Position numbers and translations under genes: made by a program | Assembly: GCF_000243095.1 (NCBI RefSeq) | Contig: NZ_AHJE01000065.1 | Location: 1-64,000, forward strand | DNA length: 64,000 nucleotides | Direction of reading: 5' to 3' | Origin: Cupriavidus basilensis OR16 | GTDB taxonomy: Bacteria > Pseudomonadota > Gammaproteobacteria > Burkholderiales > Burkholderiaceae | Shown: one piece after another, positions 1 to 64,000 of the stretch | How the letters are laid out: every line of letters begins with the position of its first letter | Position numbering within the stretch: position 1 is the first letter of the stretch | Notes under the pieces: generated by a model | Database searches by the model: none | The model's input: only the letters and a program-made list of their open reading frames with translations | What the model was told of the DNA's origin: nothing

Positions 1-199
1 CGCTCCTACCGCGAAAACCCAAAACCTCCCGACTCTACGTTCGCCAAATGGAAAAATCTGGTTGAACTCCACCACCTAGCTTTACCAGATTTGGTACCCA
101 GCCCTGAAATCTATCAACTAACTCCATCGAGAAACCGCATGCTTGGCAAGTAACCTTCGGGTTGAAATCAGTGGCGTCGCAAGAGGGGAAAATAATCAT
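1..199 (-). pseudogene. Frameshifted N-terminus of a zinc-ribbon SAM methyltransferase, runs off left edge
   Basis: An ATG at 199, overlapping the stop of the upstream gtrA-like gene, opens a 54-codon frame ending at TAG 35-37. It shows a short zinc-finger-like motif (TCQACGF) and then a run of about 30 residues that resembles the start of class I methyltransferases of polysaccharide clusters, which continue with a Phe-Trp-Phe-Arg stretch. That continuation is present in the DNA, but only if one base is added to the T5 run near 53-57 and another indel is allowed near 10-20. I read it as a methyltransferase start broken by homopolymer indels; the family call is from memory of similar proteins and is tentative. 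A genuine 54-aa protein is the alternative. Confidence 0.4.
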
Positions 200-204
200 A
201 TTTC

Positions 205-663
205 TCAGATCTCCCGCAACTGCTTTGGAAAAACAAAATACTTGAACAATAGGAACAAAATACCTCCCACCACGACAATCGCCACCGCCTGCACCACTTG
301 ATGCGGAAATCTGAGCTTGTCCGAAAAGACATACAACATAAGTATATTCGCGCCATATCCGATAAATTGCGCGATTACGTAACGTAGCAAGACGTATAAC
401 TTTCCGCCCTTATATGAGAACGAATACCGCGCGTGCCCGAAGTAGGCGGTCAAGACGCCAATGGGATACAGCATCGTCACTGCAAGTTTAGGATCGAGCC
501 AAAGCCATGTCACCGCGAGATAGATCACATAGCCCAGAAGATTGTTCAGGACGCCAACAATGCCATAGCGAACTATTTGGGCCAATTGCGGATATACGCC
601 ACTCCTCGCGAGCATCTTAATTACCAACCAAGGCACGTAGTTGCTGTCGATCAATCTTTCCAT
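205..663 (-). CDS. GtrA-family polytopic membrane protein
   Basis: This 152-aa protein is dominated by four hydrophobic segments (about residues 33-52, 60-75, 92-112 and 122-143) with the GtrA signature region RYGIVGVLNN followed by a Tyr/Phe-rich second helix. GtrA-like proteins are thought to move lipid-linked sugars across the inner membrane or to support a GtrB-type glycosyltransferase; a GtrB-like enzyme lies at 6891-7826 in the same cluster. The first ATG overlaps the adenylation gene by 47 bases. A second ATG at 615 lies directly after that gene's stop and would remove 16 residues; neither has a strong ribosome binding site. Confidence 0.75.
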   Translation of the reverse strand: MERLIDSNYVPWLVIKMLARSGVYPQLAQIVRYGIVGVLNNLLGYVIYLAVTWLWLDPKLAVTMLYPIGVLTAYFGHARYSFSYKGGKLYVLLRYVIAQFIGYGANILMLYVFSDKLRFPHQVVQAVAIVVVGGILFLLFKYFVFPKQLREI

Positions 664-2125
664 TCGAGTTCTTCGGCAACTTCGGCATCAGGACAAGTTT
701 GTTCGGCATCATGTAATCCACTCGATCAGAACAGGCGACAAATCCAACAAGCTTTCCGTAAGCGGCGTTGGCGCGATGGTAAATCACGGCGGCCTGGCTT
801 ACGTCGGACAATTTGACCAAGGCATGCTCGATTTCCTCCAATTCGATGCGATAGCCCATGTGCTTGATCTGGTTGTCTTTACGCCCGATAAAATAAAGCT
901 TTCCATCTGTCTCTCGCACTAGGTCGCCGGTACGGTACATGCGCTTCATATAACGCGTGGATTCGGAGAGGGTATGAAAAGCGTCAGTAGTCCGTTGCAG
1001 GTCGTTAAAGTAGCCCGCGGCCACATTGGGACCAATCAAGCATAGTTCCCCACTGACGGCATCGAGATCTTCATCGTTCAGGATACGATAATCAAAATTC
1101 GAATTCAAATGGCCCAGTGACGGTAGACCTTCCATTTCATGAAAATCTTCGTCGGCAAGCGTGTAAGCGCTGCAAATACAAGTACATTCGGTCGGGCCGT
1201 AAACATTGACGAGTTCGGCCTGTCGAGAAAAGATGTCGTAAAGTCTCTTCAATTCGACTTTGGGATATCCCTCGCCGCCGAAGACAATGGTGCGTAACAA
1301 TGGCAGAGCGTCGGCAGTAAGCGCCTTCATAGCCATGAGATAAATCAGCAGGGAGGGCACCGAAAACCAGATGGTGCAAGCCATTTTCCCGACATAGGCC
1401 ACCAAGTCATAAGGACTAGCGAGAATTTCTCTAGGAACAGGACTAAGCGAAGCCCCCGAAAACATTCCGACGAAAAAATCAAAAGCGGAATTATCGAAAT
1501 ACATGGGGCTCAGGTTCGCAAAATTATCCTGATCGGTGATACTGAAACGGTTCTGACCCCAAGAAATGAAATGCAAGACATTCTGATGCGTTACTGCCAC
1601 ACCTTTAGGCACGCCCGTGGATCCTGACGTGAACATGATGTAGGCAATGCACGCACCATCAACCATGCGCGACAGACGCAGTTGCTCCTGACGTTCGGCA
1701 TCCGTGACTTGCGGCAATTGGTCGTCAGCCAACACTAACAGTTGGCAACCCTGGATACTCGCCAATTCCTCCATGGTCGTTTGGTAGTCCGGGGCATCGA
1801 AAAACAGCAGCGACGCGCCACTAACTTGAAGCATGCTGGAAGTGCGTGCCATGGGTGAAGCGACGTCAATGTTCACGTAAGCAATTCCCAGTCGCAGCGC
1901 AGCGAGCATCAGTGCATAGGACAAAGGCCGCTTATTGTGACCAATGGCAATGACGTCACCGCGGCGAAGCCCCTTGGACAAGAGTACCGCCGTTAATTGA
2001 TCAACCCATTGCGCCACCTCCCGATACTCATATTCACGTTCGGGATAGCGCAACGCTGGCCGCTGCGCATGGGTAGCCAGGAGTTCATCAAATAACAGCC
2101 CCAGATTGTAATGGTGGGTAGGCAC
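617..2125 (-). CDS. Stand-alone amino acid (or acyl) adenylation enzyme
   Basis: This is an ANL-superfamily adenylation domain of about 502 residues without condensation, carrier or thioesterase parts. The core motifs are intact: the P-loop-like FTSGSTGVPKG, the NVYGPTE motif, YRTGDLV, the GRKDNQIKHMGYRIE hinge region, and a C-terminal NGKID lysine that catalyses adenylation. Overall it resembles DltA-type enzymes, which load an amino acid onto a separate carrier protein. A 79-aa carrier protein is encoded at 3665-3904, so the pair is probably functional together. The frame is open to 2269, but those codons lie inside the GNAT gene; the GTG at 2125 is the first plausible start after that gene's stop, although it lacks a clear ribosome binding site. 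Substrate cannot be read by eye. Confidence 0.85.
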   Translation of the reverse strand: MPTHHYNLGLLFDELLATHAQRPALRYPEREYEYREVAQWVDQLTAVLLSKGLRRGDVIAIGHNKRPLSYALMLAALRLGIAYVNIDVASPMARTSSMLQVSGASLLFFDAPDYQTTMEELASIQGCQLLVLADDQLPQVTDAERQEQLRLSRMVDGACIAYIMFTSGSTGVPKGVAVTHQNVLHFISWGQNRFSITDQDNFANLSPMYFDNSAFDFFVGMFSGASLSPVPREILASPYDLVAYVGKMACTIWFSVPSLLIYLMAMKALTADALPLLRTIVFGGEGYPKVELKRLYDIFSRQAELVNVYGPTECTCICSAYTLADEDFHEMEGLPSLGHLNSNFDYRILNDEDLDAVSGELCLIGPNVAAGYFNDLQRTTDAFHTLSESTRYMKRMYRTGDLVRETDGKLYFIGRKDNQIKHMGYRIELEEIEHALVKLSDVSQAAVIYHRANAAYGKLVGFVACSDRVDYMMPNKLVLMPKLPKNSNGKIDRQQLRALVGN

Positions 2126-2147
2126 GGCAAAAAGTCCGTTTAAAGAA

Positions 2148-2933
2148 TTATTTGTTGATGGTAAAAAAAGGATAGGCCGCCATGGCCGGGACAAACCCGA
2201 TCGATCGACATAGTGCCATGGAGCCTGAATTATTGGCAAAACAGTCCCACAGCGGTTGTAGGCCTGCATCTCGGCAGTTTTGGTTGAAGAGCATTACGAC
2301 GAATTTACCGAGGCCCAGATGCCGATATTCCGGCAAGGTAAGCACGTCGATTTCAGCACGACCGTCCGCAACAGCCGCAGCATAGCAAATAGCCGCCATC
2401 TCGCCTTTGACAAGCGCCACGGCGGCGTGGGCCTTGGCAATGAAATCATCTGGCGATCGCCAAAATCGACTGACAACACCGAATCGGCGCTCAATCTCCG
2501 CCACATTGGATTGATCCACGTAACCGGCTCTCGTCTCCGTATTTAACACCTGACCGTGAAGACTTTGGAGCGAGCCCCTCTCGGAATCGAAGACGAAGCG
2601 CTGACGGTAAGAGCGCAAGGCATCGGAATCGCCAGAGCGAAGAAAGGCCGGCAGATACGGTGTGTACAGGCGAACCTTTGCGGCGGCAAATTGCTTGTCC
2701 ACTAGCAGATATTGCCGCAATGCGTTTTCGAATTCGGGCGTGGGCGTACCGAAGATCTGAGCGAACCCAAAAGCATGCTCGACATAGACCTGCCTTGGTG
2801 CAACCGCGTGATCGGCGTAAACCACACCGTCTTGCTCGTCGTTCAATACTGAACCAATCAACGGAAAAAATGCCTCGTTGGTTCGATAAAGCGCGAAGGC
2901 TGCACCACCGCTCGCCTTTTGAAGCTTCACCAT
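2148..2933 (-). CDS. GNAT-family acyltransferase
   Basis: The protein has 261 residues. Its C-terminal third holds the acyl-CoA binding motif A of GNAT enzymes (YRHLGLGKF, with the R-x-x-G-x-G pattern) followed by a typical tail with Asn-Asn-Ser and a Gly-Phe turn. The N-terminal half has no motif I recognise. It starts one base after the stop of the downstream-numbered SDR gene (TGACATG), so the two are translationally coupled. In this cluster it could transfer the carrier-bound acyl or aminoacyl group to an amino sugar; that role is inference. The family assignment rests on motif A only. Confidence 0.75.
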   Translation of the reverse strand: MVKLQKASGGAAFALYRTNEAFFPLIGSVLNDEQDGVVYADHAVAPRQVYVEHAFGFAQIFGTPTPEFENALRQYLLVDKQFAAAKVRLYTPYLPAFLRSGDSDALRSYRQRFVFDSERGSLQSLHGQVLNTETRAGYVDQSNVAEIERRFGVVSRFWRSPDDFIAKAHAAVALVKGEMAAICYAAAVADGRAEIDVLTLPEYRHLGLGKFVVMLFNQNCRDAGLQPLWDCFANNSGSMALCRSIGFVPAMAAYPFFTINK

Positions 2934-2934
2934 G

Positions 2935-3675
2935 TCAGATCGTCAGTCCGCCGTTAACATTCAACACTACGCCGGTCATAAAATCATTTTCGATTACAGC
3001 TGCCACTGCTTTGGCCACTTCGTCGACTTCACCCAACCTCCGCAGAGGCGTATTGCTCTGGATATGTTGCAAGGCCGCCTCGCTCAGCGCCTGGCGCGTC
3101 GATTCAGTGCCAATAAAACCGGGCGCTATCGCATTGCAGCGTATCCCCCAACGCCCCAATTCCTTGGACCAGGTGACTGTCATTGCGTTAACGCCCGCTT
3201 TTGCCGCGGAATACGCGGTCTGGCCTTCGTTGCCGCAGGCACTAATGGAGCTGATATTGATAATCGCGCCCTTGGTCCGCCGCAGGACCATTTGTTCAAC
3301 TGCGGCCGAGGTCATGATGAAAACCGAATCGAGATTGACGGTCAATGAATCGCGAAAGCGGCCGTAGTCATGCATGATCCCAGCCGGATTCATGACGTTG
3401 ACAAAGGGTTCACTGAAAATCACGCCGGCGTTATTGACCAGGATATCTATCCTGCCATGTTGCGCGACGATAGCGGCCATTACGGCTTTGGCCTCGTCTG
3501 GGCTTGTCACATCCAAAACCTGTTGCGCCAGATACTCGGGCAGGCTGTTCAGAGCCTTGGCATCCCGATCCGCCACGATTACGGTGGCGCCCCGCTCGTG
3601 CAAATGCATCGCGATGGCCAGCCCTAGCCCCCTGACCCCACCGGTGACTAGTGCAATCGCGCCTTTAATCTGCAA
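2935..3675 (-). CDS. Short-chain dehydrogenase/reductase, FabG-like
   Basis: A complete 246-residue classical SDR. It has the nucleotide-binding TGGVRGLGLA near the N-terminus, the NNAG motif at about residue 87, and the catalytic Ser and Tyr-x-x-x-Lys (YSAAK) at about residues 145-162. The sequence ends with the short NVNGGLTI tail common in FabG-like ketoreductases. It sits between the carrier protein and the GNAT gene, overlapping the carrier-protein gene by 11 bases, which fits reduction of a carrier-bound 3-oxoacyl group, for example to a 3-hydroxyacyl group. A sugar oxidoreductase is the alternative. Confidence 0.8.
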   Translation of the reverse strand: MQIKGAIALVTGGVRGLGLAIAMHLHERGATVIVADRDAKALNSLPEYLAQQVLDVTSPDEAKAVMAAIVAQHGRIDILVNNAGVIFSEPFVNVMNPAGIMHDYGRFRDSLTVNLDSVFIMTSAAVEQMVLRRTKGAIINISSISACGNEGQTAYSAAKAGVNAMTVTWSKELGRWGIRCNAIAPGFIGTESTRQALSEAALQHIQSNTPLRRLGEVDEVAKAVAAVIENDFMTGVVLNVNGGLTI

Positions 3676-3904
3676 GATCTACTCCCTTTTCCTTCAACAC
3701 TTCGATGATATTCGCGACGGAAACCATCCTGATGATGTCAGGAATGACGAGTGATATGTCGTATTCGCTTTCCAGGGACAACACCAAATCCATTTGTTTT
3801 AGGGAGTCCCAAGTGCCGACGTCGGCTTTTGTCAGTTCGGGCCGAATCTCGGACTGCCGCAGTTGGAAGACGCTGGCTAGAATGCCCGTCAGACGCCTAT
3901 TCAT
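3665..3904 (-). CDS. Acyl carrier protein (discrete)
   Basis: A 79-aa acidic helical protein with the phosphopantetheine attachment motif (TWDSLKQMDL; the Ser of DSL is the attachment site). The frame can be extended to a TTG at 3916, but a GGAG sequence lies six bases before the ATG at 3904, which fixes the start there; that ATG follows the stop of the NeuD-like gene by one base. The presence of a private carrier protein beside an adenylation enzyme, a reductase and two acyltransferases is the main reason to think that the cluster makes its own acyl or aminoacyl decoration. Confidence 0.88.
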   Translation of the reverse strand: MNRRLTGILASVFQLRQSEIRPELTKADVGTWDSLKQMDLVLSLESEYDISLVIPDIIRMVSVANIIEVLKEKGVDLAD

Positions 3905-3905
3905 A

Positions 3906-4577
3906 TCAAACTCCAAAATATTTTATATAATCTTCCGACGAATAGCGGATTGGTTCGGCAGACCGCGCTAGATGAACTGCATGCGACTTGGTGTCTTTGG
4001 AAATCAGCGCGCTCGCACCAACGACATTGTATTCGCCCACCGTCACCTCGTTGACCACCGTCGCGTTCACGCCCACAAAGCTGTTGCGTAGTACCTTAGC
4101 CTGGCCGGAAATAACCGTCCCGGATGCAATCCAGCAGTTCTCTGCCACGAGACTGTGGTGCGCCAAGGTAACGTTACACCAGACCATGGTGTTGGCGCCG
4201 AGACGAACACCCGGTTCGATGACGGCGGAGGGAAGTACTACACAGCCTTCGCCCAAAGGGTGCTCGGTGTACACGCAAGCATCTGGATGGACGTATGTTT
4301 CCACGGTGTAGCCCATGCCTTTTAAGCGTAGGAACAACGACTCGCGTACTCGGTTGAGATCGTTGTAACCGATCGCCATCAAGACCCGGCAACTCTCCGG
4401 CGCGAAGGTCTCCTGTAGCTGGGACAATCCGATGGTTGTCAGCCCCTCAAAGCCACCCTGTGCAACGAACTCGTCATCGACGGTGAACCCAACCACCTCA
4501 TATCGGCTATCGCCTCGTAGGTAGGAGTTCAGGATGCTCGCCGTGATCGCGTTGCCCACAAGGACTATTTTCATCAT
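3906..4577 (-). CDS. NeuD/PglD-type sugar O- or N-acyltransferase (left-handed beta-helix)
   Basis: This 223-residue protein has an N-terminal Rossmann-like nucleotide-sugar binding part (MKIVLVGNAITASI) and a C-terminal left-handed beta-helix made of hexapeptide repeats, including GVRLGANTMVW and GVNATVVNEVTVGEYNVVG. This two-domain layout is that of PglD and NeuD, which acetylate UDP-4-amino sugars or sialic acid. The catalytic histidine of PglD-type enzymes may be one of the His-His pair at about residue 141. Its start overlaps the stop of the broken glycosidase-like gene (ATGA), so it belongs to the same operon. Confidence 0.82.
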   Translation of the reverse strand: MMKIVLVGNAITASILNSYLRGDSRYEVVGFTVDDEFVAQGGFEGLTTIGLSQLQETFAPESCRVLMAIGYNDLNRVRESLFLRLKGMGYTVETYVHPDACVYTEHPLGEGCVVLPSAVIEPGVRLGANTMVWCNVTLAHHSLVAENCWIASGTVISGQAKVLRNSFVGVNATVVNEVTVGEYNVVGASALISKDTKSHAVHLARSAEPIRYSSEDYIKYFGV

Positions 4578-5222
4578 GTCGGTATCTCCATAACTGCCAG
4601 CCCGAAACCAGTTTTTCCATAACCGTTTCCGTTGTAAAGCATATACATCAACCCCCGGTGCTCAAAGATATAAGGATAACAAATCATTTCGCTATCCCAA
4701 CCTTCGGCGGAGACATCGATGCCGGAGATCGCATCATTGCGCAGCCAATGGCGGCCGTCCGTTGACGATGCAAAACCGATGCGGTAGGTCTCAATGTCTT
4801 TTGAACTCCCGTGTCAGCGTCAGGTTGTCGGGGTCCAGAATTACGCGTCCCGTATCGCAAATCCAAAGAGTGTCCGGTAGATTTTGCCAACCGACGTAAT
4901 ACAGATATACTTTTCCATTGTGCTCAACAAAACAAACGCTGATCACACCATCGCAATCAAAATACCCCGGTTCACCGTAGCGCAAAGCCAGTTTAGGCTC
5001 GCCCAATAATTTCATGTTTCCCTCGGCCACCGTCGCGTACGAGAGAAATATATGTGAACGCTGATTCGAATCGCGCCGAGTGAATGCGATGACGAAAAGG
5101 TCGTCCTTGTAGTGCACAGCACATGGATGTGAGCCATGGCTGAAATCCGTGCCAGCAGGCTCAAAAATCTGACCCATTTTCATCCAAGGGAAGGGCCTGC
5201 TTTCAGTCACGAAGTGTTTCAT
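4574..5222 (-). pseudogene. Glycosyl hydrolase-43-like protein with its middle deleted
   Basis: The first 115 codons (ATG at 5222) read a five-bladed-propeller-like protein with the motifs KVYLYYVGW and FDCDGVIS. The frame stops at about 4791. Another frame from about 4793 to the TGA at 4574-4576 gives the family's normal C-terminus, with YRIGFASSTDGRHW, GWDSEMICYPYIF and YNGNGYGKTGFGLAV. Full-length relatives, as I recall them, are about 310-320 aa; here roughly 100 codons between the two parts are absent and the frame changes at the join. Both flanks keep their natural overlaps (ATGA with the genes on either side), so the gene was once intact in this operon. Function in the family is unclear. 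Confidence 0.7.
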
Positions 5223-6217
5223 TTGGCATTCTTCTCCGCATCGACAGCGGGCAAGCCACGACGGAGCAACGATTCGATGCACTCAACGCGACTCAGGCCC
5301 AGACGTTCCGCCTCTGCGTAAATATGATCTCGCAGGGTAGGATCCACTCCTTCGAGCTGCCCGAAGTAGCGAGTACGGATGCTACCGCCTCGCATTCCGA
5401 GATGAGGGACGTCGATATTGATGTGAAGCGGCTGGTCGGCGACGGAAAACTCAATGACGTAGAAACAGTTGCTTAGTTCCCAGCTCAATCTGACCGACTT
5501 GGCAGACTCAGGCAGCAGTCCAAGGGGAACCTTGCAAGCGTACAATGGATTGTTCCGAATGAGCATCTTCCCAAACTCGGTGTCACTGAGCCATGGCGCC
5601 AAACCCTCGTCGCCTATCACTACCTTGCCACCGGGTCTGACGACTCGATTCATTTCAGCGATACCTTTGCGGATATCCGGAAAGAGGTTGATGCCGCCAA
5701 AATGATAGGCCGCGTCGAAGTAGCCGTCCTGAAAAGGCAGGTTCGTTGCATCGCTGACGGAAAAGTGCAACTCCAAATCGGAATGGGCCAAATCAGCCTG
5801 ATGGCGCTCCACTCCGGCCAAAAGCATCTGCTGAGCAATGTCCTGAGCGAAGATTTCACCCTGCCCCCCCAGGCTTCTGGCCAGATAAGGGAGATCGTTA
5901 CCGGCACCGGCGCCGGTAACCAGCACTTTGTTTCCCTTATCAAGTTGCAGCCGTGCCACCAGACTCTCTCTAAGGCTGGCTTCATCTGTTTCAAAAGTGG
6001 CAAATACCCATCGTAGCGCGTTATCGTGCACTACCGCGGCGTTCTGTCGCGCGTACTCGTTGGCATCCTCAGGTTCTTTTGCGAAAACGGGTACATTCGT
6101 CCCTGGTGCAAACGCAAAGAAATGTCCGTTGGCACAGGACAATCCTGCAGGACCATGAATTAAACGCGCCCGATTGCATCGGGCTTCGGTACAGCAATAC
6201 ATTGACTGATCAGTCAT
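5219..6217 (-). CDS. Class I SAM-dependent methyltransferase
   Basis: A 332-residue protein with a short Cys-rich N-terminus (a zinc-ribbon-like CCTEARCNRARL and a second Cys near residue 29) followed by a Rossmann methyltransferase fold: motif I VTGAGAGNDLPYLA at about residue 98, an acidic residue after beta-2, DATNLPFQDGYFD at about residue 155 and VVRPGGKVVIGDEG. The C-terminal 100 residues are specific to this subgroup. It overlaps the following gene by four bases. It probably methylates a sugar or lipid intermediate; the acceptor cannot be inferred. Confidence 0.78.
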   Translation of the reverse strand: MTDQSMYCCTEARCNRARLIHGPAGLSCANGHFFAFAPGTNVPVFAKEPEDANEYARQNAAVVHDNALRWVFATFETDEASLRESLVARLQLDKGNKVLVTGAGAGNDLPYLARSLGGQGEIFAQDIAQQMLLAGVERHQADLAHSDLELHFSVSDATNLPFQDGYFDAAYHFGGINLFPDIRKGIAEMNRVVRPGGKVVIGDEGLAPWLSDTEFGKMLIRNNPLYACKVPLGLLPESAKSVRLSWELSNCFYVIEFSVADQPLHINIDVPHLGMRGGSIRTRYFGQLEGVDPTLRDHIYAEAERLGLSRVECIESLLRRGLPAVDAEKNAK

Positions 6218-6220
6218 AAC

Positions 6221-6916
6221 TCAACTCTTTTGGCAAACAACCCAGAACACGCGTTCGGAGACATCGTAGTAGTTGTTATCGGCAAATCCAAACGAGAAAT
6301 TCGAAAAATGAGGTGAAAAATATTTTTCGATTTCCGATTTCTCAGAAAAAGCATGCAGACGGTAACCGTTCCGGTTGCCATACGGGTCGGCATTGATCAT
6401 AAGTGACCCATCTGCCAGTTCCACCGCGTCCTTGAAAATATAAGAGGACTTACATGCAACCGATGCCACGAGATAGCCACCTCTTTTTAATACACGAGCA
6501 TATTCGGCAAGGTTGTCGGCAAAAGATTCACCTTCATCACAATAATAGCAACAATGGCAGGCAAGTATGTAATCAAAATACTCATTGTCGAACGGAATGT
6601 CGCTATTCCTTCCCACTCGCAAGTCCGCAGCGTGCCCTAGCGTCTCCAGCCGCTCACAGGTCTGATCCACAATACCCTGGGTAATCTCGATGCCGCTGAC
6701 AGCAAATCCCTGATCACAGAGGAAAGCCGTGTTTCTGCCGTCGCCGAAGGCAATATCAAGTACGTGATCGCCAGCGGCGGGGCGCCTAAATTTAAGCCCC
6801 GGGTAATTGGCCAGAAACGTGCGCACAACGAATTCGGTGGGATAAACTTTGACACCCTTTTTTTGTGCGTAAAAATGTTCGTAGCTGGTATTAATGTTGT
6901 GAGTTTGATCGCCCAT
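6221..6916 (-). CDS. Class I SAM-dependent methyltransferase (small)
   Basis: A 231-residue methyltransferase with motif I VLDIAFGDGRNTAFL, the post-I region VSGIEITQG, and the NEYFDYILACHCCYYC stretch that includes motif II. The start is placed at the ATG at 6916 because AGGG lies six bases upstream; the frame is open further upstream but would run inside the glycosyltransferase gene. It overlaps the 3' end of that gene by 26 bases. Gene order and strand place it in the polysaccharide cluster; the substrate is unknown. Confidence 0.78.
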   Translation of the reverse strand: MGDQTHNINTSYEHFYAQKKGVKVYPTEFVVRTFLANYPGLKFRRPAAGDHVLDIAFGDGRNTAFLCDQGFAVSGIEITQGIVDQTCERLETLGHAADLRVGRNSDIPFDNEYFDYILACHCCYYCDEGESFADNLAEYARVLKRGGYLVASVACKSSYIFKDAVELADGSLMINADPYGNRNGYRLHAFSEKSEIEKYFSPHFSNFSFGFADNNYYDVSERVFWVVCQKS

Positions 6917-7826
6917 AGACATCCCTGACAATGGTGTGAGGCCGTTGTTTCGTTTCAGAAAAGATCTTTGAAAGATAGATTCCGATAACACCAACGAAAG
7001 AAATGGTCATGCCGCCAAGGACCCAGATGGAGACCATAACCGACGTCCATCCGTCCACGGCCTGAGACAGCAGCAGTCTGTAGAAGACAAGGTGGCCGGC
7101 ATACGCCATTGCACAAACAAATATAATTATTCCCACGTAGAAAATCAGTCTCAGCGGCACCTCGCTAAACGAGGTTATGGCATTCGTTGCATGCCCGATT
7201 TTTTTCGACAGGTTATAAGTTGAGCTACTGGATGCGTGTTTTTTGACGATCTTTTCGCATTGCTTGAAGCCGGCACTCACCCACAAACACGAAATGACTA
7301 GCTCGCGCTCCCTGTATCGCAGCAAAGCGTCTACATAGCGGCGACTCATCAATCTCGCCGTGACGATATTTCTGGGGTGGTCAATAGCACACAACCAATT
7401 AAAGATCGAGTAATATATTTCTCCACTCCATTTTTCAAACCAGTTGCCTTTTCTCTCCTGCTGCCTACCGTAGACCACGTCCGCGCTTTCGGCTAACATC
7501 TTCGCGGAGAACTCAAGCAACCATTCTGGCTCCTCCTCCAAGTCGCTGTCGATAAGAAAAACCCTCTCTCCCAGAGTATGCTCTAGCCCCGCCATCATTG
7601 CCTTGTGATGACCAAAGTTTCGGGAAAGATCGACCACAACGACATGACTATCGCTTCGCGCCAACTCTATGGCGAGGTCAAGACTATTGTCAGGAGACCC
7701 GTCGTTCACGTAAACGATTTCATAATCGTCGCCGACAAGTTGTTTGGCGGCAGCGCTGGCACGTCGGTGGAACTCAGGGATGTGGGGCGTCGATTGATAG
7801 AGAGTGGCAACGATCGAAAGCTTCAT
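6891..7826 (-). CDS. GT2 glycosyltransferase, GtrB/dolichyl-phosphate mannose synthase-like
   Basis: A 311-residue enzyme with a GT-A fold: MKLSIVATLYQS start, VNDGSPDNS (nucleotide-binding Asp), DLSRNFGHHKAMMAG and the metal-binding DSDLEEEP motif. Two transmembrane helices near the C-terminus (about residues 215-240 and 255-280) are typical of enzymes that load a sugar on undecaprenyl phosphate. It would be the natural partner of the GtrA-like protein at 205-663. A GAGG sequence 11 bases upstream supports the ATG at 7826, which overlaps by ATGA the end of an eroded WbqC gene. A 40-codon remnant of a second copy of this gene lies at 10173-10295. Confidence 0.85.
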   Translation of the reverse strand: MKLSIVATLYQSTPHIPEFHRRASAAAKQLVGDDYEIVYVNDGSPDNSLDLAIELARSDSHVVVVDLSRNFGHHKAMMAGLEHTLGERVFLIDSDLEEEPEWLLEFSAKMLAESADVVYGRQQERKGNWFEKWSGEIYYSIFNWLCAIDHPRNIVTARLMSRRYVDALLRYRERELVISCLWVSAGFKQCEKIVKKHASSSSTYNLSKKIGHATNAITSFSEVPLRLIFYVGIIIFVCAMAYAGHLVFYRLLLSQAVDGWTSVMVSIWVLGGMTISFVGVIGIYLSKIFSETKQRPHTIVRDVYGRSNSQH

Positions 7827-8430
7827 GCGCGCACATACCTCATGTAGTGGGGAGCCTCTTTCCCGCAGTTGAAAGCAAGTCGAGGATAGTAACAGTGTGC
7901 GCGAGCTCAACCCAGCGACGGGCATTCCGGATATCGAGGGGAATCAAGCCATGTTAGGTTGATACCGCGCGCCGCAAATACGCTCTCGTAGATGTACTCG
8001 CTGGCTGAAGGATCCGACAAATATTCCGCGCCGCCGGCCTGCGCACAAAGGATGGCGAGACGCTCCGTCTTGCCATCGTGCACGGGGGATCCGAAGAATT
8101 ACTTAGCTTGGTTCCGATGCGGAGGTGACTGCACGCGGCTTCGACGAAGCATCAATTCAATGGCGACAGGTGTGTATAGCTCCCAAAACCCTAGAGTAGC
8201 TCAGGCCACTCAGCAATTGCATCCAAGTGTGGAGCACGACGGTAGTTCTGCACCAATGCTTTCCAATACGCCATCACCCAGCCTGCGCCGTCGATCTCAC
8301 TTTCCCTGATTTTCTGATGATATCTACCCTTCACCGGAACCGGCATCCTCATCCACCGCAATCCTTGCGGGTTTTTATCCGATCGCGGTGCTGGCGGCCT
8401 CGGACAGTCTATTACATGTCGTCGTGCATG
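7823..8430 (-). pseudogene. Eroded WbqC-family gene, copy A
   Basis: Read on the minus strand, pieces of a WbqC-like protein appear in order but in changing frames. Around 8280-8430 they include KGRYHQKIRESEIDGAGW and a QNYRRAPH piece; around 8000-8050 AGGAEYLSDPSASEYIYESV; and around 7830-7990 the C-terminal part with LDLL, KEAPHYM and a final YVRA. The N-terminal 30 or so codons are missing and there are several frameshifts. The last bases form an ATGA overlap with the intact glycosyltransferase. Compared with copy B at 10292-10885 this copy keeps the C-terminus that copy B has lost. Confidence 0.75.
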
Positions 8431-8534
8431 GCAAGCTGTTCGCCGCCTGCTTCAATCCAGGTGTGCTGGCAACATCCTGTAGAAAGTCATTCACGCCAAC
8501 GACCGTTTAAGTACCAAAAGAATGCAACACGACA

Positions 8535-8694
8535 CTAGCAGGCTGCTGAAATACCATTTCGCCCCCCCCGATTGAAGCCTGCCAAGGGAGTGCCCTACCC
8601 CTCGACCGGGCAGAGAAAATCGACCGCGCAGCTTTCTACAAGGTTGTCAACTCTACGCCGAGGTTCGAAAAGCAGTATTTCAGCAGCCTGCTAG
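8535..8694. mobile_element. 160-bp element with perfect 20-bp terminal inverted repeats (MITE-like or IS remnant)
   Basis: Positions 8535-8554 (CTAGCAGGCTGCTGAAATAC) are the exact reverse complement of 8675-8694. The outermost four bases on both sides are CTAG, a palindrome, so they may be a target-site duplication and the true inverted repeat may be 16 bp. Nothing in the 120-base interior looks like an intact gene. The CAGGCTGCTGAAA end resembles termini of several transposons, which is recollection and would need a search. It lies in a gene-free stretch that also holds the eroded WbqC gene. Confidence 0.6.
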
Positions 8695-8988
8695 AGCATA
8701 GACCAGCCGTCGGGAATGCCCGCTGCACCCCCTGAGCCAGCCCGTCAAGCGATTCTATCGGGAAGCGCGAGGCATCGGAGAAGAGCCAAGCCCCGCTTCC
8801 TCAACGTGTTCAAATAGATGTTCTCGTCGTACGGTGTTCCTTTCGGCCAGCAGCGGTACAGGATCCGTGTCTACTTGAATACCAATGCGCTGACGGCAGC
8901 TTGAAATGAGCTGCCTTTGGCTCACAGCCGCGATAACGCCATCTGCTCGAGCGTCACCGGCTATTTTAGGAAGAAGCTCATTCGACGA
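8695..8988. other. Gene-free stretch, no recognisable content
   Basis: Between the inverted-repeat element and the stop of the aminotransferase gene there are about 290 bases with short open frames only. A short plus-strand frame around 8820-8905 (with QRYRIRVYLNTNALTAA) looks coding-like but has no start or partner and matches nothing I recognise. It may be debris of a transposase or of another polysaccharide gene. Confidence 0.4.
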
Positions 8989-10143
8989 TCACTCCCCTTT
9001 TGTTGCTCGCGTTGCGTTGGCTAGTACGTCCACGACCCGATCCTGCTGCGCCCTCGTCAACCCGACCCAGAGCGGTAGACGAATCAGGCGCTCGGATTGC
9101 CGGTCAGTTATATCAAGCGACCCACATGTACGGCCGTAGCGTTGCCCCGCTGGCGAAGAGTGCAGCGGAACGTAGTGAAAAACTGAGGAAATTTGATTGC
9201 GCTTTAACTCGCTTAACACTGCCTGTCGATCGATCTCGGGGGATAGCAGCACGTAATACATATGCGCGTTGTGCTGGCAGTCCTCGGGTATGATCGGACG
9301 ACGTAGCGCACCCTTCGATTCAAGTTCAGCAAGTGCCGCGTGGTAGTACTCCCAACTGGACATGCGTTGATCCGTGATTGCCTGCGCATCCTCGAGCTGA
9401 GCCCAAAGGAACGCTGCAATGAGTTCGCCGGGCAGGAAGGACGAACCCACTTCCTGCCATGTATATTTGTCGACTTCGCCGCGAAAGAAGCGGCTCCGGT
9501 CAGTGCCTTTTTCTCGAACGATCTCAGCACGTCGAGCGAGTTCCGGGTCGTTGACAAGCAACGCGCCGCCTTCACCAGAAATTACATTCTTGGTCTCGTG
9601 AAAGCTAAACGCCCCTAGGTCCCCAATACTCCCTAGCGCTCGCCCTTTGTATCCAGCCATGACGCCTTGTGCGGCATCTTCGACCACCTTCAGCCCATGA
9701 AGCCCGGCGATATCCATTATGTCGTCCATTGCGCAGGCCACGCCCGCGTAGTGCACCGGCACAATCGCTTTGGTGCGGGGCGTAATCGCCGCTTCGATTA
9801 GCCGCTCGTCCAAATTCAACGTATCTTTTCGAATATCTACAAACACCGGCACACCGCCGCGCAACACGAACGCGTTAGCCGTGGAAACGAAGGTGTAGGA
9901 GGGCATGATCACTTCATCTCCCGGCTGGATGTCCAGCAACAACGCAGTCATTTCCAACGCCGCTGTGCAGGAATGAGTAAGCAGAGCTTTTGAGCAGCCG
10001 ACATTCTCTTCGAGCCAAGTATGGCAAAGTTTCGTGAACGGGCCATCGCCAGCTAACATGTTGCCGAACTTAGCCTCGGCGATGTAATAAAGCTCCTTAC
10101 CAGTCATGTAAGGCCGATTGAACTGGATTTTCTCATTGCTCAC
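8989..10143 (-). CDS. DegT/DnrJ/EryC1-family sugar aminotransferase, dTDP-4-amino-4,6-dideoxyhexose type
   Basis: A 384-residue PLP-dependent aminotransferase. The N-terminus (IQFNRPYMTGKELYYIAEA) and GDGPFT motif are typical of WecE/FdtB-like enzymes that aminate dTDP-4-keto-6-deoxyglucose. The PLP lysine is in SFHETKNVISGEGGAL at about residue 185, and the PLP phosphate-binding THSCTAALEM is at about residue 55. The start is the GTG at 10143, seven bases after GGTGGAG. The neighbouring rfbB would supply its substrate. Which of Qui4N or Fuc4N is made cannot be told from the sequence alone. Confidence 0.85.
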   Translation of the reverse strand: MSNEKIQFNRPYMTGKELYYIAEAKFGNMLAGDGPFTKLCHTWLEENVGCSKALLTHSCTAALEMTALLLDIQPGDEVIMPSYTFVSTANAFVLRGGVPVFVDIRKDTLNLDERLIEAAITPRTKAIVPVHYAGVACAMDDIMDIAGLHGLKVVEDAAQGVMAGYKGRALGSIGDLGAFSFHETKNVISGEGGALLVNDPELARRAEIVREKGTDRSRFFRGEVDKYTWQEVGSSFLPGELIAAFLWAQLEDAQAITDQRMSSWEYYHAALAELESKGALRRPIIPEDCQHNAHMYYVLLSPEIDRQAVLSELKRNQISSVFHYVPLHSSPAGQRYGRTCGSLDITDRQSERLIRLPLWVGLTRAQQDRVVDVLANATRATKGE

Positions 10144-10172
10144 TTCAAATCTCCACCGCAGACGCGAATACA

Positions 10173-10295
10173 TTACAAGGATTGGAAAGAATGGCTCTCA
10201 CCCGCTACCTGCTGGGCGAACGTACTCGTGCGCCGACGAAATTCTGATATATAGGCCGCCGACTGACAGGGCATCGCAACGATAGAAAGCCTCAT
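10173..10295 (-). pseudogene. 40-codon remnant of a second GT2 gene (copy B)
   Basis: An ATG at 10295, overlapping the WbqC stop by ATGA exactly as in copy A, opens a 40-codon frame beginning [20 protein letters not shown]. It is clearly homologous to the first 35 codons of the glycosyltransferase at 6891-7826 (MKLSIVATLYQSTPHIPEFH) and then ends in unrelated sequence and a TAA at 10173-10175. Downstream comes directly the aminotransferase start. It is the left-over 5' end of a duplicated module. Confidence 0.8.
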
Positions 10296-10885
10296 GTGCG
10301 AACATGCCTATAATCAAACCAGGTGAGTTTTATGTCCCGCTGGGCGAACACACTTTCTTCAATGTAGTCCTTGGCAGACGGCCCGGAGATGTACTCGCTG
10401 CCGCCGGCCTCAGCACAGAGATTCGCGAGACGTTCAGTTTTTCCCTCTTCTAGCGTGTAGTCCCAAGAATTCGAGATGACGGTTTCGATGTTCAGGTACC
10501 GGCAGATGGCCTCGATAAACCGGCGATTCAACTGGGAGAGCTGCGCATAGGATTCCCCGATATATAGAGGTTCGAGCCACGTTGCAATTTCGTGGAAATA
10601 GGGGGCGCGGCGATAATTCTGAGTGAATGCTCTCCAGTGATCCGAGGCCCATTGGGAACCGTCAATCTCCGTTTCCCTGATCTTCTGATGATATTTTCCC
10701 TTTACGTGCACTGGGACCGTGAGCCACTGCACCCCCTGTGCTGTCTTAATCTGGTTGCGATTGCGCCAATCTCGCCGCGTGTATTGCATGTCATCGTAGA
10801 GTATGAATTCGTCCACGGCGGAGATCATGTCGAAGTACCCTTTCCACGGGATGTAGTTAGACTGAACGATGGCGACTTTTTTCAT
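10292..10885 (-). CDS. WbqC-family protein, copy B, C-terminally shortened
   Basis: A 197-residue WbqC-like protein starting [19 protein letters not shown], with the family stretch [15 protein letters not shown] and [16 protein letters not shown]. WbqC-like proteins occur in O-antigen loci; their biochemical role is not established to my knowledge. The end is abnormal: after TWFDY the sequence jumps to RHVRT and stops, while copy A and relatives continue with a Pro-Glu-x-Pro segment and LDLLFN before a similar end. About 35 codons are therefore deleted. The ATG at 10885 overlaps the stop of the truncated rfbB (TAATG). Activity of the shortened protein is doubtful. Confidence 0.75.
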
Positions 10886-11562
10886 TATTTCGGCGTCCCT
10901 CGGACTGTGCACGCAGCGGTGGCTACGTTGGTTAGCGCGTTGGCAATCAATAGCGAAATCAATTTTTCCGGAAACTGATAGGGTTCGTAATTATCGGAAC
11001 AATGGGTAGTCAAGACCGGCAGGCTGTGTGCGTGATGGTAAGCGCGCACCAGATGGTCCGATGCAGCCTTCGATGCGGAATACGGGCTGTTCGGGGCATA
11101 TGGCGTGTTTTCCGAGAACGGCGTACCTATCGGCTCAAGTGACCCGAATACCTCATCGGTTGAAATATGGAGAAAGCGGAATCGATCGCGCTCTGCGACC
11201 GGCATTGTGGTCCAATAGGTACGCGTTGCTTCCAGCAGGCTGAACGCCCCCCCGATATTGGTCTGGATGAAATCATCCGGCGCGTGTATGGAGCGGTCAA
11301 CATGCCTTTCGGCAGCAAAGTGAACCACTGCGTGAGGGCGGAACTCCGCAAACAACTGATCCAGCCGTGCCTGATCACATATGTCCGAGCGCGAGAAGAT
11401 GTGGCGCGCGTCATCGTAAAGTGACGCCAAGCTCATCAGATTGCCTGCGTAGGTCAACTTATCCAAGTTAGCGATGGCATCAGCCTTGTCGGCGTGCAGC
11501 CAATCCAGGACAAAGTTAGCACCAATAAAGCCAGCCCCACCCGTAACAAAAATATGCGACAA
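10885..11562 (-). pseudogene. rfbB: dTDP-glucose 4,6-dehydratase, 3'-truncated
   Basis: The first 210 residues are a normal RfbB: TGGAGFIGANFV nucleotide-binding motif, HFAAERHVDRSI, the HISTDEVFG catalytic region and YSASKAASD with the Tyr-x-x-x-Lys pair. After [20 protein letters not shown] the frame continues with 15 unrelated residues to a TAA, so about 130-140 residues of the substrate-binding domain are missing compared with the usual 350. The start is a TTG at 11562; a TAA lies in frame five codons upstream. The enzyme would convert dTDP-glucose to dTDP-4-keto-6-deoxyglucose for the aminotransferase at 8989-10143, but this copy is probably inactive. Confidence 0.8.
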
Positions 11563-11802
11563 CCCGTGCCCCGCTTAAGATCTGATCCGTATTTCGACGG
11601 CATATGCCTTGAACCGTCGAGAGAATGGCAGAGTCTAGAGTCTGCCCCGAGTGGCCGTATTCTATCCGAAGCGATTCGCGGTCCGAACCGATACCGCCGT
11701 TCGCCAGCAACAGGACAGCTGGCCGCGCTCGTCGCGGGATCGCATGAACACGAAATCACCAACACTGTATTTGCCCGCCCTCGATAGCCGATAGGATCCG
11801 AA

Positions 11803-12633
11803 ATGACCAGACAGAAATTCGCCATTGGGGACCTGCAAGGCTGCTCAGCATCGTTCCTCGAGTTGCTCGAGCGACTTCCCCCGGCAGCGGAACTGCGCTT
11901 TGTTGGAGACCTCGTCAACCGCGGACCAGCTTCTGCAGAGACCCTTCGGCGCGTCCGCCAGCTCGGCAAGTGCGCCGAGTCCGTGCTCGGCAACCACGAC
12001 ATCCACCTGCTGGCCGTGGCCGCCGGCGTGCGTAAAAGCGGCCGCAGCGACACTTTGGCCGATATCCTCGAAGCGCCGGATTGCGATGAATTGCTCACTT
12101 GGCTAAGGCATCGCCCCCTGGCCATCCACGAAGACGGCTTCCTGCTCGTGCACGCGGGCGTGCTTCCGAAGTGGACCGCAGAGCAGACCATGGCCCTGGC
12201 AGCAGAAGTGGAGCGTGAACTGCGTGGCCCGGGCTGGAAGGCGTTCCTGGCCGACATCTTCGGCAATGCGGCGGACCGGTGGGACCCGGCCTTGCGGGGC
12301 ATCGAGCGTCACCGTGTCGTGATCAACGCCCTGACCCGCCTGCGCTTTTGCAATGCCGACGGCGTGATGGACCTCAAGGCCAAGGAAGGTCCCGGCAGCA
12401 CGCCGGCTGGCTTCATGCCCTGGTTCGATGTGCCTGGACGGCGCACCGAAGACACCACGGTGGTGTGCGGGCATTGGTCCACGCTCGGACTGGTGATGCG
12501 CCCCAACCTGATGGCGCTGGATACTGGATGTGTCTGGGGTGGCAAGCTCACCGCCGCGCGCCTGGCGGCGGATCCGGCTGAACGCACGCTGATCCAGGTG
12601 GAGTGCCCGCAGTATTGCGATCCGCTGGCTTGA
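11803..12633 (+). CDS. apaH: Symmetrical bis(5'-nucleosyl)-tetraphosphatase
   Basis: A 276-residue metallophosphoesterase with the ApaH signature blocks GDLQGC, GDLVNRGP and LGNHD within the first 75 residues and a later CGHWSTLG and ALDTGCVWGG. The enzyme hydrolyses Ap4A to two ADP. It begins 240 bases from the divergent polysaccharide operon, after a GGATCC-containing leader, and it is the first gene with the core chromosome's high GC. It ends five bases before the convergent plsC stop. Confidence 0.92.
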   Translation: MTRQKFAIGDLQGCSASFLELLERLPPAAELRFVGDLVNRGPASAETLRRVRQLGKCAESVLGNHDIHLLAVAAGVRKSGRSDTLADILEAPDCDELLTWLRHRPLAIHEDGFLLVHAGVLPKWTAEQTMALAAEVERELRGPGWKAFLADIFGNAADRWDPALRGIERHRVVINALTRLRFCNADGVMDLKAKEGPGSTPAGFMPWFDVPGRRTEDTTVVCGHWSTLGLVMRPNLMALDTGCVWGGKLTAARLAADPAERTLIQVECPQYCDPLA

Positions 12634-12638
12634 GCCGA

Positions 12639-13481
12639 TCAGGCAGCCGGCGCGGGAGAATCCGCGCTCACATCGCCTTCGCTGAAGGATCGCTCGCTCT
12701 CGCGCCCGTCGTTCACCCGCACCGCGAGTTCCACTGCGTGCTGTTGCGCGCCCTGGCTCAGATAGCTCACTACCGCGCGAGCCGCCTCGGCCAGGTCGCG
12801 CCGGCTGGCGCTGGTGGCGGTGAGGGCTGGCGCAAAGCATAGCCTGGCGGTGATCGGCGGCGCCCGCAGGATCGCATCGAGCGTTTCCAGCAGGCTCAGG
12901 TCGCCGATATAGGCTGGCGCCAGCGTCGGCTGACCCGTCGCGGCATCCAGGTAAGCCAGCCCGACCGGCTGCACCGGCAGCCCGCCCGATATCGGCGCTT
13001 GCATCAGGTTGGCATGGAACGGCAGCACGCTGCTGCCATCCGTGGTTGTGCCTTCCGGGAACACGCAGACCAGATCGCCCTGCAGCATCACATCGGTAAT
13101 GGCATGCAGCACGCGATGCGCGTCGCGCTTGCGCGCGCGTTCGATGAAGATGGTGCCCGTCTGCCCGCACAGCCAGCCGATTACCGGCCAGTCGCGGATC
13201 TCTGATTTGGCGACGAAGCGCACGGGCTGCCAGCTATTGATGACGTAGATATCCAGCCATGAAATATGGTTTGATACCACCATCGCGCCATGCGGCATGG
13301 CCTGCCCCGGCTGCAGTCCCTGCACCTCGAGCGTCACCCCGCAGATCCGCAGCAGCCGACGCGACCAACGCCGGATATGCCATTGCCGTGACTCGACGCC
13401 GAGCCAGGGGAACAGCACCGCGCAGGTCACGAGGCCGCGCAGCAGATGGAGGATCAGGGCGGATTTGCGCAGCCAGATCAT
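12639..13481 (-). CDS. plsC: 1-acyl-sn-glycerol-3-phosphate acyltransferase
   Basis: A 280-residue lysophosphatidic acid acyltransferase. A hydrophobic N-terminal segment (about residues 8-27) anchors it to the membrane. It carries the NHISWLD block (H-x4-D catalytic motif) at about residue 71 and FPEGTTTDGS at about residue 144. The last 45 residues are a low-complexity, charged tail. It is transcribed after pyrC' with a 64-base gap, an arrangement that suggests co-transcription with the pyr operon. A related acyltransferase role in ornithine lipid synthesis cannot be excluded. Confidence 0.85.
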   Translation of the reverse strand: MIWLRKSALILHLLRGLVTCAVLFPWLGVESRQWHIRRWSRRLLRICGVTLEVQGLQPGQAMPHGAMVVSNHISWLDIYVINSWQPVRFVAKSEIRDWPVIGWLCGQTGTIFIERARKRDAHRVLHAITDVMLQGDLVCVFPEGTTTDGSSVLPFHANLMQAPISGGLPVQPVGLAYLDAATGQPTLAPAYIGDLSLLETLDAILRAPPITARLCFAPALTATSASRRDLAEAARAVVSYLSQGAQQHAVELAVRVNDGRESERSFSEGDVSADSPAPAA

Positions 13482-13545
13482 GCCTGCCTCGCTGGCGAAC
13501 GCACCTGGACCATCTTGTCCGACTTCCCTCGGCCCGACATGGCGC

Positions 13546-14820
13546 TCAGTGCAGTTCGTAGACGACGTGGCCGCCGACCAGCGTGGTGCGCACGCGGCCG
13601 CGCATGTCGTAGCCGAGCCATGGCGAGTTCTTGCCCTGGCTCTTGAGCGCGCGCCGCTCCACCTTCCACTCCTGGTCGGGATGGAAGATGCAGATATCGG
13701 CCGCGCTGCCTGTCACCAGCGTGCCGGCAGCCAGGCCGAGCACGCGGGCCGGCTCGGCGGTGATGCGGGCGAGCGCCTTGCCCAGCGGCACCTTGTGCTC
13801 CTCGGCCCAGCGCAGCGTCAGCGGCAGCAGCAGTTCCAGCCCGGTGGCACCAGGCGAGGCCTCGGCGAAAGGCAGCAGTTTTTCGTCATCGTCCACGGGT
13901 GTGTGGTCCGAGCACAGTGCGTCGATGGTGCCGTCGGCCAGGCCGGCCACGATGGCGTCGCGATCGCGCGCGCTGCGTAGCGGCGGCGAGAAGCGCATCT
14001 GCGAGTTGAAGTAGCCGATGTCCATGTCGGTCAGCGACACGTGGTGGATGTTGACATCGCAGCTCACCTTGAGGCCTTCGCGCTTGGCCTGGCGCACCAG
14101 CTCGATGCCGGCGGCCGACGACAGGCGGCACAGGTGCACGCGCGCGCCGGAGGCGCGCATCAGCTCGAAGATGGTGTGCAGGCGCACGGTTTCGGCGATG
14201 ACGGACATCCCGGACAGGCCCAGGCGCGAAGCCACGGCGCCGCTGGCGGCCACGCCGCCGCCGAGGTAAGGGTCTTCCGGTCGCAGCCAGACCGTGAAGC
14301 CGAAGGTCTGCGCGTACTGCAGGGCGCGCAGCAGCACCTGGGTGTTGCGGATCGGCGCTTCGGCCTGCGAGAAGCCGATGCACCCTGCCTCGGTCAACTG
14401 CGACATCTCGGTCAGCGTCTCGCCCTTCAGGCCCAGCGTCAGCGCGCCCAGCGGATACACGTGGGTCTGGTTGAGCGTACGGGCGCGGTACTTGAGCATC
14501 TCGACCAGGCCGGGCTCGTCGAGCACGGGGTCGGTATCGGGCGGGCAGACCAGGCTGGTCACGCCGCCGGCGGTGGCTGCCGCCACTTCGGATTCGAGCG
14601 TAGCCTTGTATTCATAGCCTGGCTCGCGCAGCCGCGCGGAAAGGTCGACCAGGCCTGGGCAAACGATCAGTCCGCTGGCGTCGATGGTCTTGTTGGCGTG
14701 GAAGTCGGCCGGCGCGCTGCCCACGCCGACGATCTTGCCGGCGGCAATGTAGAGGTCTTGCTGCGCATCGACGTTCGCGGCCGGGTCGATCAGGCGGCCG
14801 CCCTTGATGTGGATCTTCAT
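13546..14820 (-). CDS. pyrC': Dihydroorotase-like protein without the metal-binding HxH (PyrC')
   Basis: The 424-residue protein has the overall dihydroorotase fold sequence, but the first metal-binding motif, normally D-x-H-x-H-L-R-E-P-G, reads DLSARLREPG: both histidines (positions 61 and 63) are Ser and Arg. The later Asp region is CSDHTPVD rather than the usual D-H-A-P-H. In Pseudomonas such a PyrC' is known to be catalytically dead and to act as a structural partner of PyrB in the dodecameric aspartate transcarbamoylase. The gene follows pyrB by 63 bases in the same order as there. An active PyrC must be encoded elsewhere. Confidence 0.88.
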   Translation of the reverse strand: MKIHIKGGRLIDPAANVDAQQDLYIAAGKIVGVGSAPADFHANKTIDASGLIVCPGLVDLSARLREPGYEYKATLESEVAAATAGGVTSLVCPPDTDPVLDEPGLVEMLKYRARTLNQTHVYPLGALTLGLKGETLTEMSQLTEAGCIGFSQAEAPIRNTQVLLRALQYAQTFGFTVWLRPEDPYLGGGVAASGAVASRLGLSGMSVIAETVRLHTIFELMRASGARVHLCRLSSAAGIELVRQAKREGLKVSCDVNIHHVSLTDMDIGYFNSQMRFSPPLRSARDRDAIVAGLADGTIDALCSDHTPVDDDEKLLPFAEASPGATGLELLLPLTLRWAEEHKVPLGKALARITAEPARVLGLAAGTLVTGSAADICIFHPDQEWKVERRALKSQGKNSPWLGYDMRGRVRTTLVGGHVVYELH

Positions 14821-14883
14821 ATCGTGTCGCTTGGCTTGTATTCGGTTGTTCTGGCTTTGACGCGGTCGTCCGCTGTCACGCTA

Positions 14884-15855
14884 TCAGTCGTGGTTTCCGG
14901 CCACGATGCCCATCACGGCCATGCGTACCGCAATGCCGAAGGTCACCTGGTTGAGGATCACGGACTGCGGGCCGTCGGCCACGGCGGAGTCGATCTCCAC
15001 GCCGCGGTTCATCGGGCCCGGGTGCATCACGATGGCATCGGGCTTGGCCAGCGCCAGGCGGTCGGGCGTGAGGCCATAGGCCTTGAAGTATTCCTGCGCC
15101 GAGGGCAGCAGCGCACCGCTCATGCGCTCGTTCTGCAGGCGCAGCATGATCACCACGTCCACGCCCTTCATCCCCTCCTCCATATTGTGGAAGACGCGCA
15201 CGCCCATCTGCTCCAGCCCCGACGGCAGCAGCGTGCGCGGGCCGATGGCGCGCACTTCGGGCACGCCCAGCGTGGTCAGCGCGTGGATGTCGGAGCGCGC
15301 CACGCGGGAGTGCAGGATGTCACCCACGATGGCGACCGTGAGGTTGGTGAAATCCTTCTTGTAATGGCGGATCGTGTACATGTCGAGCAGCCCCTGCGTG
15401 GGGTGCGCATGGCGGCCGTCGCCGGCGTTGATGACATGGACATGGGGCGCGACATGCTCGGCGATCAGGTACGGCGCGCCGGAACTGGCGTGGCGCACCA
15501 CGAACATGTCGGCCGACATCGCCGACAAGTTGTTGATGGTGTCGAGCAGCGACTCGCCCTTGCTGGTGGACGAGGCGTTGATGTTCAGGTTGAGCACGTC
15601 CGCGGAGAGCCGCTTGGCGGCGATCTCGAAGGTGGTGCGGGTGCGCGTGGAGTTCTCGAAGAACAGGTTGAACACGCTTTTGCCGCGCAACAGCGGCACC
15701 TTCTTCACTTCGCGGTCCGAGTCGGACAGCGAGACGAACTGGCTGGCAGTGTCGAGGATGTGCGCGACCATCTCGCGCGACAAGCCCTCGATCGAAAGCA
15801 GATGCTTGAGCTCGCCGTTCTTGGTCAGTTGCGGGTTGCGGAACGTCTTGATCAT
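14884..15855 (-). CDS. pyrB: Aspartate carbamoyltransferase catalytic subunit
   Basis: A 323-residue transcarbamoylase with the carbamoyl-phosphate motif [13 protein letters not shown] at about residue 62, the [11 protein letters not shown] motif at about residue 150 and the C-terminal [11 protein letters not shown]. It makes carbamoyl-aspartate, the first committed step of pyrimidine synthesis. The length and the downstream pyrC' fit a class A transcarbamoylase that needs the inactive dihydroorotase for assembly. It lies 105 bases after pyrR. Confidence 0.95.
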
Positions 15856-15960
15856 GGCAGGTAGAAAGGGCCGGGCGGTGGCGTTGACTGGTCTGGGCAG
15901 GTCTGGGTCTGGCTTGCCGGCGCGCCGTTGCGGGCGCGCCGGCCGGTGGGCTGGGCAGGC

Positions 15961-16488
15961 TTAGTTGCCGGTGGCCTCGTCGGCAAAGGCGAAGCGCATG
16001 TCGGAGCCGGTGCCCTCGAACGACAGCACCAGCGTGGTCCCGGGCGGCAACGCGACGTGCGCGGCGGCAAAATCCGCGGCCGCCGGCAGTTCGCGGCCGC
16101 CGCGGTCGACCAGCACGGCCAGCGCCACGCGGGCCGGGCGCCCATAGTCGAACAGTTCGTTGACGGCGGCGCGGATGGTGCGCCCGGTGGCGAGCACGTC
16201 GTCGATCAGCAGGATCTTGCCGTCTTGCACGTCAAAGGGCAGCGTGGTCGGCTGGGCCTGGCTGTGCAGGCCCTTCTTGGCATAGTCGTCGCGGTGGAAG
16301 GCGACGTTGATGACCCCGTGGGCCGCCAGTTGCAGGTCGGCGGCCAGCCGTTCAGCAATCCAGGCACCGCCTGAATAGATGCCGGCGACCGACCATTGCG
16401 CGCGCTCGGCTTCGGGCAGCGCGGCCTGCACCTGGTCACGCAGCGTACGGTAGAGCGCCTCGGCGTCGAGAGAGGAAGTCAGGGTCAT
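15961..16488 (-). CDS. pyrR: Bifunctional pyr operon regulator / uracil phosphoribosyltransferase
   Basis: A 175-residue type I phosphoribosyltransferase with the PRPP-binding signature [17 protein letters not shown] at about residue 92 and the flexible-loop region. PyrR in beta- and gamma-proteobacteria of this operon type accompanies pyrB. The ATG at 16488 overlaps the ruvX stop by four bases (ATGA), so it is translationally coupled with ruvX. I see no attenuator-like RNA structure that would show how it regulates here. Confidence 0.9.
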
Positions 16489-16922
16489 AGCGGATGCTGG
16501 TCGAAATACTGTTGCAGGATGATGCTGGCGGCCTCGGCATCGAGCGCGCCCTTGCGGGCACCGGCCATCTCGGCGGCGATCGACGTGTAGCTTTCGTCCA
16601 CCCACGCCACCGGCAGGCCGAAGCGGCCGTTCAACTGGTTGCCAAAGCGGCGTGCGAGCCGCATCGAAGGCTGCTGCGTGCCGTCCGGGTTGGTGGGCAT
16701 GCCCACTACCAGTTGCACCGGCGCCCATTCTTCGATGAGCGCAGTCACCGCCTCGAAGCGGCCTTCCACGGTGATATTGGGGATGATGACAAGCGCACGG
16801 GCATCGCGCGTGACGAAGTTGCCGAGAGCGACGCCGATCTTCTTTTCGCCGTAATCGAAGGCCAGGACGGTGCCGTCGGCGGGCAACTGGCGCGGCGCTG
16901 GCGTCGCGCCGTCCTCAGGCAT
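16485..16922 (-). CDS. ruvX: Putative pre-16S rRNA nuclease / Holliday junction resolvase-like
   Basis: A 145-residue YqgF/RuvX protein with the RNase H-like motif [17 protein letters not shown] near the N-terminus, the [12 protein letters not shown] strand and the final Asp region [15 protein letters not shown]. The start ATG at 16922 overlaps the yqgE stop codon. Its frame is open upstream through the damaged yqgE, giving an apparent yqgE-ruvX fusion which is an artefact of the lesion in yqgE. Confidence 0.92.
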
Positions 16923-17402
16923 GCCCAGCCTCGCCCGAGAGCATGGTGAAGTCGATGCCCAACAGGCGTATGGCGGCGGCGAAACGTTCCCACCCCAGCC
17001 GGCATAGCCGAGCGTGAGCAGGAAGCGTTGCGGGCCGCTGCCGTTGGCCACGGCCTCCAGCACGTCCTTGGAGGTGGTCATCTCGAGTCCGCCGGGCACG
17101 GCCAGCGACGAGACATAGATGCCAACCGGATCATGCAGCACGAAACCGCGCTCGGTCTGCACCGGCCCGCCAAAATAGACAGGCTGCTGCGCCACCGGCT
17201 GGATCTCCAGCTTGAGGTCGATCTTGTCGAACAAGGTGGCCATATCGATGTCGATAGGCCGATTGATCACCAGGCCCAGCGCGCCGCGGTCATTGTGCTC
17301 GCACAAGTAGACAACGGAACCCGAAAAAGTCGGGTCTGCCATGCCGGGCATGGCAATCAGGAACTGATTGGTGAGATTGATTGGGGCTTCCAGCGTCGCC
17401 AT
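16915..17402 (-). pseudogene. yqgE: UPF0301 (AlgH/YqgE) protein with internal deletion
   Basis: The first 136 residues are a normal Yqg[21 protein letters not shown], the [10 protein letters not shown] block and [16 protein letters not shown]. After the LGYAGWG motif the sequence jumps, in another frame, to the family's C-terminal [18 protein letters not shown] and GEAGHA, ending at TGA 16915-16917. The approximately 28-30 residues that normally lie between (a Gln-Leu-Glu-rich helix) are missing, with the join near 16990. The start has AGGA just upstream. The usual downstream partner ruvX is intact. Confidence 0.8.
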
Positions 17403-17526
17403 TCCTGCATTTTATCAAATCGTTGCCATCCGTCCGGAAAAGATTCGTGGATGCCGCATTGCAGCATCCCGGCGCTTGCCCGGCGCACTTATTTGCCTGC
17501 ATCTTTGCTCGCTTGCCGCCGCCGGC

Positions 17527-18234
17527 TTATTCCTTGCGCGTCAGGGCGATCAGGTCTTCCGGCGTGAGCCAGCGCCAGTCCCCCAGCGCCAGGGTCGGTT
17601 CCAGCACCAGCCCGCCGATGGCGCTGCGGTGCAGGGCTTCCACATGGTTGCCAGCCGCGGCCACCATGCGCTTGACCTGGTGGTACTTGCCCTCGGTCAG
17701 GCTGAGGCGCAGGCTGCGCTCGCCGGTAGCCTCGCAGGCGGCCGCCGCGATCGGAGCCGGCTCGTCCTCCAGCTGCACGCCGGCCACCAGGGCATCGACC
17801 TGCTCTTGGGTGACCGGCTCGGCGGTCGTCACTTCATAGACCTTGGGCACCTTCTTCTTGGGCGAGGTCTGGGCGTGGATGAACTGGCCGTCGTCCGAGA
17901 GCAGCAGCAGGCCGGTGGTGTCCTGGTCAAGCCGGCCGACCGCCTGCACCTCGCGCTGGCGCAACGGCACCGGCAGCAGGTTGTACACACTGGGATGGTG
18001 GCGCGGGCGCTGCGAGCACTCGTAGCCCACCGGCTTGTTCAACAGGATGTAGGCCTTGGCGTGGCCGATCCATTCCTCGCCGTCCACGGTCAGGCGCAGA
18101 CCGTCGACCTCGAACTTGGCGCCCGGGTCCTCGCACAGGGTGCCATCGACCTCGACCAGGCCGGCGCCGATCAGGTCACCGCAATAGCGGCGGGTGCCAA
18201 AGCCCTGGGATTGGAGGATGCGGTCGAGTGTCAT
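17527..18234 (-). CDS. RsuA/RluB-family pseudouridine synthase
   Basis: A 235-residue protein with an N-terminal S4-like RNA-binding segment (residues 1-45) and a pseudouridine synthase domain whose catalytic Asp is in AVGRLDQDTTGLLLLS at about residue 100. The GKYHQVKRM block near residue 185 is typical of RsuA, which modifies 16S rRNA at U516 in E. coli. Two ATG codons, at 18240 and 18234, are close together; the second is used here. It is divergent from phrB, with 130 bases between. Confidence 0.85.
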   Translation of the reverse strand: MTLDRILQSQGFGTRRYCGDLIGAGLVEVDGTLCEDPGAKFEVDGLRLTVDGEEWIGHAKAYILLNKPVGYECSQRPRHHPSVYNLLPVPLRQREVQAVGRLDQDTTGLLLLSDDGQFIHAQTSPKKKVPKVYEVTTAEPVTQEQVDALVAGVQLEDEPAPIAAAACEATGERSLRLSLTEGKYHQVKRMVAAAGNHVEALHRSAIGGLVLEPTLALGDWRWLTPEDLIALTRKE

Positions 18235-18364
18235 GGCCATGGCTTGCTTCTTGATATCTGGATTGCTGGATTGCTGGATTGCGGGTCGGCTCGTCCGGCG
18301 CTGCGCGCCTGACGCTATGGTAGGGTAACAGGCTTCGCCAGCCCAATTCGCGGAGCGCCCGATC

Positions 18365-19875
18365 TTGCCCACCTTCCCCTCCGATGCGCGCCAGCCCTAC
18401 CGGATCGACCGGCAGTTTGAGCGCGGCCTGGTGTGGTTCCGCCGTGACCTGCGCGCCGACGATCACGCGGCGCTGCATTATGCCCTCAAGCACTGCCGCC
18501 AGGTATGGTGCGTGTTCGTATTCGACCGCGAGATCCTGGATCCGCTGCTGGCGCGCGGGCTGACGGCCGACCGCCGGGTAGCGTTCATCCTGGCCTGCCT
18601 GGCGCCGCTTGGCGATGCCCTGCGCGCGGCCGGCGGTGGCCTGATGGTGCTCAACGGCCATGCCCGCGCGTCCATTCCCGAGCTGGCCGCCGAGCTTGGC
18701 GTCAGCGCCGTGTTCGCCAACCGCGACTACGAGCCCGCCGCGCTGGCCCGCGATGCCGAGGTCAGGCAAGCGCTGGCGGACCAGTCCTGCGCCTTCTTCA
18801 GCTTCAAGGACCAGGTGATCTTCGAGCGCGGCGAGATCCTGACCGGCCAGGGCAAGCCCTTCTCGGTCTTCACGCCCTACAAGAACGCCTGGCTCAAGGC
18901 CCTGCTCCCGTTCGACCTCAAGCCTTACCCGGTCGAGCCCTACCTGAAGTCACTGGCCACCCCGCCGAAGGCTTGCGTGCGGCCGCTGCCCACGCTGGAG
19001 GCACTGGGCTTCGCCCCCTCCAACCTGGCCGAGATCGCCATGCCCGCCGGCAGCACCGGCGCCCACGCGCTGTTCGACGAGTTCTGCGAGCGCATGGGCG
19101 ACTACACGCGCCGGCGCGACTTCCCCGCCTGCGCGGCCCGAGCTACCTGTCGGTACACCTGCGTTTTGGCACCCTGTCGATCCGCACGCTCGCCCGCACC
19201 GCCCACGCCGCCACGCTGCGCGGCGACGCCGCGAGCGCCGGCGCCGCTACCTGGCTGTCGGAGCTGATCTGGCGCGATTTCTACTTCATGATCTTGCACC
19301 ACCACCCCCGGGTCGCCGCGGGGCATGCCTTCCACCCCGCCTGCGATGCCATCCGGTGGATCGACGGCGACACCGGCGAGCGCTACTTCCAGGCCTGGTG
19401 CGACGCCAGGACCGGCTACCCGCTGGTGGACGCCGCCATGCTGCAGATCCGGCAAAGCGGCTACATGCACAATCGGCTGCGCATGGTGGCGGCAAGCTTC
19501 CTGGTCAAGGACCTGGGCGTGGACTGGCGGCGCGGCGAACAGTACTTCGCCGACCAGCTCAACGACTTCGACTTCTCCGCCAACAACGGTGGCTGGCAAT
19601 GGGCCGCCTCCACCGGCTGCGACGCCCAGCCCTACTTCCGCATCTTCAACCCGACCACGCAGTCGGAGAAATTCGACCCGCAGGGACGCTTCATCCGCAA
19701 GTACCTGCCGCAACTGGCGCGCCTGCCGGACAAGTACATACACGCGCCATGGACGGCATCAGAGGACGTGTTGCTGGCGGCTGGGGTCAAGCTAGGGGAA
19801 AACTATCCGCGGCCGATCGTGCAACACGACGTGGCACGCAAGGAGACCCTGGCGCGGTATGCGGTAGTGAGGTAG
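18365..19875 (+). pseudogene. phrB: Deoxyribodipyrimidine photolyase with a single frameshift
   Basis: The gene starts with TTG 18365 (no ATG is available upstream) and reads GLVWFRRDLRADDHAAL, the photolyase alpha/beta domain. Near 19128, just after the RRRDFPA sequence, one base appears to be missing, and the protein continues one frame over with GPSYLSVHLRFGTLS, the FAD-binding helices (NRLRMVAASFLVKDLG; NDFDFSANNGGWQW) and a normal end at 19875. Restoring one base would give a full-length class I photolyase of about 500 residues. The enzyme repairs cyclobutane pyrimidine dimers with blue light. Confidence 0.85.
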
Positions 19876-19963
19876 TAAAGGAGAGGCGAGGCGAGGAACC
19901 GACTCTGCACAGTCCGATGGTGACTGAGAACCGAAGAGCCGTAAGCGACGATTCATTGTGGCC

Positions 19964-19992
19964 GTGTCTCCCGCCCGGAGGGCGGGAGACAC
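19964..19992. repeat. Perfect 13-bp hairpin, 3-base loop
   Basis: GTGTCTCCCGCCC (19964-19976) and its exact reverse complement (19980-19992) enclose GGA. It lies between the convergent ends of phrB and hemY. There is no T-tract on either side, so a Rho-independent terminator is not clear; a repeated extragenic palindrome is equally possible. The rest of the 296-base gap holds the hexanucleotide repeat at 20117-20146 and nothing else that I can name. Confidence 0.55.
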
Positions 19993-20116
19993 CCGTGCGC
20001 GATGCGAAGCGAGCCGTCGAGGTGTGCCAAGGCCGTATGGGGCGCCTCGGCCGCCCCGCAGGGGTGGTGAAACCGCAGTTGAAGTTGCAGTTAAGCCCTT
20101 GAAGCAGAAGCTGATT

Positions 20117-20146
20117 TTGCAGTTGCAGTTGCAGTTGCAGTTGCAG
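20117..20146. repeat. Hexanucleotide tandem repeat TTGCAG, five perfect copies
   Basis: Five uninterrupted TTGCAG units are seen, and imperfect units continue upstream around 20080-20115 (GTTGAAG, GTTGCAG, GAAGCAG). The array lies in the 3' flank of hemY, 25 bases after its stop codon, and is outside any gene. Confidence 0.85.
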
Positions 20147-20171
20147 TCGACATCAATCCCGACCCAACTCC

Positions 20172-21362
20172 TCAAGCCGCCAGAATCGCACTCTCCCGAT
20201 AATGCCGCTGAGCCTCCTCGGGCCTCTCGGTCTCCTCAAACATCTTGGCCAACGCCAGGTGCGCCCGAACCCGCAGCCTGCGCTGCGAATCCACATCCGC
20301 ATACCGCAGCGCCCGCTCGAAGCTGGATTGCGCCTTGCCCCAGAGCTTCTCGCCAAGGCAAAGCACGCCCAGCGCAAAGTACAGATCCGCATCGACCGGA
20401 TGCTGCGTCAGCCATTTCTCGGCCTGCTGGATCTGCGGCAGCGCACGACCTGGCTCAGCGCATTCGGCATAGCGCAACACCAGCCGGCTGTCCCAGTTGA
20501 CCTTGAGCGCGTCTTCCACGATCTTGCGGGCCTCGTCCTGCCGGCCCAGCGCCGCGAAATAGCGCGCCGCGGGCTCGGCGATGCGGGCCGCCCGGCGTTC
20601 GTCGGTGGACAGTGAACGCCAGAAGTCCTGCAGGCCTTCCACGTCGTGGCGGCGCTCCTCCAGCAAGGCCTCGCAGGCCAGCTGCTTGAGCCGCAGCGCC
20701 AGCACCGGATGCAGGGCGTTGCGCTTTTCCAGCGAGCGCGCCAGGCGCAGGACTTCGGTCCAGTTCTTGAGGTGCTGGTGGGCACGCAGCGCAATGCGCT
20801 GCACATGGATCTGGCGCGCGCCCTGGGCCTGCAGCTGCGCGATGGTTTCCAGCGCGCCGTCGGCATCGCGGGCGTCGACCAGCAACTCGGCCATCGAGAC
20901 CAGCCGCGCCTGCTCGCGCTCGGGATCGGTCACCTGCGCCATCCAGGCGTCGCGCCGCTCGGTCTCCTGCATGCGGTGCGCCGCGCGGGCACCGATCAGC
21001 GCCGCGGTCTGGGCTTGCTCGGGCCAGGCCTGGGCCTCGCGCGCGGTGCGCTCGGCACGGGCGAAGCGGCCGGCAAACAGGTTCTCGATGGACTCGCGCA
21101 ACGCCAACTGCGCGCGATTCATGCGGCTGCGCTCGCGGTAGGCCGCGGCGCGCGCCGGCATCTCGGACAGGTGGCGCACGGTGCCGAGGATGGTCCAGAC
21201 CACGAAGAACGCCAGCAACAGCAGCGCCAGCGCCAGGTTCAGCGACAGCTCGACCCGGTAAGGCGGGTAGAACAGGACCAGGTTGCTCTGGTTGAATTGC
21301 GTGAACAGCGCGAGCCCGACCGCGCCACCAAACAGGATAGCTACCCAGAAAAGAAGCCGCAT
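20172..21362 (-). CDS. hemY: HemY-family TPR membrane protein
   Basis: A 396-residue protein with two transmembrane helices at the N-terminus (about residues 4-22 and 39-60) followed by an alpha-helical, TPR-like region rich in Ala, Arg and Leu up to the C-terminus. This matches the HemY of the hemCDXY cluster of proteobacteria, whose precise role in tetrapyrrole synthesis is not settled; it is unrelated to protoporphyrinogen oxidase HemY of Gram-positives. It begins three bases after the hemDX stop. Confidence 0.9.
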   Translation of the reverse strand: MRLLFWVAILFGGAVGLALFTQFNQSNLVLFYPPYRVELSLNLALALLLLAFFVVWTILGTVRHLSEMPARAAAYRERSRMNRAQLALRESIENLFAGRFARAERTAREAQAWPEQAQTAALIGARAAHRMQETERRDAWMAQVTDPEREQARLVSMAELLVDARDADGALETIAQLQAQGARQIHVQRIALRAHQHLKNWTEVLRLARSLEKRNALHPVLALRLKQLACEALLEERRHDVEGLQDFWRSLSTDERRAARIAEPAARYFAALGRQDEARKIVEDALKVNWDSRLVLRYAECAEPGRALPQIQQAEKWLTQHPVDADLYFALGVLCLGEKLWGKAQSSFERALRYADVDSQRRLRVRAHLALAKMFEETERPEEAQRHYRESAILAA

Positions 21363-21365
21363 GCG

Positions 21366-23530
21366 CTACTCCTTCTTGAGCGCCTGCAGCGCGCCGAGGC
21401 TTTCCGCCATGGTAGGCAACTGCACCGTCACGGCGCCTGCCTGGGCCTGCTTGAGCAGGGTCAGCACGGCCTGCACGCGGCGCGACTTGGTGTCGCAATA
21501 GCGCCCGATCATGGCTTGCGCGGCCCCCAGGTCATTGCGGAACACCGGCTCGTTGCGCGACAGCAGCGCCAGGCGCGCGTTGAGCAGGCGCAGCTTGACG
21601 TTTTCGCGCAGGAACCAGCCCTGGTCGCCGGTCAGCAACAATGCCTGGGCATCGTCCACGCGGCGGATGCGGATGACCTGCATCAGTTCGTCGCGCACAG
21701 TGCCCCACAGGCGGCCGAACCAGTTGCCGAGCGCGTTGCCGGCCGGCACCGCCTCGTCCTTGGCGGCATTCTTGCCGGCCTTGGCGCCGGCTGGCTTGGC
21801 GGGCTTGTCGACGGCCTCGGCTTTGGCGTCCGACTTGCGCGCATCGGCTTCGCTACGCTCGAGCATGCGCTCGCTCGACAGCAGCGGCAGCGTGTCGATC
21901 TGGTTGATGGCTTCGTCGAGCTTGATGGCGGCACCGGTCAGGTCCGTATCCGGCACCGCCTTCATGCGCGCCACATCGCGGGCGATGGCCCGGCGCAGCA
22001 GGTTGTATTGCGGCTTGTCGGTCCGTGCAAGGCGCGTGTCGGCGCTTTGCAGCGCGGCCAGCGCGACCTGCACGTTGCCCGTGAGCTGGAGTTGCTGGCC
22101 GGCGTTGGTGAGCAGTTGCTGGATCTCCGCGATCTCCCAGTCGTCGCGGTTGCGCATCAGGTCCTGGTAGACCTGCTCCAGCGCGGATTGCTTGTCGCGC
22201 GCCTCGCCTACCTGGCCGTCCAGCGCGCCGACCTTGGCCTGCAGTTCCTTGACGGTGTCTTGCGCGTTGCGCGAGAGCACCCGGGTTTCCTGCACCAGCG
22301 CATCGTTGCTCTGCTGGCGCCGCGCCAGCTCCTGGGTCAGGCGGTCCACGCGCTGCGCTGCAGCCACCAGAAGCCGCCGCCGATGGCGAGGATCAGCAGG
22401 AACAGCAGCAACCACCATGGATTGACGCGGGGCGCGCCGCGCGCGGGCAGCGGAACGCCAGCCGCCGGAGGCGGGCTGGAGACGGGAGGAGCGGTATTGT
22501 CTTGCGTCACGCGATCGACCTTCGTTGACGTTGCGGGCGGTGGGTTGAATGGTGGTGCTGCCGGGAGCGGTGGCGGCACCATGGCGAGCGGGACGGGCGC
22601 GGCGACAGCCGGCGGCGCCGCGACAGGCATCGGCGCCGGCGGGCCGGCATGCGCCTGCGCCCACTGGCGGCAAGCCGCCAGCAGGCCTTCGTCTCCGGGT
22701 GCCGCGCGCAGCAGGTGCGAGAACCCGAGGGCCAAGGCCTGTTCGGCGATTCTCGCATGGGGCGCGATGCACTGCACCTGGCGCAGGCATGCAAGCTCTT
22801 GCGGGCTCAGGGCCTGGCGCGCCATCTCATCGAGATTGCGCACAGCTTCGGAACTGGTCAGCAGCCAGGCCTGCGGTGCCGCACCCGGCTTGAGAGCGTC
22901 GCGCACGGCTTGCCATTGCATGCTGCCGGGCGTGGGGACCGAGCGCTGGTAGGCCTCGACCGCCTGCACCTCGGCGCCGGTGGCGCGCAGGCGCTCGGCC
23001 AGCCAGTCGCGTCCGCCGTTGCCACGGATGATCAGGACCTGGCGCCCGGCAAGCGCCCCAGCGCCAAGCTGGGCTTCGAGCTGCTGCCACAGGGCCTCGG
23101 AATCGAAACGCGCCGCGGCACCGTCGCCACCGTTGGCGGCATCGCCGTTGTCTGCCTCATGGCCAGTCGTACAGCCAGCCGGGGCGATCACGCGGTGGCT
23201 GGGCGCGGCAATGCCGCGCTCGGCCAGCGCAGCCACGCTGGCGGGGCCAACCACGGCTACCGCCACGGATGAAGGCCATTGCGGCGCGGGCTTGTCCTGC
23301 ATCTGGGCCAGCGCGTCGAGCGCAAAGGCCACGGCATTGGGACTGACGAAGACCACCAGCGCAAAGTCCGGCAGTTGCGCCAGCGCCGCGCGCAAAGGGG
23401 CATCGTCGGCCACGGGGCCGATCGCCAGCAGGGGAAAGCCAAGCACGTCCAGGCCGGCGGCCGACAAGGCCTCGGTAAGTTGCCGGGACTGCCCGGCGGG
23501 TCGTGTTACAACGACGGTCGGGCGGGGCAT
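21366..23530 (-). pseudogene. hemD-hemX: Fused uroporphyrinogen-III synthase / HemX, with a frameshift at the junction of TM and coiled coil
   Basis: Residues 1-265 are uroporphyrinogen-III synthase (PTVVVTRPAGQ start; GRQVLIIRGNGGRDWLAERL). A Pro/Ala-rich linker and a transmembrane helix (NPWWLLLFLLILAIGGGFWW) follow, then the HemX part, which begins with a coiled coil (QRVDRLTQELARRQQSND) and ends with ESLGALQALKKE. The HemX part is in a different frame: near 22355, in CTGCAGCGCAGCGCG, one base is missing or two are extra. The fusion of HemD with HemX is normal in this group of bacteria as I recall; the frameshift is not. HemD closes the tetrapyrrole ring. Confidence 0.85.
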
Positions 23531-23539
23531 GGGCCGGTC

Positions 23540-24491
23540 TCAGGCAGGGGCTTGAGGGGACGCCGGATCCACCAGCGCCGCGAGAATGTCGGCCGCGCCC
23601 TGCCCCAGCAGGTCCTGGGCGACGGCCTTGCCCAGCGCTTCGGCCTGGCTGGACGCCTCGGCGCCCGCCACCACGGCGGCGGACTGGGCCCGCACGCAGC
23701 GGCTGCCGTCGGGCAGCGCCACGAACGCGTCGATGTGCAACTGGCTGCCATCCCAGCGTGCATGCGCGGCAAGCGGCACCTGGCACGAACCACCCAGCAT
23801 GCGCGACACGGCGCGCTCCGCGGTCACGGCCAGCGCGCTGGGCGCATGGTTGAGCGGCGCCAGCCACGCGGCCAGTTCGGGGCGGTTGGCCGGGATCTCG
23901 ATGCCCAGCGCGCCCTGCCCGGCTGCCGGCAGCGAGCTGACGGGATCCAGCACGGCACGGATACGATCGGCCAGGCCCAGGCGCTTGAGACCGGCGGCGG
24001 CCAGGATGATGGCGCCGTAGTTAGATCACCAGGTGGGGATAGCGGGTACGCAACGCGGCCTCGCGGCGCAGGCTGGAGGTGCCTACCACGGTGCCGGCGG
24101 GCATCTCGTCCAGCGACGCGAAGCGGCCTGAGACCAGCGCGTCGCGCGGGTCCTCGCGCTCCATGATGGCGGTCAGGGCAAATCCCTCGGGTAACTCCAT
24201 CGGCACATCCTTGAGGGAGTGCACGGCGAGGTCGGCGCGGCCTTCGGCCATCGCGATCTCGAGTTCCTTGACGAACAGGCCCTTGCCGCCAACCTTGGAC
24301 AAAGTACGGTCTAGAATCTGATCTCCGCGCGTAGTCATTCCGAGAATGGACACATCGCACGCGGGATAGTATTGTTGCAATGCAGCACGCACATGCTCGG
24401 CCTGCCACATAGCCAAACGGCTTTCACGGGAGGCGATGACTAGCTTGCGCGGCGCGGCGCTGGAGGAAGGCAGGGAGACGGATGCTTGCAT
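23540..24491 (-). pseudogene. hemC: Porphobilinogen deaminase with internal deletion
   Basis: The first 156 residues are normal HemC ([46 protein letters not shown]). At about 24020 the frame stops after YPHLVI, and the next frame resumes with [17 protein letters not shown] and goes on to the dipyrromethane-cofactor cysteine motif GGSCQVPL and the C-terminus at 23540. In E. coli the intervening stretch of about 18 residues contains conserved arginines of the active site (an L-R-G-N block); it is absent here. Because HemC is essential for haem, an assembly error is the likeliest cause. It is divergent from ppc, with 79 bases between. Confidence 0.85.
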
Positions 24492-24570
24492 CCGCCAATG
24501 TTAGCACGCACCCCAAGCCGCTCCGGGCCGATAGACCACACACAATAGATAAGAAACGACAGGAGATTGC

Positions 24571-27500
24571 ATGACGCAGCAAGCTGCGCGCCCCGCCGGC
24601 CGGCGCAAGCCAACCGCCAGCCGGGCAGACGCCCCCGACACCGCAATGGCATCCGCCTCGATTCCCGCGACCGCCCCACCCGCCAAGACCACCCGCACCA
24701 AGCGCGCAGCCGCCGCGAAGCCTGGAGCGGCGCTGGCCGTGGCCAAGGTCAGCGCGCCGGCCCGCCGCGCCAGCGACAAGGACGTGCCCCTGCGCGAAGA
24801 CATCCGCTTCCTGGGCCGGCTGCTGGGCGATTGCGTGCGTGAGCAGGAAGGCGAATCCGCCTTAATCCGCCTTCGAGGTGGTCGAGACCATCCGCCAGAC
24901 CGCCGTGCGTTTTCGCCGCGAGAACGATCGCGCCGCCGGCGCGGAGCTGGACCGCCTGCTCAAGCGCCTGTCGCGCGACCAGACCAACTCGGTGGTGCGC
25001 GCCTTCAGCTATTTCTCGCACCTGGCCAATATCGCCGAGGACCAGCATCACAACCGCCGCCGGCGTGTGCACGCGCTGGCCGGATCGCCGCCGCAGCCGG
25101 GCAGCCTGGCGCACGCGCTGCAGGCCATCGACGCGGCCGGCGTGACCGGCAAGACCCTGCGCAAGTTCTTTGACGAAGCGCTGATCGTGCCGGTGCTGAC
25201 CGCCCACCCGACCGAAGTCCAGCGCAAGAGCATTCTCGACGCCGAGCGCGAGATCGCCCGCCTGCTGGCCGAGCGCGACCTGCCGATGACGGCGCGCGAA
25301 CGCGATCACAACACTGCGCTGCTGCGCGCCCGTGTCACCACGCTGTGGCAGACCCGCATGCTGCGCAACACGCGGCTGATGGTGGTCGACGAGATCGAGA
25401 ATGCACTGTCCTACTACCGCACCTGCTTCCTGCGCGGCATCCCGCAGCTGATGAGCGAGCTGGAAGAGGACATCGCCGCGGTGTTCCCCGCCACACGCAA
25501 GAGCAAGGCCGCGCCGGCCCAGCTCGCCCCCTTCTTCCAGATGGGCTCGTGGATCGGCGGCGACCGCGACGGTAATCCCAACGTCACCGCCGACACGCTG
25601 GAACAGGCCGCGAGCAAGCAGTCGTCGCTGATCCTGGAGTGGTATCTGGACGAAGTCCACGCGCTGGGCGCCGAGCTGTCGATGTCGAGCCTGATGGTGG
25701 AAGCCAGCCCCGAGCTGCTGGCGCTGGCCGAAGCCTCGCCCGACCATTCCGAGCACCGCGCCGACGAGCCCTACCGCCGCGCGCTGATCGGCATCTACGC
25801 GCGCCTGGCGGCAACCTGCCTGGCTGTGACCGGCCAGGCCGCGCCGCGCCACCCGGTGGCCGACGCCGCGCCGTACGCCGACGCGCAATCCTTCGGCGCC
25901 GACGTACAGGTCGTGATCGACTCGCTGCGCGCCCACCACGGCGAGGCGCTCGCGCGCACCCGCATCGACGCGCTGGCCAAGGCCATCGCCGTGTTCGGCT
26001 TCCACCTGGCGTCGATCGACATGCGCCAGGTCTCCGACGTGCACGAAGCGGTGATCGCCGAGCTCTTCGCCGCCGCCGGCGTGGAGGCCAGCTACGCGGC
26101 ACTGCCGGAAGCACGCAAGCTGGAACTGCTGCTGGCCGAGCTGCGCCAGCCGCGCCTGCTGACCCTGCCCTGGCATACCTACTCCGATCAAACCCGCAGC
26201 GAGCTGGCCATCCTGAACATGGCGCGCGAGCTGCGCGCCCGCTACGGCGCGCGCGTGGCGCGCAACTACATCATCTCGCACACCGAGACGCTCTCGGACC
26301 TGGTCGAGGTGATGCTGCTGCAGAAAGAAGCCGGCATGCTGCGCGGCACGCTGGGCAGCAAGTCGGACCCGGCGCGCCCGGAACTGATGGTGATCCCGCT
26401 GTTCGAGACCATCGAGGACTTGCGCAACGCCGCCGGCATCATGCAGTCGCTGCTGGAGCTGCCAGGCTTCGCCTCGGTGATCGCCCATCACGGCGGCGAG
26501 CAGGAAGTGATGCTGGGCTACTCCGACTCCAACAAGGACGGCGGCTTCCTCACCTCGAACTGGGAGCTGTACAAGGCCGAGCTGGCGCTGGTGCAGGTGT
26601 TCGAAGCCCGCCGCGTGAAGCTGCGCCTGTTCCATGGCCGCGGCGGCACGGTTGGCCGTGGCGGTGGCCCGACCTACCAGGCCATCCTGTCGCAGCCGCC
26701 GGGTACGGTCAATGGCCAGATCCGGCTGACCGAGCAGGGCGAGATCATCAACAGCAAGTTCGCCAACGCGGAGATCGGCCGGCGCAACCTGGAAACGGTG
26801 ATCGCCGCCACGCTGGAAGCCTCGTTGCTGCCGACGCAGAACGCACCGAAGGACCTGGCGACGTTCGAGGCCGTGATGCAGCAGCTCTCGGATCGCGCGT
26901 TCACGTCGTATCGCCACCTGGTGTACGACACGCCTGGCTTCAAGGACTACTTCTTCGCCACCACGCCGATCACCGAGATCGCCGACCTGAACCTGGGCTC
27001 GCGTCCGGCCTCGCGCAAGCTGATGGACAAGAAGCAGCGCCGCATCGAGGACCTGCGCGCGATTCCCTGGGGCTTTTCCTGGGGCCAGTGCCGTTTGCTG
27101 CTGCCGGGCTGGTACGGCTTTGGCAGCGCGGTCAAGGCGCTGCTGGACGAGGCGCCGGACGAAAAGGCGCACAAAGCCGCCGTTGCCACGCTGCGCCGCA
27201 TGGTCAAGACCTGGCCGTTCTTCTCCACGCTGCTGTCCAATATGGACATGGTGCTGGCCAAGACCGACCTGGCGGTGGCCTCGCGCTACGCGCAGCTTTG
27301 CGAAGATGCCGCGCTGCGCAAGGCCGTGTTCGCGCGCATCAGCGCCGAGTGGCACCTGACGTGCGAGATGCTGGCGCTGATCACCGGCCGCCAGGAACGC
27401 CTCGCCGACAACCCGTTGCTGGCGCGCTCCATCAAGAACCGCTTCGCCTACCTGGACCCGCTCAACCACTTGCAGGTGGAATTGCTCAAGCGCTACCGCT

Positions 27501-27589
27501 CAGGCAAGGACGGTGACGATATCCGCGTGCGGCGTGGCATTCACCTGACCATCAACGGGGTGGCCGCAGGCCTGCGCAACAGCGGCTGA
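24571..27589 (+). pseudogene. ppc: Phosphoenolpyruvate carboxylase with a 10-bp tandem duplication near the 5' end
   Basis: An ATG at 24571 with AGGAG upstream opens the frame; after an Ala/Pro/Lys-rich leader of 65 residues comes the usual LREDIRFLGRLLGDCVREQEG. At 24854-24873 the sequence AATCCGCCTT is present twice in a row; removing one copy joins the two frames exactly ([14 protein letters not shown]). The remaining 900 residues are intact, with the catalytic His in [35 protein letters not shown] and the C-terminal NSG. The enzyme makes oxaloacetate from PEP and bicarbonate. Confidence 0.92.
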
Positions 27590-27601
27590 CGCTGGCAACG
27601 C

Positions 27602-27637
27602 AAAAAACCCCGCCATGGTGGCTGGCACCATGGCGGG
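27602..27637 (-). terminator. Rho-independent terminator for the minus-strand ferritin-like gene
   Basis: A perfect 12-bp stem (CCCGCCATGGTG / CACCATGGCGGG, 27609-27637) with a 5-base loop. On the minus strand it is followed by T6. It lies between the convergent ppc and ferritin-like genes. Confidence 0.8.
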
Positions 27638-27761
27638 AGAACCCGCCCGGCCGGTGGGCCGGACGGCGCAGAGCGTGGCCCGTCTACGGTGGATTTCGGC
27701 TATCCGGGCAGAAACGGTAGACCAGGCACGCGGCTCGCCATCCGATATTGGCGGCCGGGTT

Positions 27762-28337
27762 TCAGCCGACGAACGCGCCCGGCACCGGGTCTTCGCCGAG
27801 CACCGAGAGCAGGATGGCCCAATGCATCGCTTCGTCACCCAGGATGCTGCCGGCGGCCTTGGTCAGCTCGCGATTGTGGAAGTTCGGCAATACGCCCAGG
27901 TAGGCCGCAGTGGCACCCTTCTCCAGGCCGGCGGCAAAGCGCAATACGTCGGCCTGGGTCTTCAACTGGTCGGTCGGGAAGCCGTCCTATCCCCTGTGTG
28001 CCTTGTGGTGCGTCTGGAACTTGACCGCGGTTTCCAGCACGGGTTTTTGCAGCAAACCACTCTCCGCGCCAACCTGATAGGCCGCGATGGCCTGGTATTC
28101 CAGCCCGAGGGCAACATTGAGAATGGCGATATCGTCCTTGGTGCTGCCGGACTGGGCCTGCGCCCATGCCGGCATCGACTCGCCCAGGCTCATCACCGCC
28201 AGCGAGCCCAGTGCGAACAGGCCGGGGACTTTCAGCAAGCCGCGCCGGCGCGCATCCGGCGCCACAAGGATGCGGCTGTCCGTGTCCTCACTGACCTGGC
28301 GCTCGTGCTGCGCGGTCCTCGACTGCATGCGTTCCAT
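27762..28337 (-). pseudogene. Tat-exported ferritin-like domain protein with internal deletion
   Basis: The N-terminus has a late Tat-type signal (RRRGLLKVPGLFALGSLAV, then AWAQA) and a ferritin-like helix pair with LEYQAIAAYQ and THHKAH, pointing to the Ferritin_2 (DUF2202/PF13668-like) group. After KFQTHHKAH the frame ends at about 27990. The next frame resumes with FPTDQLKTQADVLRFAAGLE and continues to LGDEAMHWAILLSVLGE and the stop at 27762. About 20-25 residues appear to be missing between. A GGAG six bases before the ATG at 28337 supports the start. It is divergent from the sigma/anti-sigma pair, an arrangement that suggests that it belongs to the same regulon. Confidence 0.75.
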
Positions 28338-28509
28338 GGTGTTCTCCTGTTTTGGGGTAGACGGCGCCTTGATGGGTCACATGCGGGTCGCATGCACTCG
28401 GATGCGCTCAGATGCGGCTTGCATCGCGGCGGCAACGGTGGCGCCTGTCTCTTCTACGCGCGCAATTGGCAATCGGATGCAGCAATCCCTCGCATGCCGG
28501 ACGCAAGCC
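28338..28509. promoter_or_regulatory. Divergent regulatory region between ferritin-like gene and ECF sigma gene
   Basis: The region has a cluster of related ATGCG/CGCAT words around 28378-28430 (for instance CATGCGGGTCGCATG and GGATGCGCTCAGATGCGG) that could be an operator. A TATAAT at 28515-28520, just beyond it, overlaps the first ATG of the sigma-factor frame and is a good candidate for a -10 element. No experiment supports either reading. Confidence 0.35.
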
Positions 28510-29035
28510 ATGCCTATAATCCGGAAACGTCACTTGCGAATATCCGCCCCAGTGCCCTCTTCCCCCGCCGACTCCTCTTTTGCCCCCAGGCCGGCAGACG
28601 CCGACCGGCTTGCCGCGTGGCTGCAAGCCGCGGCCATGGGAGACCGGCACGCCTTGCGGCAGCTCTACGACCAGACCGCGACGAAACTGTTTGGCCTCGC
28701 GCTGCGTATAACCAACAGACACGATTGGGCGGAGGATGTGGTGCAAGAGAGTTTCGTCAGCATCTGGCATCACGCCGGCGACTACCGGCCGCACCTGGCT
28801 AGACGAAGCAGCCGGCCCGGCGGAACTCGCGCTCGCCAGCCAGGAAGCGCGGGCGTTGAACCAGTGCCTGCAGCGGCTCGAGCAGCCGCAGCGGCAGGCT
28901 ATCTCGCTGGCCTACCTGAAGGACATGAGCCATAGCGAACTGTCCGAACAATTGCAGGTGCCGCTTGGCACCATCAAGTCATGGATACGGCGCGGCCTGG
29001 AGCGCCTGCGCACATGCCTGGAAAGCCTGTCATGA
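28510..29035 (+). pseudogene. ECF-type sigma factor with internal deletion
   Basis: Region 2 is seen as GDRHALRQLYDQTATKLFGLALRIT and the EDVVQESFVSIWHHA core; region 4 as RLEQPQRQAISLAYLKDMSHSELSEQ with the helix-turn-helix and GTIKSWIRRGLERLR. Between them, near 28797, the frame shifts and the 30-40 residues that usually link the regions (including the W-M-x-x-I-x-R-N end of region 2) are missing. The ATG at 28510 overlaps a TATAAT, so the real start may be a downstream GTG at 28552 or a later codon. Its stop overlaps the start of the anti-sigma gene by ATGA. Confidence 0.75.
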
Positions 29036-29778
29036 ACCTCAGCCGCCATCCCGACCTGATCGACCGCCTCGCCGCGCAGTACGCGCTGGGCGTGTTGCGC
29101 GGGGGCGCGCGCCGGAGGCTGGAGACGCTTGCCCGCGAGGAACCGGCGATCCGCGCCGCCATCAGCCACTGGCAGTCCAGGCTGTCAGGCCTTGCCGAAC
29201 TCCAGCCCGCCTCGGCGCCGGTGGAGAAAGTGTGGTGCGGGATCGAACAACGGCTGGGCTGGCAAGCCATGAAGGCGCCCGACGCGGCCACCCCGGCCCG
29301 CGCCGCACCCGCAGCATGGTGGCAGCGGCTGTGGGCCGCCCCCGGCTTCTGGCGCGGTGCCACCATGGTGACCGCCGCGCTGGCGGCCGTGGCAATCGGC
29401 CTCAACGTGCGGATGGTCCGCCAGTTGGACACTGCCCCGCTGGTCAATGCCGTGGCCGTGCTCAACGACGATCGCGCCCAGGCCGCCGTGCTTGTGACTT
29501 GGGACGCACGTTCGCAGGCGCTTACCTTGCGCCGCCTGGATCACCTGCCACTGACCGATGCCCAGGCCCTGCAGCTTTGGGCCCTCCCGGCCGGTGGCAA
29601 GCCGCAGTCGCTCGGCGTGATCGGGCACCAGCGCCAGTTGCGCCTGGCCCTCGCCCAGGCGCTGGGCAAGGTGCCGGCGCTGGCCATCAGCGTGGAGCCG
29701 CGCGGCGGCTCGCCCGACCCCGACGGCCCCACCGGGCCGGTGGTGTTCAAGGGCCAGGTCATCGACAACACCTTATAG
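29032..29778 (+). CDS. Anti-sigma factor, RskA-type
   Basis: A 248-residue single-pass membrane protein: a cytoplasmic N-terminal zinc-free anti-sigma region (residues 1-85), a transmembrane helix at about 103-125 (GATMVTAALAAVAIGLNV), and a periplasmic domain with the RskA/anti-sigma-K features LRRLDHLPLTDAQALQLWALPAGG and a Pro/Gly-rich end. It should hold the ECF sigma factor encoded just upstream and release it on a periplasmic signal. The four-base overlap with the sigma gene shows coupling. Confidence 0.85.
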   Translation: MNLSRHPDLIDRLAAQYALGVLRGGARRRLETLAREEPAIRAAISHWQSRLSGLAELQPASAPVEKVWCGIEQRLGWQAMKAPDAATPARAAPAAWWQRLWAAPGFWRGATMVTAALAAVAIGLNVRMVRQLDTAPLVNAVAVLNDDRAQAAVLVTWDARSQALTLRRLDHLPLTDAQALQLWALPAGGKPQSLGVIGHQRQLRLALAQALGKVPALAISVEPRGGSPDPDGPTGPVVFKGQVIDNTL

Positions 29779-29834
29779 GGATGGCCGGCAGGCCCTTCAG
29801 GACCCGCCACCGTCTGCGAGGGGTCCGGCAGCGA

Positions 29835-29840
29835 TATAAT
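29835..29840 (+). promoter_or_regulatory. Candidate -10 element of argH
   Basis: A perfect TATAAT lies 92 bases before the argH start. I see no good -35 hexamer at 17 bases upstream, so the call is tentative. Confidence 0.35.
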
Positions 29841-29871
29841 CGCGGTTTCCCCGAAATCGCGGTTTCCCCGA
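29838..29871. repeat. Perfect 17-bp tandem duplication in the argH leader
   Basis: AATCGCGGTTTCCCCGA occurs twice without a gap (29838-29854 and 29855-29871), starting within the last bases of the TATAAT. A duplication here would place two copies in the first transcribed bases of argH. Confidence 0.85.
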
Positions 29872-29931
29872 ATTCTCTCGTTCGCCCCGCGGCCTGCCGC
29901 CGGCTTGCGAGCTAACCCAGCCTTACCGCCC

Positions 29932-31341
29932 ATGACCTCCCAACTTGCCAAGAAAGGCGAAGCCTGGTCCGCCCGCTTCTCCGAACCGATGTCCGACCTG
30001 GTGAAGCGCTACACCGCTTCGGTGTTCTTCGACAAGCGCCTGGCTCTCTTCGACATCCAGGGTTCGCTGGCGCACGCCGCCATGCTGGCCAAGCAGGGAA
30101 TCATCGCCGAGGCCGATCGCGCCGAAATCGAGCGCGGCATGACGCAGATCCGTGGCGAGATCGAGGCCGGCGGCTTCGAGTGGAAGCTAGACCTGGAAGA
30201 CGTCCACCTGAATATCGAAGCACGCCTGACTGCGCTGGTCGGCGACGCCGGCAAGCGCCTGCACACCGGGCGCTCGCGTAACGACCAGGTCGCCACCGAC
30301 ATCCGCCTGTGGCTGCGCAGCGAGATCGACACCATCATCGGCCTGCTGGGGGCGCTGCGTGGCGCGCTGCTGGACCTGGCCGAGAAGAACGCCGACACCA
30401 TCCTGCCGGGCTTCACCCACCTGCAGGTGGCCCAGCCGGTCACCTTCGGCCACCACCTGCTGGCCTACGTGGAAATGTTCACGCGCGACGCCGAGCGCAT
30501 GGCCGACTGCCGCCGCCGCGTCAACCGCCTGCCGCTGGGCGCCGCCGCGCTGGCCGGCACCAGCTACCCGATCGACCGTGAGTTCGTGGCGCAGCAACTG
30601 GGCTTCGACGGCGTGTGCCGCAACTCGCTGGACGCCGTCTCCGACCGCGACTTCGCCATCGAGTTCTGCGCCGCCGCCGCGCTGGTGATGACCCACATCT
30701 CGCGCTTCTCGGAGGAACTGGTGATCTGGATGAGCCCGCGCGTGGGCTTTATCGACATCGCCGACCGCTTCTGCACGGGCAGCTCGATCATGCCGCAGAA
30801 GAAGAACCCGGACGTGCCCGAACTGGCGCGCGGCAAGACCGGCCGCGTCAACGGCCACCTGATCGGCCTCTTGACCCTGATGAAAGGCCAGCCCCTGGCC
30901 TACAACAAGGACAACCAGGAAGACAAGGAGCCGCTGTTCGACACGGTGGACACCGTGGCCGACACGCTGCGCATCTTCGCCGACATGGTGCCGGGCATCT
31001 CCGTCAAGCCGGACGCCATGCGCGCCGCCGCGCTGCAGGGCTACGCCACCGCCACCGACCTGGCCGACTACCTGGTCAAGCACGGCCTGCCCTTCCGCGA
31101 TGCCCACGAGGCCGTGGCCCACGCGGTGCGCGCCTGCGACGACCGCCGTTGCGACCTGGCCGACCTTACCGTGGCCGAGCTGCGCGAAGTCACCGGCCTG
31201 GGCGACAAGGCCGCGCTGATCGGCGACGACGTGCACGCGGTGCTGACCCTGGAAGGCTCGGTCGCGGCACGCAACCATATCGGCGGCACCGCGCCGGCGC
31301 AGGTGCGCGCGGCAATCGCCGCGGCGCGCGCCACGCTTTAA
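29932..31341 (+). CDS. argH: Argininosuccinate lyase
   Basis: A 469-residue member of the fumarase/aspartase superfamily, with the signature [16 protein letters not shown] at about residue 281, the [10 protein letters not shown] block at about residue 113 and LPGFTHLQ(V)AQPVTFGHH. It splits argininosuccinate into arginine and fumarate, the last step in arginine synthesis. The frame opens further upstream, but the ATG at 29932 gives the usual N-terminus. It is followed by a strong terminator and is probably transcribed alone. Confidence 0.95.
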
Positions 31342-31410
31342 GCGCACGCCGCGGCTAATTTGCAGCGCAGCATGCCGGCGTAAGTTTCACGTAAGTTTTG
31401 TTTTGGGAAG

Positions 31411-31444
31411 AAGCCGCCCGGGCCTGTGCCGGGCGGCTTTTTTT
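31411..31444 (+). terminator. Rho-independent terminator after argH
   Basis: An 11-bp stem (AAGCCGCCCGG / CCGGGCGGCTT) with a seven-base loop is followed by a T-run ending at 31444. It is placed 70 bases after the argH stop. Confidence 0.9.
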
Positions 31445-31554
31445 ATTGTCTTCCTGCTTTTTCATTCTTGCGCAATGCGGTAGGTATTAGCCCCAAGCGC
31501 CGAAGCATATTGTTACAGATAAACTAATCGCCGCAAAAACAGGGGAGACAACCC

Positions 31555-32097
31555 ATGTATTACTTGCTTGGTCTGTCACGACAGATCGACAGGTTGAATC
31601 AGCACACGGGCAGGCTTGCAAACATCATGATCCTGCTGTCGTGCCTGATCAGCGCAGGCAACGCCCTGCTGCGTTACGGCTTCAACCTTAGCGACAACTG
31701 GCCGCTCGAGCTGCAATGGTATATGTTCGCCATCGCGGTGATGTTCGGCGCCTCCTACACCTTCCAGCGCAACGAGCACGTGCGCGTCGACCTGATCTAC
31801 GGCAACGTATCGGAGCGTGCGCAACACTGGATCGACATCTTCGGCATTGTCTTTTTCCTGCTGCCATCCTGCGTGCTGTTTGCGTGGCTGTCGTGGGAAT
31901 CGCTGTTCCTGCCCTCGTGGCACATCCTCGAGCAATCCGGTAACTCCGGCGGCCTGCCGCGTTACCCGATCAAGCTGGTGGTGCCCCTCGGCTTCGGCCT
32001 GCTTGCCTTGCAGGGCGTGTCCGAGCTGATCAAGCGCATCGCCGCCCTCAAGGGCCTCGTGCGCATCGAATCGAAATACGAGAGGCCGGTGCAATGA
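31555..32097 (+). CDS. TRAP transporter small membrane subunit (DctQ type)
   Basis: A 180-residue protein with four hydrophobic segments (about residues 22-40, 55-75, 95-117 and 135-157) and the DctQ motif NNWPLELQWYMFAIAVMFGASYTF-like region with a Glu-His-Val-Arg-Val-Asp stretch (NEHVRVDLIY). GGGGAG lies seven bases before the ATG. It overlaps the large subunit by four bases (ATGA). No periplasmic binding protein (DctP) gene is present in the window, so the substrate cannot be guessed. Confidence 0.88.
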   Translation: MYYLLGLSRQIDRLNQHTGRLANIMILLSCLISAGNALLRYGFNLSDNWPLELQWYMFAIAVMFGASYTFQRNEHVRVDLIYGNVSERAQHWIDIFGIVFFLLPSCVLFAWLSWESLFLPSWHILEQSGNSGGLPRYPIKLVVPLGFGLLALQGVSELIKRIAALKGLVRIESKYERPVQ

Positions 32098-33842
32098 TTC
32101 CATTGGAATATATGCCGCCGCTGATGTTCGGCGGCTTGGTGGTATTCATGCTGATCGGTTTCCCGGTCGCATTTTCGCTGTCGGCGGTGGGCCTTGCCTT
32201 CGGCATCCTGGCCATTCAGTTTGGCTATTTCCCGGTCAGCTTCCTGCAGGCGGTGCCCAGCCGCGTGTTCGGCAGCGTGCTGGCCAACGAGCTGCTGCTG
32301 GCGATCCCGTTCTTCACCTTCATGGGGGCGATACTGGAGAAGTGCGGGCTGGCCGAGGACATGCTGGACTCCATGGGCCAGTTGTTCGGCCCGGTGCGCG
32401 GCGGCCTGGGCTACTCGGTCATCATCGTGGGCTTCATCCTCGGGGCCATTACCGGCACCGTGGCGGCGCAGGTGATCGCCATGGCGATGATCTCGCTGCC
32501 GGTGATGATGCGCTACCGCTACAACATGAAATACGCCACCGGCGTGCTGGCGGCGTCGGGCACCATCACGCAGCTGGTGCCGCCGTCGCTGGTGCTGGTG
32601 GTGCTGGCCGACCAGCTCAAGACGCCGATGGGCAGCGCCGACGTGGGCAGCATGTACCTGGGCGCCTGGGGCCCGTCGGTGATCCAGATCGCGCTGTTCG
32701 CGCTCTACACCTTCGTGCTGGCCCGCATCAAGCCTGACTGGCTGCCGCCGGTGCCACCGGAGGAACGCACGCTGCGCGGCTGGCCGCTGTGGCGCAAATG
32801 CCTGCGCGGCATCATTCCCTGCGCGGTGCTGATCTTCCTGGTGCTGGGCACGATCATGCTGGGCATCGCCACGCCGACCGAATCCGGCGCCATGGGCGCG
32901 GTCGGCGCCTTGGTGCTGGCGGTGCTGCGCGACCCTGGCTTCGGCAAGCTCGACCGCAATATCTATCGTATCGGCCTTGCCGCCACGGGTGTGGCCATCA
33001 TCGCCGGCACCGTCGCGTTCGGCTCGCATGCCTTCCGCATTCCGCTGGCGGTGGTCTACCTCGTGATCGCATGGCTGCTGCTGCGCGCCGGGCAATTGAC
33101 GGCACTGCGCGGGCTGATCATCGAGGCTTACCAGTCCACGGCACGCATCACCGCCATGGTGGTGTTCATCCTGATCGGCTCCACCTGCTTCTCGGTGGTG
33201 TTCCAGGGCGTGGATGGCGGTGCCTGGGTGGAGCACATGTTCACTTCGCTGCCGGGCGGCTGGATCGGCTTCCTGCTGGTGGTCAACCTGTTCATCTTCT
33301 TCCTCGCTTTCTTCCTGGACTTCTTCGAGATCGCGTTCATCGTGGTCCCGATGCTCGCACCCGTGGCGGTCAAGGTCCTGGCACCGGTGGTCGCCGATTC
33401 GATGGGCGGCAATCCGGAAGCGGCAGCCACCGCGGCGCTGGTGTGGTTCGGCGTGATGCTGTGCGTGAACATGCAGACCTCCTTCATGCACCCGCCCTTC
33501 GGCTTCGCGCTGTTCTACCTGCGCGGCATTGCGCCCAAGGAAGTGAAAAGCTCCGACATCTACTGGGGCGCGCTGCCCTGGGTCGGCCTGCAGCTGATCA
33601 TGGTCGTGCTGGTGATGTTCTGGCCGGGCCTGGTGACGATGTTCCTGGACAAGGGCTCGCTGCACCATAGCAATGCGGCGGAAGTCTCGATCCCGCTAGG
33701 CGGTGAGAGTCCGGGCGGTGCGGCCTCGGTGCCGGCGCCGGTGCCTGGCGGCCGTAGCGAGCCTGGCACGCTGGAGCTGCCGTCGGCGCCTGCCGACAGC
33801 GAGCCTGCCACGCCGCAGTTCGAGTTCGACAAGAAGAAGTAG
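32094..33842 (+). CDS. TRAP transporter large membrane subunit (DctM type)
   Basis: A 582-residue protein with about 12-13 transmembrane helices and the DctM motifs AIPFFTFMGAILEKCGLAEDML, GFILGAITGTVAAQVIAMAM and the second-half PTESGAMGAVGAL. Relatives are often 420-470 residues; this one has an inserted pair of helices in the middle and a Pro/Gly-rich hydrophilic tail of 45 residues, as in the larger DctM subgroup used with mannitol- or haloacid-type carriers. It works with the small subunit just upstream to drive uptake with an ion gradient. Confidence 0.88.
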   Translation: MIPLEYMPPLMFGGLVVFMLIGFPVAFSLSAVGLAFGILAIQFGYFPVSFLQAVPSRVFGSVLANELLLAIPFFTFMGAILEKCGLAEDMLDSMGQLFGPVRGGLGYSVIIVGFILGAITGTVAAQVIAMAMISLPVMMRYRYNMKYATGVLAASGTITQLVPPSLVLVVLADQLKTPMGSADVGSMYLGAWGPSVIQIALFALYTFVLARIKPDWLPPVPPEERTLRGWPLWRKCLRGIIPCAVLIFLVLGTIMLGIATPTESGAMGAVGALVLAVLRDPGFGKLDRNIYRIGLAATGVAIIAGTVAFGSHAFRIPLAVVYLVIAWLLLRAGQLTALRGLIIEAYQSTARITAMVVFILIGSTCFSVVFQGVDGGAWVEHMFTSLPGGWIGFLLVVNLFIFFLAFFLDFFEIAFIVVPMLAPVAVKVLAPVVADSMGGNPEAAATAALVWFGVMLCVNMQTSFMHPPFGFALFYLRGIAPKEVKSSDIYWGALPWVGLQLIMVVLVMFWPGLVTMFLDKGSLHHSNAAEVSIPLGGESPGGAASVPAPVPGGRSEPGTLELPSAPADSEPATPQFEFDKKK

Positions 33843-33875
33843 CAGATGCGACAGCCGGCGGCCTCCGTCGCCGGC

Positions 33876-33912
33876 ATGGAAAAAGGCCTCGGTATCCGAG
33901 GCCTTTTTCCAT
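33876..33912. terminator. Bidirectional terminator between dctM-like and qor-like genes
   Basis: A perfect 17-bp stem (33876-33892 and 33896-33912) with a TAT loop begins with ATGGAAAAAGG and ends with CCTTTTTCCAT, so it has an A-run and a T-run that serve both converging genes. Confidence 0.88.
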
Positions 33913-33952
33913 TCTCCGGGGTTGCCCCCGTACCTGGTCAGGTCAGATCAGA

Positions 33953-34933
33953 TCATGGCAGCAGCAAGATAGCGCCCGTGGTCGCACGCGCCTCCGCGGC
34001 CCGGTGCGCTTCGGCCACCTGCTCGAGCGGAAAGCGCGCGCCAATGGCCGCCCGGATCACGCCCTGCTCGATCGCCTGGAAGACATCCGCCGCGTTGGCG
34101 CGGAACGTCTGCGCATCGGCGTTGTGCGGGAACACCGATGGCCGGGTCAGGAACAGGCAACCCTTCTTACTCAGCAGTTCCGGCTCGAACGCCGGTACCG
34201 GCCCCGAGGCCGCGCCATAGAGCGCTACCAGCCCGAATGGCGCCGCGCAGTCCAGCGAGCCCATGAAGGTATGCTTGCCCACCGAGTCATAGACCACGCG
34301 CGCCTTGCGCCCGTCGGTGGCGGCAATCACCTGCGCCACCCAGTCCGCCTGTGAATAGTTGATGGCGACATCGCACCCGGCCGCGCGGGCCACTTCGCAT
34401 TTCTCGGCCGAGCCGGCGGTGCCGATCACGGTGGCGCCGAGCGCCTTGGCCCAGCTGCTGAGAATCTGGCCCACGCCACCCGCGGCGGCATGCACCAGCA
34501 CGATGTCGCCGGCTTGCACGCGATGTGTCTTGCGGACCAGGTACTGCGCGGTCATGGCCTTGAAGAAGATAGCCGCGGCGGTGGCGTCGTCAATGCTGTC
34601 GGGCAGCTTGACCAGCTTGTCGGCCGGCACGTTGCGCCGGCTGGCATAGGCACCGATGCCGGCATGCATGTAGACCACGCGATCGCCTGCGCGCAGGCTG
34701 GTCACGCCCTGGCCCACAACCTCGATCACGCCGGCGGCTTCATGGCCCAGCCCGGTCGGCGACGGTAGCGGGTACTTGCCCGAGCGCTGGTAGACGTCGA
34801 TATAGTTGAAGCCGATCGCGGTCTGGCGCAACTGCACCTGGCCGGCCGCCGGCGCCGGCAGCTCGGCATCCACCAGGCGCATCACTTCGGGGCCGCCGAA
34901 CTCAGTCAATTCCACTGCACGTGCTGAAGCCAT
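33953..34933 (-). CDS. qor: NADPH:quinone oxidoreductase (zeta-crystallin/QOR type)
   Basis: A 326-residue zinc-free medium-chain dehydrogenase. It has GFNYIDVYQRSGKYPLP near the N-terminus, the NADPH-binding VLVHAAAGGVGQILSSWAKALGA at about residue 147 and a C-terminal ARATTGAILLLP. It reduces quinones or enones with NADPH. A GTG two codons earlier is possible, but the ATG at 34933 sits five bases after GGAG. It is convergent with the TRAP genes and tandem with the decarboxylase downstream of it. Confidence 0.9.
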   Translation of the reverse strand: MASARAVELTEFGGPEVMRLVDAELPAPAAGQVQLRQTAIGFNYIDVYQRSGKYPLPSPTGLGHEAAGVIEVVGQGVTSLRAGDRVVYMHAGIGAYASRRNVPADKLVKLPDSIDDATAAAIFFKAMTAQYLVRKTHRVQAGDIVLVHAAAGGVGQILSSWAKALGATVIGTAGSAEKCEVARAAGCDVAINYSQADWVAQVIAATDGRKARVVYDSVGKHTFMGSLDCAAPFGLVALYGAASGPVPAFEPELLSKKGCLFLTRPSVFPHNADAQTFRANAADVFQAIEQGVIRAAIGARFPLEQVAEAHRAAEARATTGAILLLP

Positions 34934-35027
34934 TTCCACTCCGTCGAGGTCGCATAGATTTGTGAACGCAACTCTATCGCAATCTCGCGCCGCGCGTCGG
35001 CCTTGCCCTCGGCTCCGCGCGAGCGCG

Positions 35028-35053
35028 AAAAAAAAGCCTCGCGTTAGCGAGGC
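35028..35053 (-). terminator. Rho-independent terminator of the decarboxylase gene
   Basis: On the minus strand, GCCTCGC and GCGAGGC with a TAAC loop are followed by T8. It starts 22 bases after the stop codon at 35075. Confidence 0.9.
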
Positions 35054-35074
35054 CTCCTGCTGCCGCCAGCTGCC

Positions 35075-37209
35075 TTACTTCACGCAGTCAACGAAATACG
35101 CCTTGCCACCACCCTCGACCTCTTCCTCGACCAGGCCGTGGATATCGGTCTCGAAGCCGGGGAACAGCTTGTTGAACTCGCGCGCGAACTTCAGGTACTG
35201 CACGATGATGCGGTTGAAGCGCTCACCCGGGATCAGCAGCGGAATGCCCGGCGGGTACGGCGTGAGCAAGATGGCGGTGACGCGCCCTTCCAGCTCGTCG
35301 ACGGACACGCGCTCGATCTCGCGGTGGGCCATCATGGCCCACGCGTCCGACGGCTTCATCGCCGGTTCCATGTCCGACAGGTACATCTCGGTAGTCACGC
35401 GGGCCACGTCGTTGGCCTTGTAGACGCTGTGGATGGCGTCGCACAGGTCGCGCAGGCCGAGCTTCTCGTACTGCGGATGCTTGCCGACGAATTCCGGCAG
35501 CACGCGCCACAGCGGCTGGTTCTGGTCGTAGTCGTCCTTGAACTGCTGCAGCTCGGTCACCAGCGAGTTCCAGCGGCCCTTGGTGATGCCGATGGTGAAC
35601 ATGATGAAGAACGAGTACAGCCCGGTCTTCTCGATGATGATGCCGTGCTCGGCGAGGTACTTGGTGACGATGGCCGCGGGGATGCCGCGCTCGCTGAACT
35701 CGCCGTCCACGTCCAGGCCCGGGGTGATGATGGTGGCCTTGATCGGGTCGAGCAGGTTGAAGCCGTCGGCCAGGTCGCCGAAGCCGTGCCAGCGTTCGTT
35801 GGCCTTGAGCATCCACTCTTCGCGGTCGCCGATGTCGTCCTCGGCCAGCGCCTCGGGGCCCCATACCTTGAACCACCAGTCACCGTTGTTGCCGGCATCG
35901 TAGTCGCCCTCCACCTTGCGCATGGCGCGGCGGAAGTCCATGGCTTCCTGGATGCTCTCTTCCACCAGCGCGGTGCCGCCCGGGGCTTCCATCATCGCCG
36001 CCGCCACGTCGCACGAGGCAATGATCGAGTACTGCGGGCTGGTGGACGTGTGCATCAGGTACGCCTCGTTGAACCGGTAGCGGTCCAGCTTGCGCGTTAG
36101 AAGTCGTGGAATGCCGCGTGCGGCAGCCAGGCTTCATCAAAGTGCAGCGTGTCGATCTCGGTGGCCAGCATTTCCTTGATCTGCTCGGCGTTGTACAGCA
36201 CGCCGTCGTAGGTGCCCTGGGTGATGGTCAGGATGCGCGGCTTCTGGTTCTTGGCCTGGCTGGCGAACGGGTGCGCGGCAATCTTGCGGCGGATGGTCTC
36301 GGGATCGAACTCGCTCTTCGGGATCGGGCCAATGATGCCGTAGTGATTGCGCGTGGGCATCAGGAACACCGGAATCGCGCCCGTCATCATGATCGCGTGC
36401 AGGATCGACTTGTGGCAGTTGCGGTCCACCACCACGATGTCACCCGGCGCCACGTTGGCATGCCACACCATCTTGTTCGAGGTGGATGTGCCGTTGGTGA
36501 CGAAGTACATGTGGTCGGAGTTGAAGATGCGCGCGGCATTGCGCTCCGAGGCCGCCACCGGGCCGGTGTGGTCAAGCAGCTGGCCGAGTTCATCGACGGC
36601 GTTGCAGACGTCGGCGCGCAGCATGTTCTCGCCGAAGAACTGGTGGAACACCTGGCCGACCGGGCTCTTCAGGAACGCCACGCCGCCGGAGTGCCCCGGG
36701 CAGTGCCACGAGTAGGAGCTGTCCTGCGCGTAGGCGATCAGCGCCTTGAAGAACGGCGGCGCCAGCGAATCCAGGTAGACCCTGGCTTCGCGGATGATGT
36801 GGCGCGCGACGAATTCGGGCGTGTCCTCGAACATGTGGATGAAGCCGTGCAGCTCGCGCAGGATATCGTTGGGGATATGCCGCGAGGTACGCGTCTCGCC
36901 GTACAGGAAGATGGGCAGGTCGGTATTGCGGCGGCGCACTTCATTGACGAAGGCGCGCAGCTTCTCGATGGCCGCGGCTTCGGGCCGGTCGTCCTCGCTG
37001 ACGAACTCATCGTCGTCGATCGACACGATGAACGAGGAGGCACGGCTGGACTGCTGTGCGAACGAGGTCAGGTCGCCATAGCTGGTCAGGCCCATCACCT
37101 CCATGCCTTCTTGCTCGATGGCCTGCGCCAGCGCGCGGATGCCCGAGCCGGAAATGTTCTCGGAGCGGAAGTCTTCATCGATGATGATGACGGGGAAGCG
37201 GAATTTCAT
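35075..37209 (-). pseudogene. Lysine/arginine/ornithine decarboxylase with the PLP-lysine segment deleted
   Basis: A fold-type I PLP decarboxylase with an N-terminal receiver-like wing domain (residues 1-125: FPVIIIDEDFRSEN), the SWHCPGHSGGVAFL motif, FFGENMLRADV, NGTSTSNKMVWH and LHFDEAWLPHAAFHDF. There the frame ends (about 36097), and another frame resumes with RKLDRYRFNEAYLMHTSTSPQ and runs to the C-terminus at 35075. In the family about 45 residues lie between, including the Ser-Thr-His-Lys that binds PLP. As written the protein would be dead. The ATG at 37209 starts after the leader of the gene; which basic amino acid is the substrate is not clear. Confidence 0.85.
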
Positions 37210-37363
37210 TTGGCATCCTTGGACGGCAAGAAGGACTTGAGCCACATGGCCCGGGGATTCGTCCCCCTGGGTCGGCATGTGGCTCGACGTTCAGGCTTCG
37301 CGCGCGGCACGACGCGCCCCGAGGGGGCCAGCGGTCATGGCGCAACGCGCGCATTGTATGCGA

Positions 37364-37930
<567 letters not shown>

Positions 37931-38102
37931 AGGGGTATCGGGATGAACAAATGAGGGCAGGCTCAGGCGCGGTCCATGTTGACCGGGAACACTGCTCGCA
38001 TTTGCTCACAGGCGCGCCGGACCTGCCGGGGCCTTGCGATGGGCCGCATTGTACAACCAAAATCCGGCATCACCGCCTTAAATGCCGCCCCGGCCCCGGA
38101 CG

Positions 38103-38933
38103 TCAGGCCGTGGCTTGCTCCGGCAACTGGTGCCGGAAGCGTTCGCGGCCGGTATAGAGCAGGAAGTGGCGCCCCGTGCATCTGGCAAAGAGAGCCAGGT
38201 TGACGCGCCGGGCCATCTGGTAGCCCATCTGCGTGACGCCCGAGCGCGACAGCAGGAAGGGGATGCCCATCTGGGCACCCTTGATCACCATCTCCGAGGT
38301 CAGCCGCCCGGTGGTGTAGAAGACCTTGTCGGCGCCGCTCATGCCTTCGAGCCACATCAGTCCCGCGATGGCATCCACGGCGTTGTGCCGGCCCACATCC
38401 TCGATGAACATCAGCAGCTCGCGCCCGCGGAACAGCGCGCAGCCATGCACGGAGCCAGCCTGTTTGTAGACCGACTGCTGCAGCCGGATGGTATCGACGA
38501 TGCTGTAAAGCGTTTCCTGGTCGAGGGTGGCGTCGTCCGGCAGGCGGATGTTGTCGACCTCGTCCAGCAGCGAGCCGAACACCGTGCCCTGGCCGCAGCC
38601 GGTGGTCACCACGCGGTGGGAGGTACGCTCTTCGATGCGGTCCACGCCCGTGCGGGTCGTGACGGCGGCGGATTCGGTTTCCCAGTCGACCTGGATCGCG
38701 GCGATATCCTCGACCGATTCGACCAGGCGCTGGTTGCGCAGATAGCCCAGCACCAGGGCCTCGGGCGCCCCGCCCAGCGTCATCAGCGTCACCAGCTCGC
38801 GTTTGTCCAGGTAGACCGTCAGCGGGCGCTCGCCGGGCAGGAAGGCCTGCCGCACGCGCCCCTGCTCGTCGACCACCTCGACCTCCTCGATCAAGGGGAC
38901 GCACGCGTGGGTCATTTCAGGGCGCAGTGGCAT
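38103..38933 (-). CDS. fdhD: Formate dehydrogenase accessory sulfurtransferase
   Basis: A 276-residue FdhD protein: an N-terminal regulatory-like half, the active-site loop TTGCGQGTVFG at about residue 111, and the C-terminal block GRHNAVDAIAG and TTGRLTSEMVIKGAQMGIP. FdhD passes sulfur to the molybdenum cofactor of formate dehydrogenase. E. coli FdhD has a Cys-x-x-Cys in this loop; here only the first Cys (113) is present and the second position is Gly. An upstream Met at 38999 would add 22 low-complexity residues; 38933 is preferred. Confidence 0.92.
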   Translation of the reverse strand: MPLRPEMTHACVPLIEEVEVVDEQGRVRQAFLPGERPLTVYLDKRELVTLMTLGGAPEALVLGYLRNQRLVESVEDIAAIQVDWETESAAVTTRTGVDRIEERTSHRVVTTGCGQGTVFGSLLDEVDNIRLPDDATLDQETLYSIVDTIRLQQSVYKQAGSVHGCALFRGRELLMFIEDVGRHNAVDAIAGLMWLEGMSGADKVFYTTGRLTSEMVIKGAQMGIPFLLSRSGVTQMGYQMARRVNLALFARCTGRHFLLYTGRERFRHQLPEQATA

Positions 38934-39002
38934 GGGCGTGGGGGATGCGGGAGGAGCGGCGCGCGCCGGGAGCGGCCGGCCCGCGCTGCCCCGCCCCATC
39001 TG

Positions 39003-39542
39003 TCAGGACTTGGCGATCACGCCGCAAGCGATGCGGCCGCCGGAATTGCCGGTGGGCTGGGTCTTGTAGTCGTCCGGGTCCTTGTGGACGACCACCGCGC
39101 GGCCCACCACGCTGGTGGGGCCGGGGGCCACGGTCACGCCGCTCAGCTCGAAGCTGGCCTGGGCGCGGCCGGTGGCATCGGCCTTGAGGTTGTTGATGTC
39201 GCCGGCGTGATGGTCTGGCATCGACATCGAGCCGTGCGGCTTGCCAGTCGGATTGAAGTGGCCGCCCGCGCTCATGGCGTCGGGGGCTGAGCAATCGCCC
39301 TTCTCGTGCACGTGGAAGCCATGCTCGCTATTGGGCGGCAGGCCCGTTACGTCGGCCTTGACCAGCACCGTGGCGCCGCGTTGGGTGAAGGTGATGCTGC
39401 CCTGCGTCGCGGTGCCGCTCTTGGACGCCAGCGCGGCGACAGCGGTCTCGGAACTTCCCATCCCCATGTCGGCGCAGCCGGCCAGGCCGCCTGCCAGGGT
39501 TCCCGCTACCGCCAGACCGAAAAGTACACGTGCACACTTCAT
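39003..39542 (-). CDS. sodC: Periplasmic Cu/Zn superoxide dismutase, lipoprotein
   Basis: A 179-residue protein with a lipoprotein signal (VLFGLAVAGTLAGGLAGC, lipobox L-A-G-C). The copper and zinc ligands are in HGFHVHEKGDC, GGHFNPTGKPHG and the DHHAGDI region, and the active-site arginine is in the GNSGGRIACGVI end. It removes superoxide in the periplasm. It lies between the formate dehydrogenase genes and fdhD in the same direction. Confidence 0.92.
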   Translation of the reverse strand: MKCARVLFGLAVAGTLAGGLAGCADMGMGSSETAVAALASKSGTATQGSITFTQRGATVLVKADVTGLPPNSEHGFHVHEKGDCSAPDAMSAGGHFNPTGKPHGSMSMPDHHAGDINNLKADATGRAQASFELSGVTVAPGPTSVVGRAVVVHKDPDDYKTQPTGNSGGRIACGVIAKS

Positions 39543-39555
39543 GCCGAATCTCCTC

Positions 39556-39958
39556 TCACGGTGATGTCCGGGGCGATTGTACCGCTCCCGTGCCCGGCGC
39601 TGCGGCCGGTTTGTGATCGGAAGGCGCTGCGATGGGTGCCGTGGAAGGCCCTGCCGCGATTTTTGCGGCACCGTCCGCGGCCGGCGCTGACGCCACGAAC
39701 GGGCCCGGATCGGCGCACGGCGCGGTCGTGGCGGCCGGCGGTGTTTCCTTGCCTTTGGCTTTCATGTCGCTGTAGTAGCGCGCCGCCGCCTTGTCCTGTG
39801 CCAGGCAAAGCTGATAGGCGGCCACCTTGTCGGCCCAGCCGGCGCGCGCCTTGGCCTCGTCGGCCTTGAGCTTTTTGCGCCTCCGTGGGCGGCGGCAGCC
39901 TGGCCAGGGCGCCCGTGCCGCCAAGGGCCAGGGCGAGCGCCAGCAGAATGCGGTTCAT
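39556..39958 (-). pseudogene. Small exported hypothetical protein, frameshifted at an A-run
   Basis: An ATG at 39958 gives a cleavable signal (MNRILLALALALGGTGALA) and the start of the mature part. At a run of five A near 39872 the frame must change to continue with the charged helix LKADEAKARAGWADKVAAYQ, LCLAQDKAAARYYSDMKAKG and a Pro/Ala-rich tail to the stop at 39556. With one base gained or two lost the protein would be about 133 residues. The single pair of cysteines suggests an exported protein with a disulfide. I do not recognise a family. Confidence 0.6.
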
Positions 39959-39992
39959 GGATGGGGCTCCTCGTTGGGGATCGGCGATGCGC

Positions 39993-41216
39993 TCAGACTT
40001 TGCCCGGGCTGGCCCGGCCGCCGGCGCGCGCGCCCGGCTCCGGCTCGGCCGCGCGCTGCACGGGGATCTTGCCGGCCTTGATATCGTCGTACCAGAGCTC
40101 GTGGTGCTCCTTGGCCCAGGCTTCATCGACCCAGCCGTCGCGCATGGCGCGGTAGGCACCTTCCATGCCGATGGTGCCCATGTAGATATGGCCGCAGGCC
40201 ATGGCCATCATCAGCACCGCCGCGATGCCATGGATGACGTTGGCGATCTGCATGGTGGCGCGGTAGAAGTCCATGCCGGGCACGATCATGTCGAGCACCC
40301 AGCCGGAGGCCGACAGGATCAGGCCGAAGACCACCAACCCGCCCCAGAACCAGGCCTTCTCGCCAGCGTTGAAACGCCCGCTTGGCACGTGCTGGCCGGA
40401 CACGAGCCCGCCGAGCTTGATGAACCACTGCCAGTCCTCCCGGGCGGGGAAGTTGTCGCGCACGAAGATCACGAAGCCGACGATGATCGACAAGGTGAAG
40501 ACCGGGCCGACGACGTTGTGAACGTTCTTCAGCAGGTAGGTGAGCCAGCCGAACAAAGTGTGGCCCATCAGCGGCAACAGGAAATACTTGCCGAACAGCA
40601 TCGCGATGCCCGAGACCGCCAGCGTGACGAATGAGATCGCCATGGTCCAGTGCACCAGGCGCTCCAGCGGCGTGAAGCGCTGGATCATGCGGCCGGTACG
40701 CGGCGTCTTGAGCGGGATGGCGCCGCGCCAGAAAAAGAAGGCCAGAATCGCGGCGGGCACGGTGACGATCAGCCAGCCGCCCCAGACCGTGATCACGCCA
40801 TTGCGGAACAGCCGCCACTTCTGGCCGGTGCGCTGGATCAGCACGCCGGCCTCCTTGGCGGGCAGGCTGCTGTAGTGCGCCTGGTCGGAATTCACCTCGC
40901 GCCACACCGGCGCGTTGTTGCCGGGCTGCGACTGCGTGCGCGCCTGCTGGGCCTGCGCCTCGGCGGCGATATCGCGCTTGGGCACATTGAAGATGTTCTC
41001 GGACGCGATGCCCGCGAAGGGCTGAACCGGGTGCGTGGCCGGATTGTTCGCGTCGGCAGGAATGGCGTCGGCAGGCACGGCGGCGGCAGGCGTGGCAGGC
41101 GCGGCCTGTGGCGCCGATGCCTGGGCCCGCGCGGCACCGGGTGGCGCCAGCAGGGCCAGCGCGCAGGCCACTCCCGCCAGATAGCGGAACCAGCCAGGAT
41201 TGAGCGTCGGCTTCAT
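39993..41216 (-). CDS. fdhC: Formate dehydrogenase gamma subunit, cytochrome b
   Basis: A 407-residue membrane subunit. It has a cleavable signal (residues 1-31), a periplasmic segment rich in Ala/Pro with HPVQPFAGIASENIFNVPKRD, then five hydrophobic helices: about 138-160, 188-208, 228-248, 295-315 and 340-360. Haem-ligand histidines are likely in LERLVHWTMAISF, MGHTLFGWL, NVHNVVGP and MACGHIYMGTIGM. It anchors the enzyme in the inner membrane and passes electrons to quinone. The C-terminal tail (residues 380-407) is Glu/Arg-rich. Confidence 0.9.
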   Translation of the reverse strand: MKPTLNPGWFRYLAGVACALALLAPPGAARAQASAPQAAPATPAAAVPADAIPADANNPATHPVQPFAGIASENIFNVPKRDIAAEAQAQQARTQSQPGNNAPVWREVNSDQAHYSSLPAKEAGVLIQRTGQKWRLFRNGVITVWGGWLIVTVPAAILAFFFWRGAIPLKTPRTGRMIQRFTPLERLVHWTMAISFVTLAVSGIAMLFGKYFLLPLMGHTLFGWLTYLLKNVHNVVGPVFTLSIIVGFVIFVRDNFPAREDWQWFIKLGGLVSGQHVPSGRFNAGEKAWFWGGLVVFGLILSASGWVLDMIVPGMDFYRATMQIANVIHGIAAVLMMAMACGHIYMGTIGMEGAYRAMRDGWVDEAWAKEHHELWYDDIKAGKIPVQRAAEPEPGARAGGRASPGKV

Positions 41217-41256
41217 ATGCCCTCCATTGGCGCGGCCGGGGTTCGCGTCGCCCGGG

Positions 41257-41490
41257 TCATGGCGTGCGCTTGTATTCGTTCTGGTTCTGGTTGCGCTCGC
41301 GGATCTGGTTTTGCCAGCTGGTCTTGTCGCCCGGCGTCCAGCCCTTGACCACGAACGGATCGCCCGGCGCGCCCTCGTAGGCCGGCGCGTCGGATTTCTT
41401 GTGCGCCGCGGTGGCAGTCTGCGGGCGTTCGCCGCATGCGGCCAGCGCGGCGCTGCCAGCAGCCAGCAGGATCAGGAGCAGGCGGGTCAT
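41257..41490 (-). CDS. Small lipoprotein of the formate dehydrogenase operon
   Basis: A 77-residue protein with a lipoprotein signal (MTRLLLILLAAGSAALAAC) and a mature part with GDPFVVKGWTPGDKTSWQNQ and an Asn/Gln/Arg-rich end. The ATG overlaps the stop of the beta subunit gene by ATGA, so it is translated together with it and is very likely part of the same complex or of its assembly. I know no function for it. Confidence 0.8.
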   Translation of the reverse strand: MTRLLLILLAAGSAALAACGERPQTATAAHKKSDAPAYEGAPGDPFVVKGWTPGDKTSWQNQIRERNQNQNEYKRTP

Positions 41491-42143
41491 GATGGCTGCG
41501 CTCCCGATACGGGCGGTGCGGCAGCCGGGGCCGCAGGCGCGCCCTGCGCGGCCCCCTTGTTGCCATAGGCCGTGCCCCAGCCAAAGACATCGCCGCCCTT
41601 GCCGCGCTTGATGACCCGGTTGCGCAGGATGTCGGCGATCACGTCGCCGTCGCCGCCCAGCAGCGCCTTGGTCGAGCACATTTCCGCGCACAGCGGCAGC
41701 TTGCCTTCGGCCAGCCGGTTGCGCCCGTACTTCTCGAACTCTGCGTCGCTGCCGTTTTTCTCCGGTCCGCCCGCGCAGAAGGTGCACTTGTCCATCTTGC
41801 CGCGCACGCCGAAGGTCCCCGCGCTGGGGAACTGGGGTGCGCCGAACGGGCAGGCATAGGAACAGTAGCCGCAGCCGATGCAGACGTCCTTGTCGTGCAG
41901 CACCACGCCGTCTTCGGTGCGGTAGAAGCAGTCGACCGGGCAAACCGCCATGCAGGGCGCATCCGAGCAGTGCATGCAGGCGACCGAGATTGACTTCTCG
42001 GCGCCGACGATGCCATCGTTGACCGTCACCACGCGGCGGCGGTTGACGCCCCACGGCACCTCGTGCTCGTTCTTGCAGGCGGTGACGCAGCTATTGCACT
42101 CGATGCACCGTTCGGCGTCACAGATGAATTTCATGCGTGCCAT
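41487..42143 (-). CDS. fdhB: Formate dehydrogenase beta subunit, four [4Fe-4S] clusters
   Basis: A 218-residue iron-sulfur protein with ferredoxin-like cysteine groups CIECNSCVTAC, CMHCSDAPCMAVCP, CIGCGYCSYACP and the CTFC pair plus C-x3-C later on. There is no C-terminal membrane anchor helix, unlike E. coli FdnH; an Ala/Pro-rich tail takes its place. It relays electrons from the alpha subunit to the cytochrome b subunit. Confidence 0.93.
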   Translation of the reverse strand: MARMKFICDAERCIECNSCVTACKNEHEVPWGVNRRRVVTVNDGIVGAEKSISVACMHCSDAPCMAVCPVDCFYRTEDGVVLHDKDVCIGCGYCSYACPFGAPQFPSAGTFGVRGKMDKCTFCAGGPEKNGSDAEFEKYGRNRLAEGKLPLCAEMCSTKALLGGDGDVIADILRNRVIKRGKGGDVFGWGTAYGNKGAAQGAPAAPAAAPPVSGAQPS

Positions 42144-42186
42144 GGTCGTTCCTTGCCCTTGATCTCAGTCTCAGTCTCTGTCGCAA

Positions 42187-45100
42187 TCAGGCGAACCGTT
42201 CGATCTGGCAGATCGTGGTCTTGGTTTCCTGCATCATCGTCACCGCGTCATAGCCGTAGGTGGTGGCCGTGTTGACCGCCTCGCCGCGCACGATCGGCAT
42301 CGCGCCATCGGGGTAGTAGTCCTTGAGGTCCTTGCCCTGCCACCAGCCCGAGAAGTGGAACGGGATGAAGGCGGTATCCACCCCGACGCGCTCGGTCACC
42401 AGGGCGCGCACCTTGATGCGCGCGCCGGTCGGTGTCTTCACCCAGCAGAAGTCGCCGTTGCGGATGCCGCGCTCGGAGGCTGCGCGCGGATTGATCTCGA
42501 CGAAATTCTCCTGCTGCAGTTCCGCCAGCCACGGGTTGGAACGGGTCTCCTCGCCCCCACCCTCGAATTCGACCAGGCGGCCCGAGGTGAGGATGATCGG
42601 GAATTTCTCGTAGACCTTGTTCTCGATATTGCGCTGCTGCACCGATTTGTACAGCGTGGGCAGCCGCCAGAACGCCATCTTGTCGTCGTGCGTCGGGTAC
42701 TTGGCGACCATATCGGGCCGCGTCGAGTACAGCGGCTCGCGGTGCTGCGGAATCGGGTCGGGGAAGTTCCAAACGACCGCCCGCGCCTTGGCATTGCCAA
42801 AGGGATGGCAGCCATGGTTCTTCAGCACCACGCGCTGGATGCCGCCGGACAGATCGGTCTTCCAGTTCTTGCCCTCGGCCTTCTGCTTCTCGGCGTCGGT
42901 CAGCTCGTCCCACCAGCCCAGCTTCTTCAGCAGCACGTGGTCGAACTCGGGATAGCCCGTGGTGATATCCGCGCCCTTTGAATACGAACCGTCCTCGGCC
43001 AGCAGGTTGACACCATCGCGCTCCACGCCGAAATTGGCGCGGAAGTTGCCGCCGCCATCCATGACATGCTTACTGGTTTCGTACAGGTTGGGCGAGCCCG
43101 GGTGCTTGAGCTCCGGCGTGCCATAGCATGGCCACGGCAGGCCAAAGTAGTCGCCGGTCAGGTCGTAGCCGGTCAGCGGATCCTTGCCGCCCTTGCAGCG
43201 CAGCGTGCGGACGTCGAACAGGTGCATATTGCGCATATGCGACTTGAGCCGCTCGGGCGATTGCCCGGTATAGCCGATGGTCCAGTTGCTGGCGTTGATC
43301 TCGCGCAGGATGGACTCGACCTCGGGCTCCATCCAGGTGCGCCCCGCACGCTTGACCTCGAGCATCTTGTAGTTCTTGGACAGCTCCTTGCCGAAGCCAA
43401 GGCGCTCCGCGAAGGCTTGCATGATGGTGTGGTCGGGCATCGATTCGAACAGCGGCTCGATCACCTTCTCGCGCCATTGCAGCGAGCGGTTGGAGGCCGT
43501 GCAGGTCCCCGTGGTCTCGAATTGCGTGCAGGCCGGAAGCAGGTAGACCGCGCGGTTCGGGTTGACCTTGTCACCCTCCGCCGGCGGCATGTTGGCCATC
43601 GCCGCGGTGGCCGACGGATAGGGGTCGATCACCACCAGCAGGTCGAGCTTGTCGAGGGCCTTCTTCATCTCCAGGCCGCGCGTCTGCGAGTTGGGCGCGT
43701 GCCCCCAAAAGAACACGCCCCGGACGTTGTTGTCCTGGTCGATCAGCTCAGGGTTCTCGGTGACGATGTCGATCCAGCGCGACACCGTGGTGCCGGACTT
43801 CTCCATCATCGCCTGCGAGGCGTACTGTTTCTTGATCCATTCGTAGTCCACGCCCCACACCGCGGCGAAGTGCTTCCACGCACCGGTAGCCAGGCCGTAG
43901 TAGCCCGGCAGCGAGTCGGGGTTGGGGCCCACGTCGGTGGCGCCCTGCACGTTGTCGTGGCCGCGGAAGATGTTGGCGCCGCCGCCCGACACGCCGATAT
44001 TGCCCAGCGCCAGCTGCACGATGCAGGAGGCGCGCACGATCGCGTTGCCGATGGTGTGCTGGGTCTGGCCCATGCACCACACCAGCGTGCTGGGGCGGTT
44101 CTTGGCCATGATCTCGGCGACCATGTAGACCTCGGCCTCGGGCACGCCGCAGACTTCCTCGACCTTGTCGGGCGTCCACTTGGCGAAGACTTCCTCCTTG
44201 ACGCGGTCCATGCCGTAGACACGGTCGCTCAGGAACTTCTGGTCTTCCCAGCCGTTCTTGAAGATGTGGTACAGCATGCCGAACAGGAAGGCGATGTCGG
44301 TGCCCGAGCGTACCCGCACGTAATGGTCGGACTTGGCTGCCGTGCGGGTGTAGCGCGGATCGACCACGATCACCTTGCAGCCGTTTTCCTTGGCATGCAG
44401 CAGGTGCAGCATCGAAACCGGGTGCGCCTCGGCCGCGTTGGAGCCGATATACAGCGCCGCACGGGCGTTCTGCATATCGTTGTACGAGTTGGTCATCGCA
44501 CCGTAGCCCCACGTATTGGCCACGCCCGCCACCGTGGTGGAGTGGCAGATACGCGCCTGGTGGTCGGTGTTGTTGGTGCCGAAGAACGATACCCACTTGC
44601 GCAGCAGGTAGGCCCCCTCGTTGCTGTGCTTGGAAGAGCCGACGAAGAACATCGAATCCGGCCCGGTCTGCTGGCGGATCTCCTTCATTTTGGCGGTGAC
44701 CTCGTCGAGCGCCTGGTCCCAGCTGATGCGTTGGTATTTGCCGGCCACCAGCTTCATCGGGTACTTCAGACGGTACTCGCCGTGGCCGTGTTCGCGCAGC
44801 GCGGCACCCTTGGCGCAGTGCGCGCCCATATTGATCGGCGAATCGAAGACGGGCTCCTGGCGGATCCACACGCCGTTCTGCACCACGGCATCGACCGCGC
44901 AGCCCACCGAGCAATGGCCGCAGACGGTGCGCCGCACAACGATATCGCTTTTGCCCTCGCCGCCACCGGCCGCGTCCGCAGCATCGGCCCGGCGCAACAG
45001 CGTCAGCTGCGAGGCCGCCAGCCCCACGCCTACGCCAATGCCGGAGCGCTTGAGAAAACTGCGCCGGTCCATGGTGGGCATTGCGCCCGCCAGCCCGGCG

Positions 45101-45201
45101 GCCAGGCGCCCGGAGAGCCGGCCCGTTGCGCGCTCGGCCAGGCCGTCGGCCGTGTGCGAAGGTGCGCCGCCCTGCGCCGCGCGTTTGCGGGTCAAGATCA
45201 T
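42187..45201 (-). CDS. fdhA: Formate dehydrogenase alpha subunit, cysteine type, Tat-exported
   Basis: A 1004-residue molybdenum/tungsten bis-MGD oxidoreductase. The twin-arginine signal MDRRSFLKRSGIG is at residues 44-56, after an unusual 43-residue extension. The [4Fe-4S] cluster ligands are Cys94, Cys97, Cys101 and Cys129 (CGHCSVGC). The metal ligand position, Sec in E. coli FdnG, is Cys219 in DHQARICHSTTVAG, so no selenocysteine machinery is needed. The export signal and the cytochrome b subunit place the active site in the periplasm, feeding formate electrons into the quinone pool. Confidence 0.94.
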   Translation of the reverse strand: MILTRKRAAQGGAPSHTADGLAERATGRLSGRLAAGLAGAMPTMDRRSFLKRSGIGVGVGLAASQLTLLRRADAADAAGGGEGKSDIVVRRTVCGHCSVGCAVDAVVQNGVWIRQEPVFDSPINMGAHCAKGAALREHGHGEYRLKYPMKLVAGKYQRISWDQALDEVTAKMKEIRQQTGPDSMFFVGSSKHSNEGAYLLRKWVSFFGTNNTDHQARICHSTTVAGVANTWGYGAMTNSYNDMQNARAALYIGSNAAEAHPVSMLHLLHAKENGCKVIVVDPRYTRTAAKSDHYVRVRSGTDIAFLFGMLYHIFKNGWEDQKFLSDRVYGMDRVKEEVFAKWTPDKVEEVCGVPEAEVYMVAEIMAKNRPSTLVWCMGQTQHTIGNAIVRASCIVQLALGNIGVSGGGANIFRGHDNVQGATDVGPNPDSLPGYYGLATGAWKHFAAVWGVDYEWIKKQYASQAMMEKSGTTVSRWIDIVTENPELIDQDNNVRGVFFWGHAPNSQTRGLEMKKALDKLDLLVVIDPYPSATAAMANMPPAEGDKVNPNRAVYLLPACTQFETTGTCTASNRSLQWREKVIEPLFESMPDHTIMQAFAERLGFGKELSKNYKMLEVKRAGRTWMEPEVESILREINASNWTIGYTGQSPERLKSHMRNMHLFDVRTLRCKGGKDPLTGYDLTGDYFGLPWPCYGTPELKHPGSPNLYETSKHVMDGGGNFRANFGVERDGVNLLAEDGSYSKGADITTGYPEFDHVLLKKLGWWDELTDAEKQKAEGKNWKTDLSGGIQRVVLKNHGCHPFGNAKARAVVWNFPDPIPQHREPLYSTRPDMVAKYPTHDDKMAFWRLPTLYKSVQQRNIENKVYEKFPIILTSGRLVEFEGGGEETRSNPWLAELQQENFVEINPRAASERGIRNGDFCWVKTPTGARIKVRALVTERVGVDTAFIPFHFSGWWQGKDLKDYYPDGAMPIVRGEAVNTATTYGYDAVTMMQETKTTICQIERFA

Positions 45202-45255
45202 GTATCACCCCTGGATGGAAACGAGGCCGAGCACGCGCACCAGGCGCGATGCCAC

Positions 45256-45465
45256 TCACACCAGCGTTGTCCGGTAGTACTTGAGAATGTGTTCGGTAAC
45301 CCGGTAGCCCTCGCTGTCGCTGGGCGTGACATCCGGTGTGGCCGCTGCCGGCGTGGGCAAGGCCGGACCGCGCGCGGTCAGCGCGGCGGCGGCGCCGGCA
45401 GCGGCAACGACACCTGCGCCGGCAAGAAAAGTACGTCGTGCAACCCTGGGCTGCTTCTCTCTCAT
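45256..45465 (-). CDS. Small Tat-signal protein of the formate dehydrogenase locus
   Basis: A 69-residue peptide consisting mostly of a twin-arginine signal (VARRTFLAGAGVVAAAGAAAAL) and a 30-residue tail ending YRVTEHILKYYRTTLV. It matches the description of the formate dehydrogenase region Tat-signal family (TIGR02811, from memory). The start is the ATG at 45465, six bases after GGAG. It precedes fdhA by 54 bases. It may assist export or maturation of the alpha subunit. Confidence 0.82.
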   Translation of the reverse strand: MREKQPRVARRTFLAGAGVVAAAGAAAALTARGPALPTPAAATPDVTPSDSEGYRVTEHILKYYRTTLV

Positions 45466-45677
45466 GGGGGGCTCCTCGGCAGACAAACACCGATTACCAA
45501 TCCAGTTATGTATTCTTTTGCTTATTTTAGATTGAATATGGCGAAAGACCATGCAATGCACGGGTTTTTACCGATGCCGGCGCTTGAAAACGGCCTTGTC
45601 TCGACCGTTCTGGAACCAGGCCGGGGACACATTGCGCGCCCGCCTCCGACCCTCTCGCGACCTTCGGCCTTGCCGCC

Positions 45678-46316
45678 TCAGTGCATGTCGAGCGCAATCG
45701 CCTCGACCGCCATGAAAGCCTTCAGCAGACCGGCCACATGCACGTAGAGGCGCGCTTGCGGATGCGCCGCCGCGGCATCGCACATGGTTTCCACCCATGA
45801 CTGCAGATGCCGCGAGAAAAACTGCTGCTGCTCGGCGAGATTGGCGATGCCGGCGTCCTCGCCCGCCACCAGGAAGCGCATCACCTCGCACAGCGTGGCG
45901 ATATGGTCCTCGGTCTCGGTCACGTTGTCCTGGCGCACCAGGCCGTAGCGCGCAAGATCATCGCGCAGCGCCACCACCGGCCGCTCATTGAGAAAGCCCG
46001 TCTGGTAGTAGGAGCCGTACAGAAAGACCTCCGGCTTGCCCACGCCAATAAACAATTGCTGGTACTCGTCGGCGGCCTGCGCGGCCGTAGTGACCGATGC
46101 TGCATCGCACAAACCATTCCAGGCTTCGCCCAGCGGCGTCATGGCGTCTTCGCCGTGGGCGCGGTTGGCGGCGATATGGTGCAGCAGCGCGGCATCCGGC
46201 GCGCGATATAACAGGGTGGCCAGCAGGCCATACAGGTCCGCGCGGGCGGTGTCCTCGGCATCGGCGGTGGCTTTGCTTGCAGGGGGGATCAGCTGGATAG
46301 GCTGGAAATCTGTCAT
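45678..46316 (-). CDS. TorD/DmsD-type cytoplasmic chaperone
   Basis: A 212-residue all-helical protein with RADLYGLLATLLYRAPDAALL, EYQQLFIGVGKPEVFLYGSYYQTGF and ETEDHIATLCEVMRFL, typical for TorD-family redox enzyme maturation proteins. Such chaperones bind the Tat signal of molybdoenzymes while the cofactor is inserted. Its client here is likely the alpha subunit downstream. The 212 bases between its stop and the Tat-peptide gene may hold a promoter. Confidence 0.85.
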   Translation of the reverse strand: MTDFQPIQLIPPASKATADAEDTARADLYGLLATLLYRAPDAALLHHIAANRAHGEDAMTPLGEAWNGLCDAASVTTAAQAADEYQQLFIGVGKPEVFLYGSYYQTGFLNERPVVALRDDLARYGLVRQDNVTETEDHIATLCEVMRFLVAGEDAGIANLAEQQQFFSRHLQSWVETMCDAAAAHPQARLYVHVAGLLKAFMAVEAIALDMH

Positions 46317-46413
46317 ATCGTGATTGTTCTAGGGGTTTCCGGATAGCGCGGGCCGGGGTCGGGCGTCCCGCCGCGCGCACGCGGCAAGACGGCTTTCGTC
46401 CGGCGAGCCAGGC

Positions 46414-48582
46414 CTACTGTACGGCGGTGCCGCTGGCGGAGCCGGCGTCCTTTTCCATCATATCGACGACGCGGCAATCGCCGCACATCTTCAGGCGCTC
46501 GGCGGCCTCGCCGGCAAACGCCGGGTGGCTAGCCAGCCGGGCCAGCATGACATGCACCATCTGGGCCGTGCCAAATGGCTTGCCGCAGCGGATGCAATGG
46601 AAGGGCTGGGTCTCGGCAAGCGTCACGGTGCGCCGTGCGTCTTCACCGGTCAGCAGACGCGGCACCAGGGTGATGGCGTCTTCCGGGCAGGTTTTTTCAC
46701 ACAGGCCGCACTGCACGCAATTGCGTTCCAGAAAGCCTAGCACCGGGCGTTCGGGGTTGTCGCGCAGGGCCTGCGAGGGACAAACGCCGACGCAGGCCAT
46801 GCACAGCGTGCAACGCCCGGTGTCGACCGCCACGGCGCCCAGTGGCGCGCCGGCTGGCAGCGGTACGCTGGCCTGCGGCCGTGGTGCGTTGCGCACCAGG
46901 TAGTCCAGCGCAAAGTCCAGCGTTTCGCGCTTGGCGGCGGCGGCGTGGAAAACCGCCGGGGCCTTGGCGCCGGCCGCATCCGATGGCGCACGCTGCGCCA
47001 GTTGCGCATCCAGCGTGGCGCCGTCCGGGGCATCGACCAGCGACAGGAATTCACCGTCATAGCCGAGGCCCGCCAGGATGGCCTGCCCCACCGCTATCTG
47101 CCCGGCCAGGGCCGTGCGGTATTGCGGGGCCTCATCGCCAGTCAGCATCACGGCAACGTGGCCGGCGCCCCAGCAAATGGCCGACAGCCAAAGCTCGAGC
47201 CCGCACGCGGCCGGGTGGAACAGTCCCACCGGGATGACATTGGGCGGGATGCCGCGTGCCTGTCCGGCCCGCGCGGCGCGGCCCAGCGCCAGGATGGGGG
47301 CATTGCCGTATTCCTCGCCGTGCAATAGCAGCACCGCATCGCGCCCGCCGGCCGCGCGGTAGGCCGACACCAGGGTGCGCAGGCGCTCGCCGAGATAGTC
47401 CGGCTTGGGATAGGCATAGCTGATGGCGCCAGTCGGGCACACCGTGGTGCAGGCGCCGCAGCCCATGCACAGGTTGGGCGTGACCTCGATGCGGCCGCGC
47501 CCGTCATGCCATTGGGAGCGGATCGCCTCGGTGGAGCAAATGTCGATGCAGGCCGTGCAGCCGGTGGTCTGGTTGCGGCCGTGCGCGCAGATTTTTTCCT
47601 TGTACTGGAAGAACTTCGGCTTCTCGAACTCGCCCTTCATCTGGACCAGGGCCAGCGCCTGCGTGTGCTGGCGCAGCGCATCCGCGCCGGCATACAGGTA
47701 GCCTTGCGGCGGCGAGTGCATGGTGAAGAACGGCGCATCGGCCAGGTCGAACACCAGGTCGAAGCGCCCGGTGGCCGTCGCGATCGGGCGATCGAAGTCG
47801 ATCGCGGCGGCCGCGCCGCCAGCCTTCACGCAGGCGCGGTGGGCGCGGCAGCGGTCCAGGTCGATCTGGTAGCTGAAATCGATCGCGTCCTCGGGGCAGG
47901 CGTCGATGCAGGCATTGCAGCGCGTGCACAGGTCCAGGTCGATCGGGTTGCTGCGCCCCGCGCCGGTCTCCCAGCTTGCCTCGAAGGCGCCCAGCCAGCC
48001 GCCGAGCTTGACCAGCTTGCCGCTGTGCACCGGGAAGGCCCGCGAGGCAGGCAGGGCCGCCGCTGCCATGGCGGCGCCAGCGCCGCTCAGCAGCACCGAC
48101 ACCTCCATGCCGGCTTCGGCCAGCTTGCCGGCCCAGGGGATGGCGCGCGCGGCGGGCCCGAGCACCAGCACGGCACCGTTCGCGCGATAGTCCACCAGCG
48201 GCACCGGTTCCGGCTCGGGCAGCGCGGCGGCAGCCAGCAGCGCGGCGATCTTGGCATTGGCGGTCTTGGGATCGCGCCGCGCCCCCTGCGACCAGCCGCC
48301 GGTTTCGCGAATATTGACGAAGCGCACCGGCGCTGTCATGGTGCCGCCAGCCTGGCGCGCCTCGGCCATCTCGGTGAACAGCTGGCGCTCCTGCGTGCAG
48401 GCCACGATCACATCGTCCGCGCCGTCGAGCGCGGCGGTGAAATCACCGATCTCGCGGCGGCACAGCAGATGGTGGACCTTGAGCGGTGGGCTGGTACCGC
48501 CTGCGGGAGTGGGGCCGTTACCCGACAGGGCCGCCCCGTCAAGCGGCATGGTGTCGTTGCAATTGCAGATCAGCGTCGGCAT
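46414..48582 (-). CDS. Large multi-cluster [4Fe-4S] protein of the formate dehydrogenase locus
   Basis: A 722-residue iron-sulfur protein. At least five ferredoxin-type groups are seen: CTRCNACIDACPEDAID at about residue 220, CTACIDICSTEAI at about 347, CMGCGACTTVCPTGAI at about 372, CTLCMACVGVCPSQAL at about 595 and CVQCGLCEKTCPEDAI at about 628, plus Cys-x-x-Cys pairs near both ends (RCGKPF and MCGDCR). The N-terminal part also has a Cys-x-Cys (ICNCND). There is no signal, so it is cytoplasmic. It may carry electrons in the synthesis or reactivation of the enzyme; a precise role is not known to me. Confidence 0.85.
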   Translation of the reverse strand: MPTLICNCNDTMPLDGAALSGNGPTPAGGTSPPLKVHHLLCRREIGDFTAALDGADDVIVACTQERQLFTEMAEARQAGGTMTAPVRFVNIRETGGWSQGARRDPKTANAKIAALLAAAALPEPEPVPLVDYRANGAVLVLGPAARAIPWAGKLAEAGMEVSVLLSGAGAAMAAAALPASRAFPVHSGKLVKLGGWLGAFEASWETGAGRSNPIDLDLCTRCNACIDACPEDAIDFSYQIDLDRCRAHRACVKAGGAAAAIDFDRPIATATGRFDLVFDLADAPFFTMHSPPQGYLYAGADALRQHTQALALVQMKGEFEKPKFFQYKEKICAHGRNQTTGCTACIDICSTEAIRSQWHDGRGRIEVTPNLCMGCGACTTVCPTGAISYAYPKPDYLGERLRTLVSAYRAAGGRDAVLLLHGEEYGNAPILALGRAARAGQARGIPPNVIPVGLFHPAACGLELWLSAICWGAGHVAVMLTGDEAPQYRTALAGQIAVGQAILAGLGYDGEFLSLVDAPDGATLDAQLAQRAPSDAAGAKAPAVFHAAAAKRETLDFALDYLVRNAPRPQASVPLPAGAPLGAVAVDTGRCTLCMACVGVCPSQALRDNPERPVLGFLERNCVQCGLCEKTCPEDAITLVPRLLTGEDARRTVTLAETQPFHCIRCGKPFGTAQMVHVMLARLASHPAFAGEAAERLKMCGDCRVVDMMEKDAGSASGTAVQ

Positions 48583-48683
48583 GGTGAATGCGGCTTGCCG
48601 GCCTGGTTGCCCCCGTTTTTAGGGAGTCTTGCGGCCTGCGAATTGTGGGGGAAGCCCATTGTAGGCTGCCGTTTCGGCAGCGG

Positions 48684-49313
48684 CTACGCGTGTTTGCCTG
48701 GGGCGGCATCGTCGGGCTGGTGCGCTGTGCCGGGCAACCTGGGAGCGGCTGCCACGGGCGCGTGAGGCGGCATGTCGGGCGGCACCGCTTGCGGGGACTC
48801 CGGCGCCTCGGGCTGGCCCGCGGTGGCCCGCGCAGCCTGCGGCGCCGCCGCTGCGGGCGCATCCACCGCGTGCTGCGCCGCGCGCGTCGCAGCCAGTTCG
48901 TCGTCGGTCGGCGCGAACAGGCCCAGGGTCTCCGACTGGCGCATGCGCCGCAGTACGTCGAGCGGGATCGGGTCGGGCTTGCTGTAGTCGTCGATATAGG
49001 TGTCGAGCCCGTCCATCACATTGAAATGCGGGTCGGCGAACAAGGTCTTGAGCGCGGCGCGCTTGACGGTTTCGTCTACGCCGCGAGCCACGAAACGCGC
49101 AATGCTGTCGCCCGGCTGCAGCAAGGCGGCGTCGGCGAGCGTGGGGAGTGGCTCAGCCGGCGGGGCTGCTTCCGCCTGCCGCTGGGCAACGGGCACTGGC
49201 GGTTCAGCCGGCACTGCCGGCACAGATGGTGCCGGCTCGGGCGCCAGCGGCTGCCCTTGGCGCGCCGCGGCCTTGCGGCGGGACCAGCGCGACAGGAAGG
49301 AAGCATCGCTCAT
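48684..49313 (-). CDS. DUF3306 protein
   Basis: A 209-residue protein starting MSDASFLSRWSRRKAAARQG, which is typical of DUF3306, with a core LFADPHFNVMDGLDTYIDDYSKP and a Pro/Ala-rich tail. Genes of this family are found next to DUF3305 and formate dehydrogenase genes. It has no signal or membrane segment. The function is unknown. Confidence 0.82.
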   Translation of the reverse strand: MSDASFLSRWSRRKAAARQGQPLAPEPAPSVPAVPAEPPVPVAQRQAEAAPPAEPLPTLADAALLQPGDSIARFVARGVDETVKRAALKTLFADPHFNVMDGLDTYIDDYSKPDPIPLDVLRRMRQSETLGLFAPTDDELAATRAAQHAVDAPAAAAPQAARATAGQPEAPESPQAVPPDMPPHAPVAAAPRLPGTAHQPDDAAPGKHA

Positions 49314-49329
49314 GCGGAACCAGCCTGCA

Positions 49330-49838
49330 TCAGTAGCGCGCCCGGTCCTCCGGCGCCTTGAACGATTCCGGGCGCCGGCGTTTCTTGGGTTCGGGGCGGT
49401 AATGCTGAGCCACGTAGGCTTGCAGCCAGTCGAGCTGCTCGGGCGCCAGCGGCACGTTCTCGACGGTTTCGCCGGCATCGAGCCAGCGGCCGGCCTCGTT
49501 GTAGGACAGCGTCACGGTGACCGGCACGGGAAGCGGCTCGCCGTCGTCCGAGGCAGGAACAGCAGCCTGGCCGCCCTCCTCCGCCATGCGCCACAGCACG
49601 AACCAGCAGGGCGCGGTAGCAGTGAGGTTGAGGTAATAGCCCTCGGCCTCGTCGCGGAACAGCGTGACGGCGTAGCCCGGGTACAGCCAGCGCGCGCCAT
49701 GTTCGTCCTTTTCCAGCGCTGCCAGCGGCTCGCCAGCGGCACGCGGCGCATCATCACGGCCATGGTCACGCCGGGCCGGCCGGCGGGCACGGCCTCGGTG
49801 GCCAGGATAGCTGCGGCGGGGTCGGCTGGCGTGCCCAT
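49330..49838 (-). pseudogene. DUF3305 protein with a frame change
   Basis: The C-terminal 100 residues, in the frame ending at 49330, read ARWLYPGYAVTLFRDEAEGY, then CWFVLWRM, YNEAGRWLDAGE and a basic end with PKKRRRPESFKAPED. The N-terminus (ATG at 49838; RPGVTMAVMMRRVPLASRW) is in another frame, and the two meet near 49740-49765. Relatives have 20-30 more residues between them, so a small deletion with frame change is likely. It lies 6 bases from the mrp stop and is co-directional with the DUF3306 gene. Confidence 0.7.
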
Positions 49839-49843
49839 GGCGC

Positions 49844-50932
49844 TCAGGTGTTTTGCACCACGATGCTGGGGAACTTGCTGGTCATGTCGCGGGCGCGGTC
49901 GGCCACCTTGATGGCCACCTTGCGCGCCATGGCGCGGTACAGCTCGGCGATCGGGCTGTCCGGGTCGGACACCACGGTGGGGCGGCCGGTATCGGCTTGC
50001 TCGCGGATCGAGCGGTTCAGCGGCATGCTGCCCAGCAGGTCCACGCCGTAGTCCTCGCACATCTTCTCGCCACCGCCTTCGCCGAAGATATGCTCGACGT
50101 GGCCGCAGTTCGGGCAGCAGTAGACGGCCATGTTCTCGACGAGGCCGAGGATGGGGATGCCCACCTTCTCGAACATCTTCAGGCCCTTCTTGGCGTCCAG
50201 CAGGGCGATATCCTGCGGCGTTGTGACGATAACAGCACCCGTTACCGGCACTTTCTGCGACAGCGTCAGCTGGATATCGCCGGTGCCCGGCGGCATATCG
50301 ACGATCAGGTAATCGAGATCGTGCCAGTTGGTCTGGCGCAGCAACTGCTCCAGCGCCGAGGTCACCATCGGGCCGCGCCACACCATCGGGTTGTCCTGCT
50401 CGATCAGGAAGCCGATCGAGTTGGCTTGCAGGCCGTGGCCTTCGAGCGGCTCCATGGTCTGGCCATCGGACGACTCCGGGCGGCCATCGATGCCCAGCAT
50501 CATGGGCAGGCTGGGGCCGTAAATGTCGGCGTCGAGCATGCCCACGCGGGCACCCTCGGCAGACAGCGCCAGCGCCAGGTTGACGGCGGTGGTCGACTTG
50601 CCCACGCCGCCCTTGCCCGACGCCACGGCGATCACGTTCTTGACGCCCGGCAGCAGCTTGACGCCACGCTGCACCGCGTGCGCCACGATCTTCATGCTGA
50701 CGGCCACGCTGGCATTGGTCACGCCGGGCAACTGGCGCAGCGCATCCACCACCTGCTTGCGGATCGGTTCCAGCTGGCTCTTGCCGGGATAGCCCAGCTC
50801 CACTTCCAGCGACACATCGCCGCCTTGGACCCGCACATTGCGAGCCGAACGGGTGGACACCAGATCCCGGCCCGTATTGGGGTCGATCACGGTGCGCAGG
50901 ACTTCGGTAACCTGGTCGACGGTGAGGCTCAA
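49844..50932 (-). CDS. apbC: Iron-sulfur cluster carrier protein Mrp/ApbC
   Basis: A 362-residue protein: an N-terminal MIP18/DUF59 domain (residues 1-75) and a P-loop ATPase with ASGKGGVGKSTTAVNLALAL at about residue 105, DADIYGPSLPMM, and the C-terminal cluster-binding CPNC. The start is a TTG at 50932, six bases after GGAG; no ATG fits. Mrp is a scaffold or carrier for [4Fe-4S] clusters. Its place ahead of a group of iron-sulfur proteins is fitting but may only reflect gene order in this group. Confidence 0.93.
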   Translation of the reverse strand: MSLTVDQVTEVLRTVIDPNTGRDLVSTRSARNVRVQGGDVSLEVELGYPGKSQLEPIRKQVVDALRQLPGVTNASVAVSMKIVAHAVQRGVKLLPGVKNVIAVASGKGGVGKSTTAVNLALALSAEGARVGMLDADIYGPSLPMMLGIDGRPESSDGQTMEPLEGHGLQANSIGFLIEQDNPMVWRGPMVTSALEQLLRQTNWHDLDYLIVDMPPGTGDIQLTLSQKVPVTGAVIVTTPQDIALLDAKKGLKMFEKVGIPILGLVENMAVYCCPNCGHVEHIFGEGGGEKMCEDYGVDLLGSMPLNRSIREQADTGRPTVVSDPDSPIAELYRAMARKVAIKVADRARDMTSKFPSIVVQNT

Positions 50933-51236
50933 GACAATCTCCGCTACGGAATATGGGGAAGGCGCGTACTGTATCAAAGTATGAGCGAAGTGCAGCGCAA
51001 GGGTGGCGAACGGGCGACAAGCCCATGATCCACACGTGGAATTACACGCACTTACAACTGTCACAGCAACAGGCTTGTGCACCCGGCATCATCTACTTAT
51101 TGTAGTGCGCGAGGAACGCAAGCCCGGTGATTACGGTCCGGGCTCTTGTATTCGGGTGTCTTCCGCGCTATTTCTAGCAATGTTGCGCGCACCACTTCAA
51201 AATCAGCCAAAAAAGCTTCGTCCCGAAGGAGAAAGC
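50933..51236. promoter_or_regulatory. Intergenic region between divergent apbC and the OmpA-type lipoprotein gene
   Basis: About 300 bases without a gene. I see a 7-bp hairpin AGCCCGG / CCGGGCT at 51121-51144 without a T-run, and the GAAGGAG ribosome binding site of the lipoprotein gene at 51225-51231. Promoters must lie here for both genes, but no convincing -35/-10 pair stands out. Confidence 0.35.
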
Positions 51237-51869
51237 ATGAAACTCAAGCTCGTCAGCCTTGCCATTGTCGCCACCCTTGCCGCTGGCTGCGCCACGGAAC
51301 AAGGCACCCAGACCGCGGTCGGCACTGGCGTAGGCGCCGCCGTTGGCGCCGGCCTGGGCAACCTGATCGGCGGCAATACCACCGGCACGCTGGTCGGCGC
51401 GGCAGTGGGCGGAGCCCTGGGCGGGGCCACGGGTTACAACTGGAATGCGATCCGCGGCAAGCTGAACAAGGACACCGCGGGCACGGGCACGCAGATCACC
51501 GAGCAGCCGGACGGCTCGCTCAAGGTCAATATCCCGAGCCAGGTGACCTTCGATACGGATAGTGCCACCATCAAGCCGTCGTTCCGCTCGGTGCTCGACC
51601 AGGTCTCGCAAACCCTTGCCCAGCAACAGGATGTCTCCGCCACTGTGGTGGGCCATACCGATAGCACCGGCAACCCGAACTACAACATGCAACTGTCGCA
51701 GCGCCGCGCCCAGAGCGTCGCGACCTACCTGGGTGACAGGGGCGTCGCCCGAACCCGCCTGGCAGCCGAAGGACGGGGCCAGACCCAGCCCGTCGCGGAC
51801 AACGCCAGCGAGGCCGGACGTGCACAAAATCGCCGGGTCGAAATTTATTTGAAACCAATTCAGAGATGA
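51237..51869 (+). CDS. OmpA-family outer membrane lipoprotein
   Basis: A 210-residue lipoprotein (VSLAIVATLAAGC lipobox). A Gly-rich segment (GTGVGAAVGAGLGNLIGG and GAAVGGALGGATG) similar to glycine-zipper proteins spans residues 25-65. The OmpA C-terminal peptidoglycan-binding domain follows, with VTFDTDSATIKP, GHTDSTGNPNYNMQLSQRRA and the arginine end NRRVEIYLKP. It should tie the outer membrane to the cell wall. A clear GGAG precedes the ATG. Confidence 0.92.
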   Translation: MKLKLVSLAIVATLAAGCATEQGTQTAVGTGVGAAVGAGLGNLIGGNTTGTLVGAAVGGALGGATGYNWNAIRGKLNKDTAGTGTQITEQPDGSLKVNIPSQVTFDTDSATIKPSFRSVLDQVSQTLAQQQDVSATVVGHTDSTGNPNYNMQLSQRRAQSVATYLGDRGVARTRLAAEGRGQTQPVADNASEAGRAQNRRVEIYLKPIQR

Positions 51870-51975
51870 TGCGGTCATAGAAATAGGTACCGCTTGTCAC
51901 CGTTGCTGGCTCGCGATGGGTGGCTGACCTCCCGGGCGGTACCTGATTTCTCCTCCTTTTCCGTTGTGGAAAGCT

Positions 51976-52002
51976 GCGCCGGCTCTGACCGGCGCTTTTT
52001 TT
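51976..52002 (+). terminator. Rho-independent terminator after the OmpA-type gene
   Basis: GCGCCGG, a loop of CTCTGA, CCGGCGC and T7. Upstream of it, in the same 323-base gap, a 9-bp inverted repeat (AGGTACCGC 51885-51893, GCGGTACCT 51936-51944) is separated by 42 bases. The remainder of the gap is the metG leader, with a TAGAAT at 52105-52110 as a possible -10. Confidence 0.88.
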
Positions 52003-52192
52003 ATCCCCAGCTTTTTGAGTGCATTTTGCGCCACTAAATGCCACTCCAAGCCCTCTCTTGCGCCTGCGCCCCGCCGCAGTGCACGCGCTGCGCGCCCCGC
52101 TTGTTAGAATAGCCCTCTCACGGTGCCCGCCCGACTTTGGCGGCGACGCCCCCGCCTTACCGTCCAACCCCCTCCTGACCGGCAATTTTTCC

Positions 52193-54259
52193 ATGACCGC
52201 ACGTCGCATCCTCGTCACTTCTGCCCTGCCATATGCCAACGGCCAGATCCATATCGGCCACCTGGTGGAGTACATCCAGACCGACATCTGGGTGCGCTTC
52301 CAGCGCATGATGGCGAACGAGGTCTACTACGTCGGCGCGGACGACACGCACGGCACCCCGGTGATGCTGCGGGCCGAGAAAGAGGGCATTACGCCCAAGC
52401 AACTGATCGATCGCGTGTGGACCGAGCACAAGCGCGACTTCGACAGCTTCATGGTGTCGTTCGACAATTACTACAGCACCGATTCCGACGAGAACAAGCA
52501 GCTCTCCGAGAAGATCTACCTGGCGTTGAAGGCCGGGGACCTGATCGCCGAGCGCGAGGTCGAGCAGTTCTACGACCCGATCAAGAACATGTTCCTGCCG
52601 GACCGCTTCATCAAGGGCGAGTGCCCGAAGTGCGGCGCCAAGGACCAGTACGGCGACTCGTGCGAGGTCTGCGGCACCACCTACGTGCCGACCGACCTGA
52701 AGAACCCGTACTCGGTGGTGTCCGGCGCCACGCCGGTGCGCAAGTCCTCCGCGCACTACTTCTTCAAGCTGTCCGACCCGCGCTGCGAGACCTTCCTGCG
52801 CGAATGGGTGGCCGACCTGGCGCAGCCGGAAGCCGCCAACAAGATGCAGGAATGGCTGGGCGCCGAAGGCGAGACCTCGACCCTGTCGGACTGGGACATC
52901 TCGCGCGATGCGCCCTACTTCGGCTTCGAGATTCCCGGTGCGCCCGGCAAGTACTTCTACGTGTGGCTGGATGCGCCGATCGGCTACTACGCCAGCTTCA
53001 AGAACCTGGCCGAAAAGAAGGGCATCGACTTCGACGCCTGGGTAGGCCCGCACTCCACCGCCGAGCAGTACCACTTCATCGGCAAGGACATCCTGTATTT
53101 CCACACGCTGTTCTGGCCGGCCATGCTGCGCTTCTCGGGCTACCGCACGCCCACCAATGTGTTTGCCCACGGCTTCCTGACGGTGGACGGCGCCAAGATG
53201 AGCAAGTCGCGCGGCACCTTCATCACCGCCCAGAGCTATATCGACACCGGCATGAACCCGGAATGGCTGCGCTACTACTTCGCCGCCAAGCTCAACGCCA
53301 GCATGGAAGACCTCGACCTGAACCTCGATGACTTCATCGCGCGCGTGAACAGCGACCTGATCGGCAAGTACGTCAACATTGCCAGCCGCGCCGCCGGCTT
53401 CCTGGTCAAGCGTTTCGATGGCGTGGTGGACGAGGCCGCGCTGGCCCACCCGCTGCTCAAGCAACTACGCGCGGCCGCGCCGCAGGTGGCGCACTTCTAT
53501 GAAGGCCGCGAGTACAGCAAGGCGCTGCGCCTGGTGATGGAACTCACCGACGCGGTGAACGCCTTCGTCGATACCGAGAAGCCGTGGGAACTGGCCAAGG
53601 ACGAAGCCAAGCGCGCCGCCCTGCACGCCGCCTGCTCGGTCTCGCTGGAAGCCTTCCGCCTGCTCACCGTCTATCTCAAGCCGGTGGTGCCGCAGATGGC
53701 CGCGGGCGTTGAGCGCTTCCTCAATATCGAGCCGCTGGACTGGCGCGGCATCGACAAGCAACTCTCGGCCTCGCGTCCGGTGCAGCCGTACTCGCACCTG
53801 ATGACCCGCGTGGATGCCAAGCAGGTCGATGCCCTGCTGGCCGCCAACCGCGATTCGCTGCAAGCCGCTGGCCCCGCCACCGCGGAGGCTGCCGCCGCCG
53901 CGATCGAGCCGATCGCCGAGACCATCACCATCGACGACTTCGCCAAGATCGACCTGCGCGTGGCCAAGATCGTGGACTGCCAGAAGGTGGAAGGATCGAG
54001 CAAGCTGCTGCAGCTCACGCTGGACCTGGGCGAAGGCAAGACGCGCAACGTCTTCTCCGGCATCCAGTCGGCCTACACGCCCGAGCAGCTGGTAGGCAAG
54101 CTCACCGTGATGGTGGCCAACCTGGCACCGCGCAAGATGAAGTTCGGACTTTCCGAGGGCATGGTACTGGCCGCATCGGCAGCGGACGAGAAGGCCACGC
54201 CGGGCCTCTGGATCCTGGAGCCGCACGAAGGCGCGGTGCCGGGCATGCGCATCCGCTGA
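52193..54259 (+). CDS. metG: Methionyl-tRNA synthetase
   Basis: A 688-residue class I synthetase with [14 protein letters not shown] (HIGH motif), the zinc-binding knuckle [18 protein letters not shown] at about residue 145, the KMSKS loop in [12 protein letters not shown] at about residue 337, and a C-terminal tRNA-binding domain ([20 protein letters not shown]) at residues 585-688. The start at 52193 gives the standard N-terminus [16 protein letters not shown]. It charges initiator and elongator tRNA with methionine. Confidence 0.96.
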
Positions 54260-54367
54260 TGCGCCGCGGCGGCGAGGCGCACCAGCGCTGAGCCGCCATG
54301 GCGCCGGCGCTGATTGACGCCGCGCCGCCTGGAAGCTCATACTGCACCCATACCCGACAGGGTGCTG

Positions 54368-56271
54368 ATGGGATTTCCTGGCATGCCCGACAGCGTTCCC
54401 GGCCCCGCCCCCTCCGGCGCGCCAGCGCCGCCTACCGGCGCCCCCCCGCGTGGCGGCCCGCGCCTACGCCAGCCCTTCCCCCTCGCTGCCTTCCACCCGC
54501 GCCTGCTCGACAGCCTGCGCGACTACAACCGCGCCATCTTCTTCAAGGACCTCGCCGCCGGCCTGACCGTGGGCGTGGTGGCGCTGCCGCTGGCGATGGC
54601 CTTTGCCATCGCCTCCGGGGTGCCACCGCAGGCTGGCTTGTTCACTGCCATCATCGCGGGCTTCCTGATCGCCGCGCTGGGCGGCTCGCCAGTGCAGATC
54701 GGCGGCCCCGCCGGCGCCTTCATCGTCATCGTCTACGGCATCGTGGCGCGCTACGGCGTGGCCAACCTGCTGATCGCTACCATCCTGGCGGGCGGCCTGC
54801 TGTTCGCCATGGGGCTGTTCCGGCTAGGCACCCTGATCCGCTTCATCCCGGTGGCCATCGTGATCGGCTTCACCAACGGCATCGCGGTGCTGATCATGGT
54901 CTCGCAGATCGGCGATTTCCTTGGCCTGCAAACCGGCAAGATGCCTGGCAACTTCCTTTCGCAGATGCGTGTGCTGGGAAGCTCCCTGCCCACGGTGTCC
55001 TGGCCCACGGTAGCGCTGGCGGTCGGCTCGCTGGTGGTGGTGGTGGGCTGGTCGCGCCTGGCCCTGCTGGCCGGCAAGCGCTGGCGCCCCGCATCGACGA
55101 CATCGACGACATCGACGATCGCGGCAATCGCTGCAAACCCGCCGGATGCGCACGGCCGCCTTGGCCGTGCGCTGGCAATGGTGCCCGGCACGGTGATTGC
55201 GCTGGTGCTCGCCACCGCGGTCAATGCGCTGCTGCACTTGCCGGTGGAGACCATCGGCACGCGCTTCGGCGGCATCCCGCAGGGCCTGCCGCCGTTTGCG
55301 CTGCCGCAACTGAGCTGGCAACTGGTCCAGCAACTGGTGGCGCCGACCCTGACCATCGCCCTGCTCGGCGCCATCGAATCGCTGCTGTGCGCGCGCGTGG
55401 CCGACAGCCTGATCGACGACCGCCATGATCCCAACCAGGAGCTGATGGCGCAGGGCATCGCCAATATCGTCACGCCGTTCTTCGGCGGCCTGCCGGCCAC
55501 GGGCACCATCGCCCGCACCGTGACCAACCTGCGCAGCGGCGCTCGTACGCCGGTGGCGGGCATGATCCACGCCGCCACGCTGCTGCTGATCGTGCTGGCG
55601 GCGGCGCCGCTGGCCAGCGCCATCCCGCTCGCCACGCTGGCCGCGATCCTGCTCTACGTGGCGTGGAACATGGGCGAGTGGCATGTGTTCGGGCTGGCGC
55701 ACCTGAAGCGCTACAGCAACAACTACCGCATCATCCTGCTTGGCACCTTCGTGCTGACCGTGGTGTTCGACCTGACCGTGGCGGTGCAGGTGGGACTGGT
55801 GCTCGCCTGCCTGTTCTTCATCTACCGCATGGCCTCGCTCACACAGATCGAGGCGATCGCGCCAGCCGCGCTGCCCCCGGCGGCCGACGGCACGCTGCTG
55901 CCGGCCGGCGAGGTGGCGGCCTATCACATGACCGGCGCGCTTTTTTCGGGGCCGTCAACAAGGTGGAAGCGCTGATCGACCCCCGCGACCGCACGCAGCC
56001 GGTACCGACAGTGCTGATCCTCGACGTGGGCAAGCTGGTGGCGCTGGACACCACTGGCCTGGACACGCTGGACGCCTTGCGCAAGACGCTGGCGCGGCGT
56101 GGCGGCACGCTGGTGCTGTGCGCCGCGCCAGCGCAGGTGATGTCGCTGATGCGGCGCGCGGGCTTCCTGGAACAGATGGGCACGGCAAACTATTGCGACA
56201 CGCTGGCCGCGGCCTGTGCCAGGGCCGGCGCGTTGCTTGCCGAGCGAGCCGGCCGGCCCGCGGCGGACTAA
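54368..56271 (+). pseudogene. SulP-family anion transporter with STAS domain, frameshifted at a T-run
   Basis: The first 525 residues give a SulP transporter: 10-12 hydrophobic helices with DLAAGLTVGVVALPLAMAFA and QIGGPAGAFIVIVYG, and the ARTVTNLRSGARTPVAGMIH signature. At 55940-55946 there is a run of six T; with one more T the frame would continue ALFFGAVNKVEALID into the STAS domain (VLILDVGKLVALDTTGLDTL) and end at 56271. As written the protein stops at 55975. The ATG at 54368 has AGGG nearby. SulP proteins carry sulfate, bicarbonate or dicarboxylates. Confidence 0.88.
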
Positions 56272-56867
56272 CCGCCCTGCAGCCTCTCGTCGCTGCGCGA
56301 GGTGTGCGTCACCTTGCCGTCAGCGTCGAAATGCACGTTGAAGAACGCCTTCTCCTGCGAGCTTTCCCACCAGCGGTAGCCCCACACCTCTTCCTTCTTG
56401 AGCGCGAAAGCTTCGACCTTGGTCGGCTTGCCGATCAGGCGGCGGATATCGTCGCGGCTCATGCCGGCGCGCACGCGCGCGAAGTTCTCCGCGGTCAGCA
56501 CCTGCTCGATCGCGCGCACCTTGCCATCGGCGCCGATCGTCACCATCCAGGTGGTGGCGCCTTCCGGGCCGCGCGGGTATTCCAGGCGGCGCCCGCCATC
56601 CTCTTCCTCCCAGGTGATCTCAGGGCGCCCAGCCTGTTTGCGCACGTCGTCCTCGCTGGACTCGCCTACCACGATGCCCTTGAACAACTGGCTGTCGGGC
56701 TTGACCGAGTTCCAGGTAGCGTGCGCGGCATCGCCCGCCTTCTTCATCGCTTCGTCGACCTTTTGCTGGTCGCACCCGAACAGGGCAAGCACGGAGGAAA
56801 TCAGTCCCATGGCGGCAAGGCGTCGGTAAGACGCGGCAGTGGCAGAGGTGGGTGGCACGCAGATCAT
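56268..56867 (-). CDS. SmpA/OmlA (BamE-like) lipoprotein
   Basis: A 199-residue protein with a probable lipoprotein signal ending LALFGC (Cys32) and a domain with VRAGMSRDDIRRLIGKPTKVE, the BamE/OmlA-like repeat, occurring twice in part (FKGIVVGESSEDDVRKQAGR earlier). The ATG at 56867 lies 11 bases after the tamB stop; an internal ATG at 56810 would shorten the signal. It is co-directional with tamB and tamA, which suggests a role in the envelope. It overlaps the converging SulP gene by 4 bases. Confidence 0.8.
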   Translation of the reverse strand: MICVPPTSATAASYRRLAAMGLISSVLALFGCDQQKVDEAMKKAGDAAHATWNSVKPDSQLFKGIVVGESSEDDVRKQAGRPEITWEEEDGGRRLEYPRGPEGATTWMVTIGADGKVRAIEQVLTAENFARVRAGMSRDDIRRLIGKPTKVEAFALKKEEVWGYRWWESSQEKAFFNVHFDADGKVTHTSRSDERLQGG

Positions 56868-56877
56868 GGCACGCGCC

Positions 56878-59800
56878 TCAGGGCTTCGCGGGCGCGGCCG
56901 AGGCGGCGCTAGCCGGCTTGCTGGCCGGCGCTCCGCCCGTTGCTTGACTGTCGGCATCCTGGCTGGCATCGGTCTGGCTCCTCGCGGTTCCGGCGCGGTT
57001 GGACGCGCCCGTGAACAAATTACCCCAACTGTCGAAGCGGCGGTTAAACAGCACCGAAAGCCCGTTGATCGAGCCGCCCTTGGCAATCAGCGACCAGCGC
57101 CGCGAGAATGCCCAGGTCAGCTTGACCACGTTGCTGGCGCTGGTCAGGCTCTGCTCGTAGCCCACCGAGATCTTATCGGTCACGGCCTTGCCCACGCTGA
57201 CCACCTGCTGGTCGTTGAGGCCGGCCGTGCTGGGCCCGATCGAAAACTCGTCGATGCCCAGATGCTGCACGATCCCCTTGCCGGCGCGCCCGCCCAGCAT
57301 GCCCAGCGCGGCACCACCCAGGGCTCCGGCGCTCAGTTGCTGCTGCTGTCCGGCCGCGGCGCCTTCCGCGCCGTAGCCGAACATCAGCCATGACAGCTTA
57401 TCCTCCTCTGGCACATTCGGCTCGGACACCAGCTTGACGCGCGGCAGGCGTACCGTGCCGGTCACCTCCACGCCCGCCTCCACTTCCTGGTTGCGGCGCA
57501 TGGCGCGGATATTGAGGTTGGGATTGTCCACCGGCCCGTTGAAATTCACGATGCCGCGCTCGATGTTGAGCTTGCGCCCGAACGCCTCGTAGGTGCCGTC
57601 GGTCACGCGGATGGTACCGGTGGCGCGCAGCGGCGTCAGCGGGGCGCTGCGCACGCCAAGCTGCCCGCCCAGGCGCAGGTCCGCGCCAGCCCCGCGGAAG
57701 CGGAAATTGTCGCCGAGGTCGAGCGTGAGGTCGATCAGCGGGCTGAAGCGGCTGGCCGGCTTGGCCTCCGGCACCGGCGTGGCGGCGGTCTTGATCTCAC
57801 GCTGGTCGCGGCGGCGCACCACCACCACGTCGTCGCCCAACTCCGGGGCGCCGGCCTTGGGCAGGTCGAACAAGCCGCGATCCACGCGGAACTTGCCGCG
57901 GATCACGATCTGGCGGTCCTCGTTGGCGATGCTGGCATCGCCGGAAATGATCAGCGTGCGCTCGGGGCTGGCAAAGAGCTGGAGCTTGTCGGCCACGATC
58001 TTGCCCGTCAGGTTGGGATCGGTGTCGCCCAGCTTCACATTGCCGGTGGCAACGATCTTGCCGTCGCCGCCGCGGAACTCCACCTGCTTGAGTTCGATGG
58101 TGTTCTGGTCGAGCACCACGTGCACGATGCCATCGGTCAGCCGGATACCCTGGTCGTAGAGCGTGATGGCGATGCCAGTGCCGTCGATATTGCCGGTCAC
58201 CAGGGGCTGCCCGACGCTGCCCGCCAGTTGCAGGACTGCCGCCAGCTTGCCATCGAACGCGTATTGCGGGCCGCTCAGCGCCTCCAGCGACTTGATCTTC
58301 GGCACATCCAGCGAAACCTTGCCCGCCAGCGTGGAAGCCGGCGTCACCGTCATCAGGCCCTGTTCCTGGATCAGCCCGGCGGACGCGTCTACCACCACCT
58401 TGCCGACCCTTGCGGCTTCGATGCCGCCTTTCAGGTTGACGCGGCTGCCGGCAAACTCGGCGCGCAGCGCGGTTTCGCCCAGGCCCAGCGCGGTGTACGC
58501 CCCGCCGGCGCTCACCGAGACGTCGCCGCTGCGCCGGCGCAGCTCGGCAAAGCCAGAGGCGGACTCGGCCAGCGTGATGTTCCAGCGGCCGTCCAGCACC
58601 AGGTCCGAGCGCACCGGCGGCGCATCGCCGGTCAAGGCCTCGGCCAGGCGCAGCACGTTGGCCACCTGCAGGCCATCGAGGTTGCCCTGGGTACGGATGC
58701 GGCCGTGGTCGAAATCGAAGCTCTCCACAGTCACGCGTGCGCGCTCGAACTGCAGGCTGGCCGCGCCGAGGCGCACGCGCTGGTCCGCCACCATCAGCTG
58801 CGTCGGCGCCGCCAGCCGCACGTTGACCGTGCCGCGCTCCTCCAGGGTACGGATGGTGCCCTTCCAGCCGGCCGCCCCTTGCCAGGCGCCCTGCCCTGAC
58901 AAGTCCAGTTGCATCGGCTTGTCGTGCAGCGCGCCGGCCGCCTTCAGGTCAAAGGTATGGCTGGCCTGGGTACCGCTGAGCGTGGCGTCGAACGTGCGCA
59001 GCGTAGCGACCGGGCCGCGATAGTCGCGGGCGTTCAGTTTCAGCGCGAGCGTGCCGTTCAGCCCCCCGCGCAACTCGGCGCTGCCGCTGGCGCTGGCCAG
59101 GTGGTGCGGGCCCACCACCAGCGACTGGGCGCCATAGCTGGCCACGATCTCGGGCCGCGCCAGCGTGCCGGTGATGTCCGCGTCGAGCTTTAGCACCCCG
59201 GCCACGCCGAGCTTGAGCCGATCGAGCTGCGGCGCGTCCACGCGCAGCTTCAGGCGGTCGCCGCGCGCGCCAAAGCTGCCGTTGAGCTGGGCCTGGTTGC
59301 CGGCCATCTCCAGCGTGGCCTGGCTTGGCAGCAAGCGCTCCCCGGCCAGGCGCAGCTTGCCCTCGCCACGCATCGGCAGCCCCGCATACACACTATCGCG
59401 CACCGCGAAGTCCAGTGCCACGCGCGGCTCCGGCGCAAGCGTGCCGCTGGTGCTGAACTCGGCATTGATGCGGCCCGGCGCTACTTCAGCCACGCGCGCC
59501 GGGTCGAAATTGGTCAGCTTGCCCTTGAAGCTGAAGGGCTGCGTGTCCTTCAGCGACAGCTTGCCGTCGGCGATCAGCGTGCCCGCGCCGATGCCGGCGC
59601 GCAGCGAGCTCAGCGTCACCGCCTCGCCATCCAGATGCGCATCGGCAAAGAGCTTGTACTCGCCGCCGGCCAGGTCCAGCGCCACGCTCTGGCGGCCGGG
59701 CTCCATCCGCAAGCTCACCGGCCCGGACAGGCGCACGCGCTTCAGGCTGCCATAGAGGGCCTGCGGGTCGAGGTTGCGCACGTCGAGGTCGAAGCCGCCG

Positions 59801-61056
59801 CGGCCATCGCGCAGCGCGCCGCCGCCACGGATCTCGCCGCCGCCAGCCAGCGCTACTTGCAGGTCGCGCACCATCTGCGCCGCCTCGCTAAGCTCGACAT
59901 GCGCATGCACCGATTCCACCGGCAGGCGCTCGGCGTCGACCTTGCCGGCTTCGTGGTTGACGATGCGCACATCGCCCGCCACGCGCAGGGGCGCGCTGTC
60001 GTGGGCGCTGCCGGGCTTGGCAGCGGGCGCGGAGGCCGGCGTTGCAACTGCCGCTGCCGCTGCCGATGCCGGCGGTGCCGCCGGGGCACTGGCCGCTGCG
60101 GCCGGCACCGGCGTAGCCGCGCCATCCGCCGGGCGCAACTCGGCCTGCACGGAGAGATCGGCACGCGGCGCCGAGGGGCTGAACAAGCGCGGATTGATGT
60201 GCTCGCCATTGACCAGCACATGGGTGAACGGCACCTTGCCGAACGGCGTCAGGTCCGCCTCGGCACGGCCGCGCAGGCGATCGCCGCTGGCCTCGGCTTG
60301 CACGCGCAGGGCGGCAAGCGAGCCGCGCACATTGGCGCTGATGCTGAAGGATTCCTTCTGCCAGCTGCCCTCGAGCAGCGCGGCGCCGTTCAGCGCAAAT
60401 GGCGCTTGGCCGGCGACCTGCGCATTGGCGGCCAGCTTGCCGTACGGCGTGACCAGCCGTTCCACGCTGACGCGGTGGCGTTGCCCGTCGGAATGCAGCG
60501 AGCCCGCCAGGTCGCTAAGCACCGTCTCGCTAGGCGTGGCCGGCGGCCCCTGCAGCAAGGTCAGGCGATCCAGCGTGAGTGTATCCACGTCCACCGCCAA
60601 CGGCAGGTCGAGCGATTTGGGCAAGGTGGCGGGCGCGCTGTCAGGCTGCGACGGCGGCAAGCGCAGCGTGACGGCGCCCACGCGCAGCGCGCTGACATGC
60701 AAGCGGGTCGGCGACCAGCTAAACGCCCAACTGCCGTCGACACGGTCGACCGTCACCCGTGTCTCGCCACTGGCAAATACCACATCGCGCAACCGCAGGC
60801 CGCGTGCCACCGTGCCGCCTTCCAGCTTGCCTGACAAAGCGCCTGCGGACAGGCGCGTGGCCAGCGACCACAGTTGCCGCGTGCCGGCCTCCGTGTGCAA
60901 GGCCTGCACCGCCGCCGCAACCACCGCCAGCACCAGCGCCAGCAGCACCACGACGCACCACGCCAGCCAGCGCCCGAAGCGCATGCGGCGAGGCCGCGCC
61001 GGCCCGGGCGGGACATCGCCGGGGGCGGGAACCGGAGGCATGTCGGGAATGCTCAT
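56878..61056 (-). CDS. tamB: Translocation and assembly module inner-membrane protein TamB
   Basis: A 1392-residue AsmA-like protein with one N-terminal transmembrane helix (about residues 29-50), a long beta-taco repeat region, and the DUF490 C-terminal domain, with the TIRVTDGTYEAFGRKLNIE and GKGIVQHLGIDEFSIGPS motifs at about residues 1150-1290. An Ala/Pro/Ser-rich insertion at about residues 320-350 and an Ala-rich tail are seen. TamB spans the periplasm and works with TamA in outer-membrane protein or lipid delivery. It starts 76 bases after the tamA stop. Confidence 0.93.
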   Translation of the reverse strand: MSIPDMPPVPAPGDVPPGPARPRRMRFGRWLAWCVVVLLALVLAVVAAAVQALHTEAGTRQLWSLATRLSAGALSGKLEGGTVARGLRLRDVVFASGETRVTVDRVDGSWAFSWSPTRLHVSALRVGAVTLRLPPSQPDSAPATLPKSLDLPLAVDVDTLTLDRLTLLQGPPATPSETVLSDLAGSLHSDGQRHRVSVERLVTPYGKLAANAQVAGQAPFALNGAALLEGSWQKESFSISANVRGSLAALRVQAEASGDRLRGRAEADLTPFGKVPFTHVLVNGEHINPRLFSPSAPRADLSVQAELRPADGAATPVPAAAASAPAAPPASAAAAAVATPASAPAAKPGSAHDSAPLRVAGDVRIVNHEAGKVDAERLPVESVHAHVELSEAAQMVRDLQVALAGGGEIRGGGALRDGRGGFDLDVRNLDPQALYGSLKRVRLSGPVSLRMEPGRQSVALDLAGGEYKLFADAHLDGEAVTLSSLRAGIGAGTLIADGKLSLKDTQPFSFKGKLTNFDPARVAEVAPGRINAEFSTSGTLAPEPRVALDFAVRDSVYAGLPMRGEGKLRLAGERLLPSQATLEMAGNQAQLNGSFGARGDRLKLRVDAPQLDRLKLGVAGVLKLDADITGTLARPEIVASYGAQSLVVGPHHLASASGSAELRGGLNGTLALKLNARDYRGPVATLRTFDATLSGTQASHTFDLKAAGALHDKPMQLDLSGQGAWQGAAGWKGTIRTLEERGTVNVRLAAPTQLMVADQRVRLGAASLQFERARVTVESFDFDHGRIRTQGNLDGLQVANVLRLAEALTGDAPPVRSDLVLDGRWNITLAESASGFAELRRRSGDVSVSAGGAYTALGLGETALRAEFAGSRVNLKGGIEAARVGKVVVDASAGLIQEQGLMTVTPASTLAGKVSLDVPKIKSLEALSGPQYAFDGKLAAVLQLAGSVGQPLVTGNIDGTGIAITLYDQGIRLTDGIVHVVLDQNTIELKQVEFRGGDGKIVATGNVKLGDTDPNLTGKIVADKLQLFASPERTLIISGDASIANEDRQIVIRGKFRVDRGLFDLPKAGAPELGDDVVVVRRRDQREIKTAATPVPEAKPASRFSPLIDLTLDLGDNFRFRGAGADLRLGGQLGVRSAPLTPLRATGTIRVTDGTYEAFGRKLNIERGIVNFNGPVDNPNLNIRAMRRNQEVEAGVEVTGTVRLPRVKLVSEPNVPEEDKLSWLMFGYGAEGAAAGQQQQLSAGALGGAALGMLGGRAGKGIVQHLGIDEFSIGPSTAGLNDQQVVSVGKAVTDKISVGYEQSLTSASNVVKLTWAFSRRWSLIAKGGSINGLSVLFNRRFDSWGNLFTGASNRAGTARSQTDASQDADSQATGGAPASKPASAASAAPAKP

Positions 61057-61132
61057 GCGGCAAATACCCTGCGACTGCGTGGATAGAGGCCGCCGTACTG
61101 GCGGCCGGGCCGCATCGTCGTCAGAACCATCA

Positions 61133-63019
61133 TCAGAACGCGACTCCCAGCGAGATATGCGGGCGGAACTGCTTTTCCTGGATGCCGTAGCCCACGTCGA
61201 GCTGCACCGGCCCGACCGGGCTGCGCCAGCGCGCGCCGATGCCCACGCCGTTGTAGAGCTTGACGCCCGTCAGGTTGTCGGTGGCCGTGCCCACGTCCCA
61301 GAAGATCGCGGCGCCCCAGTCATGCAGGAACCAGTACTGGTACTCCAGGCTCGCTGTGCCGAGGTACTTGGCCGGCAGCACGCTGGCGCCGTTGCGGGTA
61401 CCGATCGACTGGTAGCCGTAGCCCCGGATCGAATCCGTGCCGCCCGCCCGAAAACGCAGCGAAGCGGGGACCTTGGTGACGTCGCCGTTGGTGATATCCG
61501 CGCCGAGCTCCAGCCTGGCCACCACCAGGTCGCGCTTGCCCACGGGCATGTACTGGCGGATACGCCCATACATGCGGAAGAAGGTTTCGTCGCTCAGCAT
61601 GTGCTTGGCGGCCACGCCCACCTGCGTGCTGATGACGTTGCCGCGGCGCGGGAACACCGGGTTGTCCACGTCGCGCCGCGTCCAGGCAAAGGCTGGCACC
61701 AGCGCCCGGCTAAGCTGGTTCGGCTCGCCGAAGGGCTGCAGGTTGTCGTAGTAATAGTCGACCGAGATGGTGGTGTCGTACTTCTCGCGCGAGCGGGACC
61801 GCTTCAGGCCGGTGCGCAGGCTGGTCAGGTCGGTGCTTTCGAGGTCGATGGTGCGCTCGTAGCTGGCGTAAGCACTATTGCGGTATGTCTTGCTGTCCGG
61901 CGGCATCGCGATCTCGCCGAACGCGTACTGGCGCTTTTGCTCGATGCGCGCTTGCGAGTCGAACACCCAGGCGCGGTTGAACAGGTTGTAGTAAGAGTAC
62001 CGGCCTTCGACCTGGGCGCCGGTATCGGTGGTATAGCCCACGCCAGACGACAGCCGATTGACGGGATACTCCCGCACCCGGACGTACACCGGCACGGTGA
62101 CCTTGTCGGCCTGCATGTCGACCTTGGGCTCGGCGCCCCGCTCCGGATGGGTGTCGGTGATCTTGCCGTCCTCCGTCGTTTCCTGCTCGCCAAGGTCGAT
62201 CTGCACATTGGAGAAGTACGGCTGGTTCTGGATCGCGCGCTGGAACTCCAGCAAGCGCTCCACGCGGTACGGCTCGCCCTCGTACAACGGATTGACATTG
62301 CGGATGATCTGCTCGGGATAGCGCCGCAGCCCGCTGATCATCAGCGGCCCCAAGCTGTAGGCCGGGCCGCTGGCAAAGCGCGCGCTCAGGTCCGCCGCGT
62401 GCTCATCCGGCTCGATGCGGGCTTGCGAGCCGGTCAGGCGGGCGCCGTAGTAGGTATGGCTCTGCAGCGCCACCAACGCGTCTTCCTTGGCCTTGTCCCA
62501 GTCCGCCTGGCGAAACGGCGCATCCACCGGCAAGTCCCACTTGGCCTTGATTTCGGCGATCTGCTCTGGGGACAGGCTGGCGGCCGGGCCGGTCACGCTG
62601 ACGTCGACGGCGCGAATCACCGTGCGCGCACCCAGTTCCACCGTGACGTGCACGGTGCGTTCGTCGCCGCTTCCATCCACCTTGGTGGTGGTCTGCGGAT
62701 CGAAATAACCTTCGGTGGAAGTGAACTGGCGGACCTGCTCGCCCACGGTCTCGACCATGTAGTTGAACTGGTCGGGCGAAATATCGTCGCGGGTGCGGTA
62801 GCGCGACAGGTCCAGGTGGTCCTGCAGGATTTCCTTGATCGGCTTGGGTGCGTCCACCTCGACTTTATAAGCGGCGGCAGCGGGCCCCGCGGATAGCGCC
62901 AAGGCTGCCAGCAACGGGCGCACCAGGCGGCGCAGCACGGCCGGCGCTGCCAGCAGTCCGCCGGCAGGGGCGGCAAGGCCGGCGGCCATGGTGCACGGGT
63001 TCCCTGGGTCCATCCTCAT
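61133..63019 (-). CDS. tamA: Translocation and assembly module outer-membrane protein TamA
   Basis: A 628-residue BamA/Omp85-superfamily protein: a late signal peptide (LLAALALSAGPAAAA), POTRA domains (about residues 50-290; for example SLGPLMISGLRRYPEQII), and a C-terminal 16-strand barrel with the conserved FRAGGTDSIRGYGYQSIG and a terminal phenylalanine (HISLGVAF). Several Met codons near the start are possible (63103, 63019, 63013 and 62989); the choice is uncertain and only affects the signal sequence. It pairs with tamB. Confidence 0.92.
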   Translation of the reverse strand: MRMDPGNPCTMAAGLAAPAGGLLAAPAVLRRLVRPLLAALALSAGPAAAAYKVEVDAPKPIKEILQDHLDLSRYRTRDDISPDQFNYMVETVGEQVRQFTSTEGYFDPQTTTKVDGSGDERTVHVTVELGARTVIRAVDVSVTGPAASLSPEQIAEIKAKWDLPVDAPFRQADWDKAKEDALVALQSHTYYGARLTGSQARIEPDEHAADLSARFASGPAYSLGPLMISGLRRYPEQIIRNVNPLYEGEPYRVERLLEFQRAIQNQPYFSNVQIDLGEQETTEDGKITDTHPERGAEPKVDMQADKVTVPVYVRVREYPVNRLSSGVGYTTDTGAQVEGRYSYYNLFNRAWVFDSQARIEQKRQYAFGEIAMPPDSKTYRNSAYASYERTIDLESTDLTSLRTGLKRSRSREKYDTTISVDYYYDNLQPFGEPNQLSRALVPAFAWTRRDVDNPVFPRRGNVISTQVGVAAKHMLSDETFFRMYGRIRQYMPVGKRDLVVARLELGADITNGDVTKVPASLRFRAGGTDSIRGYGYQSIGTRNGASVLPAKYLGTASLEYQYWFLHDWGAAIFWDVGTATDNLTGVKLYNGVGIGARWRSPVGPVQLDVGYGIQEKQFRPHISLGVAF

Positions 63020-63191
63020 CGATAGATGCACGTCACGCAAAGTCGATATTTGACCACACCCGCGCGGCCGTCCTGTCTGGCGCCGCGAAAAAGACCGCCG
63101 CAACCGTCACTACGCCCATCGCCGAAGGCCGGGGCGCAGGATGGAAACGGCGGAATCACGCGCAATCCCGTTACCAGGCCCGCCGATACGG

Positions 63192-63197
63192 TAAAAT
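63192..63197 (+). promoter_or_regulatory. Candidate -10 element of the DUF3460 gene
   Basis: TAAAAT in the divergent region between tamA and the DUF3460 gene, 36 bases before the start. The -35 side is poor (TTACCA at 15 bases). Confidence 0.3.
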
Positions 63198-63232
63198 CCC
63201 CGCTGTTTGTTAATTTCACCCTGCTTCCCGCC

Positions 63233-63421
63233 ATGGCTGCCTACGAATCGGATATCACCCAGTTCCTGAAGTCGCTCAAGGACGAGCGCCCTTCCCTGGA
63301 AGCGGAACAACGCCAGGGCCGCGCCCTGCTGTGGGACAAGAGCCCGATCAACCTCGAAGAACGTGCCCGTGCCGACGCCTCGCGCGTGGCGCAAAAGCCT
63401 TACGTCTACTCGCTGGACTAA
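63233..63421 (+). CDS. DUF3460 protein
   Basis: A 62-residue soluble protein with MAAYESDITQFLKSLKDERP and WDKSPINLEERARADASRVAQ, matching the small DUF3460 family found upstream of scpA in the Burkholderiales. It has no signal or membrane segment. Its function is unknown. It precedes scpA by 46 bases. Confidence 0.85.
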   Translation: MAAYESDITQFLKSLKDERPSLEAEQRQGRALLWDKSPINLEERARADASRVAQKPYVYSLD

Positions 63422-63467
63422 AGCCTTACCCGCCGCCCCACCGCCCCACCCGAGCGCCCGCCCCTAG

Positions 63468-64000
63468 ATGAACCAGAGCGAGCAGGACAAGCTGAAGCCG
63501 GCGATCGAGCTGCCGAGCGTGACGGCCGAGCAGGACTCCACGCCGTCCGCCGTCGACGGCATGGCGTTCGCGCGCCTGTACGGCGAGCCCCTGTTCAAGC
63601 TGCCGCAGGACCTGTACATCCCGCCGGATGCGCTGGAAATCTTCCTGGAAGCGTTCGAAGGGCCGCTGGATCTGTTGCTCTACCTGATCCGCAAGCAGAA
63701 CTTCAACGTCCTCGATATCCCGATGGCGCAAGTGACGCGCCAGTACCTCACGTATATCGAGCAGATCCGCAAGAGCAATCTTGAGCTGGCCGCCGAGTAC
63801 CTGCTGATGGCCGCCATGCTGATCGAGATCAAGTCACGCATGCTGCTGCCGGTGAAAAAGTCCGACAGCGACGACGAAGAAGACGATCCCCGCGCCGAAC
63901 TGGTGCGCCGCCTGCTCGAGTACGAGCAGATGAAGCTGGCGGCCATGCGCATCGACCAGGTGCCGCAGCTCGGGCGCGATTTCCTGCACTCGCAGGTCTA
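63468..64000 (+). CDS. scpA: Segregation and condensation protein A, partial at right edge
   Basis: The ATG at 63468 opens a frame that runs off the window after 177 codons. It reads an acidic leader and then FEGPLDLLLYLIRKQNFNVLDIP, QYLTYIEQIRKSNLELAAEY and LLMAAMLIEIKSRMLLP, the ScpA kleisin N-terminal signature; an acidic linker (DSDDEEDDPRAELVRRLLEYEQ) follows. ScpA links the SMC heads in the bacterial condensin. Confidence 0.93.
   Translation, partial: MNQSEQDKLKPAIELPSVTAEQDSTPSAVDGMAFARLYGEPLFKLPQDLYIPPDALEIFLEAFEGPLDLLLYLIRKQNFNVLDIPMAQVTRQYLTYIEQIRKSNLELAAEYLLMAAMLIEIKSRMLLPVKKSDSDDEEDDPRAELVRRLLEYEQMKLAAMRIDQVPQLGRDFLHSQV

What the first reader, a model, noticed from the sequence alone, without database searches (positions are those of the whole stretch)
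617..6217. Carrier-protein-based acyl or aminoacyl decoration module inside a polysaccharide cluster
A free-standing DltA-like adenylation enzyme, a dedicated carrier protein, an FabG-like reductase, a GNAT enzyme and a NeuD-type acyltransferase are packed with overlaps or gaps of 1-4 bases in most cases, within a cluster that also makes a dTDP-amino sugar (aminotransferase and rfbB). Seen: motifs and gene packing. Known: adenylation plus a discrete carrier loads amino or hydroxy acids. Inference: the loaded group is modified by the reductase and moved by the GNAT or NeuD-like enzyme to a 4-amino sugar. I know no characterised set with this exact composition, so the glycan group may be new.
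Basis: partly seen in the sequence, partly recalled or inferred. Interest (0 to 1): 0.72.

Follow-up and report, generated by a model that had tools for sequence, protein, structure and literature searches.

The report
Carrier-protein cassette that decorates surface sugars
A cluster of genes in this bacterium looks like a mobile kit that activates a small (probably amino) acid on a carrier protein and attaches it to an unusual surface sugar; the same kit recurs in scattered, distantly related bacteria, while this particular copy is partly broken.

Summary
The five genes are real and tightly packed. They belong to a larger set that recurs in 19 of 24 other loci of this adenylation-enzyme family and in 0 of 56 other adenylation-domain loci, from Variovorax and Neorhizobium to Bacteroidota and Lachnospiraceae. 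The substrate pocket keeps the amino-acid aspartate and is nearly invariant. A formyltransferase takes the GNAT's place in three loci, suggesting that an amine is capped. Two rhizobial loci carry a similar cluster without carrier, SDR, GNAT and adenylation enzyme. The closest characterised system is the Pseudomonas syringae viosamine island, with a ketosynthase in place of the adenylation enzyme. The window copy is partly broken: rfbB, both WbqC copies, the GH43-like gene, and 14 residues of the adenylation enzyme. New variant of a known kind.

The parts
205..615 (-). GtrA-type membrane protein (PF04138), probably flips the polyprenyl-phosphate sugar
   Evidence: same place after the adenylation gene in L018, L019, L021
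617..2125 (-). Stand-alone amino-acid-type adenylation enzyme; pocket D-N-F-S-V-G-V-C-I-K; lacks 14 residues of the C-terminal subdomain
2148..2933 (-). GNAT acetyltransferase PF12746, proposed amine-capping enzyme
   Evidence: place shared with a formyltransferase in L019, L020, L038
2935..3675 (-). FabG-like SDR, Ser-Tyr-Lys intact, Asp at the end of beta-2 (NAD type, by recalled rule)
3665..3904 (-). Discrete carrier protein, 79 aa, WDSL phosphopantetheine site
3906..4577 (-). NeuD/PglB/VioB-type left-handed beta-helix N-acyltransferase, His-His at the catalytic place (recalled)
4577..5221 (-). Broken GH43/GH130-like gene (large internal deletion and frameshift; limits approximate)
   Evidence: intact relative L018:5594-6538, weak PF04616/PF04041 match below cut-off
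5219..6217 (-). SAM methyltransferase MT1
   Evidence: in 14 of 20 module loci
6221..6916 (-). SAM methyltransferase MT2
6891..7826 (-). GT2 glycosyltransferase, PgfS/ArnC-like, probably loads polyprenyl phosphate
7830..8410 (-). Second WbqC copy, degenerate (stops and frameshifts; limits approximate)
8989..10173 (-). DegT-family aminotransferase, 81% to a protein annotated RffA, proposed to make the dTDP-4-amino-4,6-dideoxyhexose
10180..10295 (-). Remnant of the GT2 start, mark of a WbqC-GT2 duplication (read by eye; limits approximate)
10292..10885 (-). WbqC (PF08889), shortened at its C-terminus; proposed BshC-like amino-acid:amino-sugar ligase
10885..11562 (-). Truncated rmlB/rfbB, next to apaH as in the genus

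Best explanation
The cluster makes a decorated dTDP-4-amino-4,6-dideoxyhexose for a surface glycan. Shown by sequence: the gene set, its recurrence as a unit, its variable capping enzyme and the damage to this copy. Inferred steps: (1) the aminotransferase makes the 4-amino sugar; (2) the adenylation enzyme activates one particular small amino acid and loads it on the carrier; (3) the SDR makes a redox change on that unit, before or after transfer; (4) the GNAT, or a formyltransferase in other loci, caps its amine; (5) the NeuD-type enzyme moves the group from the carrier to an amine of the sugar, as VioB probably does in P. syringae; (6) WbqC, a BshC-like ligase, separately joins an amino acid to the sugar amine; (7) GT2 and GtrA pass the sugar to and across the membrane on polyprenyl phosphate. 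The carrier, SDR, capping and adenylation genes form a cassette that can be present or absent in an otherwise similar cluster. In this genome the copy is horizontally acquired and partly decayed.
Against: No substrate is shown; the pocket reading rests on recalled numbering and names no certain amino acid. The SDR is unexplained if the substrate is a plain amino acid. No capping enzyme of the three families was found in 6 of 20 module loci (L025, L028, L029, L031, L033, L041), L033 being a 6 kb contig. NeuD of a cassette-bearing locus, L034, is nearer (45-50%) to the cassette-free NeuDs than the other cassette NeuDs compared are (24-34%), and the GH43-like protein drops too (33-42%), though it varies as much among cassette loci (L019-L021 40%). 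WbqC-BshC: Foldseek gave no match at E 1e-3 and profile comparison none (E 0.26). All 19 PIG-L cases come from one family, f72. WbqC and the cassette both claim the sugar amine; their order is a guess. The window copy carries lesions in four kinds of gene.
Confidence: 0.45

Rival explanations
1. Acyl, not aminoacyl: the adenylation enzyme loads a 3-oxo or 3-hydroxy acid such as acetoacetate, the SDR reduces it, and NeuD moves the acyl group, much as VioS, VioR, the carrier and VioB work in P. syringae with a ketosynthase; GNAT or formyltransferase acts on some other amine.
For: SDR is FabG-like (200 bits to TIGR01830, below its cut-off of 298) and in 20 of 20 module loci; the viosamine island has reductase, carrier and VioB and makes N-(3-hydroxy-1-oxobutyl) viosamine.
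Against: Asp235 of amino-acid adenylation domains is kept in 26 of 26; best family models are amino-acid adenylation and DltA; the SDR has an NAD-type Asp, which fits oxidation as well as reduction.
Confidence: 0.25
2. Carrier-bound amino acid only: the cassette alone aminoacylates the 4-amine and WbqC does something else, for example acts on another amine of the glycan.
For: Two module loci, L031 and L034, show no WbqC within the fetched flanks; WbqC occurs far more widely than the cassette (79 of 299 Pseudomonadota genomes).
Against: WbqC is in 18 of 20 module loci, in cassette-free clusters with a 4-aminotransferase, and beside the aminotransferase in O121.
Confidence: 0.2
3. A dead island: in this genome the pathway no longer works and the glycan lacks the group. 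This can be true together with any of the other readings.
For: Truncated rfbB, broken GH43-like gene and second WbqC, shortened first WbqC, 42-base loss in the adenylation gene.
Against: Carrier, SDR, GNAT, NeuD, both methyltransferases, GT2, aminotransferase and GtrA match their relatives over most of their length; an rmlB with a 383-aa open frame exists elsewhere; the model of the shortened adenylation enzyme keeps its fold, with the C-terminal part at pLDDT 66-88.
Confidence: 0.5
4. A small non-ribosomal peptide-like metabolite unrelated to glycan.
For: Adenylation enzyme, carrier and formylation recall linear gramicidin synthetase.
Against: No condensation domain among the annotated cluster genes; partners are sugar enzymes and glycosyltransferase; the site is apaH-rmlB, found side by side in 11 of 12 same-genus loci.
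Confidence: 0.03

Closest known systems
Pseudomonas syringae viosamine island (vioA, vioB, vioR, vioS, acp, vioM, vioT)
   Same: Sugar 4-aminotransferase, VioB transferase, FabG-type reductase, discrete carrier and methyltransferase for an N-acylated 4-amino-4,6-dideoxyhexose (PMC3927599, abstract and passages)
   Different: Starter is a ketosynthase III; here an adenylation enzyme plus GNAT or formyltransferase, WbqC and a GH43-like protein. The paper names VioB an acetyltransferase and its putative pathway has dTDP-N-acetoacetylviosamine, so reduction may follow transfer there
Dlt system (DltA and its carrier)
   Same: Stand-alone adenylation enzyme with a discrete carrier; DltA models score 272-283 bits
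   Different: Far below the DltA cut-offs (476 and 560); no DltB or DltD among the annotated cluster genes; lies in a sugar-nucleotide cluster
E. coli O121 O-antigen aminotransferase-WbqC-GNAT
   Same: Aminotransferase beside WbqC and a GNAT; glycan has N-acetylglycyl on Qui4N
   Different: No match to the adenylation enzyme, carrier or FabG-like SDR in the fetched 23 kb
Bacillithiol BshB/BshC
   Same: WbqC model aligns with BshC; PIG-L deacetylase (superfamily of BshB, recalled) beside WbqC in one family; BshC is the putative Cys ligase on an amino sugar (PMC4360819, passages)
   Different: No sequence-profile match; WbqC (228 aa in the model) is under half the length of BshC (540 in the chain)
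Linear gramicidin synthetase A
   Same: Formylation domain, adenylation and carrier working on a carrier-bound amino acid (function recalled; matches)
   Different: Modular megasynthase making a peptide

Membership tests
Carrier-based sugar N-acylation of viosamine-island type | sugar 4-aminotransferase with VioB/NeuD-type transferase | tested here: met
   (NeuD_NnaD model 145 bits, under its cut-off of 161)
Carrier-based sugar N-acylation of viosamine-island type | discrete carrier with intact Ser site and FabG-like reductase | tested here: met
Carrier-based sugar N-acylation of viosamine-island type | ketosynthase III (VioS) as starter | tested here: not met
   no ketosynthase among the window's annotated cluster genes
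DltA | score over the curated DltA cut-off | tested here: not met
   283 of 476 and 272 of 560 bits
DltA | D-alanine specificity | not testable with these tools
   no assay; pocket residues only
Amino-acid adenylation enzymes | Asp235 and catalytic Lys | tested here: met
   26 of 26 (numbering recalled)
Amino-acid adenylation enzymes | complete C-terminal subdomain in the window copy | tested here: not met
   14 residues missing, present in 25 of 25 others
BshC (for WbqC) | sequence-profile homology | tested here: not met
   hhalign E 0.26, Prob 0.2
BshC (for WbqC) | same fold over most of the WbqC protein | tested here: met
BshC (for WbqC) | amino-acid:amino-sugar ligase activity | not testable with these tools
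   context only

The most novel reading that the evidence does not exclude
WbqC is a BshC-like ligase that puts a first amino acid on the 4-amine of the sugar, and the carrier cassette adds a second, N-formyl- or N-acetyl-capped aminoacyl unit on top, giving peptidyl-decorated 4-amino sugars built by two unrelated chemistries in one cluster.
Probability: 0.2. Interest if true: 0.75.

Novelty: new variant of a known kind. Interest (0 to 1): 0.55.

Why it matters
N-acylaminoacyl groups on 4-amino sugars are known from glycan structures (references of 1992 and 1997), but the searches of the held library (listings) showed no paper that assigns their biosynthesis to an adenylation-and-carrier route, and the papers that mention WbqC call it uncharacterised or give it no shown function; most subscription papers are not held. 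If right, the cluster gives a gene signature for such glycans across phyla, and the WbqC reading makes a common family (79 of 299 Pseudomonadota genomes) directly testable.

Tried and rejected
A DltA reading: scores far below cut-off. The window as contaminant: pyrC beside the island is single-copy and 92% to a same-genus genome, so the contig belongs to the genus although the assembly has 5.1% contamination. Plasmid-borne copies of the adenylation enzyme: none at 1e-60. Prevalence: with the window enzyme 3 of 398 Pseudomonadota genomes at 1e-70 (G000, G121, G209); G121 and G209 lack the partner set, though G121 has a carrier of its own. With other seeds only the seed itself, 1 of 345 Bacteroidota and 1 of 249 Campylobacterota at 1e-80. 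These searches use strict E-values and score only a few candidates per genome. A solved relative of WbqC by sequence: none at E 1. A C. jejuni flagellar parallel (Cj1307 and neighbours) was recalled; passages of the one paper opened mention N-acetylglutamine-substituted pseudaminic acid but not those genes. Model of the shortened adenylation enzyme: fold kept, C-terminal part less certain, not decisive. The pocket reading used wrong columns for positions 299 and 301 and was replaced. The 24 family loci and 56 controls are one list ranked by the search; I drew the line at L041/L042 after seeing the neighbours, and identities overlap there (L041 33%, L042 34%, L049 36%), so the 19 of 24 and 0 of 56 are descriptive, not a blind test. 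L032 is the same contig as L016 and was left out of the 26 sequences. Fifteen of the 19 module loci are metagenome-assembled (record titles). Of the 12 papers the five on bacteria or archaea were searched for passages; the other seven are off topic by title and were not opened.
Full report
Observation. The window's first 12 kb, on the minus strand, hold a polysaccharide-type cluster that stops at apaH. The five named genes are present with the stated packing, except a 22-base gap before the adenylation gene, whose likely start is a GTG at 2125. Family models agree: amino-acid adenylation (311 bits, cut-off 317), PF12746 GNAT (67.9, cut-off 26), FabG-like SDR, PP-binding carrier (21.5, cut-off 20.8) and NeuD/PglB/VioB (145, cut-off 161). 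The next genes are two methyltransferases, a PgfS/ArnC-like GT2, a DegT aminotransferase 81% like one annotated RffA and WbqC.

State of this copy. DNA alignments to Variovorax (L018), Thiocapsa (L019) and Neorhizobium (L021) show that the GH43-like gene lost a large internal stretch and changed frame, a second WbqC copy is riddled with stops and frameshifts, and the first WbqC lost its C-terminus and is followed by a remnant of the GT2 start. rfbB is cut at 225 residues. The adenylation enzyme alone of 26 lacks 14 residues before the conserved YMxP. So this copy passed through duplication and recombination and is at least partly decayed; whether reads would confirm each lesion cannot be told here. 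GC falls to 0.50-0.56 against 0.66-0.72 beyond. rmlB lies next to apaH in 11 of 12 same-genus loci, the twelfth (L099) being too short to tell; by recall this is a usual O-antigen site in Burkholderiales.

Recurrence. In L018-L041, 19 of 24 loci carry at least four of carrier, SDR, NeuD, WbqC, GH43-like and aminotransferase; 0 of 56 of L042-L097 do. Single partners there are rare: SDR 4 of 56, NeuD 1 of 56, the other four 0 of 56. The line between the two groups was drawn after seeing the neighbours. The five L018-L041 loci without the module are L032, L036, L037, L039 and L040. Counting the window as the twentieth module locus: adenylation and NeuD 20 of 20, SDR 20 of 20 (L025), carrier 20 of 20 (19, one of them, L033, with its site masked; L041 by eye), WbqC 18 of 20, aminotransferase 18 of 20, MT1 14 of 20, GH43-like 17 of 19 outside the window. 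Taxa by record title include Variovorax, Thiocapsa, Neorhizobium and Niastella (isolates) and, as assembled from metagenomes, Desulfovibrionaceae, Thiobacillus, Ignavibacteriae, Lachnospiraceae, Acidobacteria, Sulfurimonas and Pelagibacteraceae. The spread together with rarity in samples points to horizontal transfer.

What it activates. The pocket residues, by recalled GrsA numbering, are DNFSxGVCIK in 22 of 26, DNYSVGVCMK in L031, and DNFAMGCCIK in L017, L036 and L040, which lack the module. Asp235 is kept in 26 of 26; in this enzyme class it binds the amino group (recalled). Which amino acid is not told; a small or aliphatic one with polar neighbours (Asn236, Ser278) is a guess.

Capping place. 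Between SDR and adenylation gene, window, L018 and L021 have the PF12746-type GNAT; L019, L020 and L038 have a formyltransferase; L030 has both after its SDR. Pfam was run on the window GNAT, the L038 formyltransferase and the L026 GNAT; the rest are assigned by similarity. Of 20 module loci eight have the PF12746-type GNAT, four the formyltransferase, four a PF13302-type GNAT (L030 counted in all three), and six none of these within the fetched stretch. Exchange of acetyl for formyl transfer is what an exposed amine would need. The formyltransferase of L038 is nearest in the PDB to VioF and also matches methionyl-tRNA formyltransferases and the gramicidin formylation domain, so the amine could be that of the sugar or of a carrier-bound amino acid.

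Natural absence. Rhizobium sp. Q54 (L129) and Peteryoungia desertarenae (L128) carry WbqC, GT2, methyltransferase, NeuD-type and GH43-like genes, with no match to carrier, SDR, GNAT or adenylation genes in the 28.7 kb read; Q54 also has rfbB and a dTDP-4-amino-4,6-dideoxygalactose transaminase. WbqC (60-71%) and GT2 (59-62%) stay close to window, L018, L019 and L021, while NeuD drops to 29-32%, as if the transferase changed with the donor. Against this, L034, a cassette locus, has a NeuD 45-50% like the cassette-free ones, and the GH43-like protein is low as well (33-42%), though it differs as much between cassette loci L019 and L021 (40%). Neorhizobium galegae (L126) has WbqC, GT2, rfbA and rffA without the cassette.

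Comparison with the known. The P. syringae viosamine island has aminotransferase, VioB, reductase VioR, carrier, methyltransferase and ketosynthase VioS, and its glycan ends in N-(3-hydroxy-1-oxobutyl)-2-O-methyl viosamine; loss of vioR removes the modified sugar (PMC3927599, abstract and passages). The set here has an adenylation enzyme with a capping enzyme where VioS would be. Known glycans carry N-acetyl-D-alanyl, N-acetylglycyl and N-[(R)-3-hydroxybutyryl]-L-alanyl on Qui4N, so the predicted kind of group has precedents. Library searches on carrier, adenylation and glycan terms showed no such gene set (listings only).

Noticed in passing
window 8535-8694: Perfect 20-base inverted repeats 120 bases apart, like a small mobile element between the aminotransferase and the broken WbqC; a 19-base exact search of the genome finds only these two arms.
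   Followed up: partly
G000:C345 (L013): The genome has a second apaH beside an rmlB with a 383-aa open frame on another contig; apaH 74% and rmlB 70% to the window's.
   Followed up: partly
19 of L131-L160, WbqC loci of one unnamed Pseudomonadota family (f72): WbqC directly beside a PIG-L deacetylase (superfamily of BshB, recalled) and near a DegT aminotransferase, echoing BshB/BshC.
   Followed up: partly
L134, L136: WbqC close to an asparagine-synthase-type protein in two loci.
   Followed up: no
L016 (G121) 6554-9063: A relative of the adenylation enzyme (42-45%) next to an AAC(3)-like acyltransferase (PF02522) and a carrier-like ORF, without the other partners: perhaps a second kind of carrier-based cassette.
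   Followed up: no
L017, L036, L040: These loci (two titled Bradyrhizobium, one unnamed) share a related adenylation enzyme with another pocket (DNFAMGCCIK) and another conserved neighbourhood.
   Followed up: no
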